From positions 48,948 to 112,947 of the forward strand of contig JAFSYI010000022.1 of the NCBI GenBank assembly GCA_017450065.1: DNA of 64,000 nt. The letters are read 5' to 3'. The notes beneath the pieces are model-generated. The model did no database searches and was not told the DNA's origin. It saw only the letters and a program-made list of their open reading frames with translations. Positions 1-64,000 of the stretch are shown piece after piece; the first letter of the stretch is position 1, and each line of letters begins with the position of its first letter. This stretch comes from Lachnospiraceae bacterium (GTDB taxonomy: Bacteria > Bacillota > Clostridia > Lachnospirales > Lachnospiraceae). The position numbers and the translations under genes are program-made.

Positions 1-284
1 TACTGCGATGATGTGGCATATATCTGTTCGAATTCCCTGTTGATGCAGAAATCGTAATCCCTGTTGAAACGTTCAAAATATCCCGCCGATCTTATCGCCG
101 TGGATAATGATCTCGGATAATGATATCCCTGATGTACTCTTGCCTGATTAATGTAAGTGGCCCGTTTGAACGGTCCGCTGTCACTCTCAAGCAGCAGAAC
201 GTTCAGTCCTTTTTTCAGGCTGTATAATGCCGAATACAGGCCGTACAGGCCTGCGCCTATTATTATCCTGTCGAATCTTTCCAT
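1..284 (-). CDS. FAD-dependent oxidoreductase, N-terminal part (cut by window edge)
   Basis: Read on the minus strand from the ATG at 284-282, the frame stays open to the window edge and gives 94 residues. It starts MERFDRIIIGAGLYG, a Rossmann dinucleotide-binding fold with a GxGxxG loop near residues 10-15, followed by an acidic residue at the end of the second strand (LLLESD). The stretch NQARVHQGYHYPRS resembles FAD-dependent oxidoreductases of the D-amino-acid-oxidase superfamily found in surface-polysaccharide loci. Substrate cannot be told from this part. It is divergent from the MBOAT gene at 472, and a degenerate copy of the dispersed leader element lies between them. Confidence 0.8.
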   Translation of the reverse strand, partial: MERFDRIIIGAGLYGLYSALYSLKKGLNVLLLESDSGPFKRATYINQARVHQGYHYPRSLSTAIRSAGYFERFNRDYDFCINREFEQIYATSSQ

Positions 285-405
285 GATCTGAAGCTGTTCT
301 CCGCCCGTGTTTCCCGATAAATACGAATCTAAAATACCACAGTTTACGACTATTATCAAATCAAACCTGTAGTGCTACCCAAACACCTTTATTTATGGTA
401 TTATG

Positions 406-430
406 GTAACTATTCAGAGTCATGCACATA
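406..430 (-). repeat. Degenerate copy of the dispersed leader/TIR element
   Basis: GTAACTATTCAGA followed by GCACATA matches the left end of the element at 37351. The middle is altered (GTCAT instead of ACA). As in the other copies, the TIR end points towards a minus-strand gene, here the oxidoreductase whose start is 122 nt away. No -35 hexamer like that of the full copy is seen. Confidence 0.45.
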
Positions 431-471
431 GAATACGGCTCATGTTTACATGAAAGATTGGAGACTCAGTT

Positions 472-1950
472 TTGCTTTTTAATTCCTTAGAATTCCTGAT
501 CTTCTTTCCGGTCGTGGCAGTAATTTATTACCTTATTCCGGATAAGATCAAATATATCTGGCTTCTTGCGGCAAGCTACTATTTCTATATGCAGTGGAAC
601 CCTGTATATGTTTTTCTGCTGCTTACTTCAACCGTGGTCACATACACAGGCGCGCTTATACTGGAGCGTACCGTCAGTACACGCGGCAGGAAGATATGTC
701 TTTTCCTTGGACTTTTCATCAATCTGTCGATACTCGGATATTTCAAATATGCCTCGTTCATCATGCTGTATCTGGGCAAAGCTCTGTCAGTCATCGGCAT
801 ACATACCGCTCCCTTTGAAAAAGATATACTGCTTCCGGTCGGTATTTCCTTCTTTACGCTGCAGGCACTGGGATATCTCATAGATGTATACAGGAAGGAT
901 ATCTATGCCGAACGGAATTTCCTTAAATACGCGCTGTTCATCTCCTTCTTTCCCCAGCTTGTTGCGGGTCCCATCGAGCGCTCAAAGAACCTTCTTAAGC
1001 AGCTTTCGGAGCCTCACCGCTTCTCGTTTGACAATCTGCGGGAAGGGATGCTCATTATGCTCTACGGCTTCTTCCTGAAGATTGTCATTGCTGACAGGGT
1101 GGCTGTTATCGTTGATGCGGTCTACAATGAATCGTACGGCCGTCCCGGCTTCTATATCATCTTTGCGACGATACTGTTTTCACTTCAGATCTACTGTGAT
1201 TTCTACGGGTATTCTACCATAGCCAAGGGAGCTGCCCTTACCATCGGCGTACGTCTGATGGATAATTTCAACGCACCTTATTATTCAAAAAGTATCAAGG
1301 AATTCTGGAGGAGATGGCATATTTCACTGTCGACCTGGTTCAGGGATTATCTCTACATTCCCCTTGGCGGAAACCGGAAAGGAAGGCTCAGGAAATATAT
1401 AAACATCATCATCGTATTTGCCGTCAGCGGACTGTGGCACGGCGCCTCCGTATCATTTATCGTATGGGGTCTGCTCCATGGTCTGTATCAGGTTATCGAA
1501 GATGTTATTTCATCCGTAAAGTCCTTCATAACGGCCCGGAGAAAGCTTTCCCCGGGCAGTGAGCTGTTCTCGGACAGGCTTGCAAAGCTGGCAGTGACTC
1601 TTTTTCTTACCGCCTTTGCATGGCTGTTCTTCAGAGCAGGCAGCATGAGCAGTGCCCGGGTGCTTCTTGAGGGTATTGCATCGGATCTTAACTGGACTGT
1701 CCTGTTTAACAAGTCGGTTTATTCTCTCGGAGTTTCCGAGGATTATTTCCATGTATTGCTTATATCGGTCGCCCTGCTTGCCTTTATCGACCGTCTTAAA
1801 TACAGGGGGATCAATGTTACTGCCGCTTTCTTCAGGCAGCGCTGGTGGTTCAGGGCTTTGGCCGAGGCCGGTCTGCTGCTCTTCATAATACTCTTCGGAT
1901 GCTACGGAAGCGCTTATGATGTACAGCAGTTTATATATTTTCAGTTTTAG
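472..1950 (+). CDS. MBOAT family membrane-bound O-acyltransferase
   Basis: A 492-residue multi-pass membrane protein of the AlgI/DltB-type MBOAT family, which moves acyl groups across the membrane onto extracellular polymers. Family marks are LPVGISFFTLQALGYLIDVYR (about 122-142), PQLVAGPIER (about 162-171), WRRWH with His283, FRDYLYIPLGGNRKG, and SGLWHG with the conserved catalytic His323. The start is TTG at 472. GGAG at 460-463 gives an 8-nt spacing, and the paralogue at 23352-24824 begins with the same residues from an ATG. The SGNH partner begins 9 bases after its stop, the usual two-gene acylation pair. The acyl donor and acceptor are unknown. Confidence 0.93.
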   Translation: MLFNSLEFLIFFPVVAVIYYLIPDKIKYIWLLAASYYFYMQWNPVYVFLLLTSTVVTYTGALILERTVSTRGRKICLFLGLFINLSILGYFKYASFIMLYLGKALSVIGIHTAPFEKDILLPVGISFFTLQALGYLIDVYRKDIYAERNFLKYALFISFFPQLVAGPIERSKNLLKQLSEPHRFSFDNLREGMLIMLYGFFLKIVIADRVAVIVDAVYNESYGRPGFYIIFATILFSLQIYCDFYGYSTIAKGAALTIGVRLMDNFNAPYYSKSIKEFWRRWHISLSTWFRDYLYIPLGGNRKGRLRKYINIIIVFAVSGLWHGASVSFIVWGLLHGLYQVIEDVISSVKSFITARRKLSPGSELFSDRLAKLAVTLFLTAFAWLFFRAGSMSSARVLLEGIASDLNWTVLFNKSVYSLGVSEDYFHVLLISVALLAFIDRLKYRGINVTAAFFRQRWWFRALAEAGLLLFIILFGCYGSAYDVQQFIYFQF

Positions 1951-1959
1951 GAACCGATC

Positions 1960-3372
1960 ATGAAAAAGAACGTAAGAAACCTCGCACAACTTATACCGGT
2001 GATCCTTATCTTCCTCGCAGGCTGCAGACTCCTCGATCTTCTGTATGTTCCCGAGGACGAGTGGCACAGGATACTCTTCCATTCCTACTATACACAGGAG
2101 AGGAATATCGATCAGGCCTTCATCGGCTCTTCTCATATATTATGTGATGTGGAACCTCTCCTTCTTGATGAGATCAACGGATATAATAACTTCAACATGT
2201 CGTCACCCCAGCAGCGCTTTGATGCAAGCTACTATCTTCTTAAGGAGATGGCCGGGGATCATAAGCTTAAGCATGTCTATCTTGAATGCTATTATCTGTG
2301 TGTGACCGATCACGAAATATATGATAAGAACTCTGACAGCGTACGTGTATCCGATTATATCGGAGATCCCGATCATTTCGCTTCCTCATGGCAGATCAGC
2401 TATGCGATGAAGCCGTCTCTTAATTCCGTTGCGATACAGCTCCATGCATCAGACAGGGATCATATGATCGAGAATCTTATTCCGTTTGTAAGATATCGCG
2501 AGAAGCTGTTTGACTGGGAGCATATATCGGATAATCTGTCTAATTTCAGGCCTTCATCGGAAAGAGGCTACAGCTTTCATATAGATTATGAGGAGCCGGA
2601 CGGTTCGCCCTGGTACCAGGAATATCATATCAAGGGAGACAACAGCTCAAACGGTCGTGTTTTTGACAGCGAAAAAATATTTCCAAAAGACAGGGATCTG
2701 ACCAGATTCGGAATAGGCGCCAAGAGCCGCAGCTATCTGTGCAAAAGCATTGAGTTCTGCCAAAAAAACAATATCCCCGTTACCCTGTTCGTATCTCCCG
2801 TTCTTGATTTTCAGTTATTGAGTACAGGAGACTATGACAGGTATGTAACGGAGCTTAAGAGTCTTGCTGACGGATACGGTATCGAATGCTATGACATGAA
2901 CCTTATAAAGAGGGAATATCTTGATATAAAGCGCGGTGAGTACTATATGGATCCGGAGCATCTTAATACTGCCGGAGCAGAGGTATACACAGAGGCATTA
3001 TGGAATGTACTCAGTGATTCCGCGGATAATAATATGTCCAAATTCTATACCACATATTCAGAAAAGCTTGCAGCAGAGGAGCCTGAGATATACGGGCTGT
3101 ACCGGATGCCTGTTTCGGGAGATCTCACACACAGGGATGACGGCAATCCGGAGATCGACATGCAGTATACAATAGCCTCCAACCGGGATGATATGGAATA
3201 CACGGTAACCAATATCGTAGGCGATCCCGCTTCTCCCTCAGGCAGAACGGAGTATATCATACAGGAACGCAATAAGAACAATACCATCGTCCTTCCTTCG
3301 GATTCGCATGGCACCCTGCGTATCGAAAGCGAATATGAAGGAGCAGATCTTATGCTTGAAGTCGGATACTGA
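1960..3372 (+). CDS. SGNH-fold / DltD-like partner of the MBOAT protein
   Basis: A 470-residue protein with one N-terminal hydrophobic segment (about 9-30) and an outside-facing domain. FIGSSHILCDVEP near residues 55-66 looks like the SGNH nucleophile block (Ser57 or Ser58). MDPEHLN carries the closing Asp331-x2-His334 dyad. Such proteins complete acyl transfer begun by the upstream MBOAT protein, and the 9-base gap implies co-transcription. FLAGC in the signal segment could be read as a lipobox, but a membrane anchor is equally likely. About 120 residues after the His dyad form a C-terminal extension that I do not recognise. Confidence 0.8.
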   Translation: MKKNVRNLAQLIPVILIFLAGCRLLDLLYVPEDEWHRILFHSYYTQERNIDQAFIGSSHILCDVEPLLLDEINGYNNFNMSSPQQRFDASYYLLKEMAGDHKLKHVYLECYYLCVTDHEIYDKNSDSVRVSDYIGDPDHFASSWQISYAMKPSLNSVAIQLHASDRDHMIENLIPFVRYREKLFDWEHISDNLSNFRPSSERGYSFHIDYEEPDGSPWYQEYHIKGDNSSNGRVFDSEKIFPKDRDLTRFGIGAKSRSYLCKSIEFCQKNNIPVTLFVSPVLDFQLLSTGDYDRYVTELKSLADGYGIECYDMNLIKREYLDIKRGEYYMDPEHLNTAGAEVYTEALWNVLSDSADNNMSKFYTTYSEKLAAEEPEIYGLYRMPVSGDLTHRDDGNPEIDMQYTIASNRDDMEYTVTNIVGDPASPSGRTEYIIQERNKNNTIVLPSDSHGTLRIESEYEGADLMLEVGY

Positions 3373-3439
3373 GTACCCATATTTCAGGCGTTTCCGCAAA
3401 ATGATACGGACCGTTAAGGATATGCACTCTGATGAATGA

Positions 3440-5017
3440 TCACACATAGAACACAAACAGCGTAACAAGCACGATCAGATTGGCAGCACACATACATACG
3501 GCCGGTGCTGTCATGATATCCGGGTGTGCAGTCCCTTCTTTGCCTGTCTCTGCCCTGCCGTACTTCTTCTTGAGAAGATAAACAGTCTGGAAAGTGAGCG
3601 GTATGAAATACCTTCCCTGCAGTCCAAGCACGCTCTCTGCCCTGTACGGTGTCCATTCAATATACAGACTCAGAAATGTAAAAACAATACTCAGCACTGT
3701 CGCAGCTCCCAGTATCACGGTCGGCCTCTTCCATATACTCAGTACCGTCTCATCCTCATATTTTAACAGCCTTTCAAAACAGCAGGCATATATCAGGCTT
3801 CCGGCCGAGATGAACAGCACCTGGATACCGCAGTCAACATTAAAGTAACTAAGCGACAGCCCGAAGTAAGTCTTGACCAGCCATTCCCCTTCCTGTATGA
3901 GCGTATAGAACATAACCTGCACAAAGCTCCACGGATGTGTTATCACGTAAACTGTCTGAGCGGAAGCGGATACACCCTCCATATACTCAAGAAGATATCT
4001 GGATCCTATGAGTAAAGGCCATCCTACTGCAAGAAGCACTATCATTATCCCTGCGCAGATGATATGAATGAAGTACTGTTTTTTGCCTCCGAATCTTTCC
4101 GGCGGTATAACGAATGCCATTAAAACAAACGGAGCGTAAACGATCTTACAGGAGGCAACAAGTGCAAGCAGGAAATACATCTTTACGATCTCCTTATTGT
4201 TCATTACTTCCTTTTTCTCATATCTGAGCCATAACGAATAAGCTATTATAAGCAGTGTCACCGCATATGCCATGCCGTCACCGCTCAGGGAGGCACATTC
4301 GTATATATTCATGGGAAGAAGACTTAATAATAGCAGTATGTTCTTTCCAAAGGGCATCAGCTTTATCGCATAATATATAAGTATTCCGGATGCAACAAGC
4401 TCACAAAGCCTTCCAACGTACGCTATTATGTATGGTCTGTCGCATATCAGGCGCGTTATCAGCATACCGGCAGCCTGGGGAAGATACGTCAGTGGCGAAT
4501 AAAAAGCAGTATTGGAATAGGTCTGGAACGTCTTCTCCCCGCTTGACCTCATCCACAGGTTATCCGACATGTATTTAAGGCGTACACCGCTCCGGTCCCA
4601 CAGATAAGTGAGATTTGCGGGACAGTAGCTTCCGCCCTCCCCCTGCTCATTTACCGGTGGAATGAAGTCTCCTGTCGTTATCCCATAAGTTCTCAGCATA
4701 TGCTCGGTTTCATCCGGTATGGCAGACAAAGGCGATACCGTCATATAAGCTAACCCCAATACAAGATAGAGTACGATAAATATCTGTTCATGTCTCAGTC
4801 TGTCCGCCGCCTTTATTATAAAAAAAGACAGAGCGATAAACCCTGCACAGCCGATCAGATATGAAACCGCCTGGACAGTGGTGCGGGATATCCAGTCATA
4901 TTCCGCTTTTCTTGAAAGAAGCCATCTTACGGAATAAAAAATGACGATCAGAAGCGAGGCCAGACCGATCCCTGTCCGGTAATCTGTTTTTTTTGCAGTT
5001 CCTTTGTTCTTACTCAT
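3440..5017 (-). CDS. DUF2142-type polytopic membrane protein
   Basis: About 525 residues with roughly 12 hydrophobic segments. The extracytoplasmic loop after the third segment holds SAIPDETEHMLRTYG, the PDE-x2-H signature of DUF2142 proteins, which occur in cell-surface polysaccharide loci and resemble GT-C glycosyltransferases. I place the start at the ATG of 5017 because GGTGGAG lies 6 nt upstream. The in-frame GTG at 5029 overlaps that ribosome site and has none of its own. It follows the acyltransferase gene by about 20 nt on the same strand and converges with the SGNH gene at 3372. Activity as a glycosyltransferase is inferred only. Confidence 0.75.
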   Translation of the reverse strand: MSKNKGTAKKTDYRTGIGLASLLIVIFYSVRWLLSRKAEYDWISRTTVQAVSYLIGCAGFIALSFFIIKAADRLRHEQIFIVLYLVLGLAYMTVSPLSAIPDETEHMLRTYGITTGDFIPPVNEQGEGGSYCPANLTYLWDRSGVRLKYMSDNLWMRSSGEKTFQTYSNTAFYSPLTYLPQAAGMLITRLICDRPYIIAYVGRLCELVASGILIYYAIKLMPFGKNILLLLSLLPMNIYECASLSGDGMAYAVTLLIIAYSLWLRYEKKEVMNNKEIVKMYFLLALVASCKIVYAPFVLMAFVIPPERFGGKKQYFIHIICAGIMIVLLAVGWPLLIGSRYLLEYMEGVSASAQTVYVITHPWSFVQVMFYTLIQEGEWLVKTYFGLSLSYFNVDCGIQVLFISAGSLIYACCFERLLKYEDETVLSIWKRPTVILGAATVLSIVFTFLSLYIEWTPYRAESVLGLQGRYFIPLTFQTVYLLKKKYGRAETGKEGTAHPDIMTAPAVCMCAANLIVLVTLFVFYV

Positions 5018-5037
5018 TAAATTCTCCACCGTTTATC

Positions 5038-6231
5038 CTACTTTTTCTTTGATCCGGGCCATCTTACTATAAATGGCAGAAACCTGTTAACAAACATAAC
5101 TATGGGAATTTCCGCGATCAGCACAAGCAGAAGTATTATTATATCGTCTCCATACCTGCCGATGCCGGGAACATATTTTTTGTATAACTCATATATCGTT
5201 CCAAGTACGGGCAGCGGATTATGCGTCGCCATCATCGTAAGAGAGTTCTTGCCGAAATACTCAAGAGGGCGGCTCTTTATATTAAGTACCTCTCCCAGGT
5301 ACAATATTGCGAAGGAAGTCAGTATTCCGGTCAGATACTGGAGCGGAAGGCTTACTATCCTTACAAACGAATAATCCACGAAATGATTCGGCTGTGCGAT
5401 CGGGAAGTCAATAATAAGCCAGATTATGCATGCAGTGATCATTGCCTTATGATTTATCTTAAGGATCCTGTCTTTATATTCAAAATAGAAATAACCTGCG
5501 TAAATAAATACTGCCGACATGAGTATTCTTGTGAACTTGACGAAGGTGAACCATCCGTCGGCATATTCCTCTATGATTCCGTAATGGAGCACGCAGTAGC
5601 ATATAAGGCTCAGTACCGTCACGGCTGCAAATCCTGCCCATTCCTTCCTTACTCCTCTTCTGTACGCAGCACTGCCGGGCCCGGGCTCAGTCTTATCTGC
5701 ATCTTTTATTTCAGCTCCGTCTTTTGTACCGGCTCCGTCTTTTATACCGGTTTCATCTTTCTTCCCTGCTTCATCCATTCCCGGGCAGTTCCCCCGTCCG
5801 AAATATCTCAGAAGCAGCACACATATGACTTCCGCAAAGAACAGCGTGGGCATGAACCATAAGGCATCATAGCCCGAGAGAGTCAGTGTACTCTTGACGA
5901 TCTCAGCTATATTCGAAAAGCTGCCTTCCTTAAATACCACTCTCATAAATGTATAATAAAGGATTATCAGGGCACTGAAAGAAAAATAAGGATACAGTAC
6001 ACCCTTCAGACGTTTTACGATTATCCGGGCAAAGCTCTCGTTTCTCCATCTGTCAAGATAATGAAGAAGGGCACCGGATACAAAGAAAAAAATAGCCATA
6101 CAGAACGATCCGATCCATGAGCACATCGGATTGTCTCCTGTATCCACGTGTGCAAGTATGACTACAATGATTCCGATACCTCTTGCAATATCAAGATAAT
6201 TCAGCTGCTTTTTTTTCCTGTTTTCCTGCAT
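5038..6231 (-). CDS. Acyltransferase 3 family membrane protein
   Basis: A 397-residue protein with about ten membrane segments. The opening LNYLDIARGIGIIVVILAHVD is the hallmark of acyltransferase 3 (OafA/NodX/WecH) enzymes, which O-acetylate surface sugars from cytoplasmic acetyl-CoA. The conserved Arg of DIARG and the His of ILAH are present. A charged loop near residues 153-183 contains repeated KDGA/KDGT/IKDA units, coded by tandem DNA repeats at about 5695-5765, so its length may vary between strains. The ATG directly abuts the stop of dgt (TAA then ATG), implying translational coupling although the functions appear unrelated. Confidence 0.9.
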   Translation of the reverse strand: MQENRKKKQLNYLDIARGIGIIVVILAHVDTGDNPMCSWIGSFCMAIFFFVSGALLHYLDRWRNESFARIIVKRLKGVLYPYFSFSALIILYYTFMRVVFKEGSFSNIAEIVKSTLTLSGYDALWFMPTLFFAEVICVLLLRYFGRGNCPGMDEAGKKDETGIKDGAGTKDGAEIKDADKTEPGPGSAAYRRGVRKEWAGFAAVTVLSLICYCVLHYGIIEEYADGWFTFVKFTRILMSAVFIYAGYFYFEYKDRILKINHKAMITACIIWLIIDFPIAQPNHFVDYSFVRIVSLPLQYLTGILTSFAILYLGEVLNIKSRPLEYFGKNSLTMMATHNPLPVLGTIYELYKKYVPGIGRYGDDIIILLLVLIAEIPIVMFVNRFLPFIVRWPGSKKK

Positions 6232-7662
6232 TTATATCACTCCGTTAAGTTCCTGATACATCCTCTTGGCATAGCTGTCCGTCATCCCGCAGATATAATC
6301 CGTCACCATCAGGAGCCTTAAGTACAGCTTTTCCTCTTCACTCTTACCTTCTGAATATTTATGATATATCCTGAGATAGTTTTCGGACATAAGCATTGTT
6401 AACTTATCCCTGAGCGCGGTCCTGTTCTCTTTCCAGTATGGTGTATCATAATACAGGAACGCATCCGTGTACCGCTCCAAAAGAAAGTCAAATATTGCCG
6501 AAGCAGCCACCTCAAGCTTAAGAATAGGCTTGCTTATAAAAACATATCTGTATGCGGCATCGGACAGTGCTTTTACGATATATTCACCGTTTGACGCACC
6601 TATAAGATCTTTCTTAAACCTGCCGGACATTATCTCGTCATAATCATTTATAAATGTATCGGTTGCGCAGTTTATTAGCACTCCCTGTACTCTTACTATC
6701 CAGTTCTGTACGGCATACAGATCGGGATTATCATATCCGTTTTCAAGTGCCCTGTTATAATAACGGTCAAGTCTGCCGGCTGTTTCCGTAAACGTCTCCG
6801 CTTTGGGACCTTGGGGTATTTTTTTACTCCACTTATCCAGCTCATCACGCAGTATTCTGTAATTCAGGTTCCCTTTTTTAACGGCATCCTCTATATCCGC
6901 AGTGTTATAGGCTATATCATCGGCCGCTTCCAGAAGGAATGCAAGCGGATGCCTGCTGCCGTTAAGGCCGCATGATGACTGTATATCGTCAAAGCTGTCC
7001 TTATCGGCATAGAAATACCCCATCTTCTTAAGCTTTATATCCCCGCATTCCTTATTGCTTTCCAATGATGAACAGGGATACTTGATTATCGTCGCAAGCA
7101 GGGCTTTCGTAAGATTCATTCCATGCTCATCGACCAGAAAATGCAGCCTGGTAACCACTCTCAAAGCCTGTGTGTTACCCTCAAACCTGAAGAAGTCCTT
7201 CTGCATCTGCTCCGTAAGGATGTCTGTGAGCTTACGGCCGTTATATTCAAGAAGTCCGAGGTTTTTCTTGAACCAGTCCTGTATCGCGCTTTCCCCGAAG
7301 TGACCAAACGCGGGATTACCTATATCATGTATCAGGCCCGCACACTGCAGTACATCACAGATGCCGGACCTTACCGATTCATCGAAGTCATCTGCGAGCT
7401 TCTCATTTATGATTCTGGCTCCCACGCTCTGTCCAAGGGACTTGGCGAAGGAAGACACCTCCAATGAATGCGTTAGTCTCGTACGTATGAAATCACTCTT
7501 ATCCAGTGGAAATACCTGGGTCTTGTCCTGAAGACGCCTGAAGGACGGGCTTGATATTATCCTGTGATAATCCTTCTCGAACTCGCTGCGAAGATCACCG
7601 GATGTACCGGGTTTGGTATATTGTCTTAATCGTTCCGAGCACATTAACTGCGTCCAGTTCAT
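6232..7662 (-). CDS. dgt: Deoxyguanosinetriphosphate triphosphohydrolase-like protein
   Basis: A 476-residue HD-domain phosphohydrolase that splits dGTP (or dNTPs) to deoxynucleoside and triphosphate. The metal site is visible: His65 in THSLEVSSF, His112-Asp113 in LIHDIGNPAFGHFGE, then DDIAYNTADIEDA for the last Asp. YHRIISSPSFRRLQDKTQVF is the conserved N-terminal region of this family. Length is usual for the Firmicutes form. It stands between glycan genes, and its last codon abuts the acyltransferase start. The intrinsic terminator at 7785-7808 separates it from the GT2 gene upstream, so it probably has its own promoter in the roughly 120 nt before its start. Confidence 0.93.
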   Translation of the reverse strand: MNWTQLMCSERLRQYTKPGTSGDLRSEFEKDYHRIISSPSFRRLQDKTQVFPLDKSDFIRTRLTHSLEVSSFAKSLGQSVGARIINEKLADDFDESVRSGICDVLQCAGLIHDIGNPAFGHFGESAIQDWFKKNLGLLEYNGRKLTDILTEQMQKDFFRFEGNTQALRVVTRLHFLVDEHGMNLTKALLATIIKYPCSSLESNKECGDIKLKKMGYFYADKDSFDDIQSSCGLNGSRHPLAFLLEAADDIAYNTADIEDAVKKGNLNYRILRDELDKWSKKIPQGPKAETFTETAGRLDRYYNRALENGYDNPDLYAVQNWIVRVQGVLINCATDTFINDYDEIMSGRFKKDLIGASNGEYIVKALSDAAYRYVFISKPILKLEVAASAIFDFLLERYTDAFLYYDTPYWKENRTALRDKLTMLMSENYLRIYHKYSEGKSEEEKLYLRLLMVTDYICGMTDSYAKRMYQELNGVI

Positions 7663-7784
7663 AATCCATACTCCCTGATGCCCAATTCTGATTCATTATC
7701 AGCTTTACACTATCTCTTATATACATGATGATCCGCATAAGCCACTGTTCCGGACAGTTACCTGCAGAATCCGTTTTCAGAAAA

Positions 7785-7808
7785 GAAATCCGCCGCAAGG
7801 CGGATTTC
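7785..7808 (-). terminator. Intrinsic terminator after the GT2 gene
   Basis: GAAATCCGCC-GCAA-GGCGGATTTC forms a perfect 10-bp stem with a four-base loop. On the minus strand it is followed by a T-rich run (TTTCTTTTCTG). It lies about 26 nt beyond the stop of the 7835-8572 gene. Confidence 0.85.
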
Positions 7809-7834
7809 GAAATTATCATATCCGGCATACATTC

Positions 7835-8572
7835 CTAACCCTTATATCCCGGATCAAAAAGATTATATTTGAGAATGCAGTAGATGGCCCTGAAGCCGTC
7901 CCTGACACCTATCTTTTTACCCTCATCATAGCTCCTTGGATAATATGAGATAGGCACCTCATATACCTTGCACCGTTTCTTTGCGATCTTTGCGGTTATT
8001 TCAGGCTCGAAACCGAAACGGTTCTCAACAATGGGGATACTCTGGATCACCTCACGCCTGAACATCTTATAGCATGTTTCCATATCGGTAAGTGCAAGGT
8101 CCGAAAACAGATTGGACATGAACGTAAGAAATTTATTACCTGCGCTGTGATAAAATCTCTTGATCATATATTTTTCGCTTCTGGCGTAGCGGCTTCCGTA
8201 TACAACATCCGCATCACCCCTGCCCGAAACAAAGGGTTCGATCAGCACGTTATAATCCTTGGGATCATATTCGCTGTCTGCATCCTGAACCACCACCAGA
8301 TCTCCGGTAGCAGCCTGGAATCCATGCCTGAGAGCAGCTCCCTTTCCCATATTTTTCTTATGGTACAGAACCTTGTCCACCTTCTTCCCGACCTCTGTCT
8401 GCAGCATTTCACGGGTTCCGTCCGTGGAAAAGTCATCAACTATTATAATCTCAAGGTTCTTAATTCCGCTGTTCTTAACTTCGGCGATGATCTTCTCAAT
8501 AGTATTCTTCTCGTTATAACATGGGATTATCACTGACAGAGTCAGACTGTCCTTATCCATTTTTGTGCCCAA
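7835..8572 (-). CDS. Family 2 glycosyltransferase (dolichyl/polyprenyl-phosphate sugar synthase type)
   Basis: A 245-residue GT-A enzyme without membrane segments. LSVIIPCYNEKNTIEKII opens the nucleotide-sugar fold, IIIVDDFSTDGTRE follows, and VVQDADSEYDPKD is the metal-binding DxD-like site. ADVVYGSR and CYKMFRREV are typical of DPM1-like enzymes that load a sugar on a lipid phosphate. The start is TTG at 8572: GGAG stands 9 nt before it, while the ATG at 8560 would be 21 nt away. A strong terminator follows. The donor sugar cannot be told; its lipid-linked product could feed the GT-C-like membrane proteins nearby. Confidence 0.88.
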   Translation of the reverse strand: MGTKMDKDSLTLSVIIPCYNEKNTIEKIIAEVKNSGIKNLEIIIVDDFSTDGTREMLQTEVGKKVDKVLYHKKNMGKGAALRHGFQAATGDLVVVQDADSEYDPKDYNVLIEPFVSGRGDADVVYGSRYARSEKYMIKRFYHSAGNKFLTFMSNLFSDLALTDMETCYKMFRREVIQSIPIVENRFGFEPEITAKIAKKRCKVYEVPISYYPRSYDEGKKIGVRDGFRAIYCILKYNLFDPGYKG

Positions 8573-8623
8573 ATCCCTGTGCTCCTTTCATATGCAGTAA
8601 GCAATTCCTTCCGTTCGTTTAGG

Positions 8624-9943
8624 TTACGGCTTGATATTTATTGCTATTGTCGATTCGTTAACATTGGCCTCTATATCTCTTGTTACCACCTCAGACCATT
8701 CGGGATTGTTTATTGTCAGAGTATACATACAGGGAAGCAGCGGTGCGATATTCGCACTCTGTCCCGCATTTACCACCTGATCGGAAAATCCCGGCAGGGA
8801 TATGGTAGTATTATCGTATCCCATGTTCACGACAAATTTGATATACGGAAACTTAACTATAAAAGCGCTTCCGTTCTGTGCAGAGTACTTGTCATTGGCA
8901 AGCTCCGTCAGCAGCGCTGTTCTTTTGTCCGAATTGGTAGACATATATGTAACGAAATGATCTACCACCGATTGGGGATATCCTTTGATATTTCCGTCCT
9001 CATCCTCATAAGCCAGCTTGGTCCCGACAAAAGCCGTATCTCCGGAAGCTATCGCCGTTTCAAGCTGTGAAAGAAGTTCCTTATAGGATTCGGCCTGCTT
9101 ATATCCGTCCGTACCCGATCCGCTGTCCACCACAAGTGCGGCACCTGATGTCGTACCGTCAGAGCTGTCTGCGGATGCCCCGTTTCCGGATGATGCATCT
9201 GTTCCGGCATTCTGTCCTCCCATACCGGGGGCCGTTTCCTCTCCTATGGCCGTAGGAGCAGCCGGAATCTCCGTACCGTCCTCATCATACATGGGAGCGG
9301 CCGGTTTATCACTCAGTCCTCCGGTGATCGCCTTTTCATAAATATCCTTAAACAGACCGTTATAGGTCAGCATATCGGTCGGTATGTTATATGTCTTACC
9401 CGATGCCTTATGTGTGGTTCCGTACGCTATCAGAGCGATCATAAGGCAGATACACAATATTGCTGCGTATACTATTCCCGATACGTTTGCAAGACCGTCG
9501 ATAAATCCCTGCGGTACGGCACCGCCGATTCCTGCACCGGACCTTCCGGGTCTTGACCGTTTCATGTCGTCATCACCGTCGAACAGCCTGTTTCCTCTGC
9601 CCTTCTGCGGTCCGTCACCGGACTCCGGAGGAAGCGGATTCCTGCTTCTCATGCGGGGCTGCGCATCCATTGGTTTGCCCGTTCCTTCGGAAGTACCCCT
9701 GTACGGCATACCCTGTCCCCGGGACATTTCCCGGTTCCTCGGCATTCCCTGTCCCTGCGGTGCATTCTGCCCCTGCGGCATTCCCTGATTCATCGGCATT
9801 CCCTGATTCATCGGCATGCCCTGTCTCGGTGGCATTCCCTGTCCCTGCGGCATTCCCTGGTTCATTGGCATTCCCCGGTTTATTCCTTCGTTCCCACTGT
9901 TATAATCCATAGCCTGCATCTCCCCCATGCCCCTCTGTACCAT
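8624..9943 (-). CDS. Single-pass membrane protein with Met/Gln/Gly/Pro repeat N-terminus
   Basis: 439 residues in three parts. Residues about 23-80 are a low-complexity tract of QGMP/NQGMP units. Residues about 155-176 form one membrane helix. The outer part has a Gly/Ser/Asp-rich linker (about 230-270) and a folded domain ending in LLPCMYTLTINNPEW. That end recalls the repeat domains of TcaA-like envelope proteins, which often carry a cytoplasmic zinc ribbon; here the ribbon is missing and the repeats stand in its place. The ATG at 9943 has AAGGA 9 nt upstream. The role is unknown; sensing or anchoring at the cell wall is a guess. Confidence 0.7.
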   Translation of the reverse strand: MVQRGMGEMQAMDYNSGNEGINRGMPMNQGMPQGQGMPPRQGMPMNQGMPMNQGMPQGQNAPQGQGMPRNREMSRGQGMPYRGTSEGTGKPMDAQPRMRSRNPLPPESGDGPQKGRGNRLFDGDDDMKRSRPGRSGAGIGGAVPQGFIDGLANVSGIVYAAILCICLMIALIAYGTTHKASGKTYNIPTDMLTYNGLFKDIYEKAITGGLSDKPAAPMYDEDGTEIPAAPTAIGEETAPGMGGQNAGTDASSGNGASADSSDGTTSGAALVVDSGSGTDGYKQAESYKELLSQLETAIASGDTAFVGTKLAYEDEDGNIKGYPQSVVDHFVTYMSTNSDKRTALLTELANDKYSAQNGSAFIVKFPYIKFVVNMGYDNTTISLPGFSDQVVNAGQSANIAPLLPCMYTLTINNPEWSEVVTRDIEANVNESTIAINIKP

Positions 9944-10110
9944 ACTGTCTGTTCCTTAAGCCGGACGATCTCCCGATCTCCCGGCATGCGCATAATGCAT
10001 AATATAGTACGTATAGCTGTTATGAATGAATACAAACATTCCACAATATAATAACACAAACTCTCACAAAATAACATATTTTTATGAATTTTCTTATGTC
10101 ATATACACGT

Positions 10111-12054
10111 CTATTTGTCTATTTTAAGTCTGAATCCGTCCCGTATGCTGTTCCCCCTTCGTTCTATACCGTCAAGATTCCCTTCGTAAAGTATAGCCGG
10201 GAAAGCATGATACCATATCTGCTCCCCTTCAATAACCGGATAATATATATGTATACCCTGCCATTCTTTCGATCCCGCATCGGCCTCGGGGTAATCCTTC
10301 TGTCTGACCGGGAATGCACCTGTTCCCGTTTCATTAAGATAATGTCTGTCATCACTTGCAAACATATACAAGCCCTTCAGCATGTTGAAACAGATAATGA
10401 ACGTTACCGCCGCTGCAGGCAGGATTCTCCGTACCAAAGCCGCGGATATTCTGCGGGCGTCATACCGGCCGTCATCCCTTGTCAGTCCGGCAGGCTCAGA
10501 CCTTCGGATCATAAGCGGCAGAACATTCACCGACACATCACCGGCCGCGAACAGAGGGATCAGCAGTATATAACCGTATCCGAATCTGTTGGATGGTGCC
10601 GAGATCATAAAAAAGGCATAGCTGATAAGCAGGATAATGCCAAAATAAACATAATGTGCATGTTCTTTTACTCCGGGAGCTGTCGCAATAAGCCTGCCCT
10701 TCCTTCCGTTTATCCACAGATATGTACCATAAATCAGACTTATCATTATCCGTACCGCCAGCACTGCCGCTCCCGCAAAAGCAGAGACCGACGCATACCG
10801 GTTGGCTGCTCCCTGTTCGCTCCACCACACGGGAAACCATTCCCGGAAGCTTTGGTCAATAAGAGCCACATCCTTGGTATATCTTGCCCATACGACTATC
10901 TCGTCCGCTTCATATTTCACGCCCTCTGCCGGTATCTTCCAGTCCACATTGAAAAGATCGACCGCCGGAAACGGATAAACCAGCCAGCCGGTTATCAGGA
11001 TGTTACGGATAAAATACGGCAGAATAAGCAGAATCCCGGCAAGAATATATTTAACCGCTTCGACAGTTCTCTTTTCGCGGACCAGCAGATAAGCAGGTCT
11101 TATAACAAGCAGTGCCAGCACTCCGACGCTCAGCTTTACGGATACAAGAAATACCGCCAATACACACAGCAGGGAATATCCTGTCAGGCTGTCTGTACGT
11201 TTATTCACCCGCATACCGTTATCCCCCGCAGAGGATGCGCTGTCTTCCTCAATAAGCTCGAGCCATCTTATGCACAGCCAGATGATGAGCCAGATAACAC
11301 CGTGATCCGTGGAAGGAGAGATCGTCTCGATCGCGGTAACGGTAAAATATGCGAAAGGGACCGCATACACAAAGTCACTGACTCTGAGCACCGGCTCCTT
11401 CCGGTATACGGCACCGTATAAGTGCCTGTACCATCCCGCCAGAGAATACAGCATCGTAAATACAGCAAGAAATCCGGACAGAACATGCATCGACTGTCCC
11501 AGAAAGTGCATGCTGTACAATGCGCACAGGCAGAAATATGAACTGTTAAACCCAAGTCTTGTCTGCATATACGCAAGGCCTTTCACGACTCCGAAGCTCT
11601 CTATCCAGTGAATGCTCTGGGCATGATAAGTCCCTGTGTCATAGGCAAACCGTCCTGCGGCAGTATAATATAAACAGACAAAGATAACAGCAGCAGCCGC
11701 AATACACATAAATACCTTAAGGAGCTTAGGCTCCGAAGCTCCGGCTGTTCCGGTACCATGCTCCTTCCTACTGCCTGTCAGCTTACATATTAATTCCTTA
11801 TATTTCTTACGTTCCCGGACTATAATGCAGGCACACGCCACGAGCATAACGATATTTGCGGCAAGGCCCACACCCGTGAACAGACTGAAATACCCGGCAT
11901 AAGCCGTAAGCACACAGAGGCCGCATACAATGCAGCCCCCGGGATCAGTCATTTCAGTATCGTTATAATTGCGGGAAATCCTTCGAAGCGCAAAAGAACC
12001 TGTTATAAAGCATGTGAGCGCTATATAGATCCAGCCGAGTAATGTTAACAGCAT
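10111..12054 (-). CDS. Large multi-pass membrane protein, GT-C glycosyltransferase-like
   Basis: 647 residues with about 13 hydrophobic segments. The first large loop contains FAYDTGTYHAQSIHWIES and LAYMQTRLGFNSSYF. The Asp of YDTGTYH sits where GT-C enzymes of the PMT/ArnT kind place their catalytic Asp, and the pattern resembles the LIC_10190-type membrane family. A soluble C-terminal tail of about 60 residues begins after residue 580. The ATG directly follows the stop of the ECF S-component-like gene (TAA then ATG), so the two are coupled. An opposite-strand frame of 445 residues across this gene is judged to be a shadow. Confidence 0.7.
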   Translation of the reverse strand: MLLTLLGWIYIALTCFITGSFALRRISRNYNDTEMTDPGGCIVCGLCVLTAYAGYFSLFTGVGLAANIVMLVACACIIVRERKKYKELICKLTGSRKEHGTGTAGASEPKLLKVFMCIAAAAVIFVCLYYTAAGRFAYDTGTYHAQSIHWIESFGVVKGLAYMQTRLGFNSSYFCLCALYSMHFLGQSMHVLSGFLAVFTMLYSLAGWYRHLYGAVYRKEPVLRVSDFVYAVPFAYFTVTAIETISPSTDHGVIWLIIWLCIRWLELIEEDSASSAGDNGMRVNKRTDSLTGYSLLCVLAVFLVSVKLSVGVLALLVIRPAYLLVREKRTVEAVKYILAGILLILPYFIRNILITGWLVYPFPAVDLFNVDWKIPAEGVKYEADEIVVWARYTKDVALIDQSFREWFPVWWSEQGAANRYASVSAFAGAAVLAVRIMISLIYGTYLWINGRKGRLIATAPGVKEHAHYVYFGIILLISYAFFMISAPSNRFGYGYILLIPLFAAGDVSVNVLPLMIRRSEPAGLTRDDGRYDARRISAALVRRILPAAAVTFIICFNMLKGLYMFASDDRHYLNETGTGAFPVRQKDYPEADAGSKEWQGIHIYYPVIEGEQIWYHAFPAILYEGNLDGIERRGNSIRDGFRLKIDK

Positions 12055-12636
12055 TTATTTCCTCTCATAAAGGTAATCGTTTTTCGCATCTATTGCCTCC
12101 TGTCTCTTTCCGTACAGACGGTTGGCAAGAAGAAGTACGGGAAGAACTATGCACAGTTCTATTGCCAGGGTTAATGCGCAGTTCATAACTCCGTCGTTCA
12201 AAGTGATTCTAAGATCTGTCTTTTGGAAATAGAAGCTGCACAGCGGCTGTACGCAGACCCATACGATCACGGCAAGAAAAGCTTCCACGACCGCATAATC
12301 GGCAAGGCTCATCCCCTTGAACCTGCCCCCACGTATCTTAAACCTTGAGGCAAAATGTCCCGTGCCCAGACCGAAGAATACCAAAAAAAGCAGCCAGGGA
12401 AGAGTCCCGTCTCTCGGATTGGAAACATAGACTGCAATATATGATGCAAGCGGTATGAGTATTCCGGCAGCAGATCCGTAGATAGCCGCCAATACCGTGA
12501 TAATGGCAACGCATATCTGAATCTCGACATAACCGGGTACAGTCGTTTCCATAGCCAGATACATATATATCATTATCATAAATACCGTACCCGCGATTAT
12601 GGCTACGGTTTTTTCGATGTCAAGCCTGTTTTCCAT
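12055..12636 (-). CDS. ECF-type transporter S-component-like membrane protein
   Basis: About 193 residues and five to six membrane segments. EIQICVAIITVLAAIYGSAAG and LFLVFFGLGTGHFASRF resemble S components of ECF vitamin transporters (UPF0397-like group). The frame is open upstream to 12738, overlapping addA, but I choose the ATG at 12636 because AGGTGGG lies 8 nt upstream. No energy-coupling ATPase or T component is in the window, so it would have to use a shared module coded elsewhere. The ligand is unknown. It is coupled to the large membrane protein that follows. Confidence 0.75.
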   Translation of the reverse strand: MENRLDIEKTVAIIAGTVFMIMIYMYLAMETTVPGYVEIQICVAIITVLAAIYGSAAGILIPLASYIAVYVSNPRDGTLPWLLFLVFFGLGTGHFASRFKIRGGRFKGMSLADYAVVEAFLAVIVWVCVQPLCSFYFQKTDLRITLNDGVMNCALTLAIELCIVLPVLLLANRLYGKRQEAIDAKNDYLYERK

Positions 12637-12701
12637 GACTGTATCCCACCTTTCCTCCGGCTGATGCCTGTTTGGGTTGTAACCGTTCGTAACAGTTATT
12701 C

Positions 12702-15700
12702 TCAGTTTACCACAGGATATGGTATATTGACAGTACATTTATGCCTCGTGGAATAGATGATCAGTTCCGATATCTCTCTGCCTGTCATCGCCGATAACGC
12801 TTTGGCGTAATATTCAAGCTGCACATGATATCTGCCGGCAAGCTCCCGGGGATCCGAAACCGCATCTGTTTTGTAATCCACTATAACGATCCTGTCATCC
12901 TCAATGAAATACGCGTCTATTATACCCTGGATCATAATGCCTTCAAAGCCGAACATAAACGGCTGTTCCCTGAACAGAAGCCCGTTAAGACAAGCCTTCT
13001 TCATCCTCATTGCCAGCCCGCTGTTAACAAAGCCGCTTACCTCTTCAGGCTTCACGCAGTTTACAAGATCATCCTCCATAAGCCCTTCCCTCTTTATGTA
13101 TTCAAAGAAGTCCCTTATGTCATCATCCGAGGTTCCTCTTGTATAATCCCATATTTCGAATACCCTGTGCACTGCCGTACCGTGAAGGGTTGCCGGTATC
13201 TCTTTTTCCTGTTCCCTTATAAAGTCAGGAATAAAGGGCGTTATATCCTTTATATCCGTTTTAGCCGCCTGCAGGGTTTTACCCGTTCCGGGAAGCTCTG
13301 ATTCCTCTACCGGGATACTGTCCTCCGGAAGCTCTTTATCCTCCGTCATTTCCGCATGCATGCTTCTTCTCTTAAGCTCGGTTACCGATACCTTTTCAAA
13401 CTGTCTGCGTTCATTCTCATACGGATACCTGAATGCAAACCTTTCAAGAAGCAGTCCGGTCCCTGATACGGCTGCGTCTGGATTATCTGCGGATCCCTTT
13501 CTTATTCCCGACAGTCTTTTCAGCTCCTCCTTACGGGTCTCATAACCCACAGACTCTTCAATGGCGGTATCGATGATCTGTTCTGCCGTCATGGTGTTTA
13601 CCATAACGGATGGCAGACCGGCATTATTAATACCATACAGAACAAGATCCAGAAAGCTTGCGCATCTCACCGGTCCCTTGTCAGACTGCATGGCTTTCTC
13701 TATATCGTTTACCATCCCCGTCATTATCAGTTTTTCACGCGCTCTGGTCATCGCAACATACAGGATACGTTCTTCCTCTGCCAGTATTTCATACATCTTC
13801 TTTTTGGAAACAGCGCGTTTGACCGCAGTGGAAAGCTTTATCCTCCTGACGGGATCCGAAAGATCCATACCAAGACCTATATCGATATCGGGAATAACCG
13901 ATCCTTTTATGTCCGTAAAATTGTACTTTTTATGCATTCCCGCAATTATGCATACCGGGAATTCAAGACCCTTGCTCTTATGGATAGTCATTATCCTGAC
14001 TGTATCATCATGCTCATCCAATATGCCGGCTTCTCCGTAATCAACCTCATATTTTCTGAGCAACTCTATATATCTTACAAAATGAAACAGTCCCTTATAG
14101 CTGGTCTTACCGTAATCCTCTGCCTTCTTAAGAAGCATGTTAAGGTTGGCTTTTCTTCTTTTGCCATCCGGCATTGAGTTTACGCAGTCTCCGTATTCCC
14201 CATCGACAAGCTCAAGCAGGATCTCATAAACGGGAAGATATGCTGACTTTGCTCTTAATTCGTTGTATTTACGCAGGAATTCCGATGCCTTACGTCTTAT
14301 TGCCGTTTCCGCTTTGCCGTCCGGATCCTCCCCGCATGCGCAGTCTTGCGCTGCCAGAGACATAACGGATTCATACAGATACTCTTCCGGATGTTTTATT
14401 CTTAATACCGCGAGATCCTCATCGCTGAATCTTCCGATCACTGACTTAAGCACCGCCGCCATCGGTATATCCTGCAGGGGATTATCAAGCACCCTGAGAT
14501 AATCAAGGATCACGGATATCTCTGTCGCGCTGAAATAACCTGTCTGACTCATCGTATGAACAGGTATACCTTCTGCAGACAGTACTTTCTCAAAGGTCTC
14601 ATCCCATCCCTTCGCGCTTCTTAACAGTATTGAAATATCAGAATATCTTACAGGTCTTGTTCTGTCAGGATCTTCATCGGAGGGCTCTGATATCCTCTGC
14701 TCCTTCATGAGTCTCTTGATCCTCGACGCAACAGTCTTCGCTTCCATTTCCCTGTCCGGAATCCCCTGAGCAGTGCTGACCAGTATAAGCTCTGTCTTCT
14801 CCCGGAGATCATCTGTCTCCGGATAATAAGCTCCGGGATGCAGGGATGCAGCCTCATCATAGACTATACCCCCCAGATCCTTGTTCATCACCTGTGCAAA
14901 CAGTTCGTTTACGCTTTTTAGTACCGACTCACGGCTTCTGAAATTATAAGACAGGTCGATGCGTTTAAGCCGGCTGCCTTCCTCTGATGCTTTTTGAAGC
15001 TTATCCATAAACAGCTGCGGTCTGGCCAGGCGGAAGCTGTATATACTCTGCTTTACATCACCCACCATAAACAGATTGTCTCCTTTTCCTATATACTTAA
15101 GGATCTCCTCCTGCACCAGATTACTGTCCTGATATTCATCAATATATATCTCTTCGAAATACTCCCTGTATTCCTTTGCCGTATTACCGTCCTCAGCCGA
15201 GAGTATCCCGATACACATATGCTCAAGGTCATTGAAATCGGCAATCTTTCTCTTCCTCTTTGCCTCGGAATAATTCTGTGCCACCTTCCTTGTAAGTGAA
15301 GTCAGTTCACACACAACAGGCGCGCATAACCGTATCCTTCTGATATGCTCATCCATCGAAAGCATGAATTCGTTCTTTGCCAGTTCGGAAATTTCCTTCT
15401 TGTATGCTTCTCTTACCTTTTTATACCTTTCTTTGAGATCCGGATCCGTGTAAGGGGCATTCTTTCCTCCTCTCGGAAGCACAGGCCACTTAAGTCCGTT
15501 AAAAAGTCTGTGCAGTCTTTCATATCCGGTTATAAGATCCGTGCCTGCAACTGCATCCTTCAGTTCTTTGATTATCTCAATGTCCTGTTCGGATATCTTT
15601 TCGTACAGCGACGGACCGTCCGGCTCATCGCATATAAGCCTGTCTGCTATCGCCACTTCATAAGCATCATCCGTAACATACAGAGCGTTATCCATTATGA

Positions 15701-16325
15701 GCTTAAGCCAGACTGTATCACTCTCAGGTGACTTATAGATTTCTTCACACCTTTTTAGCCATTCTTCGGGGTCCGGTGAGCTCATTGAGAAATCATACAG
15801 CCCGTCCAATATGTCTTCAAGTACTTTGTCATTCTTTCCTCCTGCCAGACATTCAACCATGTTTATGAACCCGTCATCGGCTCTTTCATAGGCTTCCTCA
15901 ATAACCCTCTCAAGCACATCCCTCTTAAGAAGCTTTGCTTCCGCTTCATCAGCCACACGGAAATCCGGGTCAACCCCGATCTCCTGAAAATGATTCCTTA
16001 TCACATCGAGACAGAAACCGTGTATCGTCGAAATCTTCGCGTTATGTACAAGAGCCGACTGCCGTATGAGATGTCTGTTTAACGGATCGAGGGCACGTTT
16101 CTCATCTATCGCCTTTATTATTTTTTCCTTCATCTGCTCAGCGGCAGCCTTGGTAAAGGTCATGACAAGTATCCTGTCAATATCGACAGGTACTTTTTCA
16201 TCAAGGATCCTGCGTATGATGCGTTCAACAAGCACGGTAGTCTTACCTGAGCCTGCTGCCGCGGAAACCAGCAGATCCCCGCCTCTTGATTCAATTGCCT
16301 TAAGCTGTTCTTCGGTAAATGCCAT
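12702..16325 (-). CDS. addA: ATP-dependent helicase/nuclease subunit A
   Basis: A 1207-residue UvrD-like superfamily 1 helicase with a C-terminal RecB-type nuclease. With AddB it resects double-strand breaks for RecA loading. Walker A is VSAAAGSGKTTVLVERI near 19-35, and FNDLEHMCIGIL, IYIDEYQDSN (Walker B) and RIMTIHKSKGLEFPV are helicase motifs. The nuclease site is IVIVDYKTDAV near the end, followed by QLEYYAKAL. Length matches the family. The start is 24 nt after the addB stop on the same strand, the usual addBA order. Confidence 0.96.
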   Translation of the reverse strand: MAFTEEQLKAIESRGGDLLVSAAAGSGKTTVLVERIIRRILDEKVPVDIDRILVMTFTKAAAEQMKEKIIKAIDEKRALDPLNRHLIRQSALVHNAKISTIHGFCLDVIRNHFQEIGVDPDFRVADEAEAKLLKRDVLERVIEEAYERADDGFINMVECLAGGKNDKVLEDILDGLYDFSMSSPDPEEWLKRCEEIYKSPESDTVWLKLIMDNALYVTDDAYEVAIADRLICDEPDGPSLYEKISEQDIEIIKELKDAVAGTDLITGYERLHRLFNGLKWPVLPRGGKNAPYTDPDLKERYKKVREAYKKEISELAKNEFMLSMDEHIRRIRLCAPVVCELTSLTRKVAQNYSEAKRKRKIADFNDLEHMCIGILSAEDGNTAKEYREYFEEIYIDEYQDSNLVQEEILKYIGKGDNLFMVGDVKQSIYSFRLARPQLFMDKLQKASEEGSRLKRIDLSYNFRSRESVLKSVNELFAQVMNKDLGGIVYDEAASLHPGAYYPETDDLREKTELILVSTAQGIPDREMEAKTVASRIKRLMKEQRISEPSDEDPDRTRPVRYSDISILLRSAKGWDETFEKVLSAEGIPVHTMSQTGYFSATEISVILDYLRVLDNPLQDIPMAAVLKSVIGRFSDEDLAVLRIKHPEEYLYESVMSLAAQDCACGEDPDGKAETAIRRKASEFLRKYNELRAKSAYLPVYEILLELVDGEYGDCVNSMPDGKRRKANLNMLLKKAEDYGKTSYKGLFHFVRYIELLRKYEVDYGEAGILDEHDDTVRIMTIHKSKGLEFPVCIIAGMHKKYNFTDIKGSVIPDIDIGLGMDLSDPVRRIKLSTAVKRAVSKKKMYEILAEEERILYVAMTRAREKLIMTGMVNDIEKAMQSDKGPVRCASFLDLVLYGINNAGLPSVMVNTMTAEQIIDTAIEESVGYETRKEELKRLSGIRKGSADNPDAAVSGTGLLLERFAFRYPYENERRQFEKVSVTELKRRSMHAEMTEDKELPEDSIPVEESELPGTGKTLQAAKTDIKDITPFIPDFIREQEKEIPATLHGTAVHRVFEIWDYTRGTSDDDIRDFFEYIKREGLMEDDLVNCVKPEEVSGFVNSGLAMRMKKACLNGLLFREQPFMFGFEGIMIQGIIDAYFIEDDRIVIVDYKTDAVSDPRELAGRYHVQLEYYAKALSAMTGREISELIIYSTRHKCTVNIPYPVVN

Positions 16326-16349
16326 TGAATAACTTACTCCCTGTCTCCG

Positions 16350-19300
16350 TTACTTTTCTTTTGTACCCAGATGCTCCTTCATGGCAGCAATTATCCCGCT
16401 AAGGGCATCAGAATGATCTGCAGTCTCATCAGACGGACCGGAATCGGCTCCTCCACCATCCGGCAGATCTGAAACGGAATCCTCATATACGCTTCCCCTG
16501 CCTCTGTAACCGCATACTCCGTAATAATCACAATAGCTGCATGGGCTTTTATCACTCCCGGATTTCATATGCGGCTCCGCTTTAATGTTTCCGTCAAGGA
16601 TCTCCCGGCCTTCTTCCTTTATCTTTAGGTTTACATAATCCGACAGGGTCCTGAACTCTTCTTCATCAGCCACGCTGCTTCCCCTGCCGAATTCACCATC
16701 GTTTTTAACATATACCGGTATCACTCCCGAACGTCCGGTAAAATCGCTGTCTATAAGTCTGTACACTTTTTCATCCGAATTCACAAGCCCGGTCATTTTG
16801 AGTTCCTTTGCTATCTTCTCATCCACCTCTTCATCACTGATCTGATCATCCGGTACGCTTATATACGGATCATCCACGTGATAATAGAATATTCCGGCAG
16901 GTACCGGCTCCTTATCCGCAAACCTTCTTCTGACATATTCGCAGGCAGCGTTCATATAAACAACAAGCTGAAGATCAAGTCCCATATAAACAGCCGCAAG
17001 ATCAAAGCTCTTATTTCCGGATTTATAATCAATGATCTTAACATATATCCTGCCGTCATCCTCTTCACCGCACAGATCCATTCTGTCAATACGTCCGATA
17101 AGACGTACTTTTTCTTCTTCTGAGAGACTGATGTTAAGAGAATCATAATCATTGCCGGAACTGAATGAGAACTCAAAGTCATACGGCTCAAACCTGCCTT
17201 TTTTCAGCTGTGCCGTAAGAGTATCAACCGTACGCGTCATTATCCGTTTCATACGGTTTACCATATACCCTGTTCTGAACGAACCGTATATTGCACCGTA
17301 ATCCTCCCCGGCTATACACCTCTGAATTGACTCATCTATAATTCCCGCCCGGGTCTCTTCATCCACTTCCTGCCATTTAATACTGCGTTCCTTAAGTATC
17401 TGCGCATATGTCTTAAGCGTATCGTGAAATACCGATCCCACATCACCTGCTTCGAACGAAAACAGCTCCCTCTCCTTCAGTGAAAGCCCATACTTAAGAA
17501 AGTGTGCATAGGCACAGCGGGCGTAATTTTCAAGTCTTGTTATGGAGCAGTCAAGCTCCGTCCCGTATAATACCCTTGCCACGGCTCTGCTTATCGCATC
17601 CTTCCGTTTAAGATCTCCCTCGCTGAAGGCTGCCTCGAGCATAAGCCTTATCCGATCCCTGTATTCATCATTACATGAAAGGACACGGAGCAGGATTCCG
17701 TATTCCGTGAAATCCGCATCACTGTAATTAAGGACCGCATCCTGTATTCCCGCCGTCAGTTCATCATATCCTGTCGCAGGATTATATACCCGATCCATGA
17801 TCCCTCCGGCAGGATACCCGGTTATTATATGGGGAAACATCCGCCTGACTGTTTTAATAAGATATGAAGGGTTTAAGGATTTCCCGTCCCGCGAAAGAGC
17901 GGCATATGAAATATACAGCTCATGGGAAGGCTTGGTAAGAAGCATATACAGATACATCCTTTGGGTATATGCCTGCATTCTTGCAGTGGGTGCAAGCTCT
18001 ATTTCTTTTTCACCAAAAGTGCCGCCTTCTGTCAGGAACTCCCTCTCCATGTCGGAAATAATACCGCCTCCCGAAGCCTTAGACGGTATGATACCGTCAT
18101 TAACCCCCATAAAAAACAGAGCTTTTATATCCCTGAGCCTGCTTCTTTTTATATCACCTATCTGGACATAATCATCAGAAGGAGGGATTATTCCGGTCCT
18201 TATCTCAGCAAAACCCGCATCCAGAAGCTCAGCGTATTCTTCTATGGAAACAGCCTCTCCCGGCAGAAAACGCACGATCTTGTCAAGGAGTGTACATATC
18301 TCTTCATATATCTTTCCGAATTCAACGGCTCTTATCTTATCGCCGCGCTCATCAAGCATTCCGGCAAGCTCAGCCATTTTCTCCTGAAGGCCGTGTGTAC
18401 TTATAAACCTGTACAAAGCGGTTGATATCAGCTTAACATCAAGACGGGTCGCAGATGTAACGGCTTCTGTATCCGGATCATCCGAACCTGACGTAAGCTC
18501 TTCATAAAAAGGCTTGAGCTCCAGTGCTATCCTTTTCCTGATCGAATCCAGTTCCTCAAGCTCTTTCTGATCCATGCTCCTTGGCTTACGTATAAAGGGA
18601 GTATCCCACTGTTTCCTGCCTCTTATCCCATAACGAAGCACGTAGTTCTCGAGCATATCCGTTTCTTCCGGTGTATAACCGCTAACCATTGTCCTGAGAT
18701 ATCTGAACACCGACTCATAACTGTAGCTGTCCGTTATGATATCAAACAGAGCCCGTATATATTCGACCATAGGGTTAAGGAGCACCGGTGAAGTCTTATC
18801 TATAAAAAACGGAATATCGTACACAGAGAAGGCTCTCGCGCACGCGTTCATATATGTATCAATATCACCGCTGACAACTGCGATATCCCTATAGTGATAT
18901 CCCTTATCCCTTATAAGCCGCTCTATACGTACGGCCGCTTCAGCCGCCTCTTCTTCGGGATTGATGCCTGTAAAGATATGTATGCTGTTTTCATGATCCG
19001 CTCTGTTCCCGGCTGACTCATCTTCAGTCTTTGCAGCTGCATTACCCGGGTTCACGAAGGGTCTGTCTTCTGCCCGGAACAGATACTTCTCCAGGTGAAT
19101 AAGCTCATGTTTCCTGCTGTCCTCTTCTATCAGGCTGCCTTCCTCATCATACATAAATCTGGCGGGGATATCCTCTGTCAGCAGAACATCTTCCTTAACG
19201 GCGATCCTGTTATCCCTGCACAGCCTGCCTATTGAAGCCAGGGTTTTATAGCTCAGATAGAACAGGTCCTGTTCATCCGGAGTACCGTTACCTTTCACCT

Positions 19301-20063
19301 TGTTTTGACCGTTTCCGTTCCCGGCATCTGCTGTCTGTATACGTTTTCTGCACTCTTCGGTATCAAGCAGCACGGTCATATATACATCCATACAGTTCTT
19401 AAGCAGTTCCTCTATAAGATCCAGCTGTACAGGTGTGAAGCCGGTATATCCGTCCAGAATAATAACGCTTTTCTTAAGCTTTTCTGAGCGGGGTACCGCA
19501 TCTCTGACCTTCTGAAGGATCTCCTCGGTTGTTATATATTTTTCATTTATATACTTAAGAAATTCTCTGTAAAGCAGCTGTACATCCGTAAGCTTTTCCT
19601 TCAGTATCCCTCTGTCACTGCTCTTGTCAACAAGATACTTAAGCTCCCTGTCTCCTATTCCGTACTGCATAAATTCAGATATTACGGACTTGATCTCACT
19701 GATATATCCAAGCTTACCAAAGACGCCTGAGAGAGCCGTAAGCTTATGCTCATTTCCCGATATTATATGACGGAGAATAAGATTCTTGCCTATGTCGTCT
19801 ATCGTTACTCCCCTGGCGCTGCGATATCCGACCTCCTCAAATACCCTGTGTGAAAGACGGGTGAAGCTGAGCACATCAATATTAAGTATTCCTTTATTCG
19901 GATGCATGGAAATAAGCCTTCGCTGCGTACTTAAATTATACTGCTCGGGCACAATAAAGAGATAAGTCACTTCCGGATGCAGAAGCGACTCCTCTATGAT
20001 ATGTTTATATAATTCATGCGATTTTCCGCTGCCGGAGCAGCCAAAGTACATTTGTAACGCCAT
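16350..20063 (-). CDS. addB: ATP-dependent helicase/nuclease subunit B
   Basis: A 1237-residue AddB, partner of AddA, with an inactive helicase domain, a nucleotide site (CSGSGKSHELYKHI near 9-22) and a C-terminal nuclease. The iron-sulfur cluster Cys residues are visible: one in ARCAYAHFLKYGL, then three in PCSYCDYYGVCGYRG near the end. The nuclease motif is VKIIDYKSGNKSFDLA. It is slightly longer than Bacillus AddB, with an acidic Asp/Ser-rich tail after the cluster. It is the first gene of the addBA unit, 73 bases after glnN on the same strand; that gap shows no clear terminator. Confidence 0.95.
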   Translation of the reverse strand: MALQMYFGCSGSGKSHELYKHIIEESLLHPEVTYLFIVPEQYNLSTQRRLISMHPNKGILNIDVLSFTRLSHRVFEEVGYRSARGVTIDDIGKNLILRHIISGNEHKLTALSGVFGKLGYISEIKSVISEFMQYGIGDRELKYLVDKSSDRGILKEKLTDVQLLYREFLKYINEKYITTEEILQKVRDAVPRSEKLKKSVIILDGYTGFTPVQLDLIEELLKNCMDVYMTVLLDTEECRKRIQTADAGNGNGQNKVKGNGTPDEQDLFYLSYKTLASIGRLCRDNRIAVKEDVLLTEDIPARFMYDEEGSLIEEDSRKHELIHLEKYLFRAEDRPFVNPGNAAAKTEDESAGNRADHENSIHIFTGINPEEEAAEAAVRIERLIRDKGYHYRDIAVVSGDIDTYMNACARAFSVYDIPFFIDKTSPVLLNPMVEYIRALFDIITDSYSYESVFRYLRTMVSGYTPEETDMLENYVLRYGIRGRKQWDTPFIRKPRSMDQKELEELDSIRKRIALELKPFYEELTSGSDDPDTEAVTSATRLDVKLISTALYRFISTHGLQEKMAELAGMLDERGDKIRAVEFGKIYEEICTLLDKIVRFLPGEAVSIEEYAELLDAGFAEIRTGIIPPSDDYVQIGDIKRSRLRDIKALFFMGVNDGIIPSKASGGGIISDMEREFLTEGGTFGEKEIELAPTARMQAYTQRMYLYMLLTKPSHELYISYAALSRDGKSLNPSYLIKTVRRMFPHIITGYPAGGIMDRVYNPATGYDELTAGIQDAVLNYSDADFTEYGILLRVLSCNDEYRDRIRLMLEAAFSEGDLKRKDAISRAVARVLYGTELDCSITRLENYARCAYAHFLKYGLSLKERELFSFEAGDVGSVFHDTLKTYAQILKERSIKWQEVDEETRAGIIDESIQRCIAGEDYGAIYGSFRTGYMVNRMKRIMTRTVDTLTAQLKKGRFEPYDFEFSFSSGNDYDSLNISLSEEEKVRLIGRIDRMDLCGEEDDGRIYVKIIDYKSGNKSFDLAAVYMGLDLQLVVYMNAACEYVRRRFADKEPVPAGIFYYHVDDPYISVPDDQISDEEVDEKIAKELKMTGLVNSDEKVYRLIDSDFTGRSGVIPVYVKNDGEFGRGSSVADEEEFRTLSDYVNLKIKEEGREILDGNIKAEPHMKSGSDKSPCSYCDYYGVCGYRGRGSVYEDSVSDLPDGGGADSGPSDETADHSDALSGIIAAMKEHLGTKEK

Positions 20064-20136
20064 TTATTTCTTTTACGCCTTTTAGAGCCGGCCCGGTATC
20101 CCGCCGGCAGGATGATCATGCTTACCGTCTTTTATT

Positions 20137-22233
20137 TCACACCGAGAACAGAAGGTCTCCGTATGTCGGAAAAGGCCACAGCTCCGATGCCGTATTGACT
20201 TCCATTTCATCACAGTACGAACGGAGCTTATCCATCGCCGGGATTATCCTGTCCTTATAATAGGTTGCGCATGCAAGCTTATCCGAATCATAGGACGGGG
20301 CCTTTAGCAGAAGCTTCTCCAGATCGTTAACCTGGGCATACGCCTTGTCTTCGAGTGCGGACAGCTTCTTGACAAGATCCTTCTCCATCCCGCTCTTTAT
20401 AAGCGGATCGACGGACTGCTTTATGCTCAGCGTCTCCGCGAGCCTGCCTATGTATCTGTTAACCGCCGGAAGTATCTGCCGTTTCGCCATCTCTATCATC
20501 GTATTTGCCTCGATATTGATCGTCTTGCTGTATACATCAAGACATATCTCATATCTGGATCCGACCTCTGTCTCCGTATAAATACCATGCCTCTCAAACA
20601 GCTCTATATTCTTCCTTGCAAGCACGGTCGGCATCGCATCGACGGTTGTGGGAAGGTTAAGCAGACCTCTCTTAGCTGCCTCCTTCTTCCATTCCTCGGA
20701 ATATCCGTCGCCGTTAAAGATAATACGCTTATGCTCCTGAATGGTACGCTTAATAAGCTCATTAAGCGCATCTGTAAAATCATCCGCAGGTTCCAGCTCA
20801 TCAGCAAACTGTCTTAATTCCTCCGCAACTATGGTATTCAGGATAATATTGGGACCCGATACCGACATGGACGAACCGCAGGAACGGAATTCAAACTTGT
20901 TTCCCGTGAATGCAAACGGCGACGTACGGTTCCTGTCGGTAGTATCCTTGGGAAAGCTTGGAAGCACGTGCACGCCTATCTCCATCTTTCCTATGCCCTG
21001 GTTCTTATACGAAGTTCCCTTTTCTATACATTCGAAAATCTCTCCCAGATCATCACCAAGGAAAATGGACATTATCGCAGGCGGTGCTTCACTTGCTCCC
21101 AGACGATGATCGTTTCCCGCCGAAGCTATCGATACGCGCATAAGATCCTGATACTCGTCTATCGCCTTTATTATGGCCGTAAGGAATAAAAGGAACTGCG
21201 CATTTTCATGAGGTGATTTACCGGGCTCAAGAAGATTTACTCCTTCATCCGTGATCATGGACCAGTTATTATGCTTGCCCGATCCGTTAATTCCTGCAAA
21301 GGGCTTTTCGTGAAGCAGGCAGACCATGTTGTGACGCTTGGCAACATTCTTCATGATCTCCATTGTTACCTGGTTATGATCTATCGCGATATTGGCCGTA
21401 TCAAATATAGGTGCCATCTCATGCTGCGCGGGTGCCACCTCATTATGCTCTGTCTTCGAAAGTATACCAAGCTTCCATAATTCATCATTAAGGTCTTCCA
21501 TATATTCCTGGACCCTGCGGAGGATCGCTCCGAAATAATGGTCATCCATCTCCTGACCTTTAGGTGCCTTGGCTCCGAACAGCGTTCTTCCGCAGTAGAT
21601 AAGATCCTTACGTTTATTATATACATCCCGGTCGACCAGGAAATACTCCTGCTCAGGGCCTACCGTCGTCGTCACCCTCTTAACCGAATTATTTCCGAAC
21701 AGACGCAGTATCCTTAGAGCCTGTTCATTCAGTGTCTCCATCGATCTGAGCAGCGGAGTCTTCTTATCAAGAGCCTCTCCGCCGTATGAGCAGAAGGCCG
21801 TCGGAATACACAGGACGCCGTCCTTGACAAATGCGTAGGATGTGGGATCCCATGCCGTATATCCTCTTGCTTCAAAGGTCGCTCTCAGGCCACCCGAAGG
21901 AAAGCTGCTCGCATCCGGTTCACCCTTTATAAGCTCCTTGCCGGAGAACTCCATGATAACCCTGCCATCCGACTGCGGCGAGATAAAGCTGTCATGCTTT
22001 TCCGCCGTGATCCCCGTAAGCGGCTGAAACCAGTGTGTATAATGGGTAGCCCCCTTCTCAATAGCCCAGTCCTTCATCGCGATGGCTACTACATTGGCTA
22101 TGGAAATATCAAGATCTCTTCCGTCCTCAATGGTCTTCTTAAGAGACTTATAGATATCCTTCGGTAATTTATCGCGCATTATGGCGTCATTAAATACCAT
22201 GCTTCCGAATATTTCAGGTACGTTGCTTCTCAT
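20137..22233 (-). CDS. glnN: Type III glutamine synthetase
   Basis: A 698-residue enzyme that makes glutamine from glutamate, ammonia and ATP. The N-terminus ([18 protein letters not shown]), [22 protein letters not shown]-like [19 protein letters not shown], and [15 protein letters not shown], present as [14 protein letters not shown], are GSIII signatures. [13 protein letters not shown] is the glutamate-binding region. GSIII is common in Bacteroides and in gut clostridia such as Butyrivibrio. AAGGAG lies 6-9 nt before the ATG, and a well-formed promoter is seen at 22285-22313. A separate transcription unit is likely because the upstream gene stops 106 nt away. Confidence 0.96.
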
Positions 22234-22284
22234 AATCCTCTCCTTATTGCATTTCTCTCATATGTTGTCTGAAAATCCCAGATA

Positions 22285-22313
22285 AATATATCATAACCCG
22301 AACTGTTCAACAA
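22285..22313 (-). promoter_or_regulatory. Putative sigma-A promoter of glnN
   Basis: On the minus strand TTGTTG (22313-22308), a 17-bp spacer and TATATT (22290-22285). Transcription would begin near 22278, giving a leader of about 45 nt with an AAGGAGAGG ribosome site. Confidence 0.6.
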
Positions 22314-22339
22314 GGTACTCATCCCCATTTCAGGTCTGA

Positions 22340-23293
22340 TCATTCGAACTTAAGAACTTCGGTAAGGCCACTGTATCCGTACATCTCGGAAATAATATCA
22401 TTATATACAGACTGATTTTCATAGGGACCCCCGAAATGCACGCCGTCCGTAAACATTTCCTCCGGATAATACTTAACGTGGTCAAGATAATCCGGAAACA
22501 GCTTATCAAGTCCCGTCATTTCAAAATATTCCGGTGCCAGTTCACTGACTATGCTGTGGTATGTATCCATATCCGGAACAGGTGCCGGCAGAAAGTGAAA
22601 TGTAACATTCCGTCCGGAACACAGAGACGCTATCTTCTTCAGATATGAAACATATACCGATTCCTCAAGTGTGTGCGGATAATCATTCTTTGCATAACTC
22701 TTTATATAGTTCAGATAAAGCTTTCGGTTAAGTCCGCTCTTATCTATCCGCTCAACGACCGGAAGTTCCATAAAACGTTCACCGAAAATATATCCAAGTT
22801 CATCAACCGTGTTTTCATCAAGAAGCTCAAGCTTATCTGTTTCCACCAGCGGCATCACAACATACTGATAGGCATATTCGATGTTGAAATTCTTACTCAC
22901 ATCATCCATCGGCACCATTACAAGATAAACATCCGTCGCGTCCGGATGATTGTCAAGATACAGCTTCGTAAGCACATACTGTCCGGCCATCGAAAACGGT
23001 GCGATCGCCGGTGCAACGCATACCTCATCATTGATATCACCAAGGTCGATAAACATCTGCCTTCCTACGCTGTCGCCAAGAAGAAGTATATGGGACTTAT
23101 CCCTTTCCTGCACCCTGTCTATCAGCGGAACTATCCAATCGGGTCCGTCCATATGCGTAAGATATGTATCGCTGTACGTCATTCTGGCGATCGGCATGGA
23201 ATAGTCGTCATCATATGAGAGTACCTCAAAGCCGGCAAGAAACAGTATTATAAGAATAGTTATGATCATAAGCTTTAACGCAAATTTATTCAT
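22340..23293 (-). CDS. Membrane-anchored SGNH-fold protein, MBOAT partner
   Basis: 317 residues with one N-terminal signal anchor (about 7-25). ILLLGDSVGRQM gives Gly73-Asp74-Ser75, the SGNH nucleophile block. FTDGVHFGG gives Asp283-x2-His286, the closing dyad. It is thus a likely extracytoplasmic acyltransferase or esterase finishing the reaction begun by the MBOAT protein whose gene ends 58 nt upstream. GAGGAAAAG before the ATG is a fair ribosome site. It is shorter than the SGNH protein at 1960 and shares little with it beyond the catalytic blocks. It is probably the last gene of the 30878-22340 unit. Confidence 0.82.
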   Translation of the reverse strand: MNKFALKLMIITILIILFLAGFEVLSYDDDYSMPIARMTYSDTYLTHMDGPDWIVPLIDRVQERDKSHILLLGDSVGRQMFIDLGDINDEVCVAPAIAPFSMAGQYVLTKLYLDNHPDATDVYLVMVPMDDVSKNFNIEYAYQYVVMPLVETDKLELLDENTVDELGYIFGERFMELPVVERIDKSGLNRKLYLNYIKSYAKNDYPHTLEESVYVSYLKKIASLCSGRNVTFHFLPAPVPDMDTYHSIVSELAPEYFEMTGLDKLFPDYLDHVKYYPEEMFTDGVHFGGPYENQSVYNDIISEMYGYSGLTEVLKFE

Positions 23294-23351
23294 GTCTTTT
23301 CCTCATTTATCGGCTTCATTTAACCTTATCCCGGCAATTCTCCGTACCTGC

Positions 23352-24824
23352 TCAGAAACGGAAATATATGAACTCCGACGAGCTGAGCCCGAGATTCTGT
23401 ACTGCCGCAAGAATGATAAAAAGCGATGCCCCAATATAGCATAACCACCGAAAGATCAGTCCCTGCCTGTCAAGCCATTTAATAAATCCAAAGCCTCTTT
23501 CATGCATTATGTCAACCACAAACAGCACGGTCACTGCCGGAAAAATACTGCTTACCGCTGCCTCTGGAAGCGGAAGCGACAGCGCTTCCATCCAGTCACC
23601 GGACAGGGTATACAGCCTGAAATCCGTTATGATCCGTCCGGTCATATCTGCCGCTGTTGACAGACTGCCTGCTCTGAAAAACATCCATGCGTAATCGGTC
23701 ATTATAAAGGTTGCCAGTGTCTTAAAAAGCCTTCTGCCGAATGTATTCTCATCAAGCTTAAGCTTAAACGATATTCTGCTTCTCAGTTCCGAGGTAACGC
23801 CGGACACAAGATGATACATACCGTGCAGTCCGCCCCACGCAACAAAGTTCCAGGAGCTTCCGTGCCACAGGCCGCTCAGAAGAAAGGTTATCATATTGTT
23901 TACGTATTTCCTTGTCCTTCCCTTACGGTTGCCTCCAAGCGGAATATAGACATAATCACGGAACCACGTGGACATACTTATGTGCCAGCGGCTCCAGAAG
24001 TCTTTAATATCAACCGCAAGATACGGCTGTCTGAAATTGTCCTTTATCTTAAACCCGAGCATCCTCGATGCCCCGATGGATATACTGCTGTAGCCGGCGA
24101 AATCAGCATATATCTGAATACCGTAGCATACGGTTGCAAAGGCTATAACAGCACCCGGATATGATGTATGATCGTTATAAACCGTATCCACTATGCATGA
24201 TATCCGGTCAGCTATAACAAGCTTCTCAAAGTATCCCCAAAGCATAAGCAGTATTCCAGTCCTGAAGTCCTCTTCACATAAATCCTCCGGGTCATCTATC
24301 TGCTTCAGGAGATTATCTGCCCTGTCAATGGGGCCGGCCACTATCTGCGGGAAAAATGATATGAAAAGAGCGTAATTAATAAAGCTTTTCTCTGCCTTCT
24401 GTCTTCCTCTGTACACGTCGGCAACATATCCGACTGCCTTGAAGGTATAGAAGGAAATGCCTGCAGGAATTATCAGTGAAAACGACGGCACCTCAAAAGA
24501 AATATGGATGCGTGACAGAACGGCATTCAGATTGTTTACGATAAAGGAAAGATATTTAAAGGCTCCGAGAGTGGCCAGACATAAGACTACGGCAGCAAGC
24601 ATTACGGATTTACGTCCGGTTTCCATCCTGTCCATGGCATTAGCCGCCGAATATGTGATAAGTATTATTCCAAGAAGCACGGGAATACTTCTTATATCAA
24701 AACAGCCATAAAAGAAAAGGCTTGCAATCATCAGAAATGCACGCCTGAACCCTGACGGCAGAAACCGGTATATCAATATGATCAAAGGAAAAAAAACAAC
24801 AAAATTAAGTGAGTTAAAAAGCAT
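23352..24824 (-). CDS. MBOAT family membrane-bound O-acyltransferase (second copy)
   Basis: 490 residues, clear paralogue of the protein at 472-1950: both start MLFNSL and share IPAGISFYTF/LPVGISFFTL, PQIVAGPIDR, WSRWHISMSTWFRDYVYIP and LSGLWHGSSW with the catalytic His. The moderate divergence suggests different acyl groups or acceptors, or an old duplication. It lies 12 nt after the HAD gene and before the SGNH gene, so it is placed in the operon with the aldolase and ThDP enzymes. This makes the small molecule built by those enzymes a candidate for transfer, which is an inference from context only. Confidence 0.92.
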   Translation of the reverse strand: MLFNSLNFVVFFPLIILIYRFLPSGFRRAFLMIASLFFYGCFDIRSIPVLLGIILITYSAANAMDRMETGRKSVMLAAVVLCLATLGAFKYLSFIVNNLNAVLSRIHISFEVPSFSLIIPAGISFYTFKAVGYVADVYRGRQKAEKSFINYALFISFFPQIVAGPIDRADNLLKQIDDPEDLCEEDFRTGILLMLWGYFEKLVIADRISCIVDTVYNDHTSYPGAVIAFATVCYGIQIYADFAGYSSISIGASRMLGFKIKDNFRQPYLAVDIKDFWSRWHISMSTWFRDYVYIPLGGNRKGRTRKYVNNMITFLLSGLWHGSSWNFVAWGGLHGMYHLVSGVTSELRSRISFKLKLDENTFGRRLFKTLATFIMTDYAWMFFRAGSLSTAADMTGRIITDFRLYTLSGDWMEALSLPLPEAAVSSIFPAVTVLFVVDIMHERGFGFIKWLDRQGLIFRWLCYIGASLFIILAAVQNLGLSSSEFIYFRF

Positions 24825-24836
24825 TTGAATATATCC

Positions 24837-25484
24837 TTATGCAAGTATTATCTCCGCAAGTCCGGTGGGCGTACCGGCAACACCGATACATGGATATTCT
24901 TTAAGGTCATCCCCGTTTTTAAATCCAAACCCATATGTGACCGCTATGAACGGTATACCGGCCTGTACCGCACCTTTTGCATCATTGTCCGTGTCTCCTA
25001 TCAGGACACATTCCTCTTTTGCGGCTCCCATCTCATTAACACACATAAGAACAATATCCTCCTTTTTAAGGATATTATTGTTATCGGCACCGTGCATCGG
25101 GTCGCAGTATCTGTCAAAGCCCTTCGCACGTAACAGCTTAAGAGCGTAATCCTCTCTCTTGTAAGTAGCCACAGCCATTCTGACATTATTGTTCTTAAGC
25201 GTTTCACACAGAGTGAATATACCCTCGTAGGGTTCCGCCTTAAGAAGTACATTATCTTTATAATACTCGCGGAAAATATTGGCGCCTCTCTGCGCCTCTT
25301 CATCACTCAGCCCGTACAGTCTCTTTAAAGACGACTGCACCGGCGGACCTATAAACGAAAGCTTCTGTTCCTCCGTAAGCTCCTTATATCCAAGCTCTTT
25401 AACCGTATATTCCACACTCTCAAGTATACCCTCGGCGGTATCAAGCAGGGTACCGTCAAGGTCAAATATCACGTTTCTGATCAT
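24837..25484 (-). CDS. HAD-superfamily phosphatase, phosphoglycolate phosphatase-like
   Basis: 215 residues. VIFDLDGTLLDTAEGI holds the nucleophile Asp8 and acid/base Asp10 of HAD phosphatases. ATYKR is motif II, and VLIGDTDNDAKGAVQAGIPFIAVTYGFG is motif III/IV of the GPH/PGP group. The helical cap lies between about 15 and 85. In this operon it could dephosphorylate a precursor of the surface polymer, though such enzymes are often general. A variant of the dispersed leader motif (GTTACTATTCCGG, 25500-25512) stands about 16 nt before its start. Confidence 0.85.
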   Translation of the reverse strand: MIRNVIFDLDGTLLDTAEGILESVEYTVKELGYKELTEEQKLSFIGPPVQSSLKRLYGLSDEEAQRGANIFREYYKDNVLLKAEPYEGIFTLCETLKNNNVRMAVATYKREDYALKLLRAKGFDRYCDPMHGADNNNILKKEDIVLMCVNEMGAAKEECVLIGDTDNDAKGAVQAGIPFIAVTYGFGFKNGDDLKEYPCIGVAGTPTGLAEIILA

Positions 25485-25557
25485 TTCTTCTCACATCCTG
25501 TTACTATTCCGGCTGATATTTACTTCAATGGTCATAAATGCTTCCGCCGCATAAGCC

Positions 25558-27348
25558 TTAGAAGCTGATACTTTCATATTCATCCCTGTCAAGGAAAGGC
25601 GCCATATCATCAAGCGACGGTGAAACAATACGTCCGTCCGGCAATACCTTCGATGATGACTTGGGTTCAAAGTTCTGATCCGGATCTACCATAGCCTCAC
25701 ATATGCATGGACCTTCCGAATTCAGCACCTTCCCAAACACATCACCCGCATTCCGCTCCGAATCCAGCTTAAAATAGGGAATACCGAATGCAGCCGCAAG
25801 CTTCTCAAAATCTGGAAAGCCCACCCCGCTGTCACTGTCGATCCCGACAAAGGGAGGCTTAAACAGATTCCTCTGTGTCTGCCTGATCGACAGATATCCG
25901 TTATTATTCAGTATAAAAAGCTTTATATTCAGCCTGTTATATGCCACAGTCGCAAGCTCCTGAAGGTTCATCATGACACTTCCGTCGCCGTCGATACATA
26001 TAGTCCGTCTGCTGTTGTCGGATACTGCGACGCCGAGAGCAGCCGGAAAACCGTAGCCCATTGCCGCGCAGCCCGAATTGGTAAACATCCTCTGTCCCTG
26101 CTTTATCTTCGCTGCCTGAAAGGTTATGACGCAGGCAGCGCCGTTGCCGCATATGATACGGTCGCTGCTGTCAAGATCATTAAAAAGCATATCAATAAAC
26201 ACATACGGATTTATGAGTCCGTCCTTATGATGATCGCTCCTTACCGCCGGGAACCTGTAAAGCAGTCCCCTGCACCATTCCACCCATTTTTCATGCTTTG
26301 CCTGCGGCTCATACGGAACAGTAAGCATCTTATCAAGAAAATCATTAACATCCGCATGTATCGGAAGATCAGCCTTAACCGTCGGTTTATGGAGCTCTCT
26401 CGGATCGATGTCCACCATGACCTTAAACGCATTACGGGCAAAGTCATGATGCGTATATCCGATCATCCTTATATTCATTCTGCACCCGAGGCTTATCAGA
26501 AGATCGCAGTTCTGTACAGCAAAATTACCCGACCGGATCCCCACTGTACCCGGCATGCCCGCATAATAAGGATTATCATAAGCCACCGTGTCATTGGCAT
26601 TCCATGCCGTAACCACCGGTATCCTGTACTTATCAAGGAACTTAAGCAGCTTATCCGTGGCTCGTCCGAGATTTATCCCTGTTCCTGCCAGTACAAGCGG
26701 AGCTTTGGCTTCACCGATCTTTCTGACCAGAATACCGGTCTGGGCACCGGTCATCCCGGGAGTATCCCATGTCATTTCGGAATTACTGTCGAAATGCAGC
26801 AGGTCTTCTGTTTCTATCCTTGCACCCTGGACATCTAGCGGAATATCAAGCCATACCGGACCTCCTCTGCCATCCGTTGCCAGATATAAGGCTTTCTCAA
26901 GATGATATGCTATGGTCAGGGGATCCGTTACCATGACAGCATACTTGGTCATGTTCTTAACCGAATCTGTAATATTAAATTCCTGATCTCCAAGCTGCCT
27001 TAGATTAAGTCCGTCCGCAGCCCATGTTGTGGTCTCTCTTTTTACCTGTCCGGAGATAACGAACATCGGGATCGAATCAAGCCATCCTCCCATAACTCCG
27101 GTGATCGCATTGGTACCTCCCGGACCGCTGGTCACACATACTGCAGCCAGCCTTCCGGTCATCCTGGTATAGCCTTCCGCAGCTATGGCACATGCCTGCT
27201 CATGATGGTTAAAAACACAGTGTATTCCCTCTTCATGACCGATGGCATCATCAAGGTGCATTGCGCCTCCTCCGGTAACCATGAAGCAGTCCTTTATCCC
27301 GTTTTTAACAAGAAATTCCGATATGTACTTTGATACCTTGATCTCCAT
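25558..27348 (-). CDS. Thiamine-diphosphate-dependent enzyme, acetolactate-synthase-like
   Basis: 596 residues with the three-domain fold of ThDP decarboxylases/synthases. NHHEQACAIAAEGYTRMTG carries the catalytic Glu50, and CIDGDGSVMMNLQEL with LNNNGYLS is the Mg-ThDP site near 450-480. Unlike biosynthetic IlvB, it stands beside no ilvN, ilvC or ilvD but directly follows (TAA then ATG) an unusual aldolase. Such pairs occur in surface-polysaccharide loci. A role in making or adding a two-carbon or acyloin unit on a sugar is plausible by analogy with YerE-type enzymes. True acetolactate synthase activity cannot be excluded. Confidence 0.85.
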   Translation of the reverse strand: MEIKVSKYISEFLVKNGIKDCFMVTGGGAMHLDDAIGHEEGIHCVFNHHEQACAIAAEGYTRMTGRLAAVCVTSGPGGTNAITGVMGGWLDSIPMFVISGQVKRETTTWAADGLNLRQLGDQEFNITDSVKNMTKYAVMVTDPLTIAYHLEKALYLATDGRGGPVWLDIPLDVQGARIETEDLLHFDSNSEMTWDTPGMTGAQTGILVRKIGEAKAPLVLAGTGINLGRATDKLLKFLDKYRIPVVTAWNANDTVAYDNPYYAGMPGTVGIRSGNFAVQNCDLLISLGCRMNIRMIGYTHHDFARNAFKVMVDIDPRELHKPTVKADLPIHADVNDFLDKMLTVPYEPQAKHEKWVEWCRGLLYRFPAVRSDHHKDGLINPYVFIDMLFNDLDSSDRIICGNGAACVITFQAAKIKQGQRMFTNSGCAAMGYGFPAALGVAVSDNSRRTICIDGDGSVMMNLQELATVAYNRLNIKLFILNNNGYLSIRQTQRNLFKPPFVGIDSDSGVGFPDFEKLAAAFGIPYFKLDSERNAGDVFGKVLNSEGPCICEAMVDPDQNFEPKSSSKVLPDGRIVSPSLDDMAPFLDRDEYESISF

Positions 27349-28986
27349 TTACTCTTTCCTTTTTCTGAATCCTCTGCCTGCGTTATGATCATGATCATAC
27401 TCACTTGGCGTAATAAATGATACTTCTATTCTTCCCTTTACCTTCTCAAAGAATTCTATCGCGTATGCGTTTAATGCCTCTGCCTTTTCATTCAGGAAGC
27501 TGTAAGCCTTATCTATATCGAAGTAATTGACATTATCCGGAGTATACCCGTCGAAGCCGGCCAGAGCCACATTCCCGCATCCGCACTTGATCAGAACACG
27601 TATCAGCATACACATTGAGTTATCCGGGAACTCGGCCTTTTCATCGATAACGCTTGAGTAATTGACAACATAATCAAAATCCCGGTCGTTCCTTGTAAGG
27701 TTCGAGGAAGCGATCAGCTTTACATCCGCATTGTCACTGTCATGAAGTCTTCCTGCCGACTGCAGGAATCTTGTATTGTTTGTAATAAACATATAATCGG
27801 GATGAAACAGCTTGTTTATATAATTGACCGAGATTATAAGCGGTGCCTCCCTGTCTATGTACTCCCCGATCTTATCCCCGCATCTGCTTACACTTGCACC
27901 GGGTCCGAGCATAAGTATTTTTCTGTCTGAAAGCGCATCCGCAAGCTTCCTTATATCCTCCGAATCATCACATTCATTCTTCTGGTATTCCATGTACAGC
28001 TCCTCAACCAGCTTCATGTTCTTCTCAAGCTTCTGTTCATCGGGAATACGTCTCAGTATATCGTTTATTGACGTTATCGAAAGAGTGCGCTTGTTCATCA
28101 GATAAGATACATAATCGGGATGAACCCTGTTGGATGCGGCTATATAATAAAACAGCTGGTAACCCCACGGGGATTTCCTCTGGAAATCCATTACGCTGGT
28201 GGTTATCGCTTCCTGCATTTCCGTGACAACATATTTCTTTCCGTAATGCTCATTCATGTACATTGCAACGAGCTCAAGCGGGGCATTTCCGGCGCTCTTT
28301 CCCATTCCGTACAGCGTACCGTCCACCAGGATGTCACGGTCCGTTTCATAATCGAGCGCAGTTGTCGTATTGGTATATCCCAGCTGGAAATTATTATGCG
28401 CATGAAAGCCCAGTACTATACCGGGCTTTAGATTTGTATCTATAACGTTCATTATATGCTTAAGTTCAGCAGGATTGAGCAGACCGTAGGTGTCAACCAT
28501 GGACAGTGCGTATGGCTCTGTTTGATTTGCCAGTCCTATCACTTCGAGAAGCTCTTCATCTGAATATGACGTGACCGAAACAAGCTGGGAAAAGACCTTA
28601 TATCCCAGCTCCTTAACAAGGCGGCAGAATTCCATTGCCGGATGCATATTATGTTTTTTGAAAATAACTCTTATCCCGTCTATATAGGATTCGGCCGCGG
28701 GCTTTATATTCTTTATATCGCAGGTACCGTAATCGATCATTCCCACGATCATTGCATTTCTGCGGTCGAGCCTGCCGTAAATACGTTCAATACTGTCCGT
28801 ATCCGGCATTATGCTTCTGTTTATGTCAAAGCTCCTCCTGTCATCAAGAAAGCCAATCTCTATGACATCCACTCCCGATGCGGTAAGCCGTTCGAATATA
28901 TTTACGAGGTTATCATGACCGAATTCCCAGTCATTTACATATCCGCCATCTCTCAATGTACAGTCGAGCAAATACCTGTTCTTCAA
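27349..28986 (-). CDS. DRE-TIM aldolase fused to an unassigned C-terminal domain
   Basis: 545 residues. The first 300 form an HMG-CoA-lyase-like TIM barrel as in 4-hydroxy-2-oxovalerate aldolases: DCTLRDGGYVND (Asp8, Arg12, Asp13) and GFHAHNN with the metal ligands His195 and His197. From about residue 355 a second domain begins with KILMLGPGASVSRCG, then SVNYINKLFHPDYMFITNN and CGNVALAGFDGY. This resembles the Rossmann-like fold of DUF115/MptE-type or sialyltransferase-like proteins, a weak call. The gene is coupled to the ThDP gene with no gap. It probably makes or cleaves a 2-oxo-acid that the second domain transfers or activates. Confidence 0.8.
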   Translation of the reverse strand: MKNRYLLDCTLRDGGYVNDWEFGHDNLVNIFERLTASGVDVIEIGFLDDRRSFDINRSIMPDTDSIERIYGRLDRRNAMIVGMIDYGTCDIKNIKPAAESYIDGIRVIFKKHNMHPAMEFCRLVKELGYKVFSQLVSVTSYSDEELLEVIGLANQTEPYALSMVDTYGLLNPAELKHIMNVIDTNLKPGIVLGFHAHNNFQLGYTNTTTALDYETDRDILVDGTLYGMGKSAGNAPLELVAMYMNEHYGKKYVVTEMQEAITTSVMDFQRKSPWGYQLFYYIAASNRVHPDYVSYLMNKRTLSITSINDILRRIPDEQKLEKNMKLVEELYMEYQKNECDDSEDIRKLADALSDRKILMLGPGASVSRCGDKIGEYIDREAPLIISVNYINKLFHPDYMFITNNTRFLQSAGRLHDSDNADVKLIASSNLTRNDRDFDYVVNYSSVIDEKAEFPDNSMCMLIRVLIKCGCGNVALAGFDGYTPDNVNYFDIDKAYSFLNEKAEALNAYAIEFFEKVKGRIEVSFITPSEYDHDHNAGRGFRKRKE

Positions 28987-29045
28987 TATTTCTTCCTTCC
29001 TTATGACAGTTCTCAGCTTTCATAATCTGCTTTACACTACCCGGA

Positions 29046-29993
29046 TCATTCCTTATCAAAATTGATACGTTTCTCTTCCACCACTATCGGACGGTTTATG
29101 ACACGGGTATTTATATTCAGGATATACTCTCCGATCAGACCGATAAACAGAATCTGCAGTCCTCCGAGAAAGAAAACGCCTATGGTCATGGGAGCAGCGC
29201 CCGCCTGGAAGCTGTTCCAGTTACAGAGCTTCATGATAAGATAAACCATTGCAATGACAAAGCTTATCCCGGAACAGATAAGTCCCACAAACGTAGCCAG
29301 CCTTAATCCGATCTTTGTATAAGATGTGAAACTGAGCATTGCCGCATCATACAGACTGTAGAAATTATTATGTGTTTTGCCCGCCCTTCTTTTGGGCTGC
29401 TCATACTCGATCTCCACCATATTAAATCCTGCACCGTATTCCGCAACAATACCGCGCATAAAGGGTATCGGATCATCAAGCCGTCTTACCAGTTCTATAA
29501 ATGTCTTATCGTAAAGACCGAAGCCGGTAAAATGCTCTATCATCTTGACGGAAGACATGTTCTTGATAAGCTTGTAATATACGGTCCTCAGGAAATATAT
29601 GATGCCGGGCTCTTTACTGGATGTTTTTATACCGCTGACCACCCTGTGTCCCTCTTCCCATTTCTTCACAAAGACCGGGATCAGCTCGACCGGATCCTGG
29701 AAATCGCAGACTATCGGGATCACACAGTCTCCCGTGCACTGACACATACCGTAGAAAGGCGAATTGAACTGACCGAAATTGGTAACATTAAAGATTGCCT
29801 TTATTTTTTTATTCTTCTCACAGATCTTTTCCAGTTCTTCCCTCGTTCCGTCTGTCGAGCAGTTGTCTATAAAAACTATCTCATAATCATACCGGCTCAG
29901 AGCTTCCGTCAGAACATTTACCAGAGTATCTGCCATCAGTGCAACGTTTTCGATCTCATTGTAACACGGAACAAGTATACTTATTTTTTTCAT
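29046..29993 (-). CDS. Polyprenyl-phosphate glycosyltransferase, GtrB/ArnC type
   Basis: 315 residues: an N-terminal GT2 domain (ISILVPCYNEIENVALMADTL; IVFIDNCSTDGTREEL; VPIVCDFQDPVELI with the DxD-like metal site) and two C-terminal membrane helices (about 228-255 and 265-290). This is the layout of enzymes moving a sugar from a nucleotide to undecaprenyl phosphate for use outside the cell. It starts 3 nt after the methyltransferase stop and is followed by the aldolase gene 60 nt on. It probably supplies the lipid-linked sugar for this operon. Which sugar is unknown. Confidence 0.9.
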   Translation of the reverse strand: MKKISILVPCYNEIENVALMADTLVNVLTEALSRYDYEIVFIDNCSTDGTREELEKICEKNKKIKAIFNVTNFGQFNSPFYGMCQCTGDCVIPIVCDFQDPVELIPVFVKKWEEGHRVVSGIKTSSKEPGIIYFLRTVYYKLIKNMSSVKMIEHFTGFGLYDKTFIELVRRLDDPIPFMRGIVAEYGAGFNMVEIEYEQPKRRAGKTHNNFYSLYDAAMLSFTSYTKIGLRLATFVGLICSGISFVIAMVYLIMKLCNWNSFQAGAAPMTIGVFFLGGLQILFIGLIGEYILNINTRVINRPIVVEEKRINFDKE

Positions 29994-29996
29994 ACA

Positions 29997-30878
29997 TCAC
30001 TCACTCTTCTTCGCTACTATGAATATCCTCTGGGACTCATCCGTCGGCTCTTCACGTGTATCCGAATCTTTTTCAATCAGAATATTGAAACCGGCCTCCT
30101 TAAGGAACCCTTCCATCTGTGCAAGAGTATAGCCTTTCTGATAGTGAGTCTCAACGAGCCTCTTGAACAGCCCCGATTCGCTCTGCTCAATAAAGATGTT
30201 TACATCAAATTCATTGATACTGTTCTCATCATCATAATAATTCTCCCATATAAAGGCGCAGTCCTCACGGTTCTCCGCTATGGTCGAATCGCCAAGTATG
30301 TTTGAATACTTGTAGACCGTATTGAAATCAAACATAAACAGTCCGCCCGGATACAGGAACTTCTCTATAAGCTTAAAGGTCCTGACCAGTTCCTCGTCTC
30401 TGAGGATATAGTTCACGGAATCACATACCGAATAAACCGTTCCCACGGTAGAATAAAGATCCAGATCCCTCATATCCTGGTTTATGTACAATATATCGTA
30501 CTCTTTGTCATCCCTTTTCTTCTGCGCAACATCGAGCATGCTGTCGGATACATCTATTCCGATCATATCATAACCCTTCTTGTACATAAGGTGGGTAAGC
30601 GTACCCGTACCGCAGCCCAGATCCACGACCAGATTTTTTTCCGAATCAAGGATTTCTTCTTCGGTCATCTCCTTATCCACCGCGAGCTCGATATCATCAT
30701 ACTTAAGCGCGTCGAAGACTCCCTGACCATCTTTACGGTCTATCGGCCTGGATATCCCGTACTTACGTATCATTGAATCTATTACCTCGCACCATTCCGT
30801 GTATGGTATATTATCCATCAGTTCGTCATATACGTATGCCAGTGCATCATAAGTTTCCATGTTCACTTCATATTTCAT
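29997..30878 (-). CDS. Class I SAM-dependent methyltransferase
   Basis: 293 residues. YDALAYVYDELMDNIPYTEW opens many small Firmicutes methyltransferases. NLVVDLGCGTGTLTHLM (near 88-104) is the SAM-binding motif I, followed by IGIDVSDSMLDVAQ (acidic ribose-binding Asp). About 35 extra residues rich in Asp and Glu lie between the N-terminal helix and motif I. AGAGGA stands 7 nt before the ATG of 30878, and no start is shared with another gene, so this is probably the first gene of the downstream glycan operon. The substrate is unknown; sugar or housekeeping targets are both possible. Confidence 0.82.
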   Translation of the reverse strand: MKYEVNMETYDALAYVYDELMDNIPYTEWCEVIDSMIRKYGISRPIDRKDGQGVFDALKYDDIELAVDKEMTEEEILDSEKNLVVDLGCGTGTLTHLMYKKGYDMIGIDVSDSMLDVAQKKRDDKEYDILYINQDMRDLDLYSTVGTVYSVCDSVNYILRDEELVRTFKLIEKFLYPGGLFMFDFNTVYKYSNILGDSTIAENREDCAFIWENYYDDENSINEFDVNIFIEQSESGLFKRLVETHYQKGYTLAQMEGFLKEAGFNILIEKDSDTREEPTDESQRIFIVAKKSE

Positions 30879-30926
30879 ACTCTTGTCCTCTGAAGTATAC
30901 TATAAGAATTATTTCTCTAACGTTTA

Positions 30927-31457
30927 TCAGAATACAGCTCCCGAGACCAGTGCAGACAGCACGCCCATAATAACACCCGCAAGAGCGACCCCGCACATTA
31001 CCGCAGTAACACTTTCCTTAAACTTCATATCAAGTATTGATGCTGCCAGGGTACCTGTCCATGCTCCGGTTCCCGGAAGAGGGATCCCAACAAACAGAAG
31101 AAGCGCCAGAAACAGCCCTCGTCCTGCCTTTTCCTGAAGTTTTTCTCCTCCCTTATGTCCCTTTTCAAGACAGAATGTGAAGAATCTGCCGATCACCGGC
31201 TTATCCTTTCCCCATTCAAGAACCTTTCTTGCAAAAAAGAAAATAAAAGGCACGGGAAGCATATTTCCTATGGCAATTATCACATATCCGAGTACTATAT
31301 TGAACCCCTCCGGATTCATACTCCTGAACCAGTATGCGATAGGTATGGCTCCTCTCAATTCGATAAGCGGTATCATCGATATGATAAAACAGCCGATATA
31401 CTGTGTTGCTGTATTGGCGACAAACGCATTAGCAATATTCTGTGCCAGTGACCCCAT
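30927..31457 (-). CDS. Small multidrug export protein-like (COG2426)
   Basis: 176 residues with four to five membrane segments. IGCFIISMIPLIELRGAIPIAY and LLFVGIPLPGTGAWTGTLAASIL are the two halves of the conserved core of the Sm_multidrug_ex family. Despite its name, transport by this family is poorly shown. AGGAGAGATACC precedes the ATG. It stands alone between hisC and the methyltransferase and gives no context for its role. Confidence 0.85.
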   Translation of the reverse strand: MGSLAQNIANAFVANTATQYIGCFIISMIPLIELRGAIPIAYWFRSMNPEGFNIVLGYVIIAIGNMLPVPFIFFFARKVLEWGKDKPVIGRFFTFCLEKGHKGGEKLQEKAGRGLFLALLLFVGIPLPGTGAWTGTLAASILDMKFKESVTAVMCGVALAGVIMGVLSALVSGAVF

Positions 31458-31537
31458 TGGTATCTCTCCTCTCCTGATCGTTTCTTATATTCTCCCTTTA
31501 TTTCCCATCACTCATTTTCCCGGACCGTTTCTGACGT

Positions 31538-32662
31538 TCATTCCGGGTTTTCATCTTTCAGTATCGTCAGGAGAGTGCTTATAAGCTCCTTCATTTCCTC
31601 ATCGGTACCTATCGATATCCTGAGATGGTTATCTATCCTCGGTTTGTTCCAGTGTCTTACGTAAATATCCTTCTCCCGCAGCTTTTCAAATATCTCCCGG
31701 GCAGGCATGCTCTTATGTGAGGCAAATATAAAATTCGCTTTCGAATTCCTGAATTCAAAGCCCAGCTCCCGAAGCTTTTCTTTCGTCCATTCACGCGTTT
31801 TGATAACGCGGGCTACGGTATCCTTCCAGTAATCCGTATCCAGAACAGATACAGTCGCAAGCTCAATGGCCGGATAATTCATTGTATAGGAATTAAACGC
31901 GAACTTCACATCCTTAAGATATTTAATGAGCTTTTCGTTTCCGAAGGCTGCGCCGATCCTAAGCCCCGCCAGAGCTCTTGACTTCGAAAATGTCTGTACA
32001 ACGAGGACATTGTCATATTTATTGATCAGTGGCAGACAGCTCTCTCCTCCGAAATCAACATATGCCTCATCAATTATCACAACCGAATCCGGATTGGCCC
32101 TGACTATCTCCTCAAACATGGAGGGGTCCTCGTATACACCGGTCGGAGCATTGGGATTGGGGATCACTATTCCGCCGTTCTCTTTATTAAGATAATCGTT
32201 TACGTCAATACTGAAATCACCGGTAAGTGCCTGAGTGGCGTAAGGTATCCTGTGAACATCCGCCCACACATCATAGAATGAATAGGTAATATCCGGAAAC
32301 AGGACCGGCTTACCGGAATTAAAGAAGGTCATAAACGCCATGGCCAGCACATCATCTGAACCTACGCCGATAAAAACATTGTCAAATCCCAGCCCGGATC
32401 CTGCTTTGTCATCCCGGAAATACAGCTCATTATATACAGACACAACTGCATTTACCAGCTTCGTTGCATCCATGTCGGGATATTTGCGGAGCATGGATGA
32501 ACTGCCGTCAAGCTCCTCCTGCGCCAGATCGTATATCTTTGTTGCAACCATCGGTGAAGGAGCATATGGAAATTCATTGGTATTAAGCTTTATCACCTTA
32601 CCCCGGGGCTGTTCACCGGCTACATAAGGTGTCACTTTTCGTACATTTTTTTCCCACGACAT
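31538..32662 (-). CDS. hisC: Histidinol-phosphate aminotransferase family protein
   Basis: 374 residues, a PLP enzyme of fold type I. KLNTNEFPYAPSP is the substrate-phosphate region, VVIDEAYVDFGG and VVQTFSKSRALAGLRIGAAFG hold the PLP-binding Asp/Tyr and the Schiff-base Lys, and LRISIGTDEEM carries the carboxylate-binding Arg. No other his gene is nearby, so it may also act on aromatic amino acids. A perfect 23-base copy of the dispersed leader motif lies 37 nt upstream of its ATG (32699-32721). Confidence 0.88.
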   Translation of the reverse strand: MSWEKNVRKVTPYVAGEQPRGKVIKLNTNEFPYAPSPMVATKIYDLAQEELDGSSSMLRKYPDMDATKLVNAVVSVYNELYFRDDKAGSGLGFDNVFIGVGSDDVLAMAFMTFFNSGKPVLFPDITYSFYDVWADVHRIPYATQALTGDFSIDVNDYLNKENGGIVIPNPNAPTGVYEDPSMFEEIVRANPDSVVIIDEAYVDFGGESCLPLINKYDNVLVVQTFSKSRALAGLRIGAAFGNEKLIKYLKDVKFAFNSYTMNYPAIELATVSVLDTDYWKDTVARVIKTREWTKEKLRELGFEFRNSKANFIFASHKSMPAREIFEKLREKDIYVRHWNKPRIDNHLRISIGTDEEMKELISTLLTILKDENPE

Positions 32663-32698
32663 GTTCTTACCGTCTTCCTTTCATATATGTCTCATATT

Positions 32699-32721
32699 TA
32701 TTCAGAACAGCACATATATTT
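32699..32721 (-). repeat. Partial copy of the dispersed leader/TIR element
   Basis: TATTCAGAACAGCACATAT is identical to the left end of the 37351 element (minus its first five bases). On the minus strand it lies 37 nt before the hisC start. The inner part with the TTGACG hexamer is missing. Confidence 0.6.
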
Positions 32722-32727
32722 ATTCAG

Positions 32728-33669
32728 TTACACTCTCTTACGGATATCCATGACTTCATCTATACTGAAATTATAAGCCTTATTGCAGAAATGGCACCTA
32801 AGCTCGATATCCTTACCATCCTTTATTATATCATCAAGCTCTTTCCTGCCGATGCTTATGAGCGCTTTTTCCACTCTCTTTTTATCACAGTTACAGTAGA
32901 ACCGTGCAGGCAGAGTGTCATTGAACTCTATATCGTATCCGTCAAGTATATATTCAAGTATTCCTTCCGGCGTTCTTCCCTCATCGAGAAGAGTGGTTAC
33001 GGACGGCATGTCGGAAAGCACCGTTTCAAGCCCTGTGATCACCTCATCCTCTGCAGACGGCATCAGCTGAATGATAAATCCGCCCGCCCGCTTTACGGTA
33101 TTGTCTTTCTCCATCAGCACGCCGAGTCCGACTGCCGAAGGAACCTGCTCTGATGTGGCGAAATAATATGTAAGGTCCTCGGCTATCTCACCTGTCTGCA
33201 AAGCCACCTGACCCACATACGGATCCTTAAGGCCCATATCTTTGATGACGCTCATCACGCCGATGCCTATTGCACCTCCGACATTAAGCTTCCTTTTCTT
33301 TCCGTTTGTCTCCGGATAAACACGCGCAGGCAGCACAACATCCGGAACCAGCGCATATCCTTTAACGCTTACTGTTCCGGTCTCCTCATCGGGCGGCCCC
33401 GCGGTAACTGTTAATCCCTTCATCGGTCCGCTTCCCCTGATCTGGATCGTCAGCAGATCGTCCCTGCCCTTCATCATGGCACCCATCATGGCCCCGGCCG
33501 TTAATGTCCTTCCAAGGGCGGCAGTCACTACCGGACTTGTATTATGAGCCTGTCTGGCGTACTCTGTAAGTTCCCTTGTTGTCGCGGCGAACGCCCTTAT
33601 CTGCCCGCCTGCTGCCGTAGCACGGACTATATAGTCTGTATTCATGGTTTCCTGTAATTTATCTGTCAT
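32728..33669 (-). CDS. hslO: Hsp33 redox-regulated chaperone
   Basis: 313 residues from the preferred ATG at 33669. The core fold is seen in TSPVVTAALGRTLTAGAMMGAMMKG and IRGSGPMKGLTVTAG, the C-terminal zinc center in YCNCDKKRVEKALISIG and CHFCNKAY, that is CxC then CxxC. Oxidation of these four Cys releases zinc and turns on holdase activity. The frame extends to an ATG at 33714, but the promoter at 33724-33752 puts transcription start around 33716, leaving no room for a ribosome site there. AGGG before 33669 fits better. It has its own promoter and is followed by hisC. Confidence 0.93.
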   Translation of the reverse strand: MTDKLQETMNTDYIVRATAAGGQIRAFAATTRELTEYARQAHNTSPVVTAALGRTLTAGAMMGAMMKGRDDLLTIQIRGSGPMKGLTVTAGPPDEETGTVSVKGYALVPDVVLPARVYPETNGKKRKLNVGGAIGIGVMSVIKDMGLKDPYVGQVALQTGEIAEDLTYYFATSEQVPSAVGLGVLMEKDNTVKRAGGFIIQLMPSAEDEVITGLETVLSDMPSVTTLLDEGRTPEGILEYILDGYDIEFNDTLPARFYCNCDKKRVEKALISIGRKELDDIIKDGKDIELRCHFCNKAYNFSIDEVMDIRKRV

Positions 33670-33723
33670 TATCTGTAACCCTGCAGTGATCAGTATGGCA
33701 CATCTTGTTGTCATACGGAGTAG

Positions 33724-33752
33724 ATTGTACCATATATTGCAGTATTCTTCAA
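33724..33752 (-). promoter_or_regulatory. Putative sigma-A promoter of hslO
   Basis: On the minus strand TTGAAG (33752-33747), a 17-bp spacer and TACAAT (33729-33724). It lies 55-83 nt before the ATG at 33669 and overlaps the region directly before the alternative ATG at 33714, so it decides the start. Confidence 0.7.
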
Positions 33753-33807
33753 ATATTTCATAATTATGATCAAAAGTATTGTTTTGACCCCCGGATCATT
33801 AATATCC

Positions 33808-34995
33808 TTACCCGAAATATTCCTTACTGAGCTCTTCGAACTTAGGCAGTGAATTAACTATCGTCTCGTAGGAGACACAGTACGCGATCCTTACATAACC
33901 GGCACATCCGAAGCTGCTTCCCGGAACCACCAGCAGATTATACTTCTTGGCTGCCGCAGCGAATTCCTTATCGTCAGGAACAGGTGTCTTCATGAACAGG
34001 TAGAATGCCCCCTCCGGCTTCTGACAGGTGAATCCAAGCCTGACAAGTCCTTCATACAGGGTATTTCTGTTCCTTTCATAATATGAAATATCAGTCTTCT
34101 CATTTATGCATCTGGCAACCACTCTCTGCATAAGTGAAGGTGCGTTTACATATCCGAGTATCCTGGTCGCAACGCCTGCTGACGCAAACACATCATCATA
34201 ATCGTCTATTTCTGACGGTATGACAAGATATCCTATTCTCTCTCCGGGTAAGGATAACGATTTGGAATATGAATACCCGACAATTGTATTTCTGTAATAT
34301 TTCGTAATGAACGGTATCTCTGTATCTCCGTATACAAGCTCTCTGTACGGTTCATCAGTTATAAGATAAATGCTTGTGCCAAGCTCCTTCTGCTTCTTCT
34401 CAAGCACCTCTGACAGCTTCTTTATCGTATCCTCGGAATACACAACTCCTGTCGGATTATTGGGTGAGTTAACCAGCACACATTTGGTCCTCTCCGTTAT
34501 CTTCTCCTCAAGCTCATCAATCCTTGGCTGGAAGTTTTCGGTATTGGGCGAAACCTCTACAAGAACTCCGTCATAATTGGCAACATAGTTCCTGTACTCG
34601 CCAAAATACGGTGCGAAGGTGATCACCTCATCACCCGGATTAAGCAGGGTCTTGAAAATAACGTTTAATCCCGAAGCCGCACCTACTGTCATAATAACGT
34701 TATTCTCATTAAAGCCGGTCCCGAAACGCTCATTAAGCGATCCTGCTATAACAGCCCTTACATCCTCATAGCCTGCATTGCTCATATAACCGTGAAGCTT
34801 AAGCGGATCCTCATTCTTTACGATATCGATTATCGCATCCTCCACAGCCTGTGGCGGTGCCACGTTGGGATTACCGAGCGAAAAATCAAATACATTCTCC
34901 GCACCGTACTGTGCCGCAAGCTTCTTTCCTTCCTCAAACATCGCCCGGATGACCGAGCTCCCTTTTACAAGTCCAACCATTTTCTCAGATATCAT
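33808..34995 (-). CDS. PLP-dependent aminotransferase, aspartate aminotransferase-like
   Basis: About 395 residues of class I/II aminotransferase. DFSLGNPNVAPP, NSPNNPTGVVYS, LITDEPYRELVYG and GYSYSKSLSLPGERIGYLV give the substrate-binding region, the PLP-binding Asn and Asp, and the Schiff-base Lys. VRIAYCVSYE carries the C-terminal Arg. The start is the ATG at 34995, with GGGGTG 6 nt upstream; the GTG at 35004 lies inside that site. Substrate may be aspartate, alanine or other amino acids. Confidence 0.88.
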   Translation of the reverse strand: MISEKMVGLVKGSSVIRAMFEEGKKLAAQYGAENVFDFSLGNPNVAPPQAVEDAIIDIVKNEDPLKLHGYMSNAGYEDVRAVIAGSLNERFGTGFNENNVIMTVGAASGLNVIFKTLLNPGDEVITFAPYFGEYRNYVANYDGVLVEVSPNTENFQPRIDELEEKITERTKCVLVNSPNNPTGVVYSEDTIKKLSEVLEKKQKELGTSIYLITDEPYRELVYGDTEIPFITKYYRNTIVGYSYSKSLSLPGERIGYLVIPSEIDDYDDVFASAGVATRILGYVNAPSLMQRVVARCINEKTDISYYERNRNTLYEGLVRLGFTCQKPEGAFYLFMKTPVPDDKEFAAAAKKYNLLVVPGSSFGCAGYVRIAYCVSYETIVNSLPKFEELSKEYFG

Positions 34996-35071
34996 TTCTT
35001 TCACCCCGTTCTTTTATATTTTGGTTTCTGTATACCGTTTCCGGCTATCAGCGCATAACCGATATATCCGG

Positions 35072-36262
35072 TCATTCCGCTGTCTTTAACGTCAGCCTGT
35101 CATCGGATTTCTCATCTGCATCACTGTCATCCAATTCTGTTCCGGCCTTGCCGGATTCATTACCCGTATCTTCGTTACCGTTTTCCTCAGGAGTGGTTTT
35201 TTGCACCGGTATCGGTATATTTGCAGTACTCTTTTTATCTGCCGTATCGGTCACGAATACTTCTGCCAGCGGTGAATCCGAAGGAAGGATGAGCGTTTTG
35301 TTGCCTCCCTTCATGCTTTCCTTTGCTGCATCAAGCGATCTTACGAAGCTGTAGAAATCACTTTTGTTCGTGTCATTATAAGCCTCGGAAAGGATCTTCA
35401 TGTATTCAGCCTCGCCCTCGGCCCTGATCTTCTCAGCCTTTGCCTCAGCTGTTGAGCGCATGATCGATACCTCTTTATCCGTTGTGTTCTGGATCATCTT
35501 CGCCTGAGCCTGACCCTCAGCCGTATACTGCGCCGCAATGTTTTCCCTTTCCGAGATCATACGCGTATAAACGGCATTCTTATTATCATCGGGAAGATCG
35601 AGCTTCTTAACCTCTACCGTCATTATCTCAATACCGTACTGATCGTAAACCGTTCCTATGTGATCCATTATCTCATCGGTGAGCGATTTTATGTCAACCA
35701 CATTGGTGGACTCCTCGATGACTATGTCATTATTGGTCACATCCTCTTCGACCTCTGCATTGACAATGGTCATCTTGCCGTCGCGGCTCCTGATGACCTC
35801 ATCCTGCGTCATATTGGATATGGTGTTCTTTGTAGCATTGTAAACCAGCGTATCTATACGGTTCTCCGCGTTGCTCACGGAATAGCTCAGGGTCTGGGCG
35901 AACTTAAGGGGATCCGTCACACGCCACAGCACATAGCTGTCGACGATCATCGACTTCTTGTCGGATGTTATTACATCAGACGCCGGAAGATCGTATATCA
36001 GTATCTCTCTGGGAACCGTATCCACAGATTCTATCAAAGGAACCTTGAAATACAGACCAGAAGAAGATATTGTCCTTACCACACGGCCGAATCTTCTGAC
36101 CAGCTTGTATTCATTCTCATGACAGATGACTATGCCGGAGCTCAGTACCATTATTGCGAGCAGAAGTATTATCCATCCTGCCGCGCCTCTTTGTTTCTTG
36201 TCGTCTTTATTTTTTTTCGGCTTTCCGTCGGAGCCGAATCTTTCAGTTGTATTCGTATCCAT
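35072..36262 (-). CDS. hflC: Membrane protease modulator HflC-like
   Basis: 396 residues: one N-terminal membrane helix (about 28-47), then an SPFH/band-7 domain (ENEYKLVRRFGRVVRTISSSGLYFKVPLIESVDTVPREI), a long coiled-coil region (about 230-310, rich in AEAKAEKIRAEGEAEY) and an acidic tail (about 340-396) longer than in E. coli HflC. HflC and HflK form a cage around FtsH and adjust its proteolysis. GAGAGG before the ATG is a clear ribosome site. It follows hflK by 73 nt. No ftsH lies in the window. Confidence 0.9.
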   Translation of the reverse strand: MDTNTTERFGSDGKPKKNKDDKKQRGAAGWIILLLAIMVLSSGIVICHENEYKLVRRFGRVVRTISSSGLYFKVPLIESVDTVPREILIYDLPASDVITSDKKSMIVDSYVLWRVTDPLKFAQTLSYSVSNAENRIDTLVYNATKNTISNMTQDEVIRSRDGKMTIVNAEVEEDVTNNDIVIEESTNVVDIKSLTDEIMDHIGTVYDQYGIEIMTVEVKKLDLPDDNKNAVYTRMISERENIAAQYTAEGQAQAKMIQNTTDKEVSIMRSTAEAKAEKIRAEGEAEYMKILSEAYNDTNKSDFYSFVRSLDAAKESMKGGNKTLILPSDSPLAEVFVTDTADKKSTANIPIPVQKTTPEENGNEDTGNESGKAGTELDDSDADEKSDDRLTLKTAE

Positions 36263-36335
36263 AGTTACCTCTCAATCTTAATCAGCCATTTTACCGTTTC
36301 TGTCTTTCCTGCTGACATCAGCCCATGTCTGTATA

Positions 36336-37325
36336 TCAGTTGAATTTATCCAGCGGCATGATCTGCTGGACCGAACCTCCGTCCGCGCCCTGTATGACTA
36401 TCTTCATGCTCGGGAGCACCTCTTCCATTGTTTCATAAAACATTCTCTGCTTGGTCACCGCGGGATATTTTACATATTCATCATACATGGAATTGAAACG
36501 CGCCACCTGACCTTCGGCTTCATTGATCCTCGCCTGCTTGTCTGCCTCTGCATCCCGTATTATCTTATCGGCTTCTGCCTCTGCGCCGGGAATCTGTTCG
36601 TTCCGGTACTTATTTGCATTGTTAAGTGCCGTCTCCTTACCCTGCTTTGCGGTCTCAACGGATTTAAATGCCGTGATGACCTCATCTGTCGGAGGCTCTG
36701 CATCCTGGATTGTTATGTTAACCAATTGTATGCCTATGTCTATTGCATCAAGCTTCTCCAGAATCATATTCTTGATATTGCTCTGGATCTCGTTCTTTCC
36801 GGTTGTCAGTACTGCATCTACGCCGTATGAGCCTATCGTTGTCCTTATACAGTTCTGTGCTATGTTTGCAAGTATCACTCTCGGATCCTCGGATGCGTAC
36901 AGAGCCTTCACAGGATCCGTAACACGGTATTCCGCGTAGAAATCCACATGGATAAAGTTATAATCCGATGTTATCATCATACTGTTGTCGGCGCCCTCGG
37001 CTCCGTTGTAATTAAGCTCCGAGTCCGAAGAATAACCGATCGCAAAACCCTGTATGGTCGTGTTCACCTTCTGTACCGTCTGTATGATCGGTATCTTGAA
37101 GTGAAGTCCCGACTGGGTCACCGCTTTCGGAACTCCAAGGGTACAGACAACTGCCTGCTCCTCCTCACGGATCGTATAGAAGGATCCGCTCAGAATAACG
37201 AGTGCAGCTCCGATAAGTACGGCTATTATAAGTATCCTGCCGGCCTTCTTCGCCTGGTTCCCGTTAAAGCCTCCTCCGGAATTAAAAGCTCCGGACGTCT
37301 TATTTTTGAAATCATCCATAGTCAT
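36336..37325 (-). CDS. hflK: Membrane protease modulator HflK-like
   Basis: 329 residues: Gly/Asn-rich N-terminus, a membrane helix (about 29-50), the SPFH domain (IREEEQAVVCTLGVPKAVTQSGLHFKIPIIQTV) and a coiled coil rich in AEAEADKIIRDAEADKQARINEAEG. Order hflK then hflC is the usual one. AAGGCGG stands 7 nt before the ATG. A 144-bp MITE-like element ends 25 nt upstream, and its promoter points into this gene, so hflKC expression may be driven by the element. Confidence 0.9.
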   Translation of the reverse strand: MTMDDFKNKTSGAFNSGGGFNGNQAKKAGRILIIAVLIGAALVILSGSFYTIREEEQAVVCTLGVPKAVTQSGLHFKIPIIQTVQKVNTTIQGFAIGYSSDSELNYNGAEGADNSMMITSDYNFIHVDFYAEYRVTDPVKALYASEDPRVILANIAQNCIRTTIGSYGVDAVLTTGKNEIQSNIKNMILEKLDAIDIGIQLVNITIQDAEPPTDEVITAFKSVETAKQGKETALNNANKYRNEQIPGAEAEADKIIRDAEADKQARINEAEGQVARFNSMYDEYVKYPAVTKQRMFYETMEEVLPSMKIVIQGADGGSVQQIMPLDKFN

Positions 37326-37350
37326 AATGCTTCCGCCTTTCTTTTTGTTT

Positions 37351-37494
37351 GTAACTATTCAGAACAGCACATATATTTTTAAAATATGAACCGTCAAGCT
37401 TGCTTGTAAGGGGCATATTTTATAAATATATGTATTGGATGAATCCAAGACAGCGAAAAATACGTAGTATTTTGAGCCTGTTCTGAATAGTTAC
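37351..37494. mobile_element. MITE-like element with perfect 17-bp terminal inverted repeats
   Basis: Left end GTAACTATTCAGAACAG (37351-37367) and right end CTGTTCTGAATAGTTAC (37478-37494) are perfect inverted repeats. Inside, 37370-37388 and 37414-37432 form a second inverted repeat (18 of 19 bases) around a 25-base loop. There is no coding capacity for a transposase, so it would be non-autonomous. No clear target-site duplication was seen. Related ends occur at 55420, 38170, 32699 and 406. Confidence 0.75.
37370..37397 (-). promoter_or_regulatory. Promoter inside the MITE-like element, directed at hflK
   Basis: Minus strand TTGACG (37397-37392), 16-bp spacer, TATATG (37375-37370). Start of transcription would fall in the terminal repeat, about 38 nt before the hflK ATG. 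The same hexamers with a 17-bp spacer are found in the copy at 55420. Confidence 0.55.
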
Positions 37495-37670
37495 TATATT
37501 TCTGTATATGACCCGTCACAAGAAGAATATACCCTGCGGGGTGCAGAGTATATATCCAAATCGGCAAATTATGATGTTTTATTTTTCTTCCTGCTCGTGG
37601 TCGACGGCCGTTTCTTCTCCCGGGATCAACAGTAAACATCGCTGCATGCATCGCATTCCCGCGATGTATG

Positions 37671-38126
37671 TTAATCTATGTTTGTGGCAAAGAACAATGC
37701 TGTCATACGGCGCATGAGCTCCAGGAACACCCCGTTCTTCACTCCTTCTGCCCATACCGCGCCCTTGGTCTGGCCACGCATAACATAACTGCTCAGTATT
37801 CCCTTGAATACATCTATATCCTTAAGATGAGCATGCCTTATAAGATGCAGCTCATCTTCCACAGTCTTTATCTTACGCCTTGTATACACATATCTGTAGT
37901 TCCTGTCCATAAGCCCTGTTTTTCTTGCATCCTTTACAAAAGCAAGCAGATTGGAGTCATAGACAGGTATCTGTATAAGCTTCTGCTTTTCATCTCCGTC
38001 ATAGAAGCTTTCCACCTGTTGGCCGCTTGTCTTCTCAAGCCAGTTCATATACTTCGAAAGCAGTTCAACATCCTTAATATACTCATTCCTGATCCTGGTG
38101 CTCAGTCTTTCATCCGTATCTGACAT
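37671..38126 (-). CDS. Conserved-looking hypothetical protein, 151 residues
   Basis: Not recognised. It is soluble, charged and mostly helical in appearance, with no signal peptide or membrane segment. LLSKYMNWLEKTSGQQVESF, LLAFVKDARKTGLMDRNYRYVY and VEDELHLIRHAHLKDIDVFKGIL are its most ordered parts, and the C-terminus is hydrophobic (LMRRMTALFFATNID). A very good ribosome site (GGAGGGG) lies before the ATG, which argues for a real gene. A copy of the dispersed leader element is 44 nt upstream. It is a single-gene unit; the 170 nt after its stop hold only a weak hairpin. Confidence 0.65.
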   Translation of the reverse strand: MSDTDERLSTRIRNEYIKDVELLSKYMNWLEKTSGQQVESFYDGDEKQKLIQIPVYDSNLLAFVKDARKTGLMDRNYRYVYTRRKIKTVEDELHLIRHAHLKDIDVFKGILSSYVMRGQTKGAVWAEGVKNGVFLELMRRMTALFFATNID

Positions 38127-38169
38127 AACTCACCCCTCCTTATGACCACTCTCTGTTTTCGATTTACCC

Positions 38170-38197
38170 GTAACTGTTCAGATCAGCACATATTTTT
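38170..38197 (-). repeat. Copy of the dispersed leader/TIR element
   Basis: GTAACTGTTCAGATCAGCAC followed by ATATTTTT matches the 37351 left end with two substitutions in the first 23 bases. It sits 44 nt before the 38126 gene start on the minus strand. The inner half with TTGACG is not present. Confidence 0.55.
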
Positions 38198-38229
38198 GAA
38201 GAATGCCCCTCTTTTAGCATTCATCCCGG

Positions 38230-38268
38230 TGTTAATATTTGCCTTATCAGCCCCATCATGTTAATATT
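38230..38268 (+). promoter_or_regulatory. Putative promoter with a 10-bp direct repeat
   Basis: TGTTAATATT occurs at 38230-38239 and 38259-38268, 29 bp apart. Between and over them TTGCCT (38239-38244), a 17-bp spacer and TAATAT (38262-38267) form a possible promoter for the gene at 38402. The repeats overlap both hexamers, as an operator would. A small hairpin (GCATGT/ACATGC, 38283-38300) follows in the leader. Confidence 0.45.
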
Positions 38269-38401
38269 ATTCCCGGGCACCGGCATGTTTAGGCACATGC
38301 ATAAAACCAGGACCATACTGCCTGACAGTTAAGTTCAGTATAACATGAAATCAGCCCTATCGTAAAGCAGATAACATATGCTCAGAGGTGGTGGAAAACA
38401 C

Positions 38402-40039
38402 ATGCAGCAAAGAATCACCCGGTTCAGGGAACGTATATACAGTCTCCCGGACAAAACCGTCCGGCTGCTCACCTATGCCGCATTTCTCATTATATCCTTC
38501 CTGTTCATGTATTCATTTTCATTATGGATAAGCCCCCGGTATAAGAACTGGTACGGTTGTGACGCAAGCTTCTTTACACTGGTCGGAAGAGGAATGCTGA
38601 AGGGCATGGTCCCATACAGGGATTTCTACGACCTTAAGGGACCGTATTTCTTCTTCATCCAGGCTCTCGGGCAGCTTATACACAAAGGTCATACGGGACT
38701 CTTTATCCTTGAGATCCTTTCCCTGTTTGCTTCACTTATCCTCATTTACAATATCGGAACCATGTATATATCAAAAAAGAAGACTCTGGGTGTTATTGTC
38801 TTCTTCCTGCTTGCATATATATCGATGCTGTGGGGCGGTAACTGCCTTGAGGAATTCTGCCTTCCCCTTAATCTGCTGGTCATATGGTTAAATCTCAGAT
38901 ACTTTTCACTTAACGGTATCAAAAAAAACCTGTACCTTACAGCCTTCATAACCGGCATCTGCTTTACTCTCATGGCCTTCTCAAAGATTACTGCGGGATC
39001 ACCACTTATTGGTCTTGTTGCCGGCGTCTTTATCCTTCTTCTCATAAATAAGGAATTCAGGCAGTTAGGGTATTATATTCTCTATCTTACTATGGGAGCA
39101 ATGATCGCTTTTCTGCCGCTGCTGATTTATTATGGTTATCATAACAGTATTCTAAAGATGCTCTACTGTACCTTCATCTTTGGTTTCAACCGTTCCAGGG
39201 ATCTCTCACACGCTGTCTCCGTTGATCTTGAAGTAAAGCTTTCCGGCGTAAGCTTTTCGATAGTATTTATTCTTCTGCATATGTTTAAAGGTAATTGCAG
39301 TACAGGCGTATCCCATACCGACACCCCTGATTGTGAACCGGACAAAATATCCGTTCAAAGTACCACAGAGATATCCGTCGGCGCCGGGAAAGGCAGCAAC
39401 AAAGAAAGAAACACATCGGATACAAGGCTTCCTCATAACATCAGCATACTCTTACTGCCGATGTCCGTAGTTACTTATCTTGCGCTTCATCTTGGTGACT
39501 CATTTATCTACTACTTCATAACGGGAATGCCCTGCATGCTCATGTCGCTCATCCTCTTCCTTAAGCTGTACGACCCGCTCATACTGTTTAAAGATCTCAG
39601 GCAGAGCCTTTGCTGGCTTTTTATATTTATCTTTGTATTCCATTATACGGGTGAAAGTATCGGTACCGTCAAGCTCTTCCTTAACAGATCCGATGAAGAA
39701 TTCCAGAGCAATTACTACAGGAACTCAAAAAACATGGGACTGCTGATCCCCGAAAGCGACAGGGACAGCGTCTTTTCATTTGATATTGACATGCAATGGT
39801 ATGAGATAAACGATATTCTTCCATGCAATAAATATATGGTCAATCTTCAGTATTTCATAGCTTTGGAGCCATCAATAGAGCAGGAGCTATTTGACTTTAT
39901 GGAAAACACCCCTCCCAAGTGGATGATATGCTCCAATACGCTTCCTGATTATCTTCCGCAGATGGACGGGATAGTCAGGCGTAAATATGACTGTATCTAT
40001 TCTACGGATGTCGGACTTGTTTACCTTCTGAGAGAATGA
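38402..40039 (+). CDS. GT-C glycosyltransferase-like polytopic membrane protein
   Basis: About 545 residues with some 11 hydrophobic segments. The first outer loop has MVPYRDFYDLKGPYFFFIQ; the D-x-K-G-P pattern is common in PMT/family-39-like proteins that use lipid-linked sugars. A Ser/Thr/Asp-rich cytoplasmic insertion of about 50 residues lies in the middle (about 300-345). The start is the ATG at 38402 with GGTGGTGG 7 nt upstream; the ATG at 38378 has no ribosome site. It is a lone plus-strand gene between minus-strand genes, so it is separately expressed. Donor and acceptor are unknown. Confidence 0.72.
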   Translation: MQQRITRFRERIYSLPDKTVRLLTYAAFLIISFLFMYSFSLWISPRYKNWYGCDASFFTLVGRGMLKGMVPYRDFYDLKGPYFFFIQALGQLIHKGHTGLFILEILSLFASLILIYNIGTMYISKKKTLGVIVFFLLAYISMLWGGNCLEEFCLPLNLLVIWLNLRYFSLNGIKKNLYLTAFITGICFTLMAFSKITAGSPLIGLVAGVFILLLINKEFRQLGYYILYLTMGAMIAFLPLLIYYGYHNSILKMLYCTFIFGFNRSRDLSHAVSVDLEVKLSGVSFSIVFILLHMFKGNCSTGVSHTDTPDCEPDKISVQSTTEISVGAGKGSNKERNTSDTRLPHNISILLLPMSVVTYLALHLGDSFIYYFITGMPCMLMSLILFLKLYDPLILFKDLRQSLCWLFIFIFVFHYTGESIGTVKLFLNRSDEEFQSNYYRNSKNMGLLIPESDRDSVFSFDIDMQWYEINDILPCNKYMVNLQYFIALEPSIEQELFDFMENTPPKWMICSNTLPDYLPQMDGIVRRKYDCIYSTDVGLVYLLRE

Positions 40040-40076
40040 TCCGTCTTATACATAACATCTCTTATCCCGGTTTTGC

Positions 40077-40688
40077 TCAGGGTATATGCTTCCTCGCCTT
40101 CTCATATCCTTCAAATACATAAGCATTGTACCCATGTTTTCCTGCTGCTTCGACATTGACCGGAGTATCATCAAAGAACAGGCACTCACCGGGAACCAGA
40201 TCATAGGTATCAGTAAGCAGTTCATATATTGCAGGATCGGGTTTTATAAGCTTAACCTTATATGACAGGATACCACCATCTGTAAGAGGGATAAAATCAA
40301 GCTCCTTTTCACAGTCGGTCTCCGCCATCCTCGAGAAATTGGAAAGGTACAATACTCTGTACCCTTTTTCCTTAAGCTCCCTTATCCACGGTTTGGTATA
40401 ATCATATTGGATAAGAAGTCCCGTCAGCTTATCATAGGTTCTTCTGAGCTCATTCTCAATCCCCGGATCGTTACGTACAAATCTGTCTATTATTTCCTTC
40501 TGTGTGAGCACTCCCCTGTCATACTCACTCCAGTCCTTTGTCAGCACACTGGCTCCGGCTATCCTCTTCTGAATATCCTCTTCGTATCCGAATCCCGCTA
40601 TGAAATCCTTCCAACAGAAATCAACCAGCACATTTCCGATATCAAATATTATTGTTGTGATCTTCATATCCTTTTCAATATTCCTCAT
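40077..40688 (-). CDS. HAD-superfamily hydrolase, subfamily IA (YihX-like)
   Basis: 203 residues. TIIFDIGNVLVDF holds the nucleophile Asp and, in place of the second Asp, Asn followed by Val, as in the YihX/epoxide-hydrolase-N-terminal-like group. YLSNFSRM is motif II, and CLFFDDTPVNVEAAGKHGYNAYVF is motif IV. Substrate is probably a sugar phosphate or nucleotide, not determinable here. The ATG at 40688 is used; one at 40667 is too near its AGGA. A variant of the leader motif (GTAACTATTCCGG, 40722-40734) lies 34 nt upstream. Confidence 0.8.
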   Translation of the reverse strand: MRNIEKDMKITTIIFDIGNVLVDFCWKDFIAGFGYEEDIQKRIAGASVLTKDWSEYDRGVLTQKEIIDRFVRNDPGIENELRRTYDKLTGLLIQYDYTKPWIRELKEKGYRVLYLSNFSRMAETDCEKELDFIPLTDGGILSYKVKLIKPDPAIYELLTDTYDLVPGECLFFDDTPVNVEAAGKHGYNAYVFEGYEKARKHIP

Positions 40689-40762
40689 ATTATTCTTCTT
40701 GCTCTCGTTTATTACATATCTGTAACTATTCCGGACACCGGGCCTGTTTATCCGCTTTCATA

Positions 40763-42055
40763 TCATAATGACAACAGATTAAAATACTCCCTGATCTCTT
40801 CCTCCGGGGCACTGATCCTCCCCTGGATCATCTGTGGCGATCCTCCGCCCTTTGCACCGAAGCGTTCCTTAAGGCCTGCTGCCAGTTCTCTCGAATCATG
40901 GTCCCTGCTGCCTGCATTATAGCGGTAACCATGCCCGTCATCTCCGGCAAATATCCCGACGTATCCTTCATATTTCCCGGTAAGCGTATTATATATATCC
41001 TTCATGATATCGGCGGGATAATCACTATCCACAAAAACAAGACGCATTTCATCTCCGTCCGCATTCATTATCCTGTCCGTGATCGTCTGTTTTAATATTT
41101 CATTTACCCTGTATTTAAGCTCCGCTATTTCCTTCTTATGCTGTTCAACCATGGAAGGAACGTTTACAGCCTCGGTTGACAGAGCCCTTGCCGTTTCCGT
41201 AAGAAGATCATGCTCCCTATTAATATACTCAAGTGCACGTCGTCCGCAGAGCATCGATATCCTGATACCGCCCTTCCAGCTGATCACTGAGATGACCTTT
41301 ATTATCCCGATCTCGCCCGTCCTTGCAACATGCGGCGCACAGCAGGCACAGACATCAAGACAATCAGAGTACGATGAATCCGTCATACCGCCTATCACTA
41401 TCAGTCTCACCTGACCCTCAATGTCAATCTTGCTCCTGTAGTCTATGTCTTTAAGCTCATCCTTCGCCGGATAGCAGTCCTTTATGGTCAGATTGGCATA
41501 TATGGCCCTGTTTGCCTCTTTCTCGGCTTCGATCACATCCTCGTATGTGATCGCTCCGTTAAGATCAAGCGTTACAAAGCCCGTATCACTTAAGTGGAAT
41601 CCCACATTGTCAAAGCCGTACCGGTTATGTATCACGCCCGTAAGAATATGCTCACCGCTGTGATTCTGCATCCTGTCATAGCGGTCATCCCAGTCAAGCC
41701 TGCATAAGACCCTGCTCCCTGCTTCAACAGGTTTATCAACAATATATCTGATCAGATCGTCATGGACCGCATCGCCTCTTCTTATAATTCCTTCCGTAAG
41801 CTTTATGCAGCTCTCCCCGGCTTCCGGGGTTATTGTGTTTTCTGCCATATCCTGCGCTGCCGGACCCGCTTCCTTCCCATTACCCGTATTCACTATACTC
41901 AGCGTTCCGGTATCCGCATTCTGACCACCCTCTTCGGGGAAGAAAATGGATTCGTCAAGCTCAACATAGTACCGTCCGTCATCAAGCTTTCCTGATGCGG
42001 TCACAACCGTCTCATATTCTTTTATATAGCTGTCAGTCTCATATATTTTTCTCAT
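40763..42055 (-). CDS. AlaX-type alanyl-tRNA editing protein with DHHA1 domain
   Basis: About 430 residues. The editing domain has NHSGEHILTGVI (HxxxH zinc ligands) and VCACCAPHVARTGEIGIIKV (Cys and His ligands), the two halves of the AlaRS editing site. After a helical linker, a DHHA1 domain ends in FGAKGGGSPQMIQG. It removes serine or glycine wrongly loaded on tRNA-Ala. An insertion rich in Gly and Glu (about 50-85) is unusual. I use the ATG at 42055, with GGA in TTGGAAAAA upstream; the TTG at 42064 has no site. It starts 18 nt after the SGNH gene ends. Confidence 0.88.
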   Translation of the reverse strand: MRKIYETDSYIKEYETVVTASGKLDDGRYYVELDESIFFPEEGGQNADTGTLSIVNTGNGKEAGPAAQDMAENTITPEAGESCIKLTEGIIRRGDAVHDDLIRYIVDKPVEAGSRVLCRLDWDDRYDRMQNHSGEHILTGVIHNRYGFDNVGFHLSDTGFVTLDLNGAITYEDVIEAEKEANRAIYANLTIKDCYPAKDELKDIDYRSKIDIEGQVRLIVIGGMTDSSYSDCLDVCACCAPHVARTGEIGIIKVISVISWKGGIRISMLCGRRALEYINREHDLLTETARALSTEAVNVPSMVEQHKKEIAELKYRVNEILKQTITDRIMNADGDEMRLVFVDSDYPADIMKDIYNTLTGKYEGYVGIFAGDDGHGYRYNAGSRDHDSRELAAGLKERFGAKGGGSPQMIQGRISAPEEEIREYFNLLSL

Positions 42056-42072
42056 TTTTTCCAATATCTATG

Positions 42073-43503
42073 TTATTCACCGGATTGTTCACCTTCTTCG
42101 GAATTACTGTCCGGATTATCATTCCCCGGTTCCTCCGGCTTGGGTTCCTCCTGTTTAGGCTCTTCCTGCTTCGGTTCCTCCAGCTTGGGTTCCTCCTGCT
42201 TTGGCTCCTCATGAAGAGGTTCTTCAGGCTTTTCAGGCTCAGGTGTAAGCTGAAGTGTCGGCTGGGGTGTAGGCTGTGGGGTCGGAACCGCAGTCGGCTG
42301 CTCGGCCGGTTTTACTTCATTCTGTTTATTCTGCTCATCATAAGGCTTCTGTTCTTCCTTCTTCTCCTCATAATAAGGCTCCTGCGTGGGCACAGGCGTA
42401 GGGATATCCGTAACCGCAGGCATGAAATTCGGTATCTGGAATGTGTAATCATCACTCTCTATCTTAGTTGTCTGCGGAAGAACGGGTTCCTCCGTCATTA
42501 TCTCTTTATATTCTCCTCTTGGTTTTACATAATGGACAACGAATTCCCCCTCATCCGAAACTCCGGGTACCGGATGGTGGATGATGTAATCAAGGATATC
42601 ATTATATGCCGATGCCTTGTAATGAAGTCCGTCCCCGGAATCATATTCCTTCTTTATGCTGCCATTGTCATCCTTAAGTATCGAAGCAACGTCAAGATAG
42701 TGCAGCCCCTTCTCAACAGCCAGTCCGTATAAGAACTCATTATACTTATCAACCCATTCATTCTTTACAGACCCTCTGTACCTTCCGTTATCATCAACGG
42801 GCCAGATGGACATTAATACAATATGCCTGTCACCCGCAAGCTCGATTATCCTGTCAACCAGCTCAGTATAGGTACTTTCATACTTATCCTCAGGCATCCC
42901 GTTAAGACCGTTAACGCCATAGCATACATAAATGACCGGTTCACTGTGCGCCCTCAGATAATCCGACAGTGTATATTTGTTTCCCGAGTTCTGTGTAAAG
43001 GTTGTGGACAGTACCTGCCAGTGTGATATACCGATCTTGGCCAGTGCGTTGGAATCCGAAACAAAGCCGTAACTCACCATTGCCACCGTACGTGAATCCC
43101 CGAGGAAAACACAATTGTTCATATATCCGTCCCGGGTGTTTTCATTGTATGCAAGAACAGTCGGATCCTCCTCGGCCTTCTCCACATACTTTTCATTCTG
43201 AAGTACCAGGGAATCATCATCAACCGAGGATACCGCAACCCTGTTTCCCTTTTCGTCAATGATGTAAATTACATTACCTTCCTCATCCTTTTCCACACCG
43301 GCGACCTCGGCAGGCCTGGTTGAAATACTGAGCGCGACAAGTATGATGACAAGTATCGCCACCAGTATGACCGCGCTTCCGACAGCATATTTATTCCGCA
43401 GGAAACGTTTGGCTCCCGCAGGCATACGGTCAACGATATTTCTCACCCATCTTATCCGAAGAATATTCTTTTTCAGACTTCGTTTTCTTCTTTTTTTACT
43501 CAT
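42073..43503 (-). CDS. Membrane-anchored SGNH/GDSL hydrolase with Pro/Glu-rich tail
   Basis: About 476 residues: very basic N-terminus (KKRRKRSLKK), a membrane helix (about 43-63), then an SGNH domain with VFLGDSRTVAM (nucleophile Ser), VCYGVNGL (oxyanion Asn) and GDGLHYKASAY (Asp-x2-His). The last 120 residues are Pro, Glu and Thr rich, with repeated EEPKQ/EEPKP units coded by tandem repeats near 42110-42300. Such a tail may span or bind the cell wall. Start is uncertain: ATG at 43503 suits the topology but has no clear ribosome site, nor has the ATG at 43563. Likely action is removing or moving acyl groups on wall polymers. Confidence 0.8.
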   Translation of the reverse strand: MSKKRRKRSLKKNILRIRWVRNIVDRMPAGAKRFLRNKYAVGSAVILVAILVIILVALSISTRPAEVAGVEKDEEGNVIYIIDEKGNRVAVSSVDDDSLVLQNEKYVEKAEEDPTVLAYNENTRDGYMNNCVFLGDSRTVAMVSYGFVSDSNALAKIGISHWQVLSTTFTQNSGNKYTLSDYLRAHSEPVIYVCYGVNGLNGMPEDKYESTYTELVDRIIELAGDRHIVLMSIWPVDDNGRYRGSVKNEWVDKYNEFLYGLAVEKGLHYLDVASILKDDNGSIKKEYDSGDGLHYKASAYNDILDYIIHHPVPGVSDEGEFVVHYVKPRGEYKEIMTEEPVLPQTTKIESDDYTFQIPNFMPAVTDIPTPVPTQEPYYEEKKEEQKPYDEQNKQNEVKPAEQPTAVPTPQPTPQPTLQLTPEPEKPEEPLHEEPKQEEPKLEEPKQEEPKQEEPKPEEPGNDNPDSNSEEGEQSGE

Positions 43504-43594
43504 AACTTTTATTTTATCACAATTCCGCGCAAAAATCACCTTCCGCTTACCCGGCGCCCTCATTCAGGTAACGCAGTAATGCTTTATTATGACT

Positions 43595-43648
43595 GACGGA
43601 CGGATACGTTTATCGAAATATTCCGTCTCATAAACGTACCCATCCGTC
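43595..43648 (-). other. Long RNA hairpin across the fucosyltransferase stop codon
   Basis: Arms 43595-43613 and 43630-43648 pair over 19 positions with a 16-base loop. Two DNA mismatches become G-U pairs in the minus-strand RNA only, so that transcript folds fully. One arm includes the last codons and stop of the 43628-44719 gene. No U-run follows, so it is not a typical terminator; an RNA end-protecting or processing site is possible. Confidence 0.65.
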
Positions 43649-44719
43649 AAAATGTTTCATCTCATTATCCCTGTCCTTTAAATACGACGCGGGATATACC
43701 GTGATATGCTCCTCATTACCGTTAAGCAGCGCTCCCCACTGACTGAAGGTGGAATTGGCGATAATATTATGTCTGCACAGGCTCATAAGCTGCATATCCC
43801 TGAAGCTGTCATTTCCTTCATTACCTGTTACTATGCATTTATTATCAAGCCATGCGAACTCCTCCCGTACAAACCCGGGATCATCCGAAAAGATGAAGAA
43901 CCGGGGTTCCCTGACCTTTCCTTTAATATAACCGGCCGCTTTTTCATAATATTCTCTTCCCAGCGCCACAAACATATCCGCATAGAGTCCTGAGAGATAA
44001 TCACCTCTTCTTACATGAAGACTTACGGAATCGCATGACATTATCTCATCTGCAAGCCTTCTGTTCCTGTCATCCGTTATATCCGGGAACCTGAAATGCC
44101 TGCGCATTTCATCAAGCCTGCCCCTTAAATATTTTTCCTCGATCCAGAAGCCGGTCATATACCAGTCCCCGCTTATATCAAGGTGGGTGACTTTATCATA
44201 CATTTCATTATATGTACTATTTGCCGAACCGTTCACGTTTACATCATCATTGCATATCTTCCCGCCCAGCTGATCGATCATATAAGGTTCCCGTTTCTTT
44301 AGCGTAAATTCACGTATGATCCTGTTCGGATATCTTCTTAACTTCTCAAACCCTGCTGCCTGCGCCTGTGTGAATCTGCCATGTCTGAAGCTCTGTTCCG
44401 GCCTGAAGGAATCAAGGACACTTTCCTTGTCAAAAGACTTCGCTCCGCCGGTGATCATGTTCTTTGGCTGTAAGAGATTGGGAATAATTCCGACTGTCCT
44501 GAACAGTTCTCCCTTTGTCGCCTCTTCCACATCGAAATCCGAATGTCTCGCAGCACCGAATATCCTCTGCAGCTCATAACCATGATGGTCATCATTTGCA
44601 TAGAACCAGGTCAGATCCGCCTTAACCTGTGTGTCTTTATATAAGTTTTTAAGAAAGCGGTAGAAGGAATACTGAAACATCTGATTCCCCAGACCGCTTG
44701 TAAACCGTACTATTATCAT
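43628..44719 (-). CDS. Alpha-1,2-fucosyltransferase-like, GT11 family
   Basis: 363 residues. MIIVRFTSGLGNQMFQYSFY is the family N-terminus, SLHVRRGDYLSG with His235-x-Arg237-Arg238-x-Asp240 is the GDP-fucose-binding motif, and ANSTFSQWGALL closes the site. GT11 enzymes add alpha-1,2-fucose to galactose on surface glycans, which in gut bacteria can mimic host blood-group sugars. Its ATG overlaps the stop of the GT2 gene by one base (TAATG), showing tight coupling. The acceptor cannot be told. No GDP-fucose synthesis genes are in the window. Confidence 0.92.
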   Translation of the reverse strand: MIIVRFTSGLGNQMFQYSFYRFLKNLYKDTQVKADLTWFYANDDHHGYELQRIFGAARHSDFDVEEATKGELFRTVGIIPNLLQPKNMITGGAKSFDKESVLDSFRPEQSFRHGRFTQAQAAGFEKLRRYPNRIIREFTLKKREPYMIDQLGGKICNDDVNVNGSANSTYNEMYDKVTHLDISGDWYMTGFWIEEKYLRGRLDEMRRHFRFPDITDDRNRRLADEIMSCDSVSLHVRRGDYLSGLYADMFVALGREYYEKAAGYIKGKVREPRFFIFSDDPGFVREEFAWLDNKCIVTGNEGNDSFRDMQLMSLCRHNIIANSTFSQWGALLNGNEEHITVYPASYLKDRDNEMKHFDGWVRL

Positions 44720-45705
44720 TATTGTCTTTTTACCAGCTTCTCAAATATGCACTTCGTGCTGTATCGCGGCAGCGACACCGGCTTATCCTTCATGACCACA
44801 TGCTTTATATTGTATTCAAACATATCCTCAAGGAATTTCTTATTATCCTTATCCGGTTTATGCAGATACATGTTAAGCGCCGTCAGGAAATCCTTCTTAC
44901 AGCGGATCTCAGCATGACCGGTGAGTCCCACCGACTCCTCCACCCACTTAGTCATCGTCGAATTAAGATAGCAGTCATCCTTAATAAGGTTTCTCTGCAT
45001 CGCTATAGAGTTCCAGTTGCTTCCTCCGCTCTTCTTAACATATCTCCAGGCGCTCATCGCTTCATCCATCCTGTATATGTCTCCCTGAATAAGAAGAAAG
45101 AGAAGGATAAGCGCATCATCAACAAAATCATGAGCTCTGTACAGGATCGTATAATCATACCTTCCTTCAGTATAAATATTCCTTGATACCACAGATGCAT
45201 AATGACCCGGCCACTTCCCGGAATGTTTATAATCATCATAAGTAAACTTCCCGGACCACCTGTACAGGTCTCCTACCTTAAGCATCTGCGCGTCTGTTAT
45301 TTCGTTCCCGTTTTCATCCACCATCATGCAGTCATGAGTACATGCGATATACTCAGGATGTTCCTCAAGAAACGTCACCTGCTTCTGCAGTTTATGCTCA
45401 TCTGTCCAATAATCGTCACCCTCAAGATAAGCAAGGTATTCTCCTCTGCACTCCATGGTGGTATTATAGACATTAAGCGTGGGCCTTCCGAAATTCTTCT
45501 CACGGAAGAGCAGCCTGACCTTATCGGGGTATTCTGCTGCCACCCTGCTCAATATCTCCCGGGTAGAATCGGTCGAACAGTCCTCTCCGACCACTACCTC
45601 AAACGGGAAATCTGTTTCCTGTTCACAGACGCTCCTTAAAGCCTTCTCTACATATTTCTCATGATTGTATGTGATAAAGATCACACTCAGCTTAACTTCG
45701 TTCAT
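44719..45705 (-). CDS. Family 2 glycosyltransferase
   Basis: 328 residues. LSVIFITYNHEKYVEKALRSVCEQ, VVGEDCSTDSTREIL and YLAYLEGDDYWTDEHKLQKQV (DD metal site) are the GT-A fold of bacterial GT2 enzymes for branched surface glycans. There is no membrane segment. It lies 30 nt after the ABC flippase gene and is coupled to the fucosyltransferase, so all three probably assemble and export one oligosaccharide. Specificity cannot be stated. Confidence 0.9.
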   Translation of the reverse strand: MNEVKLSVIFITYNHEKYVEKALRSVCEQETDFPFEVVVGEDCSTDSTREILSRVAAEYPDKVRLLFREKNFGRPTLNVYNTTMECRGEYLAYLEGDDYWTDEHKLQKQVTFLEEHPEYIACTHDCMMVDENGNEITDAQMLKVGDLYRWSGKFTYDDYKHSGKWPGHYASVVSRNIYTEGRYDYTILYRAHDFVDDALILLFLLIQGDIYRMDEAMSAWRYVKKSGGSNWNSIAMQRNLIKDDCYLNSTMTKWVEESVGLTGHAEIRCKKDFLTALNMYLHKPDKDNKKFLEDMFEYNIKHVVMKDKPVSLPRYSTKCIFEKLVKRQ

Positions 45706-45735
45706 TATTCTCCGTCTTCATACAGGCTCTTAATG

Positions 45736-47502
45736 TTAACCGTCTTCTTCCCGGTAACCGTTTTCTATTTCTTCATAGCTGACCTCACGGACGCCGCCGC
45801 CTTCAACCTTGAATATAACCTGGCAGTTTCTCAGTGTAGTCAGTCTGTGAGCTATGATAATAAGCGTCTTTCTGCCCATCAGACTGTCTATCGCTTCCAT
45901 GACCGCATTTTCCGTTTCATTGTCAAGCGCCGATGTTGCTTCATCCAGAACCAGTATCTCGGGATCGTCATACAGTGCCCTTGCTATGCCGATACGCTGT
46001 CTCTGACCTCCGGACAGACGCACGCCGCGCTCTCCCACCATTGTATCAAGACCCTCCGGAAGCGACTTTACGAAATCCTTTATCTGAGCCTCCTCAAGCG
46101 CCTTCCAGACCTTGTCCTCATCTATCTTATCATCATCAATACCGAAAGCCACATTATTGCGTATCGTTTCATCGGCAAGATAAATGGACTGCTGTATATA
46201 TGCCAGCTTCTTTGACCATTTGATCGGATGCTCATGGACATTCATTGTCCCGTAGCTTACCGTTCCACCGGTTGGCGTAAGTATTCCGAGAATGATATCC
46301 GCAAGGGTTGATTTGCCCGCACCCGTAGGTCCCATAAGACCTACTGCATATCCAAGCGGTATACTTAAGTTAACGTTCTTAAGTACATCACGTTCCGTAT
46401 GAGGATATCTGTATGTCAGGTTGCTGACAGTGATCTCTGCCGCTTCGTGTTCGCTGCCGTCTGCATCCGTCAGCTCGAAATTCTTCATATCCTCGGTATC
46501 CTTTATATCCCTGTAGATAAGATCCACGGACGGTTTTAAGAAGATGATCAGATTGGCGAAATTATTGATCTTGCTCACCGACGGGAGCAGCTTGAAGGCC
46601 GCTACCGCAAATGCAGCAAGCTGCGTTATCATCGAGCTCAGGTCTTCACCTCTGAATATCTTATATACAAGAACCAGAAGGATCGCTCCGATGCACACTG
46701 TTTCTATAACATACTTTGGTGCCTGCCCGAGGACATTGTTATTCCTTACCGCACGCATCTTCTTCTTTCCGTACCCGCAGAAGGCATCAACGAAATATTT
46801 CTCACGGTGCAGTATCTTTATGTCCTTTACCGCTCCGAGCGCCTGGTTTATCGACTGGTGCATTTTCCCGTCGTATATCTGATTCTCCTTGCCGTATTCC
46901 TTTGCCTTATTCTTAAACAGGATCAGGTAAAGTCCCGTAAAGATACCGAGTATGACAGCCACCGATACCGTGATGAACCAGTCCACTGTCAGAAGATAAA
47001 TACATAAAAGCGCGGATATAAGAAACTCCGAAAGCATGAGGAATACGCTTAAGAGCATCTGGAAGAAACGTTCCGAATCAAGCATTACATTCCTTACCAT
47101 CTCAGCCGAATTCTTATCAAGATGATAGGTATAGGGCTTCTTAAGATAGCAGTCTATCAGCCGTCCCGAGAGCCTCAGCTGGTTATTGTAAATAAAGGTG
47201 TACTGAACGTAGTTGATCCAGAGAAGATATGCATTTTTCACAAGATAAACAATGATCAGGCCTGTCACAAGCGTAAGGAAGAACTGCCTGTCATCCTTCA
47301 TGTCAAACGCATCATATACTCCCTTGAGAAGAGCATTGCTGTGTATCTTTCCGGGATCTGTGACTATCGACACCAGCTGGGTTATAAGAGATACTCCCGC
47401 CAGTTCGAACAGGGCGCCTATGAACAGACCTATACACAGAAGGACAGACTGTACCTTCTGTTTAGCCGAGAATATGTAGCTTATTTTCTTAAATATACTC
47501 AT
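45736..47502 (-). CDS. ABC transporter, PglK/MsbA-like lipid-linked oligosaccharide flippase
   Basis: 588 residues: six membrane helices (about 15-330) and an ATPase domain with GPTGAGKSTLADIIL (Walker A, about 397-411), VRLSGGQRQRIGIARALYDDPEILVLDEATSAL (signature and Walker B) and IIIAHRLTTL (switch His). The N-terminus (FSAKQKVQSVLLCIGLFIGALFELAGVSLI) resembles PglK-type flippases. With two glycosyltransferases after it, moving lipid-linked sugars across the membrane is the best role; a general exporter is the alternative. Confidence 0.86.
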   Translation of the reverse strand: MSIFKKISYIFSAKQKVQSVLLCIGLFIGALFELAGVSLITQLVSIVTDPGKIHSNALLKGVYDAFDMKDDRQFFLTLVTGLIIVYLVKNAYLLWINYVQYTFIYNNQLRLSGRLIDCYLKKPYTYHLDKNSAEMVRNVMLDSERFFQMLLSVFLMLSEFLISALLCIYLLTVDWFITVSVAVILGIFTGLYLILFKNKAKEYGKENQIYDGKMHQSINQALGAVKDIKILHREKYFVDAFCGYGKKKMRAVRNNNVLGQAPKYVIETVCIGAILLVLVYKIFRGEDLSSMITQLAAFAVAAFKLLPSVSKINNFANLIIFLKPSVDLIYRDIKDTEDMKNFELTDADGSEHEAAEITVSNLTYRYPHTERDVLKNVNLSIPLGYAVGLMGPTGAGKSTLADIILGILTPTGGTVSYGTMNVHEHPIKWSKKLAYIQQSIYLADETIRNNVAFGIDDDKIDEDKVWKALEEAQIKDFVKSLPEGLDTMVGERGVRLSGGQRQRIGIARALYDDPEILVLDEATSALDNETENAVMEAIDSLMGRKTLIIIAHRLTTLRNCQVIFKVEGGGVREVSYEEIENGYREEDG

Positions 47503-47681
47503 ATCAAACCTATTTCCCGCACGCTAAGATATACGTGCCGTATTGAACAGTTACCCCGAAGAATTTATTATACCGTATTTCCTTCAACGTTCAAGAATGA
47601 ATTCTTATATTGGTTATCGCGCACTGATCGCCTGTAAGCGCGGCATAAATCTCACCGGTTTTAGCAAGGATTAAAGATGTA

Positions 47682-48359
47682 TCATAAATCCTTGTCATCC
47701 TTCGTTCTCCCCGAAGCTTTAATCGTATTTCCGTACTTAACCTGTTTCTTGCGTACATAAGCAAGTAGTTCGGGTGAGGTTTTTATGGTACATCCGTATA
47801 TTTTAACCTTGCTTTCATCCTCCACTTCCCTTACGCACCTGCCACTGATACGAAAGGCCGCAAGCTCACCCTGATCGGAAAAGTTAACCATAAAGCCTCT
47901 TCCTATGGCTTTATAATCCAGCGCTTCCATCCTGATACCCATACCTGTTTTGGATATATCATAAAGGGTGCAGTTATGACGTCTTGCATCTCCTTCTATC
48001 TGCACGGTCGCACCCAGGCCCATGGGAATACGCAGTGCCTGCCTGCGTTCCTGTTTTTCACTTGCTTTGGGGGTAATGAGAATGTATTCCTTATTTGATC
48101 TGCTGTATACAACCTTGACCTGCTTCCATACTTCACACCGCACAGCGCCCGGTCTGGCATAACGCACGGTAATATTCCCTCTGAAATTATTTATATTGAC
48201 TATCTTGCTGTCCACCCTGGCAACGTTTGCGATAATGCATCTGTTTACTTTGGTATTCGTGCTTACTTTTTTTATCGTTGTTTCGATATTTGTCGATTTC
48301 GTAACATAATTAAACGCGATCGATATTTTTGAATTGATCGGGATTTCATCTATAAACAT
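47682..48359 (-). CDS. PilZ domain protein, YcgR-like
   Basis: 225 residues. The N-terminal half resembles the YcgR-N flagellar-brake fold, and the C-terminal half is PilZ: RRQALRIPMG gives the RxxxR c-di-GMP motif and LYDISKTGMGIRM the DxSxxG motif. Binding of c-di-GMP is therefore likely. The output, whether motility or glycan synthesis, is unknown. There are no flagellar genes nearby, but it lies among surface-polysaccharide genes. It is 260 nt from the YfhO gene upstream on the same strand. Confidence 0.87.
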   Translation of the reverse strand: MFIDEIPINSKISIAFNYVTKSTNIETTIKKVSTNTKVNRCIIANVARVDSKIVNINNFRGNITVRYARPGAVRCEVWKQVKVVYSRSNKEYILITPKASEKQERRQALRIPMGLGATVQIEGDARRHNCTLYDISKTGMGIRMEALDYKAIGRGFMVNFSDQGELAAFRISGRCVREVEDESKVKIYGCTIKTSPELLAYVRKKQVKYGNTIKASGRTKDDKDL

Positions 48360-48422
48360 AATTATCAGGCCTCATCATGATCCTACTTGTTTTTGTACTT
48401 TTTATGCCTAACGGATTGTTCC

Positions 48423-48512
48423 GTGCTTCGCACTTATGTAATAAGGAATCCACCGCTTCGCGGGTCTACGCTCCGCTCCGGTCCTTGCAAAACACTCATC
48501 CCCCGGATGAGT
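48423..48512 (-). other. Cluster of hairpins ending the YfhO unit, with probable terminator
   Basis: The gene-free stretch 48360-48619 holds GTGC-TTC-GCAC (48423-48433), CCGC-TTC-GCGG (48453-48463) and ACTCATCC/GGATGAGT (48494-48512). The last is followed on the minus strand by GTTTTGC and is a reasonable terminator for the 48620 gene. No open frame with a ribosome site was seen. The row of short stems could also be a small structured RNA or a repeat family. Confidence 0.5.
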
Positions 48513-48619
48513 TGCAACCCCTTATGACGAATTCCCACAACCCTGTAATCACATTATATCATGCGGCGGTAACTGTTTCCATAAAAGGCATCGAAATCTC
48601 CGGCAGCCGGTCTCCGGAG

Positions 48620-51244
48620 TCATGATACGTCCTTATCCCTTCGGAACCTTATGCAGAAGAAGATAATAAACATCACAATGCCGGCTGCCGACACGATCGC
48701 GCCGGTTACCGTGCCGGCCGGGATGTATTTAAGCTCCACCACGTGCTTTCCCGCAGGTATATCCACGCCCATAAGCATTTCAAGCGCTTCTGCCGGTTCT
48801 GCCTTCTTTCCGTCCACGCTCACCCTGAAATTCCTGTCGTACGGGATTGATAAAACAACGAGTCTGTCCTTATCTGAATCTGTGCTGAAGGACATATGCG
48901 AACTTGTTATCTCATTAAGCTCACCGACTCCTTCATTCAAAGCCAAAGCAAGTCTGCTCCACTCCCGTATTGCTTCCTCATCCTCATAATAGAAGCAGGC
49001 CTCCGATATTCTTATATCTTCACCCGGAAGCTTAAGGCTGATCTTTACGCTGTCGCCTTCATTATAGGTCCCCGCACATACAACACCCCAATGCTTTTCC
49101 GTAAAATAGTAATCTGTGAACTCATCATTGATATACAGCTCCGCAGGCTGTCTTTGGGGTGCCGCGAAGAAGAAATACAGAGGCATATTCTCTGTTACCG
49201 TTATATTATAATCTATCCGGGCTTCATCCCCCGTCCTGACATAATGTCCTTCATCATCCTCCATGACATTCATAAGCTCCTGCTCTGCATCCGCCTTAAG
49301 ATAGATATCCTTCTTACCGCCCCACAGCGCCGCTATTTCATTCTGCTTTTCAAAGGTATTCTTATCCTTGTCAAAAGTATAATTTCCAAACCCGTCCGGT
49401 GCCGCAAATGCCATCGGCAGGGCATATCTGTTTTCATACAGAAAATATTTTCCCTCATACGGCATTTTCTGATATGGTTTCTGGATCCCGTCGAACCGCG
49501 ATACATAATACTTAATACCGAAAAGCATATCGACAAAGGACGTGCTTCCCCCGTTATAATACGTATAATATACTGTTCTGCAGAAACCGAAATTCATGAG
49601 CCAGTCAATAACTGCATCCTTTTCGCATGAGCTGTCATGAGACATGCCTATATAATCGAACATCGCGGGATCGTTAACCGCCCTGTCGAAATCCTTCTCT
49701 ATACGGTACATTCCCGCATCGCCTGCTTTTACAGCATCGATCACATCCTTTATCGATGTATAATCTTCCTCAAATCTGCTTATAAGCGGAAGCTCACCGT
49801 TATCCGAATTAAGCCTGATAAATGAGGTCTTTGCGTTGTACAGCATGTCGGCACCCGAAACCAGGATAAGCACGATCATTCCGTATATCCTGACCCTGCC
49901 ACCGGTAATTATCATAAACGTGCCTGCAGCTGTTCCGGCAATGATCAGTGCATTTATGAGCCTGCTCTGCGTGTCCATATACGGATTCCCCGATATCATG
50001 AGCCATACCATATACATGCAGATGATAAAAGCCGCTGCCGATAATTTTATTACTGATTTCTTTCCTGCGCCATCTCCGTATACGATCGAAACGAATCCCT
50101 TATATCCGAGAACTATAAGAATAAGGCTTATATAATAGGCATATCTCCAGTAGAAGCCCTCAGGATTATTGAAACCGTGCCATACCGTATCCAGTAAGTT
50201 TATCCACATACTCACGCTCACTGCAGCTATCAGGAACAGGTTGGCGAGCTTTTCCCTTATACCGTATTCTTTGGAAATGAAATATATAAGGGCAAAGAAC
50301 ACAGAGGCCACAGAGCAGTATATAAGAGGCATCCTCTCACTCCATGAGGTTCCCGAAAACAGGCCTGCAAACAGCTGATTATACGCGAATCTCCTGTATA
50401 TCCCGTAGTCAGCTCCTTCTGTGGTCTTGGCTCCAAGCAAAGACAGACCGGTCCGTATGAGAAAATACCCGTCAATCATCAGTATGGTCGCGCCCGACAG
50501 TACAAACATGGGGAGCTTCTTTAACACAGCCCCGTTCTCAATGATCCTCGATATAAACAGGAGCACCATAAAGATCACCAGCATAAAACCCATATGGTAA
50601 TTGATATAAATATACAGGGCTGTGACCACGATATACGGGATCTCATATTTCTTATCGTCAAGCGCTTTAAGGAAGAAATATATGACAAGCGGCAGTATGG
50701 CAAGCGAACCGAAATATATGGTCAGTACCAGATATCCAGAGAAGAAACCACAGAAGGAATATGCCGTTGAAAACAGAAGGGACATCCATGATTTTCTGTA
50801 CCTGCCGTTAAGCAGTATGGAAGCGGAAAGGCCCGCTACCGATATCTGGAGCGCAAAATACTGCTCTATTCCCACTGCTATCCTTTCACCCGGAAACAGG
50901 AACAGTATGAACAACAGCGGATCATGCAGCTGAAAAGCGGCAAGCCCCGGATATTCACCTCCCAGGGTTTTGGCCAGCATATAATAGTGATCACTCTTTG
51001 AACTGAAGGTTTTAAGATAATATGAATAGAAGTTAACGAATTCAAGATCCATATCGCCCGTCAGTATTGAAAACGGGCCGTAAGGGTATACCCTGCATAT
51101 CGCAAAGAATATCTGTGCCATCAGAAATGGGACTGTAAAAGCACAGATATATATAATACTTCTGTTTATCCGGGACTTACCGTCACCATCCGGATACATA
51201 TTGTTTTCATCATCCTCATAATTCTTATGCTTATATAAGTTCAT
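48620..51244 (-). CDS. YfhO family membrane protein
   Basis: About 874 residues: a cytoplasmic acidic N-terminus, some 12 membrane helices, a large outer domain (about 540-850) and a final helix. PFLMAQIFFAICRVYPYGPFS and the outer loop with GDMDLEFVNFYSYYLKTF match YfhO proteins, which in Bacillus and Listeria help glycosylate teichoic acid. The frame is open up to 51367, but the ATG at 51244 has GGAG 6 nt upstream. It is divergent from the metallophosphoesterase gene. Confidence 0.88.
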   Translation of the reverse strand: MNLYKHKNYEDDENNMYPDGDGKSRINRSIIYICAFTVPFLMAQIFFAICRVYPYGPFSILTGDMDLEFVNFYSYYLKTFSSKSDHYYMLAKTLGGEYPGLAAFQLHDPLLFILFLFPGERIAVGIEQYFALQISVAGLSASILLNGRYRKSWMSLLFSTAYSFCGFFSGYLVLTIYFGSLAILPLVIYFFLKALDDKKYEIPYIVVTALYIYINYHMGFMLVIFMVLLFISRIIENGAVLKKLPMFVLSGATILMIDGYFLIRTGLSLLGAKTTEGADYGIYRRFAYNQLFAGLFSGTSWSERMPLIYCSVASVFFALIYFISKEYGIREKLANLFLIAAVSVSMWINLLDTVWHGFNNPEGFYWRYAYYISLILIVLGYKGFVSIVYGDGAGKKSVIKLSAAAFIICMYMVWLMISGNPYMDTQSRLINALIIAGTAAGTFMIITGGRVRIYGMIVLILVSGADMLYNAKTSFIRLNSDNGELPLISRFEEDYTSIKDVIDAVKAGDAGMYRIEKDFDRAVNDPAMFDYIGMSHDSSCEKDAVIDWLMNFGFCRTVYYTYYNGGSTSFVDMLFGIKYYVSRFDGIQKPYQKMPYEGKYFLYENRYALPMAFAAPDGFGNYTFDKDKNTFEKQNEIAALWGGKKDIYLKADAEQELMNVMEDDEGHYVRTGDEARIDYNITVTENMPLYFFFAAPQRQPAELYINDEFTDYYFTEKHWGVVCAGTYNEGDSVKISLKLPGEDIRISEACFYYEDEEAIREWSRLALALNEGVGELNEITSSHMSFSTDSDKDRLVVLSIPYDRNFRVSVDGKKAEPAEALEMLMGVDIPAGKHVVELKYIPAGTVTGAIVSAAGIVMFIIFFCIRFRRDKDVS

Positions 51245-51382
51245 AACCGACTCCATTGGCTTCTTCTTTATTCTTCTTTCAATTATAAGTTTTTTTCCTA
51301 TTGCCTGCAATGGACATACGAATAAAATATGCAGCTGTGTCATCACTATGCCGGCAGGACTCTCCATACCCGCCTGCAGCTA

Positions 51383-51412
51383 TTGCCAACATGCTCACAA
51401 AGATACTATAAT
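51383..51412 (+). promoter_or_regulatory. Putative sigma-A promoter of the metallophosphoesterase gene
   Basis: TTGCCA (51383-51388), an 18-bp spacer and TATAAT (51407-51412), a consensus -10. Transcription would start near 51420, about 40 nt before the GTG start at 51461. Confidence 0.65.
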
Positions 51413-51460
51413 TATATATACTGTATTAAAGCCATACAGGAGAACAGGAGGGCGAAAACA

Positions 51461-52444
51461 GTGTTGGATAAAGAACCTGAAATAAAGCGGAGAACGGTTC
51501 TCTGCTTCATTTGTCTTTTGTCAGTGCTGATCACTATAACAGGATGCGCAAACAATATAAGTAAAAACAAAGAGAACCCGGCGGAAATATCAGAGCCGGA
51601 CATTCCCGTACATATCAGCAGGGAAGTTATAGATGTTGAAGGTTTGGAAGAACCGTTTGAAATCTTCTTTCTTGCGGATTCCCACATTTCACTGTGCGAT
51701 AACAGAGATATGGATCTGATCAGTAAAGCATTTCAGAGAAGCGTTCTGTATAAAACTGACGGAATCGAAGCATGCGACAGATTTGATGCCCTGATCGATG
51801 CTGCAAATGCAAGTGATTCAAAGATAGTCTTAATGGGCGGAGACATCATAGATTCAGCTATGTATGCCTCAATAGACCGTGTAAGAAGTACACTGTCCAG
51901 GCTTGACAAGCCTTATCTGTATTCCATGGGAAATCATGACTTTGAGTACGGAAGCGAGTACTTCACCGAGAAAGCTTATAACACCTATCTGCCAAGACTA
52001 AACGAATTCCGGGACGGAACCGAATACCAGATCAGAAAGTTTGACAAAATTACGATCTTCACTGTGGATGACAGGAATAACCGGGTCGCACCCGAAGTTC
52101 TTAAGGCATTCAAAAAAGTGATGTCTGAGGGTAAACCCATAGTTCTTGTCATTCATGTACCTATAGAACCTGTAACAGGATCCACACAGCTTCTCAAAAG
52201 ATGTGAAGAGGTATATGGACTTCCCGCTGATAAGATCAGGCTGTTCATCGGAGAGAATGGCTGCCCGCCCGACTCCGTCACCGGGGAATTCATCGATCTT
52301 GTTCTCAGTGATGAGAGTCCGGTTGTTCTTGTACTTGCAGGACATATACATTTCTATCACAGGGAAATGCTCAATGATAGAACGCTCCAGATAGTCACCG
52401 GTCCCGCATTTGCCGGACAGGCACTTGATATTACGCTCAAATAG
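51461..52444 (+). CDS. Lipoprotein metallophosphoesterase (calcineurin-like)
   Basis: About 327 residues. A signal peptide ends in LLSVLITITGCANN, with Cys as the lipid-bearing residue. The phosphoesterase metal ligands follow: FFLADSHISL (DxH), LMGGDIID (GGD), SMGNHDFEYG (GNHD), LVIHVPIEP and LAGHIHFYH (GHxH). It acts outside the membrane on an unknown phosphoester. The start is GTG at 51461, with AGGAGGG 9 nt upstream; the frame before it lacks a ribosome site. It is a single plus-strand gene that converges with the histidine kinase gene, with only 24 nt between stops. Confidence 0.88.
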   Translation: MLDKEPEIKRRTVLCFICLLSVLITITGCANNISKNKENPAEISEPDIPVHISREVIDVEGLEEPFEIFFLADSHISLCDNRDMDLISKAFQRSVLYKTDGIEACDRFDALIDAANASDSKIVLMGGDIIDSAMYASIDRVRSTLSRLDKPYLYSMGNHDFEYGSEYFTEKAYNTYLPRLNEFRDGTEYQIRKFDKITIFTVDDRNNRVAPEVLKAFKKVMSEGKPIVLVIHVPIEPVTGSTQLLKRCEEVYGLPADKIRLFIGENGCPPDSVTGEFIDLVLSDESPVVLVLAGHIHFYHREMLNDRTLQIVTGPAFAGQALDITLK

Positions 52445-52468
52445 CTTATAAAGCGTTTAATAAAGCCT

Positions 52469-54232
52469 TTAATCATACTTGATCTTATCCTTCGGAATAT
52501 GCTTTATAAGCTCGCCTTCAAGACTGCTTCCCGAGACAGGCTTTGAGAGCCGGCCGTCGAAGCCGGCTTCTTTGTATAGCTCCTGATTTTCGCCTTCGGC
52601 GTTCGCCGTAAGTATTATCACCGGCACTTCGTTACACATTCCTTCAGTCTGGCTGCGTATATGCTTAAGACATTCAATGCCATCCATTCCCGGCATGAAA
52701 TGATCCATGAGTATACAGTCGTATTTATTCTTTAATGTAAGTTCAAGCGCTTCCGGACCGCTCAATGCAGTATCAATCTGTATACCTGTATTACGCAGAA
52801 GCCCCGTTTCAACTGCAATATTAACCTTATTGTCATCAACGATCAGTATTTTTGCTTCAGGCGCCGTGAACGGGCGGTCATTCCCGGCCTGCGGCTTTGA
52901 ATGAGCCGTGATGTCTGTCTTGCCGATTCTTTCCGGATCGGTAACACCCTGAAGAAGACTTACTGTAAACTCCGTGCCTTCTCCATATACGCTGTCAACG
53001 TGTATCTCTCCATCCATCAGATTTACCAGCTGTTTTACGATGGACAGTCCAAGCCCGGTGCCTTCTATATTTCTGTTCTTTTCAATATCCACCCGTTTGA
53101 ACTCGTCAAACAGTGTGGACATAAGTTCCTTCTTGATCCCTATACCCGTATCCCTGACGGAAATAATAAGCATGATCCGATCATCATCTGCTTTTTCTGA
53201 CTTAATGCCAAGCTTTACCGAACCCTTTTCGGTATACTTTACCGCATTGGTCAGAAGATTGATGATTATCTGTTTTATCCTTATCTCATCGCCCATAAGT
53301 CCTGATGGAATATCCGGATCGGCATCAACATCAAATACCAGACCCTTCTCCTCTGCTCTTACCCTTATCATGTTAACGATCTCGGATATCATTTCCGCTA
53401 CTCTGTACTCAACCGGAATGATTTCCATATTCCCGGCTTCCATCCTGGAGAGGTCAAGAATATCATTGATGATCGCAAGAAGCATCTTACCGGCATTCTG
53501 AACATTATACGCATCCTCAAGTATTTCCTCCGGAATATCCTTCCTTCGGAGCATCATTTCATTTGTTCCCAATATGGCATTTACAGGGGTACGGATCTCA
53601 TGACTCATGAATGAGAAGAAACGTTTCTGTACACGGTTAAGCTCTTCAATCTCCTTCTTCTGACTGTTTACACGTTCATTTTCTCTCCTGAACAGAAGGG
53701 CCTGATAGCTTAAGAGCATAGTCATTATGATGCCAACAATAAGAAGCGTAAAAAAGGAATCGTAATATGCCTCTTTCCGGGTAAATTCCGTTACGGTTTC
53801 GGGATGTGTATATCCGATCCACCAGCATACGATCACAACAATAACATTAGTACCAAGGAAAAAGATCTTCGGTCTTCCGGACAACGTCATAACAATATAA
53901 AGAGTGGTGAAAGCAAACCATACAGGTGTGCCTCCCGCCGCTCCACCACTTGTAAAAAAAGCCGCAGGGAGAAACACAAAGATAAGAAAGAACGCTATTG
54001 TCATCATTGCAATTCTTATCCGGTTATGAAAAACCGCCATATAGAATATTCCGGAGAGCAGAACAAATTCAATAAAGACAGAAAGATTGGCCATAAATGA
54101 CTGACCAAGAATAATACCGCTTATCAGTGCCAAAAACAGACCTGCCAATGCGATTACTGACAGAAGGACAAAAGACTTGCTCTGAAAATCCAGTTCAGCA
54201 TCTGACAGCAGACTTTTTATTTTTTTTACCAT
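52469..54232 (-). CDS. Hybrid sensor histidine kinase with receiver domain
   Basis: 587 residues: about seven membrane helices (residues 20-195), a short coiled coil (RRENERVNSQKKEIEELNRVQ), HisKA (FFSFMSHEIRTPVNAILG with the phospho-His), HATPase (ITNLLTNAVKYTEKGS-like INLLTNAVKYTEKGS; DTGIGIKKEL; EGTGLGLSIVKQLV) and a receiver (KILIVDDNKVNI; DCILMDHFMPGMDG with the phospho-Asp). No HPt or DNA-binding partner is near, so it probably signals to a distant gene. AGAGG precedes the ATG. A GGDEF remnant lies directly upstream, so a second-messenger partner may have been lost. Confidence 0.93.
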   Translation of the reverse strand: MVKKIKSLLSDAELDFQSKSFVLLSVIALAGLFLALISGIILGQSFMANLSVFIEFVLLSGIFYMAVFHNRIRIAMMTIAFFLIFVFLPAAFFTSGGAAGGTPVWFAFTTLYIVMTLSGRPKIFFLGTNVIVVIVCWWIGYTHPETVTEFTRKEAYYDSFFTLLIVGIIMTMLLSYQALLFRRENERVNSQKKEIEELNRVQKRFFSFMSHEIRTPVNAILGTNEMMLRRKDIPEEILEDAYNVQNAGKMLLAIINDILDLSRMEAGNMEIIPVEYRVAEMISEIVNMIRVRAEEKGLVFDVDADPDIPSGLMGDEIRIKQIIINLLTNAVKYTEKGSVKLGIKSEKADDDRIMLIISVRDTGIGIKKELMSTLFDEFKRVDIEKNRNIEGTGLGLSIVKQLVNLMDGEIHVDSVYGEGTEFTVSLLQGVTDPERIGKTDITAHSKPQAGNDRPFTAPEAKILIVDDNKVNIAVETGLLRNTGIQIDTALSGPEALELTLKNKYDCILMDHFMPGMDGIECLKHIRSQTEGMCNEVPVIILTANAEGENQELYKEAGFDGRLSKPVSGSSLEGELIKHIPKDKIKYD

Positions 54233-54306
54233 GTATTAATCCTCTCTGAATATATCTGTCCACCTATCAGCCGCTGAATCGGTGATACTATAGCTCCTGA
54301 ACCTGA

Positions 54307-54477
54307 TCAACCGGCTTCCACTCTGTTTCTTCCGGATAACCTGGCATTATACAAAGCCTGATCATCCTTGCCGATAACATTTACTATCATGTTTCTCCAA
54401 TCGGTATATTTAAGCTCTGCCTGAACATCCTCTTCTGCTTATGATCCGGCTTGGGTCCGTTGAATCGAACAACCATT
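54307..54477 (-). pseudogene. Remnant of a GGDEF (diguanylate cyclase) C-terminus
   Basis: Minus-strand translation ending at the stop 54309-54307 gives DQALYNARLSGRNRVEAG, preceded by YTDWRNMIV, a very typical end of GGDEF domains (D-x-ALY-x-AK-x2-GRN). Upstream the frame is broken: a stop occurs about 35 residues before, and another frame with VVRFNGPKPDHKQKRMF takes over, so at least one frameshift is present. The rest of the cyclase is missing. The remaining gap up to 54607 is AT-rich and holds nothing else I can support. Confidence 0.6.
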
Positions 54478-54607
54478 TACATATCCTGTTCTTTTTCTGA
54501 ATATACCATTATAACCTGAATCCGTGTAGCTCCAGACTCTTTCAATTTAACTTTAGTACCCTTAAATATTAAATTTTTATACAATAATGGGATGATATTT
54601 TCCAATC

Positions 54608-55375
54608 CTATAATCGGTTGTGTTCCAGGTAATCTTCCAGCGATCTTATCAGGTCTTCTCCGTCAAGATTGAAAAATATCTTATTGAAACATCCAGCTAT
54701 CATCGGATTAAGATCCATGTCGGCTTCTATCGATCTTGCATCGCTTTTAAACCCGTAACATCTTTTACCGTTTGCATAAGCAATACCAAGCTCAATACAG
54801 GCTCCTTCATCAGGAATCCTGCCATCCAGCAGCATGAATACTATATCCGACTTAAGAACTTCTTCTTTATCTTTTTGAAAAATGATCTTTATCTTCTCTT
54901 CTTCGGTTTTACCTTCAAGGTCGGGAGCAAGGAAACCGTCGCGTTGAGGAAGGAACACTTCATAACCATAACTTTCAAGGATATTAACTATTTTCAGGTT
55001 ATATTCTCTTTCAGCTTCGTTAAAAAGAGGTGCGGCATAATATATCCTATTGCCCGAAACCGCCTCGGCTGCTTTTTCTTCTCCTGTTCCAAAATCTGCA
55101 CGATTATTCTCATCGGAACTATCGAATACACCGAAGTTGTTGACTGTATCTGAGCTGTCGGCCGCATCAGAGTTGTCGGCTATATCGGGACTATCGGTTG
55201 CACCGGAGCTGTCGGTTGCATCAGAGTTGTTGGCTGCATCGGTTATGCCGGTTATAGCCTGATCAGCAGTATTGTTATGGTTTATGTTTATATTACATCC
55301 GGACAGAGTCAATGAAATGGTTGCAATTAATAAGAGGACAGTTCTCATTCTGTTTTTCTTTTTGAATATGTACAT
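54608..55375 (-). CDS. Lipoprotein with a nucleoside 2-deoxyribosyltransferase domain
   Basis: About 255 residues. A signal peptide ends in LLLIATISLTLSGCNI, the lipobox Cys. Next is a 75-residue low-complexity linker rich in Asp, Ser, Asn and Ala. From about residue 108 comes a nucleoside 2-deoxyribosyltransferase fold: IYYAAPLFNEAEREYN, GYEVFLPQRDGF, SDIVFMLLDGRIPDEGACIELGIAYANGKRCYGF. Here Asp of LLDG and Glu of CIELG match the substrate and catalytic residues. Family members are normally cytoplasmic nucleoside-salvage enzymes; export as a lipoprotein is odd. The ATG at 55375 has GGAG 7 nt upstream; the ATG at 55405 has none. Confidence 0.82.
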   Translation of the reverse strand: MYIFKKKNRMRTVLLLIATISLTLSGCNININHNNTADQAITGITDAANNSDATDSSGATDSPDIADNSDAADSSDTVNNFGVFDSSDENNRADFGTGEEKAAEAVSGNRIYYAAPLFNEAEREYNLKIVNILESYGYEVFLPQRDGFLAPDLEGKTEEEKIKIIFQKDKEEVLKSDIVFMLLDGRIPDEGACIELGIAYANGKRCYGFKSDARSIEADMDLNPMIAGCFNKIFFNLDGEDLIRSLEDYLEHNRL

Positions 55376-55419
55376 GTTATTTCTCCTTTTTTCTTCTTTT
55401 TTCATTTTTTTCTTATTTT

Positions 55420-55511
55420 GTAACTATTCAGAACAGCATATAAATTTTAAAACATGAACCGTCAAGCTTGCGACGCGAAGCTAGTCCTTTAGGGCTTGTA
55501 AGGAGCATATA
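55420..55511 (-). repeat. Second long copy of the dispersed element, with promoter
   Basis: It begins GTAACTATTCAGAACAGCAT and shares AACCGTCAAGCTTGC with the 37351 copy, then carries 24 extra bases (about 55472-55495) before TTGTAAGGAGCATAT. Its right terminal repeat is missing; the MATE gene ends just beyond. On the minus strand TTGACG (55465-55460), 17 bp and TATATG (55442-55437) form a promoter leading to the lipoprotein gene 62 nt further on. Confidence 0.7.
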
Positions 55512-55521
55512 CAGGCTCCAT

Positions 55522-57336
55522 TCATCCGTTATTCTTTTTCACAGCAGAGCCTTTGCCGGTCAGCCGGATCGTCGTATCATTCATCCCCAGCGATAGATTA
55601 TACTGAATATCCGATGCTATGCTTTGAAGAACCACCACATTATCGAAATCATAGGCAAGCGCTTCATCCCGCACCAGTGGATTGAAGCCGATACCCATGT
55701 CCCTTATGGATATTTCAATGTCTTTATCTTTTTCCCGCAATATCACATCGATAACATTCTCCCGGTTGTTATTTGCCATGGCGATCCCGGTCAGCATTTC
55801 CTCAAGTGCCAGACAGGTGATCACAGCAGTATGATGGTCTGTTTTTTCTTCAATATACTGCGAAACTTCTCTCGCCTTTTCCACGATTTCCGAAACATCC
55901 ATCCTGACGGAAAATCCGTATATCCTGCGGTCATCGTTTTTCGGGAGCAGGAAGATACGTTCCCCAAAGGCACGGCTTCTGAACCTGTCAATCCGCAGAT
56001 GCGTCAGGACAAGCAGTACAGGTACAGCCTCGGATACGATCAGAGCCGTCCAGATCCCGTTCATTTTAAAATGCGGTGCCAAAAGGGATGCCAGACATAC
56101 CGGAAGGATGAGTCCTTCAAGTATCGTCAATCCGGTCGACAGCTTCTGCGCCTTGATAGCCTGAAAATAATAATTCATTAACAATATAAAAGCTATTCCC
56201 GGAAAAGTCAGAGTATAAATCCTGATACAACGGCTCAAATAATCCACTGCCTGCGGATCATTGACGCCATACAGCCACAGTATCGGATGAGGGAACAAAA
56301 CAAAGAACAGCCCCATGATCACCGAAGCAACAAGAATATATAGTATAGAGCGTTTCAAAATATAACGGACCCTGTCATAATCCCCGCCATGGGCAAGCAC
56401 AGCGGCTATCGGCGACAGCGTCTGCGCAATACCCAGGAAAAAAACATAACAGAGGTTAACATCATTTCTGCAGATGGCAAAGGCCTGAAGATCAACGTGC
56501 TCGCAATATGTAAGGATCAGGCTGTTCAACAGATCAACACATATCATAAGGTAAAGCCATACAGAGGCTGTGGAAAAACCACTGATACAGATATCCCGTA
56601 TATCACAGAAAAATGTTCTGAAACCGGATGCAAACGGCCAGACAAACCGAAGCTGCCGTTTGGGGTTGTTTATATAACCGGCAAGCAAAAAGATAACGCC
56701 GCAAAGATATCCGATTATGGTGGCCGCTGCCGCCCCTTCCAACCCCATTTTGCATAATTTCATCAGTACGCAGTCCATAAACAGATTCACTGCATTGGAG
56801 ATCAGCATGGCATTTGACGTCAGCTTCGGAAAGCCATCCGTCTGTATAAAACGGGAAAGACAAATGAGCAGACAAAAAAAGGGAAAACCAAGGATCATTA
56901 CGGAATAATAAGTTCCTGTATCCTTCCGCAAAGAAGGGTCACTGCAAAGCAGCGGAACAATATACGATCGTAACATCGTCCCCAAAAAAGCCGTAGAAAC
57001 ACCAAGCATCACAATGAACGTCATTGCAGCGGAAAACACCCTGTTCCCTTTATTTCTGTCATGCTCCGCATATGCATTGGCGGCTATCAGACTTCCTCCA
57101 ATCCCGACCATCCCATGAAAAAGGCTTATGAAACACACAACCGGAAAACAGAGATTTACGGCAGGCATCCGCTCCACGCCCAGGAAAGTACTTACAAGAA
57201 CGGAATCCACGAAGGTGGTCAGATACTTTGCCATGGCGATCATCAGCACAGGAAAAAAGAATTCCCGATACTTATCTGTTATGAGACGATAATCTATCCC
57301 GTTCTCATTTGTATGCTTTAAATCGGTAATCGACAT
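55522..57336 (-). CDS. MATE-family exporter fused to a GHKL/RsbW-type ATPase domain
   Basis: About 604 residues. Residues 1-450 form a MATE transporter with 12 helices (SVLVSTFLGVERMPAVNLCFPV; GFPFFCLLICLSRFIQTDGFPKLT). From about 475 a soluble domain follows: VSQYIEEKTDHHTAVITCLALEEMLTG is the N-box region and ISIRDMGIGFNPL the G1 box of HATPase_c proteins such as the anti-sigma kinase RsbW. MATE pumps normally end without such a domain. The ATG at 57336 has AGGA 8 nt upstream and lies inside the last codons of the AMP-binding gene (19-bp overlap), so the two are translated together. Confidence 0.85.
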   Translation of the reverse strand: MSITDLKHTNENGIDYRLITDKYREFFFPVLMIAMAKYLTTFVDSVLVSTFLGVERMPAVNLCFPVVCFISLFHGMVGIGGSLIAANAYAEHDRNKGNRVFSAAMTFIVMLGVSTAFLGTMLRSYIVPLLCSDPSLRKDTGTYYSVMILGFPFFCLLICLSRFIQTDGFPKLTSNAMLISNAVNLFMDCVLMKLCKMGLEGAAAATIIGYLCGVIFLLAGYINNPKRQLRFVWPFASGFRTFFCDIRDICISGFSTASVWLYLMICVDLLNSLILTYCEHVDLQAFAICRNDVNLCYVFFLGIAQTLSPIAAVLAHGGDYDRVRYILKRSILYILVASVIMGLFFVLFPHPILWLYGVNDPQAVDYLSRCIRIYTLTFPGIAFILLMNYYFQAIKAQKLSTGLTILEGLILPVCLASLLAPHFKMNGIWTALIVSEAVPVLLVLTHLRIDRFRSRAFGERIFLLPKNDDRRIYGFSVRMDVSEIVEKAREVSQYIEEKTDHHTAVITCLALEEMLTGIAMANNNRENVIDVILREKDKDIEISIRDMGIGFNPLVRDEALAYDFDNVVVLQSIASDIQYNLSLGMNDTTIRLTGKGSAVKKNNG

Positions 57337-59606
57337 GGAACGGATCCTTTCCCACAGTGCTTCCCGGAAAAGCATACTGCCCTGCGTTTTACTTCTTCGA
57401 GCATCTCATCCGAAAAAATACCGGGCATAGTAACAGAAGCCAGGCAGATCCTGGCGGCATGGACTCCAATGATACATTCTTTGATCATTGAGATCTCTGC
57501 GGCGTTCTTTTCAGGATAATATATGTCAAGGAAACGGTCGTACAGATCCATTGCCTCCTTTTTAGTCAGTCCCGATCTTGCTTTGTATTCCCCTTCGCTG
57601 ATAAAGGACGGGAGAAATACATAATGGGCATACATTCCGATAAGATCAAAGACCGCGTGCCCTTTTTCGGCAAATGTCAGATCGAAGAATTTAATACCCC
57701 TATCGCATAACATGGCATTACCCGGATGGCAGTCGCCATGGGTAAATGTGCCGGCATCGGGAATACATTCAAATATTCTACGTATCTGCTTTCTCTCTTC
57801 ATCCGTACAGAAGCTTTTGTCAAACCGCTCGCATATCCTGATGGAATTTTCTTTTGCATCCTCCAGATCTGTACCCGAACAATCAACCTGATGAAGTGCT
57901 TTTACCGCTCCGGCAAACAGATCGATCAGTAAAAATCTCTCTTCGGGCCGTTCACGGATCATCTCTTCAAGATTTGTACCTGAGAGTTTTTCCATCAGGA
58001 TTCCATACCCTTCATCAGACCGCGTAATGTCATAGACCTCAGGCACGGGAAGTCCGCAAATATGCGCAATATGGGTCCGGGTCAGTTCATCCCATACCGT
58101 CCCGTAAGGAATTGAAGCAGCAAACTGCTTCAATACAATACCATCACCCATATCATAGACGGACGATGTTCTGCCCTTGCCGACAACAGGCAGTTCGGCT
58201 GCGGCCGACTTTTTGAAACGATCCCAGTTTCCCTCCGGGGGCAGGAGGCTCAGCTTATCAACTTTACCTGATCCCAGAACGGAAAAATCTTTGAGACGGA
58301 TATAATTAGTCGGTATCATATATTCCGGAAGTTCCCCGAGAAGAGCTTCATGCAGGGAAACCGGATCAACGATATGATGATCGGAATAGAATGCAACTAT
58401 CGATGAAATGTCCCTGAAAACAAATCCTCTTACCACTACGCCGGAAATGCCGCTGACTTTTCTCACAGCATTGGCAACTTCATCCGGTTCGATACGACAG
58501 CCTCTGATCTTGAACATCTCATCTAAGCGTCCGAGGATAAGCATATTTCCTTCGGCATCGGTCTTTCCGGCATCTCCCGTATGAAACAGACCTTCCCCCT
58601 GTCTTCTCAATTGGTGGATATATCCGCGGACATAGGGTGTTCTGAAACAGACCTCTCCGATCTCCCCGGGAAGAACCTCCGTTTCATCCTCATCAACAAT
58701 GAGCACTTCCACATCCGAATAGGATTTTCCCACGGGTGCAGGAGTCACGGCCTCTGACAACTCATAAACAGTAAGCAGACATCCCCCTTCCGTGGAAGCA
58801 TATGTGTTGTAACACTTCATTCCATTAACAAACAGTCCGTCGGCCGGTTCGGCCGAGAGAATGCACATATGCCAGGGAGCATGAAACGGCTGCATTTTTC
58901 GTAAAAAAGTAGGCGTAATATATCCGCAATTGACCCCGGCCCTATCAATATAGTCATAAAAACTTTCCCTGCTTTGGGAATATTCATAAGGCATCACGGC
59001 CGTTGCACAGCCATGTCCGCATAAATATGCAAAGATGATAGGCATTGCCACAAAATTCATGGGACTCATTGAGAGGAAAATATCGCCTTCATGCATGATA
59101 GCACTTCCGTCCACCATAACCGCCCGCCATGCATTGTCTAATGAACCGTATTCATGCATAACGCCTTTAGGATGACCTGTTGTCCCGCTGGTATAGGAGA
59201 TATAACACAGACTATGGAGCCTGACCGGCTCATAACCTTCAAGGGGACGACAGCTGAGTATTTCCGGCAGACAGCTTTCGTCCACAAACAGCCGGCAGTC
59301 TGAATCCTTCCGGATAAAGGCAGTCCTTTCGGGGTCATTTTGTGTCTCCGTCAAAACAAAAGCGGCACCGGCACGCATAGTCCCTGCCATACACGCATAA
59401 AGCATCAGACCCCGCGGCAGACAATACATAACTACATCCTCTGCACCGATACCCTTTACTTTCAGCCATGCGTAGATTTTTCCGGAAAGCTGCCAAAGCT
59501 CTTTGAAAGTAAGCCTCTCCCCGGGTTCAAAAATGACTGCACAATTGTCCGGTGTTTTATTTACGAATTCTTCCAATCTCTCCAGCGCAGTGTTTAGTCT
59601 TCCCAT
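57318..59606 (-). CDS. Adenylation (AMP-binding) domain fused to an APH-like kinase
   Basis: 762 residues. Residues 1-465 are an ANL-superfamily adenylation domain: YISYTSGTTGHPKGVMHE (A3), TYASTEGG (A5), FHTGDAGKTDAEGN (A7), FKIRGCRIEPDEV (A8) and GSGKVDKLSL (A10 Lys). Residues about 475-740 are an aminoglycoside-phosphotransferase-like kinase with FTHGDCHPGNAML (catalytic Asp and Asn) and FFDLTFAEKGH. All key residues seem present in both parts. That kinase resembles the TIGR02172 paralogues first noted in Fibrobacter. No carrier-protein domain is attached. It overlaps the MATE-ATPase gene, so an activated product that is exported is a fair guess. Confidence 0.85.
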   Translation of the reverse strand: MGRLNTALERLEEFVNKTPDNCAVIFEPGERLTFKELWQLSGKIYAWLKVKGIGAEDVVMYCLPRGLMLYACMAGTMRAGAAFVLTETQNDPERTAFIRKDSDCRLFVDESCLPEILSCRPLEGYEPVRLHSLCYISYTSGTTGHPKGVMHEYGSLDNAWRAVMVDGSAIMHEGDIFLSMSPMNFVAMPIIFAYLCGHGCATAVMPYEYSQSRESFYDYIDRAGVNCGYITPTFLRKMQPFHAPWHMCILSAEPADGLFVNGMKCYNTYASTEGGCLLTVYELSEAVTPAPVGKSYSDVEVLIVDEDETEVLPGEIGEVCFRTPYVRGYIHQLRRQGEGLFHTGDAGKTDAEGNMLILGRLDEMFKIRGCRIEPDEVANAVRKVSGISGVVVRGFVFRDISSIVAFYSDHHIVDPVSLHEALLGELPEYMIPTNYIRLKDFSVLGSGKVDKLSLLPPEGNWDRFKKSAAAELPVVGKGRTSSVYDMGDGIVLKQFAASIPYGTVWDELTRTHIAHICGLPVPEVYDITRSDEGYGILMEKLSGTNLEEMIRERPEERFLLIDLFAGAVKALHQVDCSGTDLEDAKENSIRICERFDKSFCTDEERKQIRRIFECIPDAGTFTHGDCHPGNAMLCDRGIKFFDLTFAEKGHAVFDLIGMYAHYVFLPSFISEGEYKARSGLTKKEAMDLYDRFLDIYYPEKNAAEISMIKECIIGVHAARICLASVTMPGIFSDEMLEEVKRRAVCFSGKHCGKGSVPCRLPI

Positions 59607-59758
59607 TTTGTTAATTCTACTCGTACCGGATTACTCATAGATGCTCATCTTTTACCGGTTCTGATGAAATCAATCAGTTCCTCTATATCATTATAGTCGC
59701 CCATTCAGATTCTTATCAATACCGCATCTGCGAACTTCACAACAATTTATTCACATTT
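59607..59758 (-). other. Leader region of the adenylation-kinase gene
   Basis: About 145 nt of leader between the putative promoter and the start at 59606. It holds a 19-codon frame (59645-59704, MGDYNDIEELIDFIRTGKR) with an in-frame stop directly before its ATG and no ribosome site. It looks like the eroded end of a helical protein rather than a gene. Nothing else is seen in the gap up to 59917 besides the promoter. Confidence 0.35.
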
Positions 59759-59786
59759 ATTATATCATATAACCAAATATGCTCAA
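59759..59786 (-). promoter_or_regulatory. Putative promoter of the adenylation-kinase / MATE-ATPase unit
   Basis: Minus strand TTGAGC (59786-59781), a 16-bp spacer and consensus TATAAT (59764-59759). Confidence 0.55.
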
Positions 59787-59917
59787 TAACCTATATCCTT
59801 TACCGGCAAAGGGTTCCCTTCAGAGAGCATTTCGGTTATACTTACAGTAATCATTATCTTATGACGGGTAAAAATCAGGTATTCCAAATTTGATAAACCC
59901 TGTCGGAAAGGATGAAT

Positions 59918-60760
59918 ATGAAAACAAGGAATCACAAAATCTTAGACCATCCCATATTGGGATATTTTCTGTTAATGATTTTTTCTTTTTTCGTATTGAG
60001 TATTGCAAGCAGTTTAATTGACACAAAATTGCTGGGCTCTCTGATTCCGGGTTATGCGAACAAAACAGTAGTGTATGGAAGAGAAATTCTTCATGCAAAC
60101 GGCTTGGGAGATGCCGTCGGATCTGTCCTGACAATAGGTTTGTTTTATATATGGTTCCGGCCCTCCTTCGATGGAATGCTGAAAAAGAAATACTTCCTTC
60201 AGGGACTTATATTCCTTGCACCGGTCCTTTTGATCCATTGGGCCGGAAGCATAGTGAGCTGGACTCAGTTTGGGACAGGAAGTGCCTTTCTGGCATTTCT
60301 GAAAGCTTTTGCTCCGGGATTCGGCGAAGAAACTGCTTTCAGGGGATTAGGAGTGGCGAATTATCTTAGAAAAGTCCGGACAGAAAAAGGAGTGGTAACC
60401 ATCTTCTGGTTATCTTCGATCGTATTCGGATTAGCCCATATAGCAAATGTTTTTGCAGGAGCACCTCTTTGGATCTCAATCGGACAAGCCGCTTATGCTG
60501 CAGGTATGGGAATGATATTGGGCGCTGTTTACCTTCGTACCGGAAATCTGTGGCCTACCATACTCGGACACATGAGCGTGGATTTCATGGAATTCATCCG
60601 TGGAGATCTCGGAAGTTCCGGAGGGATAATGGCTAACGTTGGAGTGGGCGACTGGATCACGATAGTTGCCGGAGTAATCGGGATAATCTTAGGTCTGTAT
60701 CTTATAAGGCCTTCAAAACGCGGGGAAATACTTGATCTTTGGAAAACAAAATGGTCATGA
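59918..60760 (+). CDS. CPBP family intramembrane metalloprotease
   Basis: 280 residues, about seven membrane helices. GFGEETAFRGLGVANYL carries the EE-x3-R motif, WLSSIVFGLAHIANV the first His and WPTILGHMSVDFMEF the second His of CAAX/Abi proteases. These cut prenylated proteins, peptides or anti-sigma factors, or give immunity to bacteriocins. The ATG at 59918 is preferred because GGAAAGG lies about 6 nt before it; for the ATG at 59912 that site would be too close. It is divergent from the adenylation-kinase gene, which may matter if that unit makes a peptide-like product. Confidence 0.85.
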   Translation: MKTRNHKILDHPILGYFLLMIFSFFVLSIASSLIDTKLLGSLIPGYANKTVVYGREILHANGLGDAVGSVLTIGLFYIWFRPSFDGMLKKKYFLQGLIFLAPVLLIHWAGSIVSWTQFGTGSAFLAFLKAFAPGFGEETAFRGLGVANYLRKVRTEKGVVTIFWLSSIVFGLAHIANVFAGAPLWISIGQAAYAAGMGMILGAVYLRTGNLWPTILGHMSVDFMEFIRGDLGSSGGIMANVGVGDWITIVAGVIGIILGLYLIRPSKRGEILDLWKTKWS

Positions 60761-60897
60761 ATATTTTATGATCGGAAACACAACTACTTTTTCCGGAAAG
60801 GACGCGTTCCACGTCCATTTCATCAATAAAACGGGCATTCTTCAGGGCGCTTTCTTTCCACCTTTCATCAATTATATTTATAGCATCCGGTTCTATC

Positions 60898-61623
60898 TTA
60901 GATATCATTTTTTCCATAAAAAGCCTTTGCCAAAACAGACGTGTTTTCATTCTCCGTTTTCGGAATCATATGCTGTTCTATATAAGTTCTCTCATAATAC
61001 TCAAGAAAACCATTCGCAAGAATTGGATTGCGCAGTTTTGACGGTACGTGCCTTATATCCAGCAACTGAACCGCCGAACCATCAAACATTCCTCCGGGAT
61101 TGGTGATGACAATCCTGTCATCATAGATATCTACCTGACTGTGAGCTCTGTCTGAAGATAACTTCTGTGGATAAGAGCATTAACCAATCCTTCTTCCAAT
61201 GCTCGTTCTGGATAATCCGGTAACTCCACGCTTATCATTGTCTTTGCGCCATCCCTTTTTTGTATTATTCTTAATAAAGGCCATAGTACTATCATAGAGT
61301 TCTATAAGTCCACCTGTATATTCGGCATCATCTAGTGCATCCTGTGTAGAATTATCTTTTTCAAGATCATTCCACCTTGTACAAAAAATCCTTGAGTGAT
61401 GCATATTCCATTGATCTGCAAACAGAATCCCTGCATTCGTCATTTGACCATCTTCTTGCATAAGCTTAAAGCTCACAAGATCATTATCCAGCTCAAGCGG
61501 AAGATCCCATTCATATCACCCAATGCTTTTTGGTATCTGTCTCTGTGTGTTGTCCTTTGGATAAATATGAATACAGATCGATGTAGGTATCCAAAGGATG
61601 TAAAATAGTTTTCTTCGTACCCA
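60898..61623 (-). pseudogene. Broken AlbA_2 / AAA-4-type ATP-binding protein gene
   Basis: Pieces of one protein appear in different minus-strand frames, in the right order. The start is MGTKKTILHPLDTYIDLYSY near 61623, followed by a stop; then FKLMQEDGQMTNAGILFADQ (to 61180), ERALEEGLVNALIHRSYL (about 61150-61200), VDIYDDRIVITNPGGMFDGS (about 61085-61140), and DIRHVPSKLRNPILANGFLEYYE ending at 60898. These match putative transcription regulators with a divergent GHKL-like ATP fold (COG2865). At least three frame breaks make it a pseudogene, or several sequencing errors. The 60761-60897 stretch holds only a doubtful short frame (to 60702). Confidence 0.75.
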
Positions 61624-61632
61624 TGAATCTTT

Positions 61633-62004
61633 CCTCCCTTCGGGTAATCTTCTAAATTACATTTGGGTTGGAATTATCTGCATTACTAAATGGACATAAA
61701 AAAACAGGCATATCAGCCTGCTATCTTTCCACCACAGATTGGTGTATACATCCCTGCTATGATTTGGCGAACCATTTTTTATCACATCTAAAGAATCACT
61801 TTCTTTTTTGCTTTGCCAAGGCTTGGTGCTAGTAAAATCAATACTTGCCACACTTCGATCATTTTTGTCTTCCTTTGGCGGGTCATCCTATGGAGTGATT
61901 AACAGGATAGGCCTAAAGTTACAACCACTTTACGCAAAACTTCGTGCTCCTATGTCGCCCGTATCATGCTTCGCCTGAAATCAAATACTACTGCGTATCA
62001 AAAA
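61633..62004. other. Gene-free accessory stretch with one terminator-like hairpin
   Basis: The only frame of note (61657-61851, minus, 64 residues) is unlike any family I know and runs through a good intrinsic terminator, so I do not call it a gene. A+T content is higher than in the first 60 kb. The segment could be the remains of an inserted element. Confidence 0.4.
61705..61720 (-). terminator. Intrinsic terminator in the accessory stretch
   Basis: CAGGC-ATATCA-GCCTG followed on the minus strand by seven T residues. No certain gene ends here, so an unseen short RNA or a lost gene may be its source. Confidence 0.6.
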
Positions 62005-62037
62005 AATGACTTCTAGTCCACTGGACCAAAAGTCATT
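62005..62037 (-). terminator. Intrinsic terminator of the RNase III / small acidic protein unit
   Basis: AATGACTT and AAGTCATT pair around an inner stem TCCA/TGGA. A run of seven T residues follows on the minus strand. It lies about 33 nt after the stop at 62070. Confidence 0.85.
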
Positions 62038-62069
62038 CTTAATAAAAATCTCAATTTATACGACACGAA

Positions 62070-62258
62070 CTACCAATCATCTTCGTCATCATCAAATAAC
62101 GAATGTGACCCACTGTCCGTAAGATGTAATTCTCCGGATTCCATATCCATCGCCATACCAGCCCCCATATCTTGCATCATATGGCCTTCAGAATCCATCA
62201 TCATTCCGCCACCCATGTTATAAAGAAAATCTCCATCACTATAATCAAATCTATCCAT
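62070..62258 (-). CDS. Small acidic Met/Gly/Asp-rich protein, 62 residues
   Basis: Not recognised. It has about ten Met and seven Gly, many Asp and Glu, and ends in DDDEDDW. Segments such as NMGGGMMMDSEGHMMQDMGAG have a repeated MM/DM pattern. There is no signal peptide or membrane segment, and net charge is strongly negative. AAGGAG lies 9 nt before the ATG. It follows the RNase III gene by 18 nt and shares its terminator, so it is probably a real partner. Binding to the basic enzyme or to a metal are possible roles, both guesses. Confidence 0.6.
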   Translation of the reverse strand: MDRFDYSDGDFLYNMGGGMMMDSEGHMMQDMGAGMAMDMESGELHLTDSGSHSLFDDDEDDW

Positions 62259-62276
62259 ATTGCTAGTCTCCTTTCT

Positions 62277-63377
62277 TTACTCCTCTTCATAGTTATCTAA
62301 TACATACTGTAGCATCTCAAATGCAACTTCTTTCTTAGCCTGTTTTTTTGATGAAGATTCAGAATCAAATACAACATCGATTTCATCAATATGACATTCA
62401 ACATGCCAAATCGGATTTCCATCTTCATCATGCGATTCCGTATAATCATATCTTGGAATACTGAAATATCCACGCCGAGCAAGTATCTCAAGCTGATTTA
62501 TTGCCATTTCAATGGATGGCTCATCTATTTCGTCACGAATCGTAAACAATAAATCATGTTCTACCAGATAGTCATATGCAGCCTTACAAGCTATCTTGCG
62601 TGCTTCATTCTTTGATAATCCATATGCTTTAAATCTTGGAAGATCATTTCGTATGGACATTTCACATGAATGATTAGCATTTGTAGGATAATAGCGACCT
62701 TGTGGAACAACCTCGATTACTTCAGGGCTACTTGGAATATATAGACTATAGCGCTCATTTTTATACCTAAAGTACGGAATACAACCAAAAGATTCATCCC
62801 ACTCATAGATTAGCCTTACATAATCTGCTTCTTCCCCATTATCCACAATAGAATCCGGTCGAAGCATTACCTCTGCCACATTCTGGATAATCTCATAATC
62901 ATAATCGGTATCAAGCGCAACTGCACCAAGTATGGCCTCAAACAAATCTTCTTTTACAGAAGGTTGCTCAGCCATATTTTGTTCTATATCACCCTTACCC
63001 ATAATAAGAAACTCAGTAAAGCCCAGTTCGTCGATACGCATTGCCAACGTCTTTTTTTCTACCATTTTTTGCTTTATTCTGGTAAGCTCACCTTCTGTTT
63101 TCTCACTATGAAACTCTTCTGGTTCCTGTGGTACTCTAAATCCAGCCGGTATCTTTTCCTGGATATGAAGGTCATTTCCATATTTCGTTGTAAGATACCT
63201 CATAACGGAAGCACTTAAAACCGTATCGCCAACAAATTCCAAGACCTCATTGTTCTCTCCACCATTCTCTTCGGAATACGATTTTCGTACAAATGCCTGT
63301 CTTAACAACTTTTGATTCTTAAACTCATATCCTATCTGATTCTGTACTACTGTTTCAAAATACTCTTTTTTGTCCAT
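62277..63377 (-). CDS. Divergent ribonuclease III with two dsRNA-binding domains
   Basis: 366 residues, far longer than usual bacterial RNase III (about 225-250). The RNase III domain has NNEVLEFVGDTVL, with Glu44, Glu47 and Asp51, and VKEDLFEAILGAVALD with Asp144 and Glu147, matching all catalytic residues of the E. coli enzyme. About 30 extra residues lie between (75-105). The rest holds two probable dsRBDs, one ending in KNEARKIACKAAYDYL and one from AINQLEILARRGYF to SSKKQAKKEVAFEML. It is low in GC and lies beside pseudogenes, so it is probably an acquired accessory copy rather than the housekeeping rnc. Confidence 0.85.
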   Translation of the reverse strand: MDKKEYFETVVQNQIGYEFKNQKLLRQAFVRKSYSEENGGENNEVLEFVGDTVLSASVMRYLTTKYGNDLHIQEKIPAGFRVPQEPEEFHSEKTEGELTRIKQKMVEKKTLAMRIDELGFTEFLIMGKGDIEQNMAEQPSVKEDLFEAILGAVALDTDYDYEIIQNVAEVMLRPDSIVDNGEEADYVRLIYEWDESFGCIPYFRYKNERYSLYIPSSPEVIEVVPQGRYYPTNANHSCEMSIRNDLPRFKAYGLSKNEARKIACKAAYDYLVEHDLLFTIRDEIDEPSIEMAINQLEILARRGYFSIPRYDYTESHDEDGNPIWHVECHIDEIDVVFDSESSSKKQAKKEVAFEMLQYVLDNYEEE

Positions 63378-63391
63378 AAAACAAAAAAACT

Positions 63392-63415
63392 CCTTTCAAC
63401 AATAAATGTGAAAGG
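63392..63415 (-). promoter_or_regulatory. Leader hairpin plus T-run over the RNase III ribosome site
   Basis: CCTTTCA/TGAAAGG (7 bp, ten-base loop) is followed on the minus strand by GAGTTTTTTTG and then the ATG at 63377. The AAGGAG ribosome site begins in the 3' arm. It looks like a terminator placed directly before the start codon, which could work as an attenuator or be cut by the enzyme itself. Confidence 0.5.
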
Positions 63416-63655
63416 GGGCATAATAATCTAACACAAAATAGACTACTCGTGAGATAGTAATCGTCTGCATCAGACATGAATCTTAAATTTTCTTCTCTAT
63501 TTTCATGTATTTACTAAAGCACACTTGCATATGCAGTAATAAATCTCGTACAAATAGAACACAAAATTTAAAAAGCATCACGCCCCAATTTTCAGTTACA
63601 TGGTAATATTACCACAATAATCAGGATTTTTCTACAGGATTTAATCCAAAAAAAT
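63416..63655. other. AT-rich leader/promoter region with a 14-bp palindrome
   Basis: There are no open frames with ribosome sites. TGGTAATATTACCA (63601-63614) is a perfect palindrome and could be an operator. A TATTAT (on the minus strand, before the hairpin at 63392) may be a -10 site, but no good -35 is seen. Confidence 0.4.
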
Positions 63656-63684
63656 CCCCACACACGAACTAAATATGTGTGGGG
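63656..63684 (-). terminator. Intrinsic terminator after the 63782 gene
   Basis: CCCCACACA and TGTGTGGGG form a perfect 9-bp stem with an 11-base loop, followed on the minus strand by ATTTTTTTGG. It lies about 100 nt beyond the stop at 63782. Confidence 0.88.
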
Positions 63685-63781
63685 TGTCTGGCTATCAATT
63701 AGCGCCGAGCCACTATTCATATTTTACGCTATTTACCACGTTCTTAAACAAACAGGTATCAAAAAGGTATCACGGAAATAT

Positions 63782-64000
63782 TTACATGTTCCTGGTTTTC
63801 TCGTATGCCCAATCCATATATAGCGGTACCATCCTAAACAGGAAGCTGTTCTCCATCAATTCCACGATCAGCTCCTGAATCGTAAAGGGCTGATATCCGT
63901 AGCCGCTGATCTCCTCTACATAATGATCAAGCTTATCCTTCTTTATGGCTCTGAAAAACTTCTTTGTATCCTTATTGGCGACACATAAGCGCTTAAGATA
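63782..64000 (-). CDS. C-terminal 72 residues of an unidentified protein (cut by window edge)
   Basis: The frame is open from the window edge to the TAA at 63784-63782. It reads through KDTKKFFRAIKKDKLDHYVEE, ISGYGYQPFTIQELIVELM and ENSFLFRMVPLYMDWAYEKT. It is soluble, basic and helical; I do not recognise a family. GC content is nearer to that of the main chromosome part than the neighbouring RNase III region. The strong terminator downstream supports a real gene end. Confidence 0.6.
   Translation of the reverse strand, partial: YLKRLCVANKDTKKFFRAIKKDKLDHYVEEISGYGYQPFTIQELIVELMENSFLFRMVPLYMDWAYEKTRNM

Follow-up and report, generated by a model that had tools for sequence, protein, structure and literature searches.

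SLC26/SulP transporters have a C-terminal STAS domain and bear, in this form, one half of a partner-switching pair. The exporter described here resembles them in this respect, but it belongs to a different transporter family and bears the other half, an RsbW-like domain. Its nearest solved relative is the MATE transporter BH2163 (5c6o), which we take to be of the DinF type. The transmembrane regions of the two align (E = 3.4e-30), whereas the exporter adds a C-terminal GHKL-like domain of approximately 120 aa. This domain shares the G1 box with the anti-sigma kinases RsbW and SpoIIAB (6m36 and 1th8), to which it is related through standalone RsbW-like proteins. It differs from them in its fusion to an exporter and, in the clade studied here, in the lack of the N-box Asn and the G2 Gly. 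The neighboring gene encodes an adenylation domain fused to an APH-type kinase (A-APH). An APH-type kinase is also part of the corramycin biosynthetic unit, where ComG is reported to phosphorylate and inactivate corramycin (PMC10996006). In contrast to A-APH, ComG (8agy) is a 366-aa chain with a known peptide substrate and without a fused A domain.

Among the matches listed by a search of PMC titles and abstract openings, there was no description of a MATE-HATPase fusion or an A-APH protein. In 12 of its 15 passages, a survey of rumen clusters names NRPS 55 times and transporter and SpoIIE 0 times (PMC8241843).

Architecture and conservation of the gene pair

The two genes lie in a window of 64,000 nucleotides from a rumen-type gut Lachnospiraceae bacterium, which is the whole stretch of DNA that was analyzed. 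Their features are as follows.

57318..59606, minus strand: A-APH gene, 762 aa, joining an adenylation domain to an APH-type kinase
58233..59606, minus strand: adenylation (ANL) domain, aa 1-458; PF00501, 4.6e-48; nearest solved relative LgrA (6mfz)
59046..59057, minus strand: A4 motif NFVA, with Val186 at the Asp235 site; aligned to LgrA and 30 other A domains
58254..58274, minus strand: A10 motif GSGKVDK, which includes the catalytic Lys448, by motif alignment
57321..58226, minus strand: APH-type kinase domain, aa 461-762; PF01636, 2.7e-17
57717..57740, minus strand: HGDCHPGN catalytic loop, aa 623-630, by motif reading
55522..57375, minus strand: MATE-HATPase gene, 617 aa, or 604 aa from the second ATG
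55996..57288, minus strand: MATE exporter domain, about aa 30-460; MatE, 1.2e-25; best solved relative BH2163
55558..55920, minus strand: degenerate GHKL/RsbW-like domain, about aa 486-606, by profile comparison
55786..55803, minus strand: N-box EEMLTG, Asn replaced by Gly, by motif alignment
55684..55704, minus strand: G1 box RDMGIGF, kept, by motif alignment
57318..57336, minus strand: gene overlap, 19 bp with the second ATG (57336) or 58 bp with the first ATG (57375)
59690..59719, minus strand: weak promoter-like site TTGATA-18-TATAAT upstream of A-APH

Both fusions named in the preliminary description are real: PF00501 and PF01636 match within one 762-aa frame, and a single 617-aa frame holds a MatE match and a tail related to RsbW by profile comparison. 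The 19-bp overlap given there is correct if the exporter starts at its second ATG, which is preceded by a Shine-Dalgarno-like AAAGGA, but not if it starts at the first. Because the genes overlap, we infer that A-APH and the exporter are co-transcribed. The promoter-like site is weak, because such sites occur at chance level across the region (16 versus a mean of 14.1 in shuffles).

In three contigs of 69-72% identity (L031, L032, and L033), the homology covers exactly the two genes, and the flanks are not shared. Because the homology is limited in this way, the pair is, as judged from sequence, a unit. A-APH is full length in L030-L033, and dN/dS was 0.05-0.27 in 12/16 domain comparisons, where it was computable. 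We designated loci as informative when the exporter was at least 69% identical and the upstream region was on the contig (L036 and L039 start within the exporter gene). In the window and in each of the four other informative loci (L030-L033), the gene directly upstream of the exporter is A-APH. Relatives of approximately 50% identity lack A-APH. Upstream of the latter are a GH3_C-aminotransferase (L034), an aminotransferase (L038), and a carboxylesterase (L037). No complete GH3 enzyme was found next to the exporter on its upstream side in L034; only a GH3_C-like stretch precedes the aminotransferase. A CPBP protease, previously suggested to act in processing or immunity, is not conserved with the pair. 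A phmmer search of ORFs of at least 100 aa in L030-L033 gave no CPBP match, and only short stretches of its region align, in L030; it was therefore rejected as a member of the unit.

The adenylation-kinase protein

PF00501 covers aa 11-327 of A-APH with 164.4 bits (cut-off 29.9), and the A3 P-loop TSGTTGHPKG and the A10 lysine in GSGKVDK are present, which places the domain in the ANL family. The motifs from A3 to A10 had been described as intact. This applies to A3, A7, A8, and A10, but not to A4, which reads NFVA, or A5, which reads NTYASTE rather than NxYGPTE. In alpha-amino-acid A domains, Asp235 binds the alpha-amino group of the substrate. A-APH has no equivalent of this residue; the site is also Val in L031 and L033, and A4 is NFVA in 5/5 aligned A-APH proteins. 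The ten-letter code, mapped by motif with presumed PheA positions, is VAITLATCLK. In the tree, the A domain of A-APH falls in a group of 12 A domains (support 100/98) that lack Asp235, together with those of NRPS starters and of A-T-C proteins. The starter A domains without Asp235, which are the first A domains of L046, L047, L048, L133, and L145 and the A-T-C proteins of the window's genus, share with A-APH the A10 lysine and an A4 without Asp (FVA, FAI, or FNA). However, more NRPS domains follow there (e.g., A-T-C), whereas the APH kinase follows in A-APH. Because of the A4 motif and the tree placement, we infer that the substrate belongs to the carboxylic acids that lack an alpha-amino group.

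The earlier statement that no carrier protein is present agrees with our searches. Pfam matched no carrier domain in the A-APH protein, one T-domain sequence used as a query against window ORFs of at least 60 aa found none, and one C profile found no condensation domain in the window ORFs. A-APH thus stands without the carrier and condensation domains that accompany the A domain in an NRPS module.

The second half of the protein is an APH-type kinase: PF01636 matches aa 475-664 with 63.8 bits (cut-off 23.2), and the HGDxHxxN motif is intact, as had been described, with a later Asp. A resemblance to TIGR02172 is present, but the score of 72.2 bits is below the NCBIfam cut-off of 228.2, and membership of this family was rejected. 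Among solved chains, the kinase-domain profile matches APH(3') (E = 0.0014) and the corramycin phosphotransferase 8agy (E = 0.0041), although the matches are weak and partial, the latter covering 37 residues. These matches and the inactivation of corramycin by ComG would fit a self-protection kinase that inactivates a bioactive amide in the cell while the MATE exporter pumps the amide out. We consider this unlikely, because fusions of the kinase family with STAS and with HD domains also occur in the host, and with STAS in other genomes, which is not a resistance context, and because self-protection genes are usually separate from the synthetase rather than fused to it. STAS-APH fusions were found at L009, L118, L143, and L203; they put the kinase family in signaling-type proteins, so that the kinase of A-APH may act on something other than a product.

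The exporter, its RsbW-like tail, and its neighbors

PF01554 matches the exporter in two stretches (90.5 bits; cut-off 24.9), and these two MatE repeats identify it as a MATE exporter. The tail scores 19.8 bits with the GHKL profile, below the Pfam cut-off of 27.4. Its assignment comes from profile comparison and rests on standalone RsbW-like proteins, which an alignment of ten fused domains matches at 98.6% (E = 1e-15) and the tail of the window clade alone at only 66.8% (E = 5e-5); direct profile matches to RsbW/SpoIIAB structures are weak. Active GHKL kinases and ATPases have the N-box Asn and the G1 and G2 boxes. In the window exporter, G1 (DMGIG) is kept, but the N-box Asn and the G2 Gly are gone in the motif alignment, and the full set of an active GHKL kinase or ATPase is not present. 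The two residues are kept in 37/57 and 42/57 fused MATE-HATPases, respectively. Because both are missing, the tail of the window exporter is probably not a working kinase, and the earlier proposal of a working regulatory ATPase is not supported for this copy.

MATE-HATPase fusions are common in Clostridia, and the idea that the fusion is unique was rejected. In a tree built by a quick method from 57 fusions plus 4 plain MATEs, the window exporter belongs to a group of 24 (SH-aLRT 95). A ligase-type gene is the immediate neighbor of 20 of these 24: NRPS or A-like in 10, ATP-grasp in 5, and A-APH in 5. The ligase type beside family exporters varies and includes NRPS, ATP-grasp, GH3, and A-APH. 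A family-level sample was selected by its scores against an alignment (A3) in which some of the rows were NRPS-adjacent, and neighbors were counted with home-made profiles. In this sample, an adenylate-forming gene lies within 9 kb of 11/20 fused loci (including L136, where the match is a 155-aa A fragment) versus 0/20 plain MATEs, which came from 12 of the same 17 genomes (Fisher p = 1.5e-4). Two other control sets gave 0/39, or 0/59 plain MATE control loci in total. In the same sample, a SpoIIE, STAS, or lone RsbW-like gene is near 12/20 fused exporters versus 0/20 plain MATEs (p = 4.5e-5). When the 59 controls were searched with ATP-grasp sequences taken from the fused loci, one had a weak match (a frame of approximately 1090 aa in L213). 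The ATP-grasp association is only descriptive, because it was first noticed in the fused loci and the controls were searched afterwards. Within the window's genus, the link to either gene class is weak and neither is shown: an adenylate-forming gene is within 9 kb of 1/20 fused loci (5/20 if adjacent ATP-grasp genes are counted) versus 0/20 mainly same-genus controls, and a partner-switching gene is near 1/20 versus 3/20. The best reading of the family is that of ligase-associated exporters, many of them wired to partner switching. The link to carboxylate-activating enzymes in the family sample favors the earlier placement of the exporter in a ligase pathway, but the regulatory ATPase and CPBP parts of that proposal are not supported.

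The pair might instead be a signaling module, in which the APH and RsbW-like domains serve a STAS/SpoIIE circuit and a signal is produced or sensed by the A domain. In addition to the neighbor counts above, a STAS-APH gene adjoins the MATE-HATPase gene in L143 and L203 and is one gene away in L118, and L204 encodes a STAS-APH-HATPase protein along with SpoIIE and a MATE-HATPase. The related loci L048, L140, and L149 each have all three parts of a partner-switching module (an RsbW-like kinase, a SpoIIE phosphatase, and a STAS antagonist). However, the three parts do not occur together in the window, where a search for an encoded STAS or SpoIIE partner found none, and phmmer with a STAS query gave no match in L030-L033. 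The host genome has 6 STAS and 8 SpoIIE matches. Given also the missing residues of the RsbW-like domain and the non-significant count of APH kinases near fused MATEs (3/20 versus 0/20 in the family-level sample, p = 0.23), a signaling module seems improbable to us. It is very doubtful that the A domain acts as a ligase of the acyl-CoA or carrier-protein type, drawing on CoA or on a carrier from another locus, and that the exporter is an unrelated multidrug efflux pump, as many MATE pumps are: acyl-CoA ligase and DltA models match the A domain and multidrug models the exporter, all under their NCBIfam cut-offs, and the host has large multi-A-domain frames elsewhere (3450 aa on C53), but A-APH accompanies the exporter at every informative locus and no plain MATE control has an adenylate-forming gene nearby.

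Proposed pathway and significance

We propose, with moderate confidence, that the two-gene operon makes and secretes a small acyl conjugate and that the tail is a docking or control surface. The A domain would activate a carboxylic acid that lacks an alpha-amino group to the acyl-AMP. Because no carrier domain is present, the acyl group would be handed directly to an acceptor, either an amine or an alcohol. Phosphorylation of this acceptor or of the product would be the task of the fused APH-type kinase, and it might also hold the product inactive in the cell. The MATE domain would then export the product. Having lost its catalytic boxes, the RsbW-like tail would most likely dock or respond to STAS-type partners encoded elsewhere in the genome.

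For the family as a whole, we offer a tentative scheme in which we have rather little confidence. MATE-HATPases would be pumps for ligase-made small molecules, gated by partner switching: the fused anti-sigma-type domain would bind or phosphorylate STAS, and SpoIIE would reset it, with synthesis perhaps gated too through STAS-bearing kinases. The window pair would be a minimal version, with adenylation, phosphorylation, and export compacted in two overlapping genes and the ATPase turned into a docking domain.

The pair suggests that Clostridia of the gut and rumen have a large group of secretion units that have received little study. MATE-HATPase exporters are easily found by sequence and adjoin very different amide-forming enzymes, and carrier-less ATP-grasp and A-APH pairs may escape standard cluster prediction. 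If the RsbW-like tail truly controls export, the direct target of partner switching would be a transporter and not a sigma factor.

Gene pair and its conservation

The pair lies in a draft host assembly (G000; 100 contigs, 88% complete), where the window occupies positions 48948-112947 of contig C82. Hereafter, G, C and L numbers designate genomes, contigs and fetched loci, respectively.

57318-59606, minus strand: A-APH gene (adenylation (A) domain and APH-type kinase, 762 aa), first of the pair, with the MATE-HATPase gene next downstream
55522-57375, minus strand: MATE-HATPase gene (MATE exporter with a C-terminal GHKL/RsbW-like domain, 617 aa), overlapping the A-APH gene by 19 bp or 58 bp

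The species-genome collection was pattern-scanned with the window exporter, a method that detects close relatives only, and 10 related loci were obtained. Four of these (L030-L033) have an exporter of 69% identity or more and a contig that extends upstream of it, and in all four A-APH is directly upstream. L036 and L039 are uninformative on the upstream gene, as their contigs begin within the exporter gene. The upstream regions of the others contain a GH3_C-like stretch and a class I/II aminotransferase (L034), 145 codons only (L035), a carboxylesterase (L037) and an aminotransferase truncated by the contig end (L038); both L037 and L038 have a break close to the end of the exporter frame. The window DNA matches L031, L032 and L033 only within ~55555-59607, and flanks are partly common to the window and L030 only. 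The dN/dS values were 0.05-0.27 in 12 of 16 domain comparisons, and synonymous sites were saturated in the remaining four (A and APH domains against L031 and L032). The A-APH and MATE-HATPase genes form one unit.

Among 145 relatives, full-length A-APH was found only in G000 and G023 (at most seven candidates scored per genome, E 1e-60 or better). Nine further genomes gave matches to the A domain only, with identities of 33-39%. Eight of these nine frames are adenylation-carrier-condensation (A-T-C) proteins according to home-made profiles, with Pfam applied to one, and the ninth (G036) is cut by the contig.

Downstream of the pair, the gene at 54608-55405 (minus strand) encodes a protein that resembles nucleoside 2-deoxyribosyltransferases; judged by eye, its start is of the lipoprotein type, and it contains an Asp/Ser-rich stretch. 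Among six loci compared, it is partly common to L030 only. In L034, the gene at 2008-3678 (plus strand) fuses the GH3_C-like stretch, without the GH3 catalytic part, to the aminotransferase, and overlaps the MATE-HATPase gene by 4 bp.

Adenylation and kinase domains

The A-domain alignment consisted of 31 rows, namely the window and full-length A domains from 16 chosen proteins, leaving out partial domains, L030 and L032. The window A domain falls within a group of 12 (support 100/98) that contains the A domains of three A-APH proteins, which are on a long branch, and of four A-T-C proteins, together with five NRPS first A domains. The alpha-amino-binding position (Asp235 in PheA numbering) was located by motif and LgrA alignment. 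It is occupied by Val, Ala or Asn in 12 of 12 domains of this group, and the Asp is kept in the remaining 18 NRPS A domains as well as in the one that stands alone in L009. Because this Asp is missing, we read the window A domain as activating an acid without an alpha-amino group. An Asp-less starter A domain is not universal among NRPSs beside MATE-HATPases: the first A domain in L135 has the Asp, and the NRPSs of L142 and L146 start with a condensation domain (the L119 frame is open at its start within the fetched stretch). Because A-APH has no carrier domain, direct transfer of the acyl group to an acceptor would be the simplest reading; a carrier in trans is possible.

In the APH domain, the HGDxHPxN motif and the later Asp are intact. 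Its kin are STAS-fused kinases (L009, L118, L143 and L203), an HD-fused kinase (L010, in the host) and a STAS and RsbW-like fusion (L204). The kinase profile matches APH(3′) and corramycin phosphotransferase chains (E 0.0014-0.0059), and the domain likely phosphorylates a small molecule.

L009:7972-11398 (host contig C52) holds, in the same direction, a STAS-APH kinase gene, a 262-aa gene and the lone A domain, which bears Asp235; the preceding gene presumably resembles tyrosyl-tRNA synthetase. In L204, a gene starting at 3295 (plus strand, 487 aa) combines STAS, APH kinase and RsbW-like domains according to home-made profiles, and follows SpoIIE and MATE-HATPase genes.

Exporter tail and partner switching

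BH2163 is the nearest solved structure to the MATE part. The window tail alone matches HATPase_c_2 at 8e-4, below the cut-off, and a PDB profile search with the window-clade tail alone gave no match up to E 1. Comparison of ten fused tails with standalone RsbW-like proteins gave 98.6% (profile comparison), and the ten-tail profile weakly matches VraS, DesK, SpoIIAB and RsbW chains (E 0.0008-0.16). By these profiles, the exporter tail is GHKL-like.

The window-clade N-box reads EEMLTG (EEILTG in L034 and L035), and Asn replaces Gly in the G2 region. The N-box Asn is present in 37 and the G2 Gly in 42 of the 57 fused proteins; L046, L047b and L048b have the Asn without the Gly. In the 24-row group of the window, taken from an exporter tree built by a quick method with a long-branch warning, the Asn is present in all 11 NRPS- or A-labelled copies and L139, and lost in the other 12 rows, which stand beside A-APH or ATP-grasp or are L034 and L035. 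This pattern may be due to descent and not to function. The preliminary description inferred export through a pump with its own regulatory ATPase domain. The gene pair is real and conserved and belongs to a more general arrangement than first thought, but as a regulated pump it is less complete, since the tail has lost the N-box Asn and the G2 Gly.

One serine, which we take to be the phosphorylated residue, is kept in 11 of 11 aligned STAS domains (nine near MATE-HATPases or in STAS-APH proteins, two near plain MATEs, i.e. without a fused tail). Its motif is mostly SSAG, with SSSG in L142 and ASSG in L145. Because the host genome has six STAS and eight SpoIIE matches outside the window, candidate partners for the tail exist in trans. 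Some of these SpoIIE genes flank, on either side, a 3450-aa frame that has several A-domain matches (host contig C53, ~51000-67500).

Several other arrangements were observed. Plain MATE genes at L155:10378 and L158:10284 are accompanied by standalone RsbW-like and STAS genes, which point away from the MATE gene and start at a distance of ~90 bp; this may be an unfused form of the same link. L050:7168-8811 (minus strand, 547 aa) carries an N-terminal RsbW-like domain (HATPase_c_2 18.1 bits, below the cut-off) on an SDF (sodium:dicarboxylate) symporter and adjoins an A-T-C protein; RsbW-like transporter fusions may extend beyond MATE. MATE genes of 558-578 aa in L196, L197, L199 and L200 lie next to a 469-aa frame with a condensation domain, which runs off the end of the locus; the C-terminal extension of these MATE proteins gave no match to home-made HATPase profiles.

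Distribution and ligase neighbours of the exporter family

A3, an alignment built from nine diverse fusions, served as the query for the exporter family. With a threshold of E 1e-90, matches occur in at least 39 of 397 genomes of the host's family (three best first-look candidates per genome) and at least 24 of 391 genomes of its class, 19 of them outside the host's family (three best candidates per genome). A few matches end at model position ~543 (G048 in the family; G512, G546 and one of two in G687 and G728 in the class), and home-made profiles found no HATPase domain in four annotated ones. At a cut-off of 1e-60, which some plain MATEs also pass, there are matches in 30 of the 37 genomes of the host's genus.

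Neighbourhoods within 9 kb were compared, using home-made profiles, for 20 genus and 20 family loci (17 genomes) from the upper part of ranked lists. Adenylate-forming genes (A, GH3 or A-like 'A477', with a Pfam AMP-binding score below the cut-off) were found near 1/20 genus and 11/20 family fusions, one of the latter (L136) counted on a 155-aa fragment of such a gene; the genus count reaches 5/20 only with adjacent ATP-grasp genes included. The corresponding counts were 1/20 and 12/20 for partner-switching genes (SpoIIE, STAS or lone RsbW-like), and 1/20 and 3/20 for APH kinases. Plain MATE controls were also chosen among the matches listed, ranked by score. The first (20 loci, 19 from the genus) gave 0/20, 3/20 and 0/20, respectively; the second (G147 and G383) gave 0/19 and the third (12 of the 17 family-sample genomes) 0/20 for all three classes. 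Against the third control, the family sample, which is not neutral because its ranking profile contained NRPS-adjacent rows, gave Fisher p values of 1.5e-4 (adenylate-forming), 4.5e-5 (partner-switching) and 0.23 (APH). The link of fusions to adenylate-forming and partner-switching genes is thus clear in the family sample but not shown in the genus. Of another 18 short loci taken from the class-level matches (~1.5 kb each side, some from the host's family, no control), nine have STAS or SpoIIE, and six an A-like, GH3 or condensation gene. Every domain of the pair is already known; no description of the domain combination and its partner-switching link was found among the papers searched.

A ligase-type gene directly adjoins the exporter in 20 rows of the 24-row group, many of them closely related and thus not 20 independent events.

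Genes directly adjoining the exporter in the 24-row group
NRPS or A-like: L142, L145, L135, L138, L133, L119, L150, L046, L047b, L048b
ATP-grasp (Pfam on L114, L117, L132; homology for L112, L120): L112b, L114, L117, L120, L132
A-APH: window, L030-L033
No directly adjoining ligase-type gene: L034, L035, L136, L139

In another tree group, the exporters of L047a, L048a, L141 and L149 have GH3 and SpoIIE genes nearby, and these loci, except L141, also contain a lone RsbW-like gene; an ATP-grasp gene adjoins the exporter in L141 and L149. A Mur-ligase-like gene adjoins it in L144. A ligase neighbour is absent from many members of the exporter family, particularly in the host's genus. If the exporter is tied to a class of products (amides, peptides) and not to a single pathway, one exporter family would be expected to stand next to such varied ATP-dependent carboxylate ligases.
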